A stretch of DNA of 23,215 nt from a virus. The notes beneath the pieces were generated by a model. It saw only the letters and a list, made by a program, of their open reading frames with translations, was not told the DNA's origin and ran no database searches. The first letter of the stretch is position 1; the number at the start of each line of letters is the position of its first letter. The translations under genes were made by a program, and so were the position numbers. The stretch covers positions 1-23,215 of the IMG/VR virus record IMGVR_UViG_3300035663_000112. One strand, written 5' to 3'. Below are positions 1 to 23,215 of this stretch, in pieces.

Positions 1-357
1 GTATATATTTCTTTCTACCCAATCATTAGGTGCACCTACACCATATTGGTCTATCATTTGTCTATCTTTTGTTGCTACATTATATAACCATGCACCACGA
101 AATACTACGTTAAAAATACCATAAACATGTGGTGAATGTGGATCACCAATTTGTTCTGTATAACGATGATGTTTACGATGTACTGCAACCCATTCTTTAG
201 TAACCATGCTTGTAGTTAGCCATAACCAAAAACGCATGAAATGAGATATGATAGGGTGGAAAGTTATGCCACGATGTGCTTGACTACGATGAAGATATAA
301 TGTTACACAAAGTATTGTGATATGGGTAGATACTAGAGTGTAGATTATTTCTATCAT
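1..357 (-). CDS. Membrane fatty-acid desaturase, 5' part (3' end beyond window)
   Basis: The first 119 codons of a gene that continues past the left edge. The translation begins MIEIIYTLVSTHITILCVTL and carries two histidine boxes of the membrane fatty-acid desaturase family: HRSQAHR at residues 23-29 (H-x4-H) and HRKHH at 60-64 (H-x2-HH), followed by the conserved GDPHSP at 71-76. These boxes bind the di-iron centre that inserts a cis double bond into acyl chains; the spacing fits the delta-9 acyl-CoA/acyl-lipid branch. The third histidine box would lie outside the window. The start is the ATG at 357-355, because an in-frame TAG lies two codons upstream. Ribosome-binding signal is weak (AGGG about 12 bases upstream). 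The gene follows the subtilase gene by 25 bases on the same strand, so the two are probably co-transcribed. Desaturases are known in some cyanophages. Family call is firm; substrate is not known. Confidence 0.9.
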   Translation of the reverse strand, partial: MIEIIYTLVSTHITILCVTLYLHRSQAHRGITFHPIISHFMRFWLWLTTSMVTKEWVAVHRKHHRYTEQIGDPHSPHVYGIFNVVFRGAWLYNVATKDRQMIDQYGVGAPNDWVERNIY

Positions 358-382
358 GCTCTAGTATTTACCCTAATAATAT

Positions 383-2914
383 TTAAATAGACAACCCTGT
401 AATTGTAACTCCTGTAAAGGTAACTTGAGTAGACGTTGGGGTTGGTACAATATCTGAATTATATAATACACGTCTTGTTCCACCCATCAAACTATTTAAA
501 TCTGCCCAATCTGAACTTGTTGCAGTTGCAGGTGTAGGCCCTTGATAAAATTTATTAGAATCTTGTATATCTAAACTTTGTAACCAAGTACGTACATCTT
601 GCCATGTCCAACTACGATTTTGTTGCAATTTTGTTGCTATTAATCCTGTAGAAACAGGACATGCTGCACTAGTGCCACTAAATGCAGCATCATAAAATTC
701 TGCAGCTTGACTTGAATTTAACCCAATTTGTATATCGAATTGATTTCGAGCATTTTCATACATGGTAAATTCCCATACCATGTTAGGGCTACCAACTACC
801 CCTGTAATATCATCAGTGCCTTCAAACCTAAAACGAATTGTTCTATTTGGTGAAGTACCCTCAAAACCACCATAACAACGTTGGCAACTATTATCTGCTG
901 CGCTAATCATAATTTTTCTCATGGCAGGGGTTGAATTATTCCACGTAAGATCAATATATCCTGAAGTAAATGTGATTAAGCTATTAGTACTAATGTATAC
1001 GTTACCAAATGTTGAATTAGCGAACGTGATAGTAAATCCTCCACCTCCTGCAATATTAACACCGTAATATCCATCATCATTATCACCACCTGATATAGAC
1101 AATAAACTTAATCCCGTTGATCCTTTTAAATCACTAGCAATTGGAGTTAATGTTGCCGTAGTATCACTTGTGGTAACTAATCGCCACCCTGTATTAGGCT
1201 CAGCAGTAAAACTCTCTGTACCACTTAATTGCGCAATTGCGTTACAAATTGCAGTGTATCCACGTGTTGTACCTGATGGTTCATATGTATCAGGACGTAA
1301 ATATTGAGTAGCATAACCACGGTTTGCAGCCATTGTTCCATCAGCAGGAGCATATACATCAATTTGTTCGCCCATATCGCTATAGTTAACTTTACGTTCT
1401 TTACCATCTGACATGAATTGATCATCTAGTGCACCAATGTTAATTGCAGGATAAACAACATTAGCACCTGATGTATATTTTCCTAATTGTTGTGGGAAAC
1501 CTCTACGACTTGTAGTGTTATAACAAGTCAACCCAAATTCACTATGTGTTGCACTTGCTAAAGGCGTGTTTAACGCACTTGCCCAATAATTATTATAATC
1601 AGGTTGATCTGATCCTACTTGTTGTTGGTTACTATTTCCCGCAGCAACTACAAAAATAACACCTGCCTGAATCATTTCAGCACCTGCTTCGGTAAAACTG
1701 TTGTCAACCATTTCACCTTTAAAACGATTTGCATCGCCTGTTGATCCAAGATATTGCATAAACGCAGGTTTTGTGCTACTTGTAAATGATACACCACCTG
1801 TTCCTGAAGTACCCTGTCTAAAATAATATGCGCCACTTGTTATAGGAAGTGTAGCACGATAGCCCCAACTATTACTTGAAATGGTTGGGTTACGTGTGCC
1901 ATGCGTTGCGTTAATTGGTTTATTTTGATGAAATAATTTCATCATATCAAAATATTGTTCAATACCTAATCCATAGGTACCATAGACGTTAATAAACCAT
2001 TTATTTGCATTGTATGCCCAACCTTGTGTTCGCCCATAGGTTAATGCTGCACAACACGTACCATGGTCACCTTCATTAGGAAAAGTTGTATTGTCTCCAT
2101 TACAATTAGCTCTTGTATAACTTGCAGTAACGGTAACAGTACCCATACTGCTAAATGATGACGAACGTGCTGAAGAATTACCCCACCAATTTCTTGCAAC
2201 TGATTCAACAGGTACAGTAGTGCCATCCCATCGGGTAGTTAAGCGGGTACCAGGGTTAGCGTTAAAATAATCAGGATCTATGTAATATGGTCCTTCTAAA
2301 ACCATGTCTAATAGCATACAAGTACCTGCTGCATCTAGCGGATTACCACCAATTAAATTAGTAGGACCTGAACCTGCATTGTCTTGAAACTCAACGTGCC
2401 CAAATGCACATCCATCATCGCCAACAATTACATCAACGCCCACACCTGTATCTGAAATATCAATCCTATCTTGAATAACTGTTTGACTATTCAACCCATA
2501 CCATGGGTTTTCTTTTTGTGTCATTCGTAAAAGTTGGTAACCTGTACGATTTGTATCTGCCTCAGTAAAGTTAGTAGGCATAATACTAGGATTAGAAAAG
2601 TTTCTATAATTTTTTACGTTAGAAGCGTATCTATACGTAGCATGTAATTGGTCAGGAGGAGGTTTAAATTCATCATAACTTGCATAATCTAAATTTACAA
2701 ATTTAATTGTTGGATGTTTAGATAATTCTTGTGCTTCTTCATCAGATAAAAGATAGGTAGATCTTGTTGGGCTATGTGCTTTATAATCCACTAGTTCTAC
2801 TGCTCTTTGTGGGATATTATCTTCTAAAGTGCCATCTCTTGTTAAAAGTTCATGTAAATAATCCCAATCAGCTTCAGAGTTACAGCATATTTGATAAAGT
2901 TTTTTCTCACTCAT
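383..2914 (-). CDS. Subtilisin-family (S8) serine protease with large internal insert
   Basis: An 843-residue protein with all the catalytic landmarks of S8 peptidases: Asp in VIVGDDGC (D166), His in GDHGTCC (H284), oxyanion Asn in VVAAGNSN (N427) and Ser in FSGTSAACP (S749). Residues about 50-77, with LLSDEEAQELSKHP, resemble an I9-type inhibitory propeptide, though I see no signal peptide. The Asn-to-Ser distance is 322 residues, against 66 in subtilisin. The extra segment, about 545-740, is beta-rich with a GG-rich FTITF...VYISTNSLITF pattern, like a carbohydrate-binding or fibre-type beta-sandwich. The gene starts 18 bases after the YadA-like fibre gene with a GGAA about 8 bases before the ATG. 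In this setting it may be a virion protease that matures fibres or attacks host surface protein, which is inference. Active-site completeness suggests a working enzyme. Confidence 0.88.
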   Translation of the reverse strand: MSEKKLYQICCNSEADWDYLHELLTRDGTLEDNIPQRAVELVDYKAHSPTRSTYLLSDEEAQELSKHPTIKFVNLDYASYDEFKPPPDQLHATYRYASNVKNYRNFSNPSIMPTNFTEADTNRTGYQLLRMTQKENPWYGLNSQTVIQDRIDISDTGVGVDVIVGDDGCAFGHVEFQDNAGSGPTNLIGGNPLDAAGTCMLLDMVLEGPYYIDPDYFNANPGTRLTTRWDGTTVPVESVARNWWGNSSARSSSFSSMGTVTVTASYTRANCNGDNTTFPNEGDHGTCCAALTYGRTQGWAYNANKWFINVYGTYGLGIEQYFDMMKLFHQNKPINATHGTRNPTISSNSWGYRATLPITSGAYYFRQGTSGTGGVSFTSSTKPAFMQYLGSTGDANRFKGEMVDNSFTEAGAEMIQAGVIFVVAAGNSNQQQVGSDQPDYNNYWASALNTPLASATHSEFGLTCYNTTSRRGFPQQLGKYTSGANVVYPAINIGALDDQFMSDGKERKVNYSDMGEQIDVYAPADGTMAANRGYATQYLRPDTYEPSGTTRGYTAICNAIAQLSGTESFTAEPNTGWRLVTTSDTTATLTPIASDLKGSTGLSLLSISGGDNDDGYYGVNIAGGGGFTITFANSTFGNVYISTNSLITFTSGYIDLTWNNSTPAMRKIMISAADNSCQRCYGGFEGTSPNRTIRFRFEGTDDITGVVGSPNMVWEFTMYENARNQFDIQIGLNSSQAAEFYDAAFSGTSAACPVSTGLIATKLQQNRSWTWQDVRTWLQSLDIQDSNKFYQGPTPATATSSDWADLNSLMGGTRRVLYNSDIVPTPTSTQVTFTGVTITGLSI

Positions 2915-2932
2915 TCTATATGTTCCAAATTA

Positions 2933-5900
2933 TTAAACGTTATAATAAACAATTTCACCTGTTGTTGGGTTATAATAAACCACTTTCAAACCTGTTACAT
3001 CTGTTACTGCTCTAACAGGTTTTACGGTAAATGTATTAGCAGTGGTTTGGTTTAGGTTTGATCCTGATGCATTTAATATAATGGTATTAACTGCTTGGTT
3101 GGTGTAACCTGCATTTGCACCAATTGCAATACTAGTTGCACCTTGTCCTGTATAACCTGCATATGAACCGATAGCAATCGTATTTGCCCCAGGCACCCCA
3201 CCACGCTGCGCATAAGTACCCATACCAATACTGTCTGCACCTGTACCACCTGTTCGACCGACTTCAAAACCAATCGCTATAGAGTTTGCTGCGATAGCTG
3301 CAGTAGAGTTAGCTGCTACGTTAGTACCAATACCAATAAAGTTATTAGCAATAGTAGGTGCAGCAGAGGCAGAATTCTTACCTAAAACAATCATACCATC
3401 AGCACTACCTGCTGTTGCACCAATGTTTGCACCTGCAGATCTACCCATGAAGATTGAGTTTGCTGCTGCATTAGAATTTTGTGATGCAAGATAACCAATT
3501 GCAATACTATCTGTAGCAAGAGAACTTTCACCTGCTTGTGCTCCAATAGCGATTGCACGTGTTACTGATGCAGCAACCGTTGAGTTATTAGCTTGTGCCA
3601 ACGTACCAATAGCGATGGTGTTGGTGCCTGGGCCTTTGGTGGAGGATCCAATTGAAATTGCATTAGTTGAACTAGCACCCGCTAAAAATCCTATACCAAG
3701 TCCTGCTGCACCCGTAGATGCACCATTACCAATTGCAATACCGTTACCTGTACTTGATGAGTTCATACCAAGTGCGACAACACCACCTGAACTGATGTTT
3801 ATAAGGTTTGCATCTCTATTAGCATTGGTATATGCTCTAATATTTCCCTGAAAAATAATAGGTGTAGTACCTGAATTATAATTAGCTACTACCACACTAT
3901 TTACAGTCACTGTGATATTACCGTTTGCTGATAAGACTGCAATATTACTATTAGCATTACTTATGGATGATCCACCACCTCCACCACTTACTGTTCCCCA
4001 ATAAGTAATACCATTACCGTATGTTGTCAATACTTGTCCGCTTGTACCATCAGTGTTTGCATAAGTTACTGCGCCTACTACTATAGGATTTGTAGTGGTT
4101 GTTGCAATAAAGTTAGCTGTATTACCAACTAGTTCTAAATTAATACCTAAATTATTAACATTGGCATTGCCACTAAAGTTAGCTGTATTCCCAACTAGTT
4201 CTAAATTAATACCTAAATTATTAACATTGGCATTGCCACTAAAGTTAGCTGTATTCCCAACTAGTTCTAAATTAACTGTTAAGTTTGGTAGAATAACATT
4301 GCCACTAAAATTAGCAGTATTACCCGCAATATCTAATTCAACTTGAACATTACCTGCAAAATTAGAAAGTGTATCAGAAATTTCTACTCTATTAGCAGCA
4401 CCTGCTACAGAAATTGTAACATTAGTATTAGCTGCAATTGAAACATTACTATTACCATTTTGTACTGTTGGTGTTTGAACACTGTCCAAAATAGCATTAC
4501 CTGCACGAATATTAGCTAACGTATTGAAGCTTATTACTTCGTTAGCAATACCAACGTCTGATCCAAAAGAAATTTCTGCATTGCTTACATCCCAACCCAT
4601 CCAAGCAACTTTTGCTGCTGTATCAAAATAATTTAATGCGGTACCAACATCTTTACCACTATTACTTGCAGGTGCTGCACCATTTGGTCCCATTTGTAGT
4701 TGAATAATAGGATCTTCAATTGCCAAATCTTCAACATTGACATAAACTAAATTACCATCAACTGTTAAATTACCTGTAATTAAACTATCACCTGTAACAC
4801 TAATGCCTGTACTTGAAATAACTAATACATTTGCAGTACCACCCACGCCAATTTCAACGTTAGCATCGGTAGTAGGTATAGATACATTACTTGTACCATT
4901 TGATATAGTTGAACCACCCGATAATACATCATATGATATTTCACCTGATGTACTGTCATAATACATTACATTTGACGTACTTGCTTGACGAACAGGTTTA
5001 ACCGTAAAACTGTTATTGTTGGCTGCAAAAAGATTAGCACCTGTAGCATTTAATACAATAGCATTAGATAAATCATAAACTCGTGCATTAGCACCTATAG
5101 CAATAGAATCGCTTCCATTGACATTTGCATTAAGACCAATAGCAATAGAATTACCCGAACCTGCATTTGCTCTTCCAATTGCTATAGAGTTTGCACCGCC
5201 AGCAGTAGCAACTCTTCCCAATGCAACTGCATCACTACCTTCGGCTGCAGGACCAAATCCAATTGCAATTGATTCTGAACCTGCTGCACCAGTGGCAGTG
5301 CCCGAACCTATTCTTATGCTATTATTACCTGTAGCATTAGTATTATAACCTATAATTATTGCATTTGCAGCATTAGCGGTTACAAGTGAGCCTATAGAAA
5401 TTGAATTATTACTATTAGCATTAGCACGATTTCCTATGGCTATTGCGCTAGTTGCATAAGCATTAGGATTTGCTCCTATCGCTATAGTCCCTGCTAAATC
5501 TGCGTTAGCATTTTGACCTATACTAATAGATTGACTACCATTTGCTTTAGCGTTAGTACCAATCGCTACTCCACTAGCCCCGCTAGCAATTGCAGCATTA
5601 CCCAATCCTATTGTATTAGCTGCATTTGCTACTACACTTCTACCAATACCGACAACACCATTGGAATATAAGTTTAATAAATTACCAACTAAATTACCAC
5701 CTGCTGCAACACGAAATACGTTAGCTGTACCATTTACGCTGAAATCTATATTACCTGCAGCAGTTGAAATACTTACATTACTATTACCGTTAGCAATATT
5801 TGAACCACCACCTCCACCTGATACGGTTGACCAATAAGTTATTCCGTTACCATAAGTAGTTAAAACTTGTCCATTTGTGCCATCTGCGTTTGCATAAGTA

Positions 5901-6319
5901 ACTGCACCTGCAATAACTTTTCCTGTAACATTAGCATTACCTGCAATGTTTGTATTTGCATCACTAATAACAACAATATTTGGAGTACCATTAATACCTA
6001 CAGTAACATTACCACCTGATGTAGCAATACTAACATTTGATGTACCATTGGCTATATTAGATCCACCACCCCCACCACTAACAGTACTCCAACTAAGAAT
6101 ACCACTACCATCCGTGGTTAAAACTTGACCGTTTGAACCACCTGTAATAGATACATTTGCAACTGCACCAAGATTTGCATACTTAGTTATAGAAATATTT
6201 TGACTTGAATCAATAGTTAATGCATTGCTGCCACTAGTTTGTATCGCAAGGTTTCCTGTATTATCACTTGATAGGATAAAACCATTTGCATTACCTGTTG
6301 AGTTAAGAGTTACTGCCAT
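2933..6319 (-). CDS. YadA-like trimeric tail fibre / adhesin, two-module
   Basis: A 1128-residue protein, rich in Asn, Gly, Ala and Ser, almost without Cys or Trp. Two stretches, about residues 215-430 and 855-1090, each contain roughly 14 copies of the left-handed beta-roll motif of YadA/Hia heads (SIAIG, AIAIG, SISIG at 14-25 residue spacing). Each stretch ends with the same cap, FTVKPVR followed by YY(D/N)-x-(T/S)-(T/S)-GEI. Each is preceded by a similar SNVSI beta segment and by a GQVLTTYGNGITYW block. Between the modules lies VEDLAIEDPIIQLQMG with KDVGTALNYFD, a segment I associate with tail fibres of marine T4-like phages. The start is preceded by AAGGAA at good spacing. No membrane-anchor barrel is seen, so this is a phage fibre rather than a bacterial autotransporter. 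Likely role is host binding; receptor unknown. Confidence 0.85.
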   Translation of the reverse strand: MAVTLNSTGNANGFILSSDNTGNLAIQTSGSNALTIDSSQNISITKYANLGAVANVSITGGSNGQVLTTDGSGILSWSTVSGGGGGSNIANGTSNVSIATSGGNVTVGINGTPNIVVISDANTNIAGNANVTGKVIAGAVTYANADGTNGQVLTTYGNGITYWSTVSGGGGGSNIANGNSNVSISTAAGNIDFSVNGTANVFRVAAGGNLVGNLLNLYSNGVVGIGRSVVANAANTIGLGNAAIASGASGVAIGTNAKANGSQSISIGQNANADLAGTIAIGANPNAYATSAIAIGNRANANSNNSISIGSLVTANAANAIIIGYNTNATGNNSIRIGSGTATGAAGSESIAIGFGPAAEGSDAVALGRVATAGGANSIAIGRANAGSGNSIAIGLNANVNGSDSIAIGANARVYDLSNAIVLNATGANLFAANNNSFTVKPVRQASTSNVMYYDSTSGEISYDVLSGGSTISNGTSNVSIPTTDANVEIGVGGTANVLVISSTGISVTGDSLITGNLTVDGNLVYVNVEDLAIEDPIIQLQMGPNGAAPASNSGKDVGTALNYFDTAAKVAWMGWDVSNAEISFGSDVGIANEVISFNTLANIRAGNAILDSVQTPTVQNGNSNVSIAANTNVTISVAGAANRVEISDTLSNFAGNVQVELDIAGNTANFSGNVILPNLTVNLELVGNTANFSGNANVNNLGINLELVGNTANFSGNANVNNLGINLELVGNTANFIATTTTNPIVVGAVTYANTDGTSGQVLTTYGNGITYWGTVSGGGGGSSISNANSNIAVLSANGNITVTVNSVVVANYNSGTTPIIFQGNIRAYTNANRDANLINISSGGVVALGMNSSSTGNGIAIGNGASTGAAGLGIGFLAGASSTNAISIGSSTKGPGTNTIAIGTLAQANNSTVAASVTRAIAIGAQAGESSLATDSIAIGYLASQNSNAAANSIFMGRSAGANIGATAGSADGMIVLGKNSASAAPTIANNFIGIGTNVAANSTAAIAANSIAIGFEVGRTGGTGADSIGMGTYAQRGGVPGANTIAIGSYAGYTGQGATSIAIGANAGYTNQAVNTIILNASGSNLNQTTANTFTVKPVRAVTDVTGLKVVYYNPTTGEIVYYNV
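4111..4274 (-). repeat. 66-nt tandem repeat inside fibre gene (2 copies plus a partial)
   Basis: Unit 4111-4176 is repeated at 4177-4242 with a single base difference, and the first 32 bases recur at 4243-4274 before the sequence diverges. On the minus strand each unit encodes 22 residues containing GNTANFSGNANVNNLGIN and LELV. Because 66 is a multiple of three, copy-number change would keep the reading frame and would change fibre length. Confidence 0.95.
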
Positions 6320-6331
6320 TTTAAGTTCCTT

Positions 6332-6655
6332 TTATAATATAGTCCAATTCGCACCATCTTGAAGTGTTAGTGCAACCTCAGGATCAACATATATTGGAGA
6401 ATTTTGAACGTAGGAGCCTGGGGTGAAGGTTACGTTGCTTGTATATACATTCGGTAAATCAGGAGTTACAGTCCAAGTTGCACCATTTTCAAATTTTAAA
6501 ACAACGTTTTCTTCAACAGTGACAAAACCTTGTTGTTCATAACTACCTGCAGTAAATGTATAATTTGCAAAATAAGGGTTGGGTAAAACAATAACTTCTT
6601 GTCCCTGACCAAACGTTATGCCATACCCAAATGTTATTCCAATTCCAATTTGCAT
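6332..6655 (-). CDS. Small two-repeat beta-rich protein, putative fibre accessory
   Basis: A 107-residue protein of unknown family. After an opening MQIGIGITFGYGITFGQG it holds two tandem units of about 40 residues, YTFTAGSYEQQGFVTVEENV and VTFTPGSYVQNSPIYVDPEV, each ending in a (F/L)xxGA(T/N)WT(V/I) strand. The alternating hydrophobic pattern suggests a small all-beta fold. It lies 12 bases before the large fibre gene in transcription order, so the two are probably translated from one message. The N-terminus resembles that of the propeller-like protein at 7138-8157, hinting at a shared attachment peptide. A role as a fibre cap, adaptor or chaperone is possible but only inferred from position. 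Confidence 0.6.
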   Translation of the reverse strand: MQIGIGITFGYGITFGQGQEVIVLPNPYFANYTFTAGSYEQQGFVTVEENVVLKFENGATWTVTPDLPNVYTSNVTFTPGSYVQNSPIYVDPEVALTLQDGANWTIL

Positions 6656-6747
6656 TCTTATTCATCCATACTTATCTATTTAGTATGTAAAATAGAATAA
6701 CCTTAATTTGGATAAACTTAAAACTTAACTTACAAAAGTATAATATA

Positions 6748-6774
6748 AAAATTTAAAACTTAGTTTTAAATTTT
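6748..6774 (-). terminator. AT-rich hairpin, weak terminator candidate
   Basis: A perfect 12-bp stem (AAATTTAAAAC and its complement plus one A-T pair) with a 3-base loop lies 34 bases after the end of the 105-residue gene. On the minus strand it runs into a short T tract (TTTTTATATT). The stem has a single G-C pair, so it would be weak. The surrounding 150 bases (6656-6807) hold nothing else that I recognise. Confidence 0.4.
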
Positions 6775-6807
6775 ATATCTAGTTTAATGGATGTGAATGG
6801 TTAATAA

Positions 6808-7125
6808 TTAAACAGAAGTTGAATGCAATCTGTCATAAAAATTAGTAGCTTCTGTTATAACTTCTTGATCTGTTAAAAAACCTTGAATTCCATCCTTACC
6901 TGGGCCATTTCTCTTAACTAATTTATGTTCATTTTTGTGGATGAATAACAAGCGATCTATCATATCTTGTTTTGTCAAAATAAACACATCATTAGGCACT
7001 TGAGTTATATGACTCCAACCTACGTAAGTTGAATCAGCTTTACAATAAAAAAATTCACCATTTGTAATACAGGTTGGTTTTGTTTGATTGTTAGAATTAT
7101 CTTTTTTAAATTTTACTATGGGCAT
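6808..7125 (-). CDS. Conserved-looking hypothetical protein, 105 aa
   Basis: I do not recognise the family. The protein starts MPIVKFKKDNSNNQTKPTCI, with a basic N-terminus. It contains GEFFYCKADSTYVGW in the middle and a charged helical C-terminal half with NGPGKDGIQGFLTDQEV. There are two Cys (about 19 and 28) but no clear metal-binding pattern. A strong ribosome-binding site (AAAGGAT, about 8 bases before the ATG) supports the start. It begins 12 bases after the propeller-like gene and is followed by an AT-rich hairpin, so it looks like the last gene of the transcript that begins at the late promoter at 8187. A non-structural role is as likely as a virion role. Confidence 0.6.
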   Translation of the reverse strand: MPIVKFKKDNSNNQTKPTCITNGEFFYCKADSTYVGWSHITQVPNDVFILTKQDMIDRLLFIHKNEHKLVKRNGPGKDGIQGFLTDQEVITEATNFYDRLHSTSV

Positions 7126-7137
7126 GAATATATCCTT

Positions 7138-8157
7138 TTAACCTTGACCATTGTATCCATTAAATTTTCCATTTACCAATGTTGCTACATTAGCTGCGTT
7201 AGTATCAGATGAAAAAGGAAATTTTTGGATAGCATTTATTGGAACAAAACGTGGATTAGAATTGGATGCTCCCCCACTGTTATAGCCATGAGTTCCCGAA
7301 GAATGCCCACCTGCCAATTGAGTTGGTGTAGTTAAAACTGCTACATTTACTGCATTTGTATCGCTAGCGAATGGGAATTTTAAAATATTGTCTCTATAAG
7401 CATAAGGAGTAGTTAAGTAACCACCACTAATATAACCATTGGTAGTAGAATTTTGTGCTTGTGCCCAATAAACACCACCCCCAGGTACTGCTAAATCTCC
7501 AACAAACGATCCACTTGTTTCTGATGCGAATGGGAATTTATAGTATGCATTATGCTGATACCCACCCGCACCATAACCATGAGTAGGTGACTCTAAACCT
7601 GTTAAACCATAACTTTGCATACCTAGTGCTGCTACATTTGACATTGCAGCAGTTGAAGAAAATGGAAATTTTGCTATTTGATTAATACCACCTGCAGGCC
7701 CATATTGCCCAGGCCCAGGCGTAGCAGGACTTCCACCTAACATATAACCATATCCATACGGAATAGAAGATACTCCTGCAGCATATTTTCCAATCCATGT
7801 TGGATAAGAGGATAAATTAGAGGACACAGCATAATCAGTTACTGAAGAAGCAAACGAAAATTTATAATAATGATTATAAAAACCTGATACACCATAACCA
7901 TGTGTTGCAGAATCCATACTAGCGGTAATTTGAGTATCGCCAGGCGAAATAGATCCTATATTTGATGAGTTTGTATCAGATGCAAAAGGAAATCTTTCAG
8001 CATAGAGTACGTAGGTGCCTGGGGCAGGAGGGTCATTAAAATTTTTATAACCTGCCGCAGAATACCCATATGTTGCAGCAGGACCAGGAGATGGTGATGG
8101 AGATCCTGATGAGCTAAAAGTTAGTCCACCTGAAATTGTAATAGAAGTTAGTTGCAT
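7138..8157 (-). CDS. Six-repeat propeller-like adhesin (KFPFAS repeats)
   Basis: A 339-residue protein with six imperfect repeats of about 40-65 residues. Each has a (K/R)F(P/S)FAS(D/E)T strand, often followed by NAxNVAxL, then a THGYxxGGY strand. The first THGY-like strand (TYGYSAAGY) lacks a preceding KFPF, and the last KFPF lacks its THGY, so the units close as a circle, as in a six-bladed beta-propeller of kelch or RCC1 type. The N-terminus MQLTSITISGGLTFSSSG and a PSPSPGP linker look like an attachment peptide. I chose ATG 8157 over the in-frame GTG at 8163 because AAAGGG ends 7 bases before the ATG but only one base before the GTG. A late promoter at 8187-8180 drives it. Similar repeat proteins occur in marine phages. 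Likely a receptor-binding or fibre-tip protein; ligand unknown. Confidence 0.75.
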   Translation of the reverse strand: MQLTSITISGGLTFSSSGSPSPSPGPAATYGYSAAGYKNFNDPPAPGTYVLYAERFPFASDTNSSNIGSISPGDTQITASMDSATHGYGVSGFYNHYYKFSFASSVTDYAVSSNLSSYPTWIGKYAAGVSSIPYGYGYMLGGSPATPGPGQYGPAGGINQIAKFPFSSTAAMSNVAALGMQSYGLTGLESPTHGYGAGGYQHNAYYKFPFASETSGSFVGDLAVPGGGVYWAQAQNSTTNGYISGGYLTTPYAYRDNILKFPFASDTNAVNVAVLTTPTQLAGGHSSGTHGYNSGGASNSNPRFVPINAIQKFPFSSDTNAANVATLVNGKFNGYNGQG

Positions 8158-8164
8158 ATACACA

Positions 8165-8170
8165 CCCTTT
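8165..8170 (-). promoter_or_regulatory. Ribosome-binding site that decides the start at 8157
   Basis: The minus strand reads AAAGGG here, 7 bases before ATG 8157 and one base before GTG 8163. Only the ATG has normal spacing. Confidence 0.7.
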
Positions 8171-8179
8171 TTATAATTA

Positions 8180-8187
8180 TATTTATA
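8180..8187 (-). promoter_or_regulatory. T4-type late promoter TATAAATA
   Basis: An exact match to the T4 late-promoter octamer, recognised in T4 by the gp55 sigma factor with the gp45 clamp. It ends 22 bases before the ATG of the propeller-like gene, leaving room for a transcription start and a leader with the ribosome-binding site. It lies between two genes, in the 50-base gap after the coiled-coil gene. Confidence 0.8.
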
Positions 8188-8210
8188 CTAGAAGTATAAA
8201 TTACAATTTG

Positions 8211-9125
8211 CTATTTTTTGGGTAACGCTAGTTTTTCCGTTTGTGTAAAATCTTCTAATATATTAGGCTTTAATCCTTGTAATTCCATGCGTTTTTGATC
8301 AACCTTATGGGAATCAACTAGTTCATCAGTTAAGGTATTTACAAAATCATAAAGTCCACTAACATCCCATCCTTCTTCTTTATTTTCTCTTACAACATAT
8401 TCTCTTAATAAAGATTGCAGTTTAGTTGGATTTACACCAATTTGTTCAATATATTCTTGTTCACCTTTAGATATACCACCTGTCATTCGTACATCTCTTA
8501 TACACTGAACCAATGCTCGTTTTAAATGATTTTTTGTTTCTTCTTTTTCGTAATCAGCTTCACTAAAGTTTGAAAGTTTTGATTTTAATTGTTCATAAAA
8601 TTCTGAAAGTGATAAAATGTCTTTCATTGCACCTTCAATGTAAGTTATTCCATCGTGTAAACCTTCCTTAGCTTTAGCTAATTTAACTTTTAATTTTACT
8701 TCTTCCCAATAATCTAATGAATTGTTTTCTAAACCTTTATTAAGTTTATCTTCCATTTCTCTAATATCAATTTCAAGGTCTATGCGCCTCCATTTTGCTT
8801 CATTGAGTGCTGTTTTTTTATTTTGTATTTCAGCAGCAATTTGTCTCATATTATTATAAGGTGACAGCCAACTTAGGTTAATATGTCGCCAAGTCCATTG
8901 TGTATGACTATGATTCCATATTGTTTGAAGTTCCGAAGTGTTTTGCAATGCATAATCAACTTTTACAGTATTTTGTAACAAAGATTGACCTCCAAAACTC
9001 TCTTGATCACCCATTGATCCTCTACCAAAAACCATACTTAAAGGCACTTTTGGTGTATTAACTATAGTTAAATCACGTCGAATTTCTTCAAATACAGTCA
9101 ACTCATTTTTATTTTCTTCAGTCAT
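8211..9125 (-). CDS. Coiled-coil protein of unknown function, 304 aa
   Basis: No recognised catalytic motif. The N-terminal third (residues 1-90) has a Trp-rich patch, LQTIWNHSHTQWTWRHINLS. Residues about 95-205 are strongly helical with long charged heptads (QNKKTALNEAKWRRIDLEID, EEVKLKVKLAKAKEGL), typical of coiled coil. The C-terminal part, with GGISKGEQEYIEQIGV, is a compact acidic helical region. The start is supported by AAAAAGGAT about 6 bases upstream. It sits between the double oxygenase and the propeller-like adhesin. A structural rod, assembly chaperone or fibre-linking protein is plausible, but nothing in the sequence settles it. Confidence 0.65.
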   Translation of the reverse strand: MTEENKNELTVFEEIRRDLTIVNTPKVPLSMVFGRGSMGDQESFGGQSLLQNTVKVDYALQNTSELQTIWNHSHTQWTWRHINLSWLSPYNNMRQIAAEIQNKKTALNEAKWRRIDLEIDIREMEDKLNKGLENNSLDYWEEVKLKVKLAKAKEGLHDGITYIEGAMKDILSLSEFYEQLKSKLSNFSEADYEKEETKNHLKRALVQCIRDVRMTGGISKGEQEYIEQIGVNPTKLQSLLREYVVRENKEEGWDVSGLYDFVNTLTDELVDSHKVDQKRMELQGLKPNILEDFTQTEKLALPKK

Positions 9126-9161
9126 TTAATATCCTTTTTAATTATTTAAACAAACTTTAGT

Positions 9162-10478
9162 CTATCTAAACATTGGTCCTTCTATCCAAGTAACTAAAGA
9201 GTATCTAGTACCTGATTTAATTGGTGTAACTTCATGTGGCATAAAACTCGGAAACAAATGAACCGAACCTTGCTCATTTGAAGCTCTTATATGATTAGTA
9301 TAATTGTTAATAACTAATTCACATCCTGTATATGTATTTGGATCACTAAGTTGCACTACTACCGATATTTTTCTAAAAGCAAATGGGCCTGGACCCACAT
9401 CAACGTGTGAAATGTAATGCCCATTTTCACCATTATTGTTTGTTTCATATTCAAGTAATTGAAGGTAAGGATTGATACCCCATATATCATAGTTAAAATG
9501 TTTATGATTGGCAAAATTAACAATTAAACCTAATTTATGAAAAATCCATCGATTAGAATCGTTATTATGCACTGCATAATTATTAGCTGCACGTATCTTT
9601 GCAACATGTTTATTAGCATTACCAACTTTTGCTGAATCTCCATAGGTATTAGAGATTAGCGCAATAATTGACTTGCATTCTTCTTTTGTAAAAGAAATTT
9701 CAGAAGCATTGCTTGGAGTGCACCCGAAATAACTTGGTAACTCACGTGGTAAAGAAGGTAACATAACATAATCAAAAATTGGTGTAGGAATATCTATACT
9801 AATTTTTTTATTGTTTGCTATAGGTTCATCTTCATATAACTTGTATGAATCTTCAACGATAGATTTTCTTTTATTATCTGCAATAATAGGTTTTTTTAAA
9901 TTGTTTTGAGTAATAGTATTTTTTTCTATGCCTAATTGTGATCTTTTATCTAATACATATTCTGTGTATGGACCATCAGCATCAACATAATGTAAAAAAA
10001 CTTGTACTTGCCACGTGCCTTTGTATTTTGGTCGCCAATGCGTAACTTCACAACCTTTGTATACAAGCAAATCACCAATGTCTAAATTTAATTTAATTTC
10101 TTTTTCTTCATCAACATATATAGGCCAAACAACTTTTCCATCAAAGCCTAAGGTAATAGTGGCACTAATTTCACAAGAAGGTCTATCTACATGTTTTTTT
10201 AGAATTTCATTTGGTCTATAAATTCTTGCGTATGTATACGTTGGTAATAGTTTTCTTCCAACATGTTTTCCTATTGGATCTGCTAATTCACTTAACAAAT
10301 TATCAAATACTTTATCACCATAAACAGCATCTGACAATGGGCATTGTTCATCTTTAACCGTCTTATTATTTTTATGTAATTCAAACATGTGATTAACTAA
10401 CTCAGTACATGATTCTGAATCTAAAGCATTACTTAAAACTACATACCCATTGTTTTCAAAATAACTAATCGTATCCAT
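9162..10478 (-). CDS. Tandem two-domain Fe(II)/2-oxoglutarate oxygenase
   Basis: A 438-residue protein joining two double-stranded beta-helix oxygenase domains. Domain 1 (about 1-185) begins FENNGYVVLSNALDSESCTE, as in PhyH-like enzymes, and has H96-x-D98 and distal H147. Ten residues beyond H147, where the 2-oxoglutarate-binding Arg/Lys normally sits, there is Q157. Domain 2 (about 235-438) is prolyl-4-hydroxylase/PiuC-like. It has H358-x-D360 in YISHVDVG, distal H415 in FPSFMPHEV, and R425 with S427 in GTRYSL, which is the full set. The domains are joined by a Lys/Asn-rich linker (about 186-230). The start is preceded by AAGGAAAG. It follows the sulfotransferase by 12 bases, so the two are probably one message. 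Such enzymes hydroxylate protein side chains, lipids or nucleic acid bases using O2 and 2-oxoglutarate; the substrate here is unknown. Confidence 0.85.
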   Translation of the reverse strand: MDTISYFENNGYVVLSNALDSESCTELVNHMFELHKNNKTVKDEQCPLSDAVYGDKVFDNLLSELADPIGKHVGRKLLPTYTYARIYRPNEILKKHVDRPSCEISATITLGFDGKVVWPIYVDEEKEIKLNLDIGDLLVYKGCEVTHWRPKYKGTWQVQVFLHYVDADGPYTEYVLDKRSQLGIEKNTITQNNLKKPIIADNKRKSIVEDSYKLYEDEPIANNKKISIDIPTPIFDYVMLPSLPRELPSYFGCTPSNASEISFTKEECKSIIALISNTYGDSAKVGNANKHVAKIRAANNYAVHNNDSNRWIFHKLGLIVNFANHKHFNYDIWGINPYLQLLEYETNNNGENGHYISHVDVGPGPFAFRKISVVVQLSDPNTYTGCELVINNYTNHIRASNEQGSVHLFPSFMPHEVTPIKSGTRYSLVTWIEGPMFR

Positions 10479-10490
10479 TACTTTCCTTTT

Positions 10491-11324
10491 TTACTCATCT
10501 AATACTTCAGGATAAAAATATTCAAAGTACCATTTATTTTCTTTAATTACTTTATTATGAAAATTATCATCAAGGATTCGATTAGGCTTTGAATATTCTC
10601 TAAATTCTGTATAAGTTTCATGACTTACTTTTTCACGAAAATAAGAATGGTCGTGTTCAAATAAAAATGATTGATCAATTTTATTTAAATTATGATTAAA
10701 ATAATCAAGATCTAAAAATTTATAGATAACTTTTATAATTTTATTTGGATCAGCGGTAAAATCTTCATATCTAATAAACAATACTTTGCGTGGGTCTTGA
10801 TTATAAAGTTCTAGTGATTTAGGTATTTCATGATTCAATGTTACTGACAATGAATTAGGTTCGCCAAAATAATATTTAAATTTTTCTAACCAATGCATTC
10901 CCATAGTTACGATTCCACTAGAATTATAAGTGTGTAATGCTTTAAATTTACGGTTTACTCGTTCAAAACTTTCTACAATGTCACGTAAATCTCTAATTAC
11001 ACATATGAACTTTGATTGAGGATAAAGGTGTAATAATGATGACCATCCATGCCTTTTTGATATTACAATTGGTTTATCAGTAAGTGCTTCAAACCACCCC
11101 TTTGTCCCACCTTGAATTAAACCATATGTTGCAATATCTGCTTGTTCACTTGACATCGCAATAAATGATTCCTGCTGTCTTACTCGTACAAGTAGTTTAT
11201 CTTTTATTATATCGTATAAAGCACATGTACTCGTAGTAAAAATCTGCGGGTTTTGTTGCAAAATATTCATTAATATTGTACTACCCGATCTTGGTAGTCC
11301 ACCGCAAAAATGTATTAATTCCAT
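10491..11324 (-). CDS. Sulfotransferase (PAPS-dependent)
   Basis: A 277-residue protein with the two nucleotide-binding signatures of the sulfotransferase family. The 5'-phosphosulfate loop is GGLPRSGSTILMNIL (residues 8-22), and the 3'-phosphate site is VIRDLRDIVESF, with R111 and S119 eight residues apart as in known enzymes. Further support comes from KVLFIRYEDF at 180-189 and from the usual single-domain length. The enzyme moves sulfate from PAPS, supplied by the host, to a hydroxyl or amine on a glycan, protein or small molecule. The start must be close to residue 1, because the P-loop begins at residue 11. There is no visible ribosome-binding site, and a TATAAATA box ends only 5 bases upstream. 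It is followed at 12 bases by the double oxygenase, suggesting linked action. Confidence 0.88.
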   Translation of the reverse strand: MELIHFCGGLPRSGSTILMNILQQNPQIFTTSTCALYDIIKDKLLVRVRQQESFIAMSSEQADIATYGLIQGGTKGWFEALTDKPIVISKRHGWSSLLHLYPQSKFICVIRDLRDIVESFERVNRKFKALHTYNSSGIVTMGMHWLEKFKYYFGEPNSLSVTLNHEIPKSLELYNQDPRKVLFIRYEDFTADPNKIIKVIYKFLDLDYFNHNLNKIDQSFLFEHDHSYFREKVSHETYTEFREYSKPNRILDDNFHNKVIKENKWYFEYFYPEVLDE

Positions 11325-11329
11325 GCGTT

Positions 11330-11337
11330 TATTTATA
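11330..11337 (-). promoter_or_regulatory. TATAAATA box directly before the sulfotransferase
   Basis: An exact late-promoter octamer ending 5 bases before the ATG at 11324. Transcription would then begin at or within a few bases of the start codon, giving a nearly leaderless message. The same site is part of a palindrome (11330-11341) with a TATAAATA on the plus strand as well, so in this AT-rich gap it could be chance. The rest of the gap (11342-11441) shows no clear terminator. Confidence 0.45.
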
Positions 11338-11441
11338 AATATTATTTTATTGAAAAAAATAACAATTTATGCTTAGTGTGTAAATAAATTTATAATACTA
11401 AATTACCACTGTTATTCGTTATAATTAAACTAATAATATAT

Positions 11442-13577
11442 CTAACTATCGCTAGTACCGTTACTATTAAGTCTAGCTATATAGTTTGCAGTATTTCCAT
11501 TAAACGTTGTGAAAAAACCGCAAGCCATAATTTTACCGTCAGTTTGAGTACGAACACCACGTACTGAGTTTGATATCGCTTGGAATCCTGTACCCGTACC
11601 TGTTGTAAATGTTGCATTTAAAGCACCACTGCTACTAAGTTTAGCTATTCCATAACCAACACTAGAACCATTATAACTACTGAATTGACCACCAACAATT
11701 ATATTACCGTCACTTTGAACATCTATTGCAAACGTTGAATCATTAAAACCCGTACCCGTTACAAAACTAGTATCTCTAGTACCGTCTGAATTTAATCTTA
11801 TTATACGATTTTGTGTAGTACCATTGAAAGATGTAAAAATACCACCTACAAGAATTTTGTCATCACTTTGAACTGCAATGGAAAATATTGATGATCCCGA
11901 ACCAAATCCTGTACCAATATTAGTTGTAAAAGTTGTATCTATAGTACCATCTGTGTTAAGTCTAGCTATATAATTTGAAGTGGTACCATTATATGTAGTA
12001 AAAAGACCACCAACTACTATTTTACCAGTACTTTGAATAGCTACTGCTGTAGCTCCGCCATTAAACCCTGTACCTACACTGAAACCTGTGTCTTTAGTAC
12101 CATCTGAATTTAATCTTATTATACGAGTTTGTGTGGCACTGTTATAGGTAGTAAAAATACCAACTACTACAATCTTACCATCACTTTGAACAGCTATTCC
12201 ACGAGTACCATTATTAAACCCCGCACCTTGTAAATTAAATCCCGTATCTCTAGTACCATCTGTATTCAATCTAGTTAAATAGTTTTGTGTAGTACCATTA
12301 TAACTTGTAAAATTACCACCAACTAAGATTTTACTATCACTTTGAATAGCTAGAGCACTAGGTATTGGGGCAGTTGAAAACCCAAGCCCCGTTCCAATAC
12401 TAAACCCTGTATCCCTAGCACCCGTTGTAAGCAGTCTAGTTATATAGTTTTGAGTAGTATTATCATAACTAGTGAAACTACCCACTAATACAATTTTACC
12501 ATCACTTTGAATCTCCATTGCACGAGTTGCACCATTGAACCCTGTGCCTGGAACAAACGGTTCAGATATTGTAACCGTACTACTTGTAGCAACTACGGTT
12601 CCGCTAATACTGACCGTACGTATTTGTACTTGGAATGTTTCTGGTCCTTCAGTGGTGACATCAGTGGACGCTGTAATATTAAATGATCCTGCGTTTGACG
12701 TAATAGTAAAGCTGCCACTAGTAGCAACAAAATCAGCGGAAGATGTTGTAATATTTAAAACAGTCCAATATAAAGTTGTACTATCAGTTACATTAGTAGT
12801 AGCAACATTAAATGTTAAACTTGATCCTTCATTAACTGAACTAGATGTAGGAGTTACACTATAAGTTGGATTAGTGCTAGTGTCTATAATCGTAATTGTG
12901 TTACTTGTAGCAACTACAGTACCACTAGTACTAACTGTACGTATCTGCATTTGGAATGTCTGAGATCCTTCGGTGGTAACATCATTGATCGTTGTAATAT
13001 TAAACGATCCTGCGTTTGACGTAATCGTAAAACTACCACTAATAGCAACAAAATCAGAAGAACTTGTTGTAATATCTAATATAGTCCAATATAAAGTTGT
13101 ACCATTGACTACGTTAGTAGTAGCAACATTAAATGTTAAGCTTTCTCCTTCATTGATTGAGCTAGATGTAGGGGTTACACTATAGGTTGGATTAGTGCTA
13201 GAATCTATAATTGTAACTGTACTACTTGTGGCGACTACTGTCCCACTAGTACTGACAGTACGTATTTGCATTTGAAAAGTTTGAGAACCTTCAGTAGTAA
13301 CATCATTGGTTGTTGTAATATTAAATGAACCTGTGTTTGATGTAATAGTAAAACTACCGCTAGTGGCAACAAAATCAGCAGAGTCTGTAGTAATATCTAA
13401 TACAGTCCAATAAAGAGTTGTTGAATCATTTACGTTAGTGGTAGTAACATTAAATGTTAAACTTTCCCCTTCATTGATTGAGCTAGATGTAGGAGATACA
13501 CTATAGGTTGGCAATGCTTCAATGCCTGTATCCACAACAAAACCACCTTCAAATAATATACCACCCTCAAGTAACAT
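11442..13577 (-). CDS. Calx-beta plus delta-60 repeat adhesin
   Basis: A 711-residue protein in three parts. Residues 1-22 (MLLEGGILFEGGFVVDTGIE) look like a short attachment peptide. Residues 23-338 are three near-identical units of 107, 107 and about 102 residues, each PTYSV(T/S)PTSSS...NEG(E/S)SLTFNV...TVTI, in the manner of Calx-beta or similar Ig-like modules. Residues about 342-711 hold seven delta-60-type repeats of about 45-55 residues (QSDGKIVVGGxFTSYNGTT, RLNSDGTRDTGF), possibly forming a beta-propeller. A late promoter lies 19 bases upstream, with AGGATAAC before the ATG. It is the first gene after the terminator that follows the acetyltransferase gene. Likely a fibre or surface-binding protein; the Calx-beta units suggest possible Ca2+ binding. 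No signal peptide or sorting motif, so probably a virion protein. Confidence 0.8.
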   Translation of the reverse strand: MLLEGGILFEGGFVVDTGIEALPTYSVSPTSSSINEGESLTFNVTTTNVNDSTTLYWTVLDITTDSADFVATSGSFTITSNTGSFNITTTNDVTTEGSQTFQMQIRTVSTSGTVVATSSTVTIIDSSTNPTYSVTPTSSSINEGESLTFNVATTNVVNGTTLYWTILDITTSSSDFVAISGSFTITSNAGSFNITTINDVTTEGSQTFQMQIRTVSTSGTVVATSNTITIIDTSTNPTYSVTPTSSSVNEGSSLTFNVATTNVTDSTTLYWTVLNITTSSADFVATSGSFTITSNAGSFNITASTDVTTEGPETFQVQIRTVSISGTVVATSSTVTISEPFVPGTGFNGATRAMEIQSDGKIVLVGSFTSYDNTTQNYITRLLTTGARDTGFSIGTGLGFSTAPIPSALAIQSDSKILVGGNFTSYNGTTQNYLTRLNTDGTRDTGFNLQGAGFNNGTRGIAVQSDGKIVVVGIFTTYNSATQTRIIRLNSDGTKDTGFSVGTGFNGGATAVAIQSTGKIVVGGLFTTYNGTTSNYIARLNTDGTIDTTFTTNIGTGFGSGSSIFSIAVQSDDKILVGGIFTSFNGTTQNRIIRLNSDGTRDTSFVTGTGFNDSTFAIDVQSDGNIIVGGQFSSYNGSSVGYGIAKLSSSGALNATFTTGTGTGFQAISNSVRGVRTQTDGKIMACGFFTTFNGNTANYIARLNSNGTSDS
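12564..13511 (-). repeat. Three tandem ~320-nt repeats encoding Calx-beta-like units
   Basis: Units at 13511-13191, 13190-12870 and 12869-12564 encode 107, 107 and about 102 residues with mostly conservative differences. Similarity is evident at DNA level, for example TCAGTAGTAACATC, TCGGTGGTAACATC and TCAGTGGTGACATC at matching positions on the plus strand. This suggests recent duplication followed by limited drift. Confidence 0.85.
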
Positions 13578-13596
13578 AAAAAGTTATCCTATTGTA

Positions 13597-13604
13597 TATT
13601 TATA
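13597..13604 (-). promoter_or_regulatory. T4-type late promoter TATAAATA
   Basis: Exact octamer on the minus strand, 19 bases before the ATG of the Calx-beta/delta-60 gene and just downstream of the terminator at 13656-13629. The terminator-promoter pair marks a transcription unit boundary. Confidence 0.82.
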
Positions 13605-13628
13605 CCTTTATATTAATTATACTAATAT

Positions 13629-13656
13629 AAAAAAGGGCACTTAGATGCCCTTTTTT
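13629..13656 (-). terminator. Rho-independent terminator, bidirectional in form
   Basis: An 11-bp stem (AAAAAAGGGCA with TGCCCTTTTTT) around a 6-base loop, with T runs on both strands. It lies 35 bases after the stop of the acetyltransferase gene. Confidence 0.9.
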
Positions 13657-13691
13657 CTTTCCATCCCGAAAGATTAATATTATCATTTGTA

Positions 13692-14258
13692 CTAATCAAT
13701 ATATGGCTCATATGATTCCGTAACGAAACTTTTATTTTTAGCAAACATAGGCCAATCAAATTCTCCAATATTTTCCAACATCAATCGCCATGGGGTAGGA
13801 CTCAAATAACTATAAAAATTATCTAGGGTATCTAAAGAAAATGGTTCTTTTTCATTAGTACGAATATTATACCAATACTTGTTAAACCTACTTAATCCTT
13901 TTATCACTTCTTGCATCATTTTAGAATGGACCTGACCCAACATCAACGGAGATCTATTCAATCTAGTTTTGAAGAACCATAGCATCATTGAAAATATCTT
14001 TTTACCTCTATATACAGGATTAACATATACATCGTCAACTTCATTTGATGCGTTACTCAATGAAGATACTGCTACCAATGTATCATCATCCCACAGACTA
14101 TAATAAATTCCATCCTGAAGTACTTTGTAGTTTTCAATATCAGCAATGTGTTTGCCATGAGTATACCAACGTTTTTTGTTTGTATTAGCAAATTTTTCTG
14201 CTTGTTGGGAAAGATCAGGTCCTAACATGGTCATTTCTTCTATTTCATTGATTTTCAT
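13692..14258 (-). CDS. GNAT-family acetyltransferase-like protein
   Basis: A 188-residue protein. Residues 74-96, VDDVYVNPVYRGKKIFSMML, match the acetyl-CoA-binding motif A of GNAT enzymes: a beta strand, then V-x-P-x-(Y/F)-R-G-x-x-I and a helix. It is preceded by the usual beta-hairpin region (IYYSLWDDDTLVAVSSL). The second half (97-188) is less typical, with many aromatics (FNKYWYNIR, PTPWRLML). The enzyme would transfer an acetyl group from acetyl-CoA to an amine; the substrate is unknown. The start MKINEIEEM has AGGAAAC about 7 bases upstream. It stands alone between two terminators, directly after gp23, so it must have its own promoter or rely on read-through. AATAAATA at 14330-14323, one base off the late octamer, is a possible promoter. 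Confidence 0.65.
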   Translation of the reverse strand: MKINEIEEMTMLGPDLSQQAEKFANTNKKRWYTHGKHIADIENYKVLQDGIYYSLWDDDTLVAVSSLSNASNEVDDVYVNPVYRGKKIFSMMLWFFKTRLNRSPLMLGQVHSKMMQEVIKGLSRFNKYWYNIRTNEKEPFSLDTLDNFYSYLSPTPWRLMLENIGEFDWPMFAKNKSFVTESYEPYID

Positions 14259-14365
14259 TTTCGTTTCCTAATTAATGATACGTTTCCTATCGTTAGAAAT
14301 TATTGTTAATAGAATTTGGAATATTTATTATTAATAAAATATTACATTCCATTAATTTAAGTTAC

Positions 14366-14389
14366 AAAAAAGGGCACCGAAGTGCCCTT
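14366..14389 (-). terminator. Strong terminator after gp23, UUCG loop
   Basis: On the minus strand AAGGGCAC-TTCG-GTGCCCTT is followed by a run of T. The C(UUCG)G tetraloop with a GC-rich stem and T tract is the classic strong intrinsic terminator, also common after T4 genes. It lies 35 bases after the gp23 stop. Confidence 0.95.
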
Positions 14390-14423
14390 AGATATTTCTA
14401 AAATATATTTTTTATAATATATT

Positions 14424-15635
14424 TTACTGAAATGATACGTTCTGTACAGCAATCTCGCCAACGTAGTCAGCAGCATTACCAAAGCTTGATGCTGTATTGG
14501 TAAGCTCAACATAACCATAACGTGTCATGAAGCTAACTACAGGTTCGAATGTTGTTGGATCTAGAACAACACCACTGCTCATCAATGGAATGTATGGGCA
14601 ATAGAATGCTGCTGCATCTGTCTCGCTTGAACCCTTATAACCAACCAATACTGCTGTACCTGTTGGAGCATATGAGTCAACGAAAACACGCATTGCGTTA
14701 TTCAATGTACCAACAAACTTAGTGTTTGTAGGTGCTTCGAATGTACCTTCAGTGGTACGTGCAAATGCTGATGTTGTTGCACTTTGGAGAATTGTTAAGC
14801 TTTCGCTTGAAACAACTGCCCAATTACCTGCGCCACGGCGTGTACGCTGTGCAATCAAGTTAGCAACACGATTGATCAATACTGCTAATGCTGCATGCTC
14901 ATCACCTACGAATGTTGCAGTACCTGAAACGGTTGCTTGATTGTATGTGAATTCTGTTGCAGCTAAACTACGCAATGAAAGAAGAATTTCTTGGTCAATT
15001 TCAGCAGTAATTTCTTGTGCTAAAGCTGCCATGATTTCTGCTTCAACGTCGATACCATGTTGTGACTGTGCATCTTGTGCAGCCTCAAATGTCCAACGTG
15101 CTTGCAACTTACGTGACTTAGCTTCAACAGCCTGACGTAAGATCTGTACGCTGATTTGGCGACCACCACTACCTTCAAGAACGCTTGTATCAGCAGCAGT
15201 ATAACGTGACTGATTTGTGTTAACAACACCTGCAGTAACGCTGCTTGCTGAAGAATATGCTTGCGCAATCTTGAATGGTGACAATGCTTCTTCACCTGCT
15301 ACTGTGCTTGTTTGTGCAGCACTTGTATCGTTCATGTTATTAGCATAACGAACACGTAGTGTGTGAATTTGTCCAACAGGACCTGTCATTGGCTGAACAC
15401 CTACCAACTCATTAGCGATAACGGTTGGCATAACACGGCGGATAACGGGAAGAATAACACGGTTAAGTGTTGCAATGTTACCTGCTGTAGTTGTACCTGC
15501 TGAACTTTCAGCAAGTAACTGCTTGCGAGTGTTTTCAAGAATGACACCCATCATTGAACGGCGAGTTCCTTTGAGACCTTCTAGAAGGGCTTCTTTTGTT
15601 TCACCCCAACGGCTCTCTAATAATACTTTAGACAT
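14424..15635 (-). CDS. 23: Major capsid protein gp23
   Basis: A 403-residue homologue of T4 gp23, the hexamer-forming shell protein. Support comes from the segment RVILPVIRRVMPTVIANELV followed by GVQPMTGPVGQIHTLRVRYA, the hallmark of this family, and from the end FMTRYGYVELTN. The N-terminal 43 residues form the helical delta domain; LLAE at 40-43 fits the gp21 cleavage pattern ((I/L/V)-x-E), so the mature protein probably begins at S44. At 403 residues it is well short of the 521 of T4, so insertion segments of the T4 protein are missing. It is the last gene of the capsid operon, 30 bases after gp22, with AGGAGATAAAGGA before the ATG and a strong terminator behind it. Codon usage looks more GC-rich than in the fibre genes, as expected for a highly expressed gene. 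Confidence 0.95.
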   Translation of the reverse strand: MSKVLLESRWGETKEALLEGLKGTRRSMMGVILENTRKQLLAESSAGTTTAGNIATLNRVILPVIRRVMPTVIANELVGVQPMTGPVGQIHTLRVRYANNMNDTSAAQTSTVAGEEALSPFKIAQAYSSASSVTAGVVNTNQSRYTAADTSVLEGSGGRQISVQILRQAVEAKSRKLQARWTFEAAQDAQSQHGIDVEAEIMAALAQEITAEIDQEILLSLRSLAATEFTYNQATVSGTATFVGDEHAALAVLINRVANLIAQRTRRGAGNWAVVSSESLTILQSATTSAFARTTEGTFEAPTNTKFVGTLNNAMRVFVDSYAPTGTAVLVGYKGSSETDAAAFYCPYIPLMSSGVVLDPTTFEPVVSFMTRYGYVELTNTASSFGNAADYVGEIAVQNVSFQ

Positions 15636-15664
15636 TTTTCCTTTATCTCCTGTAATATGTCAAA

Positions 15665-16768
15665 TTAAAGCCCTGCCAAACGTCTAATCGCAATTACGTT
15701 GTCACGTTCATCATCGACTTCAACATCCTGTTTTACGGCAGTTTTATCACCTGTTACTGCTACACTTTCAGAAATTACTTGCTTTTTAACAGCAGGTTTC
15801 TCTGTTCCATGATTTAGTACTGCAGGTAAATACTTCTCATATGCAGACTTTAGCTTTCCTGTCTGCACACTTTCGAGCAAGCTCTTCATCGTTTTAGCTT
15901 TGTCTTCATTTAATGGTCCTAACAATTCTGTCATGATCTTTTCACGAAGATTACTTTCTTTAATGATGCGAACTTCACGCTCTTTACTCTCAACTAAAGT
16001 TTTAGCTTTCTTAACTTCAGCAATGGACTCAGCCAATTTTTTGTCTTTCTCAACAATTTGTGACATTAATTTACGTGTTTCAGCCTTCTCATTGAGATGC
16101 GTTGCACTAAATTCTGTAGCAAATGCTTCGAATAAACGACGACCAAAACTGTTTTCTGTAGCAATCTTGATGTCTTCTTTCAATTGACTAATTTCACCCT
16201 TGAGATGCTTAGTAACACTTTCATTAACACGCTTTGCACTCTCTGCAATGAATTTAGTCTTCAATGTTTCGAGTTGTGCTCTTGCCTCAGCAACAAGTTT
16301 TACCTTGGCTTCAACAATTGCTTTCTTGTCCTCTGAGAATTCTTTGATCTCACGTGCAAGTGCATGTACAACAAACTGTTCTAATTTTTCACGACCTTCT
16401 AACTGTACCTTACGATCACTACGTAATTCTTTGATTTCTTCAGCTAATTTGCTGATCATGAAATCATTGAATTTACGTGCGTTTTCACGTAATGCAACCT
16501 TGGCTTTAACACGATCTTCATTCATAGCTTTACGCTCATCATGAAACTCCGAAATTTCAGCCTGTAGACCTGCTGTGACCATCTTATCAAGGGCTTCAAC
16601 CATTACATTTTTATCATGCTCGTACTTTCTTGCATATTCTTCACGCAATTCAGCACGTACTTGCTCACGTGCTTCATTCAACTTTGACTCCCAAGCCTCG
16701 TTAATTGCTCGACCTGTGTCTTCGTTGATGATGCCGTTATCAAGCAATGGCTTAATAGCATCAAACAT
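15665..16768 (-). CDS. 22: Prohead core scaffold protein gp22
   Basis: A 367-residue protein, nearly all alpha-helix and coiled coil, rich in Glu, Lys and Ala, with repeated ISEFHDERK / IKELRSDRK / IKEFSEDKK units of about 40 residues. It starts MFDAIKPLLDNGIINEDTGR, as is typical of gp22 in T4-like phages. The protein forms the internal core around which gp23 assembles and is then digested by gp21. Several (I/L/V)-x-E-A sites (INEA, LNEA, LFEA, IVEA) fit that protease. It is longer than T4 gp22 (269 residues). The position between gp21 and gp23 is the expected one. Ribosome-binding site GGGGAA lies about 9 bases before the ATG. Confidence 0.92.
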   Translation of the reverse strand: MFDAIKPLLDNGIINEDTGRAINEAWESKLNEAREQVRAELREEYARKYEHDKNVMVEALDKMVTAGLQAEISEFHDERKAMNEDRVKAKVALRENARKFNDFMISKLAEEIKELRSDRKVQLEGREKLEQFVVHALAREIKEFSEDKKAIVEAKVKLVAEARAQLETLKTKFIAESAKRVNESVTKHLKGEISQLKEDIKIATENSFGRRLFEAFATEFSATHLNEKAETRKLMSQIVEKDKKLAESIAEVKKAKTLVESKEREVRIIKESNLREKIMTELLGPLNEDKAKTMKSLLESVQTGKLKSAYEKYLPAVLNHGTEKPAVKKQVISESVAVTGDKTAVKQDVEVDDERDNVIAIRRLAGL

Positions 16769-16826
16769 TTGTATGTTCCCCTATAGTGGTTAGTCCGTTT
16801 AACCCCGAACTGACGGGTATTATTAA

Positions 16827-16851
16827 AGTTGAAATCATTTTAATTTCAACT
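16827..16851 (-). other. Hairpin across the gp21 stop codon
   Basis: A perfect 9-bp inverted repeat (AGTTGAAAT / ATTTCAACT) with a 7-base loop spans the gp21 stop at 16837-16835. Only a short TTTAAT follows on the minus strand, so it is a poor terminator. It could affect message processing or stability between gp21 and gp22. Confidence 0.45.
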
Positions 16852-17479
16852 CCTTAATTAGGTTTACTACGGATTCTTTTAAATACTTTTGAACCTGAGC
16901 ATCCTTGTCTAACTTGCTACCTTTTAAATTCTCTAAGACACGATGACCACCTTTCATGTTCATCAATCCCTCATAGATAGCCTTTGGATATGCATTAGGT
17001 GCACTTGGCTGTGCAACTATATCTACCGTTACAATTTCAAAATCACTAACACGACCATTCATGTCATTAACATTGCCACTGCCACGACTAGATACACCTA
17101 ACTTAACACCGCTCTCTAACATCGTAGATACTAAATTACCCATAGGTGTAGGTAATATTTTTAACTTACCATAACCATTGGGTCCATCCATCCACATGTT
17201 TACAATCATGTGAGATACACGATCTAAGTTAATCTTTAAATCATCAGGATGATCAACTTCACCTAGAACACTGTATCCCTCACTAATTTGACCGTTAAGC
17301 GTTTCTACTGCACGTTCAATTTCATCAACAGGATATACACGCTCATTAGCATTCTTTACGCCACCCTGTATGAAAATACCTTTCATATAAAGTGCTTTGG
17401 TTTTTTCATCACCCTCTTTGACAGACTCGACAATTAATCCCGCTCTGTCAAAGGTTAGATGTTCACGTAAATATGCCAT
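16835..17479 (-). CDS. 21: Prohead core protease gp21
   Basis: A 214-residue serine protease, matching the length of T4 gp21 (about 212). Visible landmarks are GEVDHPDD (H77), the GVSSRGSG loop (S130/S131, with one as nucleophile) and IVTVDIVAQPSAP (D153). These correspond to the His, Ser and Asp regions of the herpesvirus-like prohead protease family. It cleaves gp22, gp23 and core proteins after Glu during capsid maturation, and processes itself. It begins 13 bases after the gp67-like gene, with AAGGAT before the ATG, and is followed by gp22. Confidence 0.94.
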   Translation of the reverse strand: MAYLREHLTFDRAGLIVESVKEGDEKTKALYMKGIFIQGGVKNANERVYPVDEIERAVETLNGQISEGYSVLGEVDHPDDLKINLDRVSHMIVNMWMDGPNGYGKLKILPTPMGNLVSTMLESGVKLGVSSRGSGNVNDMNGRVSDFEIVTVDIVAQPSAPNAYPKAIYEGLMNMKGGHRVLENLKGSKLDKDAQVQKYLKESVVNLIKELKLK

Positions 17480-17492
17480 TGTACTTAAATCC

Positions 17493-18344
17493 TTAGCGTA
17501 CTACTTTTTTAACAGATTTTTTACTCTCTGCTACAGGACTACGCTTGTCAGATGCTGCATCCTTTGTTACAGGCTTTGGTGTTGATTCACCTTTTTCGCT
17601 AAAAGATGAGCCTGGTGCGTTCTTTACACCACTGATTAAATCACCACCCTGCTTTACATATCCCATGTTGGCTTTTGGACTTGTTGGTACAGTCTCATCA
17701 CCACCACCTGAGAAATTTACAGGACCTGCACCTGTTTGGACAACTTTAGGCTTGGTTAAAGCAGGACTCTTGGTGTTAGAACCATCATCACCACCTTTGG
17801 CAAATTTGTCATAAGTTGCACCACCTACTTGCTTAAGAGCAATAGCTTCAGCAACCATGCTTTCACCTTCTTCTTCCTCTTCTTCGCCTTCTTCCTCTTC
17901 TTCTTCACCCTCTGAACCCATCATTGCTTCAAATTCAGCAATAAGTTCATCAAGCTTATCTTCTAAATCTTGAATGTCACCCTTGGTTGCAGGTGCTTCT
18001 TCATCACCACCCATGTCACCCATGTCATCCATATCCATGTCAGCAGCATCTGCATCCATATCTGCAGCATCCGCATCCATGTCAGCAGCATCAGTGTCAA
18101 AGTCCATGTCTTCAATTTCATCTTCTTCTTCACCTGCTTCCATCATGCCATGCATACCTGCTTCTTCAGTTTCGATCTCATCTAAAAGATCTTCTGACAT
18201 GTCCTCATGCATTTCTTCATCCATAAGGCTTTCGTAAATCTCACGTGACTTCTCAACTACAATCTCGTGAAACAATTGTTCTGCTCGCTCTTGGTCCTCA
18301 TTAATAATGAGATCAATCAGCTTTTCAAATTTTGCTGTAGACAT
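17493..18344 (-). CDS. Acidic prohead core protein, gp67-like
   Basis: A 283-residue, very acidic protein. The N-terminus (KFEKLIDLIINEDQERAEQL, then FHEIVVEKSREIYESL) resembles the short helical start of T4 gp67 (LI..I...D...A..LF.E), which is likewise followed by an acidic run. Residues 84-104 are three copies of (T/A)DAADMD, and residues 143-161 are nearly all Glu/Gly. The C-terminal part (about 175-283) is Gly/Ser/Pro/Lys-rich and basic at the end, with no T4 gp67 counterpart (80 residues). MVAEA at 163-167 fits the gp21 cleavage pattern, which would separate the acidic and basic halves. Position directly before gp21 supports a core role. A strong AAGGAG ribosome-binding site precedes the ATG. 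The assignment to gp67 rests on position and composition. Confidence 0.7.
   Translation of the reverse strand: MSTAKFEKLIDLIINEDQERAEQLFHEIVVEKSREIYESLMDEEMHEDMSEDLLDEIETEEAGMHGMMEAGEEEDEIEDMDFDTDAADMDADAADMDADAADMDMDDMGDMGGDEEAPATKGDIQDLEDKLDELIAEFEAMMGSEGEEEEEEGEEEEEEGESMVAEAIALKQVGGATYDKFAKGGDDGSNTKSPALTKPKVVQTGAGPVNFSGGGDETVPTSPKANMGYVKQGGDLISGVKNAPGSSFSEKGESTPKPVTKDAASDKRSPVAESKKSVKKVVR
18033..18095 (-). repeat. 21-nt tandem repeat, three units
   Basis: Encodes (T/A)DAADMD three times within the acidic core protein. On the plus strand it reads as GCATC(T/C)GCATCCAT-type units. Confidence 0.85.
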
Positions 18345-18358
18345 TTAATATATTCTCC

Positions 18359-18394
18359 TTAGGTAAATGGCTTGTGCTTAATTTATTTACCTAA
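18359..18394 (-). promoter_or_regulatory. Inverted repeat next to the ribosome-binding site of the capsid operon
   Basis: Perfect 10-bp arms TTAGGTAAAT (18359-18368) and ATTTACCTAA (18385-18394) with a 16-base loop. The proximal arm includes two bases of the AAGGAG at 18360-18355 that precedes the gp67-like gene. A folded leader could partly hide the ribosome-binding site. Confidence 0.5.
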
Positions 18395-18542
18395 TATGCT
18401 AGAAAATATGCCTAAAAGTGCTATTTTTTTACGTTTTTGTTTGAAATATAGCGTTTTAAGAAAAATTTAAACTATTCTATATTTTAAAATACCTTTATTA
18501 CTTATCTTAATTTATTTTATATTGGGCGGGGCGTCGCTGGTC

Positions 18543-18635
18543 AAAGGCATTTGATAGCACACCCCCATTTAATCAATGTGCTGAAAACCCCACCCCCTAT
18601 TAAAGCCTTTATTACCCCCCATGGTTTTCAACACA
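18543..18635. other. GC-rich structured patch with G tracts on the minus strand
   Basis: The minus strand has G runs at 18620-18615 (6), 18597-18593 (5), 18591-18588 (4) and 18566-18562 (5). Complementary segments include AAAGGC/GCCTTT (18543-18548/18605-18610), TTGAT/ATCAA (18551-18555/18572-18576), AGCACA/TGTGCT (18556-18561/18577-18582) and TGAAAACC/GGTTTTCA (18582-18589/18623-18630). Some of these cross, so not all can form at once. Confidence 0.55.
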
Positions 18636-18665
18636 TATCGTTTTTAAATATAAATTAAAAAAAAC

Positions 18666-18722
18666 ATTTTTATGTATTTCTGTGAACTGACGAAGGAAGT
18701 GAACAAAGAAATACATAAAAAT
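18666..18722. repeat. 16-bp perfect inverted repeat
   Basis: Arms ATTTTTATGTATTTCT (18666-18681) and its exact complement (18707-18722), with a 25-base spacer that contains GTGAAC twice. The right arm overlaps the T tract of the adjacent terminator. Confidence 0.85.
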
Positions 18723-18745
18723 AGATGACCGTACTACGGTCATCT
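18717..18745 (-). terminator. Terminator after the portal transcription unit
   Basis: On the minus strand a 10-bp stem (AGATGACCGT with ACGGTCATCT) and a 3-base loop are followed by ATTTTT. It lies about 100 bases after the stop of the small gene. Confidence 0.85.
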
Positions 18746-18846
18746 TCAAATGATTACTCTGACTTTGTGAGAATTAGCCACGCAAAAAAGAGAAATTTAG
18801 CTCTAAAATAAAGAGCAATTAATTCGTTATGTGTTTACTTAAAAAT

Positions 18847-19071
18847 TTATAATCCACCTTCAGGTGTAGGTGGAGCATATTGCTGTCTAATTTTTTTCAA
18901 ATTTTCAGCTTGTTCATAGGTACGAACTTCTTTCATTCGACGAATTTTATTAATCGCTCCTAACGTTAAACCTTTGGTTTTACGTGAGTCACCCCAACGT
19001 GGTTGACTATGATCATCTTCCACATCTTGCATACCTTTGGGTGCTGCATTATAAAATTCAAATAAGTGCAT
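18847..19071 (-). CDS. Small basic protein downstream of portal, unknown function
   Basis: A 74-residue protein, MHLFEFYNAAPKGMQDVEDD onward, with a basic middle (RKTKGLTLGAINKIRRMKEV) and the end APPTPEGGL. A longer reading frame extends upstream to 19122 but overlaps the gp20 end; the ATG at 19071, 13 bases after the gp20 stop, is the natural start. It lies where T4 carries gp67, but it is basic rather than acidic, so it is not a gp67 look-alike. It may be an assembly or core-associated protein; I do not recognise it with certainty. Confidence 0.7.
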   Translation of the reverse strand: MHLFEFYNAAPKGMQDVEDDHSQPRWGDSRKTKGLTLGAINKIRRMKEVRTYEQAENLKKIRQQYAPPTPEGGL

Positions 19072-19084
19072 AACTTTATTTATC

Positions 19085-20845
19085 TTATACGTTAGGTGGT
19101 GCAGGTGGTATCGCTGCTCCACCCGCTGCCTCAGGACCTGCTACAGGTGCACCAACTTCAGCAGGTTCACCTTCGATCTCATCTTCTGCATCCATATCAT
19201 CAGCAGTTTCAAGATCTTGTTCAATATCACTTGTTGATATACCAACACTGCGTAAATCACTGCCTTTAGCCTCAACTTCAGCAGGTTTAGAACGTTCTTC
19301 TTCCCATAACTGCTCGTTTTTCTTGATTTCTTCTTGTGTTAATCCTAAGAATCGCTCTAAACAAAAACGTGTACTCATATATGGCAACGCAGCCATCGTA
19401 CCAAATGTATTAACACGTGCAGTATCTAACTCAGCTTGACGATAACTAGCAAAGTTTTGTGGCTCATTGAACTTAATATCAAACAAACCACTATCAATAT
19501 TAAAACCACGCCAACGTAAGAATAACTTAAATTCTTCACTCATCTTACGTGCAATATATCCCTGTAATCGTTCACAATACTTGTTAAAACGAAACTCCTG
19601 AATCATTGCAGTACCAACACGACCATCATTTAATGGTGTGGTTTGATCATCAGGACCTGTGGGCAAATATGAACTAGGTATGCGTAAACCACGTGCTAAA
19701 CGATTGTTAAAATACTTTAAATCATCAATTTCACCTAGGTTTTGACCACCTGGGAGTACTTCGACACTACTTCCTCTACCTTCAGCAGTAGTTGGAAAGA
19801 AATAATCTTCATTAATAGATAATGGATTATAAGTTGCATCTAATACATTACTACCACCATGTACACTAGGTATTCTACGTTGATGTATCTCATCTTTAAT
19901 ACGATTGACAAATTGCATTGCTAAATGTGAAGGCATATTACCCACATCAATCTTAAATACCCTGCGCTCAGGTGCACGTTGTACACGATAAATTAATATC
20001 GCATCTTCTAATAATTCTTTTTGTTTGTATACTTTAAAGATATTCTCTAAGATACTTTGTCCAAAAGGCCAATAACGATCTAATCCTTCAGTTAATGATA
20101 GATGCACGATATGCTTAGCATCTAGTGCACTCTCATTGATACCAAGCGTAAATCTAGTTCCTGTTGATCCATAAGGTTCGTTTGGCACCGTATATGAATA
20201 TGGCGCACTATAACCTGCAGTTGGAGGTTGTGCTTGAAAGTCTGTAGTAGTTTTTTCAGCAATGGTTAAATTTTGTAAGTTAGGATTGATATCTTTGATA
20301 ACATATTGCTCAGGCTTCTTACCTTCAGTTTCATTAACAATGACTTTAACCACTTTAGTCATGTCAATCCAATATAATTTAAAGTTTTCAGGATCACGAA
20401 CAAATACCTGATCACCATACTTTACCGTATTTCTAAAGATTTTAAACGTTCTAGTATCAAACTCGTTAAGTTTACACCATTGTTGTAACTGTTTTTTAAC
20501 TAATTCTACCTCAGTATCAGTAGGGTCATCATTCCAAGTAATCTGAAATGGTGTACCATTTTGTTCATTTGACTGTGTACTAAATTCACTAAGAATATCC
20601 AAACAAGCATTAATTTCAGGATCAACATCCATCATTTCATATTGGTTATAACGCTCAATACGGTTTGGATGCCCTGTATATACCTCAGGTAAACGACTTT
20701 GATAATTGCGAAAAGCAAAATCATTGGTCCAACCACCCGTAGGTTCTTGTCCCATACCACCATTCCACGCACCATTGTTACTATTTCCACCACTAATTGG
20801 GGATAATGCACCGTGAAAATTAGAGAATTTCTTTTTATAAGCCAT
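19085..20845 (-). CDS. 20: Portal vertex protein gp20
   Basis: A 586-residue homologue of T4 gp20, the dodecameric portal at the unique capsid vertex through which DNA is packaged and to which the tail attaches. Typical features are RYNQYEMMDVDPEINACLDI near residue 65, the segment TFKIFRNTVKYGDQVFVRDP, the helical LLEDAILIYRVQRAPERRVF, and PGGQNLGEIDDLKYFNNRLA with LRIPSSYLP, which are characteristic of this family. The C-terminal 70 residues are acidic, then Ala/Pro-rich (GAPVAGPEAAGGAAIPPAPP), and make the protein longer than T4 gp20 (524). It starts 14 bases after the tape-measure-like gene; no obvious ribosome-binding site, so translation may be coupled. Confidence 0.95.
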   Translation of the reverse strand: MAYKKKFSNFHGALSPISGGNSNNGAWNGGMGQEPTGGWTNDFAFRNYQSRLPEVYTGHPNRIERYNQYEMMDVDPEINACLDILSEFSTQSNEQNGTPFQITWNDDPTDTEVELVKKQLQQWCKLNEFDTRTFKIFRNTVKYGDQVFVRDPENFKLYWIDMTKVVKVIVNETEGKKPEQYVIKDINPNLQNLTIAEKTTTDFQAQPPTAGYSAPYSYTVPNEPYGSTGTRFTLGINESALDAKHIVHLSLTEGLDRYWPFGQSILENIFKVYKQKELLEDAILIYRVQRAPERRVFKIDVGNMPSHLAMQFVNRIKDEIHQRRIPSVHGGSNVLDATYNPLSINEDYFFPTTAEGRGSSVEVLPGGQNLGEIDDLKYFNNRLARGLRIPSSYLPTGPDDQTTPLNDGRVGTAMIQEFRFNKYCERLQGYIARKMSEEFKLFLRWRGFNIDSGLFDIKFNEPQNFASYRQAELDTARVNTFGTMAALPYMSTRFCLERFLGLTQEEIKKNEQLWEEERSKPAEVEAKGSDLRSVGISTSDIEQDLETADDMDAEDEIEGEPAEVGAPVAGPEAAGGAAIPPAPPNV

Positions 20846-20859
20846 CTTGTATTTATTAA

Positions 20860-23215
20860 TTAGCCTTGCATGTACAATAATTGGTCATTGCCAATACTGT
20901 TACCCTCGTCTAATTTTGCCTTCATATCATCTAAACCACTTGCTAATAAATCAGTTTGACGATTAATAGCATCAACTAATTCCTTAATTGGTATTAATTC
21001 GGCCAATCTATTTAATGGAATAACCGCTTCATCTTGTCCACCATCACGTAATGTTGCAGTCATAGGTTGAGTTACAACACCACCATCAAACATTTTTGGT
21101 GGTTCATCAGGTATCTTAGATGCTACTTTGGCTAACTTTTCACCATAACGTGGATCCGTGGCATAACCTGACATACTTTGTGCTACAATAGCCTCGTCAA
21201 GTGTTTTTGCTGCTAATACTTCCTTATATCGCTGATTTTCTTTTAAGAATTTGATATAATCTGCAGCACTTTCTTCCATACTGCCATATTTTCTAAAGGC
21301 AGCTTGTTGTTTGACCATCACACCTTTAGTAGGATCAAATTCTTCAGTTTGTGCACTTACGCTAGCTTGACCTTTACTTGCCTTAATACCAAAATAATTC
21401 TGACCACCTGCAGTAGATTTACCATAACCTGTTTCTATAGCAGACTGTGCCACACCTAATTTTGCTATAATTTCAGGATTGGCAACACCTTGTTTCTTAG
21501 CTTGATCCAACAAAGTGTTATACATTTTGTCCATAAACTCTTTTTGCTCTGTGGCAGAAGCAGGAGTTACAGGAGTCGCTACGGGTTTTTTCTCTAATTC
21601 TTTTTTCTTATCTTCGTATATTTTTAGGTTTTCTTGCTGTGTTTTTAACTCTTTTTCAGCAGTTTCTATTTGCTGTTTGGTTATTTTTAACCTACTTTCG
21701 TTTTCACGCTTGGTTGCGCCCGTTGTTTTTTCAACTTCTTTTTCAAGATCTATCTTTTGCTGATTTAAATTAACTAACTTATTAGTTGTTAATACAATAT
21801 CATCTTGCGTTTTTGTAAGCTTATCTTGGTTTTGGTTATAATCACGTAATGCTTTCTTTCTAGCATTGGTTGCTTCAAGCGCAGCCTGTGATTGAGCACG
21901 TGACGCATCCATTAATTCACGCTCAGCTTTAGCACGTTCTTCCGTTAATTTTGCAATTTCAGCACGTTTTTCTGCAACTTTTTTAACATCACCACTCTTT
22001 AACGCCTCTGCTAACTCTTTTTTAGCTAAGTCCTCTTTCTTAGAAGCTTCCATTGCTTTAGTTTCTGCAACAGTAGCAACTTGTTTTTTCTCTGTGACTT
22101 TAGCTTCAGCCATTTTTTCTGCCTCAGACTTTTCTAGGGCAGTTGGTTCTTTAATACCTAACAATTGACGTACATATTTGCCAAAATTACCAACTTCTAC
22201 ACCAAAGAATTCAGCACCTTTCTTTAATAACCCACCTGCAGAGCCTAATTCTTTTACTGCATTAGTTTGTGCAGCAATAGCTTTATCACGTTGTTCACGC
22301 TCTAAATCAACACGTTTTTTCGTTTCATCATCCGTTACTTTACGTAATTCTTCTAATGCTTTAGGTACTGACATACCCTTTTCTTTAGCATAATCTTCAG
22401 CTTTTTTCATCGTAGTTGCAAAATCTGCACCTACTTTATAACCTTCAATCAATACATCTTTAATAGCTTCGTAACTAATCTTACCTGCACTTGAGAACGT
22501 ACCAAGCGTTGTTTTTAATTCTTTACCAAATAATACTAGGTTTTCAGATACCGTACCTGTACCTTCCATAACTTTCTTAACAAACTCAGGTGCAGCAATT
22601 TGTAACTTAACTGCTTCAGGTGTAACAGGTGCACCCGCAGCAACAGTCTTTGCTAATGCTGCTGCAGCCTCTTTTGCACCTGCTGCATACATTGCCTCTG
22701 CTGTTTGCAAAGCTTTACCTAAACGTTCTTGACGTTCTTTATCACCTTGCATTTCAGCTTCCATCATGGATGCACGTAATTCTTCAATAGATAAGATTTG
22801 TTCTCGTGCTTGCTCTTGTTCTTGTCTTGTGGCACCTGTTAATGCTGCTAATTGATCAAGTTCTTTTACATATTGACCTGCAGCCATGGCTAATTTCTTT
22901 GTATCACGCTCTTGTGCCATGCCTAAACGTGTTTGTAATGCCATAAATTTTAGTACATGCTCAGCTTGTCGCTCATTATTAATACCCATGTACTCTAATT
23001 CTTTACCTAAGTTACTTCTAATTAATTCACCCGCAACATTTGCAAAATTATCAACACCTTTTACTGCAGTAGGACCAATTAAGGCTAACTCTTTACCCGC
23101 ACTTTTTATAATGGATGAAAACTTACCAACATCTGCCATGCCCATCATGAGTTTTTGCAGGTTGTTGTTTAATCCTGTCATACCTTGTGCACCCATTAAG
23201 GATGCATTACTTAAT
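20860..23215 (-). CDS. Tape-measure-like coiled-coil protein with glucosaminidase domain (5' end beyond window)
   Basis: The reading frame is open to the right edge, so the N-terminus is missing; residue numbers below count from the Met at 23196. Residues 1-285 are Ala-rich helical. About 290-545 is a long coiled coil rich in Lys, Glu and Ala. About 548-700 is a FlgJ/LytG-like glucosaminidase (PF01832-type) domain with AQSAIETGYGKS (E588 likely catalytic), NYFGIKAS and GYATDPRYGEKLAKV. The final part holds MFDGGVV and ATLRDGGQDEAVIPLNRL, as often found at the end of tape-measure proteins. Such a protein would set tail length and open peptidoglycan on entry. Its place directly before gp20 differs from T4, where gp18 and gp19 precede gp20 and the tape measure gp29 is in the baseplate cluster. 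Confidence 0.75.
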   Translation of the reverse strand, partial: LSNASLMGAQGMTGLNNNLQKLMMGMADVGKFSSIIKSAGKELALIGPTAVKGVDNFANVAGELIRSNLGKELEYMGINNERQAEHVLKFMALQTRLGMAQERDTKKLAMAAGQYVKELDQLAALTGATRQEQEQAREQILSIEELRASMMEAEMQGDKERQERLGKALQTAEAMYAAGAKEAAAALAKTVAAGAPVTPEAVKLQIAAPEFVKKVMEGTGTVSENLVLFGKELKTTLGTFSSAGKISYEAIKDVLIEGYKVGADFATTMKKAEDYAKEKGMSVPKALEELRKVTDDETKKRVDLEREQRDKAIAAQTNAVKELGSAGGLLKKGAEFFGVEVGNFGKYVRQLLGIKEPTALEKSEAEKMAEAKVTEKKQVATVAETKAMEASKKEDLAKKELAEALKSGDVKKVAEKRAEIAKLTEERAKAERELMDASRAQSQAALEATNARKKALRDYNQNQDKLTKTQDDIVLTTNKLVNLNQQKIDLEKEVEKTTGATKRENESRLKITKQQIETAEKELKTQQENLKIYEDKKKELEKKPVATPVTPASATEQKEFMDKMYNTLLDQAKKQGVANPEIIAKLGVAQSAIETGYGKSTAGGQNYFGIKASKGQASVSAQTEEFDPTKGVMVKQQAAFRKYGSMEESAADYIKFLKENQRYKEVLAAKTLDEAIVAQSMSGYATDPRYGEKLAKVASKIPDEPPKMFDGGVVTQPMTATLRDGGQDEAVIPLNRLAELIPIKELVDAINRQTDLLASGLDDMKAKLDEGNSIGNDQLLYMQG

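Follow-up and report, generated by a model that had tools for sequence, protein, structure and literature searches.

Comparison with related loci indicates that the non-coding interval 18345-18846 of the window, which is the entire 23,215 bp virus record, is composed of two joined parts: the conserved leader of a prohead-core operon and an insertion specific to one phage species. We consider it quite probable that the interval is a terminator/late-promoter junction that has been enlarged by an insert carrying a relocated block of two elements, a double hairpin (E1) and a G-rich block (E2). The initial annotation described the interval as one structured unit. Its structured double hairpin is upheld, but it overlooked two points: the last 114 nt contain a promoter, a leader and a ribosome-binding site that are all conserved, and the remainder is a lineage-specific insertion.

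The interval is situated in a minus-strand late operon. It spans 502 nt between an ORF stop at 18847 and an ORF start at 18344 and contains no plausible gene, which bears out the proposed non-coding stretch of about 500 bases in the late region. It is flanked by a small ORF (18847-19122; phrog_13986) and by an acidic ORF encoding a prohead-core protein (17493-18344), and the same minus-strand operon includes genes for a gp20-like portal (19085-20845), a gp21-like protease (16835-17479), a gp22-like protein and a gp23-like major head protein (14424-15635). On the basis of head and portal proteins, the closest isolates are the T4-superfamily jumbo phages Vibrio phage 2.275.O, Sinorhizobium phage Phosso, Pseudomonas phage PA5oct and Agrobacterium phage Atu_ph07. 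About 150 related loci, all of them fragments, were gathered through searches with the portal and protease proteins of the window.

Several other minus-strand genes of the window have recognizable features. A partial ORF at 1-357 contains LHRSQAHRG and HRKHH histidine boxes and looks like a fatty-acid desaturase. The ORF at 383-2914 matches a phage protease family (phrog_3677) and carries the GTSAACP motif typical of subtilisin-like proteases. A large ORF at 2933-6319, with SIAIGxxA-type repeats as in the head domains of trimeric adhesins, probably encodes a tail fibre or decoration protein. The adjacent ORFs at 9162-10478 and 10491-11324 look like a 2-oxoglutarate-dependent oxygenase and a sulfotransferase (GLPRSGST start). 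Apart from the protease match, these putative identities were taken directly from the sequence.

The composite nature of the interval is apparent from its relatives. Gene order is the same in 110 distinct relatives, but in these just 83-153 nt separate the small ORF from the core gene. Among relatives, a 502-nt gap is found only in L165, an independently assembled member of the window's species that is 99.93% identical over 7.2 kb and identical across the interval. In four clade mates (L001, L002, L084, L166; about 85-95% identical nearby), the stop of the small ORF is directly followed by the last ~110 nt; their leaders measure 109-134 nt and the insert is absent from the portal/core junction. 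Because all four make this jump, approximately 390 bp of the minus strand (about 18457-18846) can be identified as an insertion confined to the window's phage species. The remaining 114 nt (18345-18458, minus strand) match more than 80 related loci by blastn and occur at the same place in the clade mates that lack the insert.

The leader is strongly conserved across the 111 distinct sequences that were extracted and aligned. Its minus-strand consensus comprises AAAAACGyAAAAAA, a hairpin of the AGCAC-TTATT-GTGCT type, TTTT, TAA[A/G]TA, ACAAAGCCATT, AGGAG and ATG. The TAA[A/G]TA core is present in 111/111 distinct leaders, 34-68 nt 5' of the ATG. It reads TAAATA in the window (18384-18389, minus strand; context GGTAAATA), and TAARTA also precedes other late ORFs there; a TATAAATA-like motif with a TAAATA core before late genes is what characterizes T4-type late promoters. 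These promoters are dependent on gp55 and gp45 and initiate transcription approximately 6 nt downstream. The transcript is accordingly predicted to start at 18378, which corresponds to the A of ACAAAGCCATT in the consensus and lies 3 nt before ACAAGCC in the window. Column conservation delimits a leader motif, ACA(A)AGCCATT (18366-18375, minus strand), at or a few nucleotides from this predicted start. A search for TAARTA-N(3-22)-AGCCAT in about 2 Mb of strand sequence yielded 98 hits inside leaders and 3 elsewhere (98/101). As a separate observation, ACAAAGCCATT (window 18366-18378, minus strand) lies where the prohead-core mRNA is predicted to begin, is kept in nearly all 111 relatives and is almost absent elsewhere in the loci. 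A ribosome-binding site for the core-protein gene (17493-18344), AAGGAG at 18355-18360 on the minus strand, is evident from its sequence, and more than 90% of relatives keep AGGAG.

Just upstream of the promoter is a residual intrinsic terminator hairpin, AAAATAGC-ACTTTTAG-GC(A)TATTTT (18403-18427, minus strand). While many of 107 relatives carry perfect AGCAC-TTATT-GTGCT-TTTT hairpins, this element is weak in the window's clade: its folding energy is -3.3 kcal/mol in the window, against a median of -7.0 in those 107 relatives. In the clade mate L002 the hairpin is just as weak (-3.3) although the insert is missing, which shows that the portal/core junction does not require a strong terminator. 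A further hairpin, GGTAAAT..ATTTACC, extends across the promoter and is confined to the window's clade.

The insert carries the tandem double hairpin E1 (18666-18745, minus strand), in which hairpin A (18723-18745) directly abuts hairpin B (18666-18722) and a T8 tract lies at 18657-18664. Hairpin A consists of AGATGACCGT-AGT-ACGGTCATCT followed by ATTTTT (minus strand, 18745-18723) and is the sole terminator-like match in 18300-18900. Hairpin B is a 16-bp perfect inverted repeat whose 25-nt spacer contains GTGAAC twice. The initial annotation had correctly picked out both the terminator and the repeat. Hairpin B is the only inverted repeat in the entire window with arms of at least 13 bp and a spacer of at most 40 nt, and inverted repeats with arms of at least 15 bp were found in none of 20 Markov-1 sequences. 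Both A with ATTTTT and B with T8 present the arrangement of an intrinsic terminator, namely a stable hairpin and then a U-rich tract in the transcribed direction. A hammerhead-like CTGACGAAG in the loop of the 16-bp repeat was rejected by eye; the rest of the core is missing and the string is absent in homologues.

Homologues of E1 are located at one other place in the related genomes. By BLAST, the window's own species carries a second, diverged copy (L165 990-1074; 72%, E 3.5e-8) and L002 carries another (73%, E 1.4e-10); L166 contains E1 and E2 jointly (1285-1510), in the same order and orientation as the window. All three copies are at a junction where a nuclease-like gene converges on a small ORF and a gp26-like gene, gene names that reflect our reading of sequences and gene order rather than database calls. 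A query with the gp26-like protein gave one locus only, and the junctions were hence drawn from loci already gathered. In nearly all relatives, this junction has two directly abutting hairpins soon after the stop of the small ORF, usually followed by a T-rich tail, and E1 homologues were recognized there in about 25 relatives. At both loci, E1 faces the same way with respect to the genes upstream of it (A, then B, then the T-rich tail). In some native copies, hairpin B is not followed by a strong U tract. When 1.56 Mb were scanned, such tandem hairpins turned up chiefly at the gp26-like/nuclease junction, and at the portal/core junction in the window's species only.

The pairing of these hairpins is preserved despite sequence divergence. 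In the aligned homologues, 143/144 cells pair in the A stems (18 distinct) and 120/126 in the B stems (21 distinct), with many both-side changes; some rows were picked by pairing, which makes these cell counts lean upward, while position after the stop codon was fixed independently. When the partner is slid, pairing drops to about one quarter to one half. The alignment of relatives that had been recommended as a check for covariation has thus revealed compensatory changes in both E1 stems, with the structure kept in about 20 distinct sequences. On this basis, E1 is most likely an intrinsic terminator that was relocated between two operon ends, in either direction, and that now ends portal-operon transcripts. 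The suggestion of a structured RNA accordingly holds for the double hairpin but not for the G-rich part, and the likely role is termination rather than that of a riboswitch-like or catalytic RNA.

The same neighborhood in jumbo T4-superfamily phages contains a second structured RNA of about 380 nt, located between the nuclease-like gene and the gp26-like operon (L013:884-1264, L025:921-1292, L049:614-982 and eight other loci; related region in L165:475-1083 and L166:773-1300). Its 11 sequences share 76 predicted pairs, 37 of which have both-side changes. It received no support as a tRNA, tmRNA or Rfam family from Rfam or ARAGORN and looks like a new large RNA class.

Sequence comparison demonstrates the conservation of promoter and leader, the insertion, and the homology of E1 and E2 to another locus; the functional steps that follow are inferred. 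The junction would separate a portal operon (gp20-like portal and small structural protein) from a prohead-core operon (acidic core, gp21-like protease, gp22-like and gp23-like proteins). Transcripts of the portal operon may pass hairpins A and B in turn and end at the U8 tract behind them. Termination at E1 would insulate the late promoter at 18384-18389 from upstream transcription, with E1 perhaps taking over from the weak ancestral hairpin, although the case of L002 speaks against a need for such a replacement. The block of E1 and E2 may have arrived by non-allelic or inter-phage recombination.

The second element, E2 (about 18531-18640, minus strand), has a GC content of 49% amid DNA of 4-33% GC. 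It includes an inverted repeat (18623-18635 / 18577-18589) and the four minus-strand G tracts noted previously, which are at 18620-18615, 18597-18593, 18591-18588 and 18566-18562. E2 is 81% identical to L166 1301-1443, where it likewise follows E1 in the same orientation. No other copies were detected in 39 records or in pattern scans. Scans of viral contigs returned 10, 12 and 3 stretches, of which only those in L165 and L166 were related, a scan of one genome returned none, and blastn against E. coli genomes gave no match. Searches of phage and plasmid collections with the interval or the insert by blastn were also without match. E2 most likely rode along with E1.

One alternative is that E2 works as a non-coding RNA in its own right or as a cis-acting RNA switch, either by itself or together with E1; the pairings TGTGTTGAAAACC:GGTTTTCAGCACA and GCACA:TGTGC, which exclude each other, would then be its alternative states. 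We regard this as unlikely. The element is GC-rich amid AT-rich DNA, it is 81% conserved with L166 with its long inverted repeat mostly kept, and G-U pairs improve two helices on the minus strand. However, E2 folds no better than shuffles (z -1.03; 29/200 shuffles as stable). On either strand, the interval as a whole is more stable than its shuffled versions (z -4.3 and -5.8), and given that E1 reaches z -7.07 compared to -1.03 for the G-rich part, this excess structure does not reside in the G-rich part with its crossing segments. The crossing complementary segments reported earlier do exist in the window sequence, but in L166 CCCCGCCC is absent and both AAAGGC:GCCTTT and GCACA:TGTGC are broken, such that neither the crossing nor the alternative pairings persist there. 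The long inverted repeat is kept in L166 by unchanged letters, and its conservation is therefore uninformative; two copies of E2 are in any case too few for a covariation test. Rfam was searched with both the window and the interval, at the gathering threshold and more permissively; nothing passed the gathering threshold and the interval gave only chance-level matches, so that the window matches no curated covariance model of a riboswitch or other family. Furthermore, no promoter is recognised within the insert and E2 is downstream of the terminator at both loci.

A second alternative places E2 in transcriptionally quiet DNA between terminators, as may be inferred at both loci, and makes it a DNA element, for example a replication origin, a recombination or packaging signal, or a G-quadruplex. 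Its sequence is more conserved than its structure and G runs are retained. Nevertheless, such a role is very unlikely. Origins and packaging signals should be general, yet E2 is present in only two related phages, and its position differs between them; the roles of replication origin and packaging site suggested in the initial annotation are unsupported. For a recombination site, nothing supports the strict sense of the term, though some form of recombination did bring the insert in. A G-quadruplex would be expected to have four tracts of at least three Gs with short loops that are kept in homologues. The window's loops measure 17, 1 and 21 nt, the first and last of which exceed the usual range, and L166 has three G runs of at least three compared to four in the window.

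The portal/core region is a repeated site of gene uptake. In the isolates Atu_ph07 (L208 7918-10405) and Phosso (L209 7862-10766), additional genes separate the small ORF from the core/protease genes, and several contigs (L031, L034, L042, L049) have an extra 600-900 bp between the portal and the small ORF.

The insert might in turn be a decayed gene or decayed homing element, a reading that we consider extremely improbable. The uptake of genes at this junction in Atu_ph07 and Phosso is consistent with it, as is the lack of a homologue for two parts of the insert: E0 (18746-18846, minus strand), an AT-rich stretch with only weak matches among related records, and the leader-proximal flank. Against this, no frame of the insert matches protein-coding stretches in related loci, and both recognisable modules, E1 and E2, are non-coding in L166 too. 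More than one frame matches L166 simultaneously, which is what similarity at the DNA level would produce. A conserved peptide encoded by E2 was likewise rejected: in the window a stop interrupts the frame MGGNKAINRWGDFQHI... of L166, and the matches are again spread over several frames.

Our preferred account, a conserved junction enlarged by a relocated block, implies that a regulatory block can shift between operon ends within the most conserved head-gene cluster of giant T4-type phages, in which gene order is otherwise fixed. It also defines two family-wide elements, a late leader starting with ACAAAGCCATT and a double-hairpin terminator. A bolder proposal is that E1 and E2 form a mobile regulatory cassette of jumbo T4-superfamily phages, with a covarying double-hairpin terminator and a functional G-rich element, that moves between operon ends and rewires head-gene transcription; this is speculative and we find it doubtful. 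E2 would be a new phage element if functional; otherwise, its presence reflects ordinary genome rearrangement.

The junction has parallels in characterized phages. In PA5oct, which has the same layout with mass-spectrometry-supported neighbours, a 105-nt gap contains the hairpin GGGGCATAAATGCCCC-TTTTTT (GGGGCAT..ATGCCCC-T6), then GATATAAATA, a TATAAATA promoter. Vibrio phage 2.275.O has a hairpin and TATAAATA, and a hairpin with a T run directly before the promoter is common to the window and both phages. The T4 late promoter consensus is TATAAATA at -13 to -6 and that of Aeh1 is CTAAATA (PMC1524935). The TAAATA of the window resembles both, and late promoters with an upstream terminator link it to T4, Aeh1, S-PM2 and PA5oct (PMC1524935; PMC2984593). 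T4 itself differs in that genes 20 and 67 overlap and leave no gap, whereas the window's junction holds the 390-bp insert.

Two further comparisons clarify the nature of E1. PeSLs, cassettes that combine a promoter with a terminator, have been proposed as mediators of shuffling in T4-like phages (PMC4503421, citing Arbiol et al. 2010 and Comeau et al. 2014) and offer the closest precedent for a block that moves. As outlined in that source, they are similar in that an intergenic stem-loop terminator adjoins a promoter and occurs at more than one place in related T4-like genomes. They differ in that PeSLs, according to the same outline, involve early promoters and shuffled gene regions, in contrast to the window's late promoter, conserved head operon and promoter that predates the insert. 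No stem-loop terminator coupled to an early promoter was found in the interval, where sigma-70-like matches number 2 compared to 3.2 expected from shuffles. E1 resembles Rho-independent terminators, with its GC-containing hairpin A followed by ATTTTT and its hairpin B followed by T8. It is distinct from them in comprising two abutting hairpins that are conserved as a pair, the second of which is AT-rich with a long structured loop in the window's clade. Neither late promoters nor intrinsic terminators are new in kind; what is new is the arrangement, with a relocated double-hairpin block inside a head-gene cluster.
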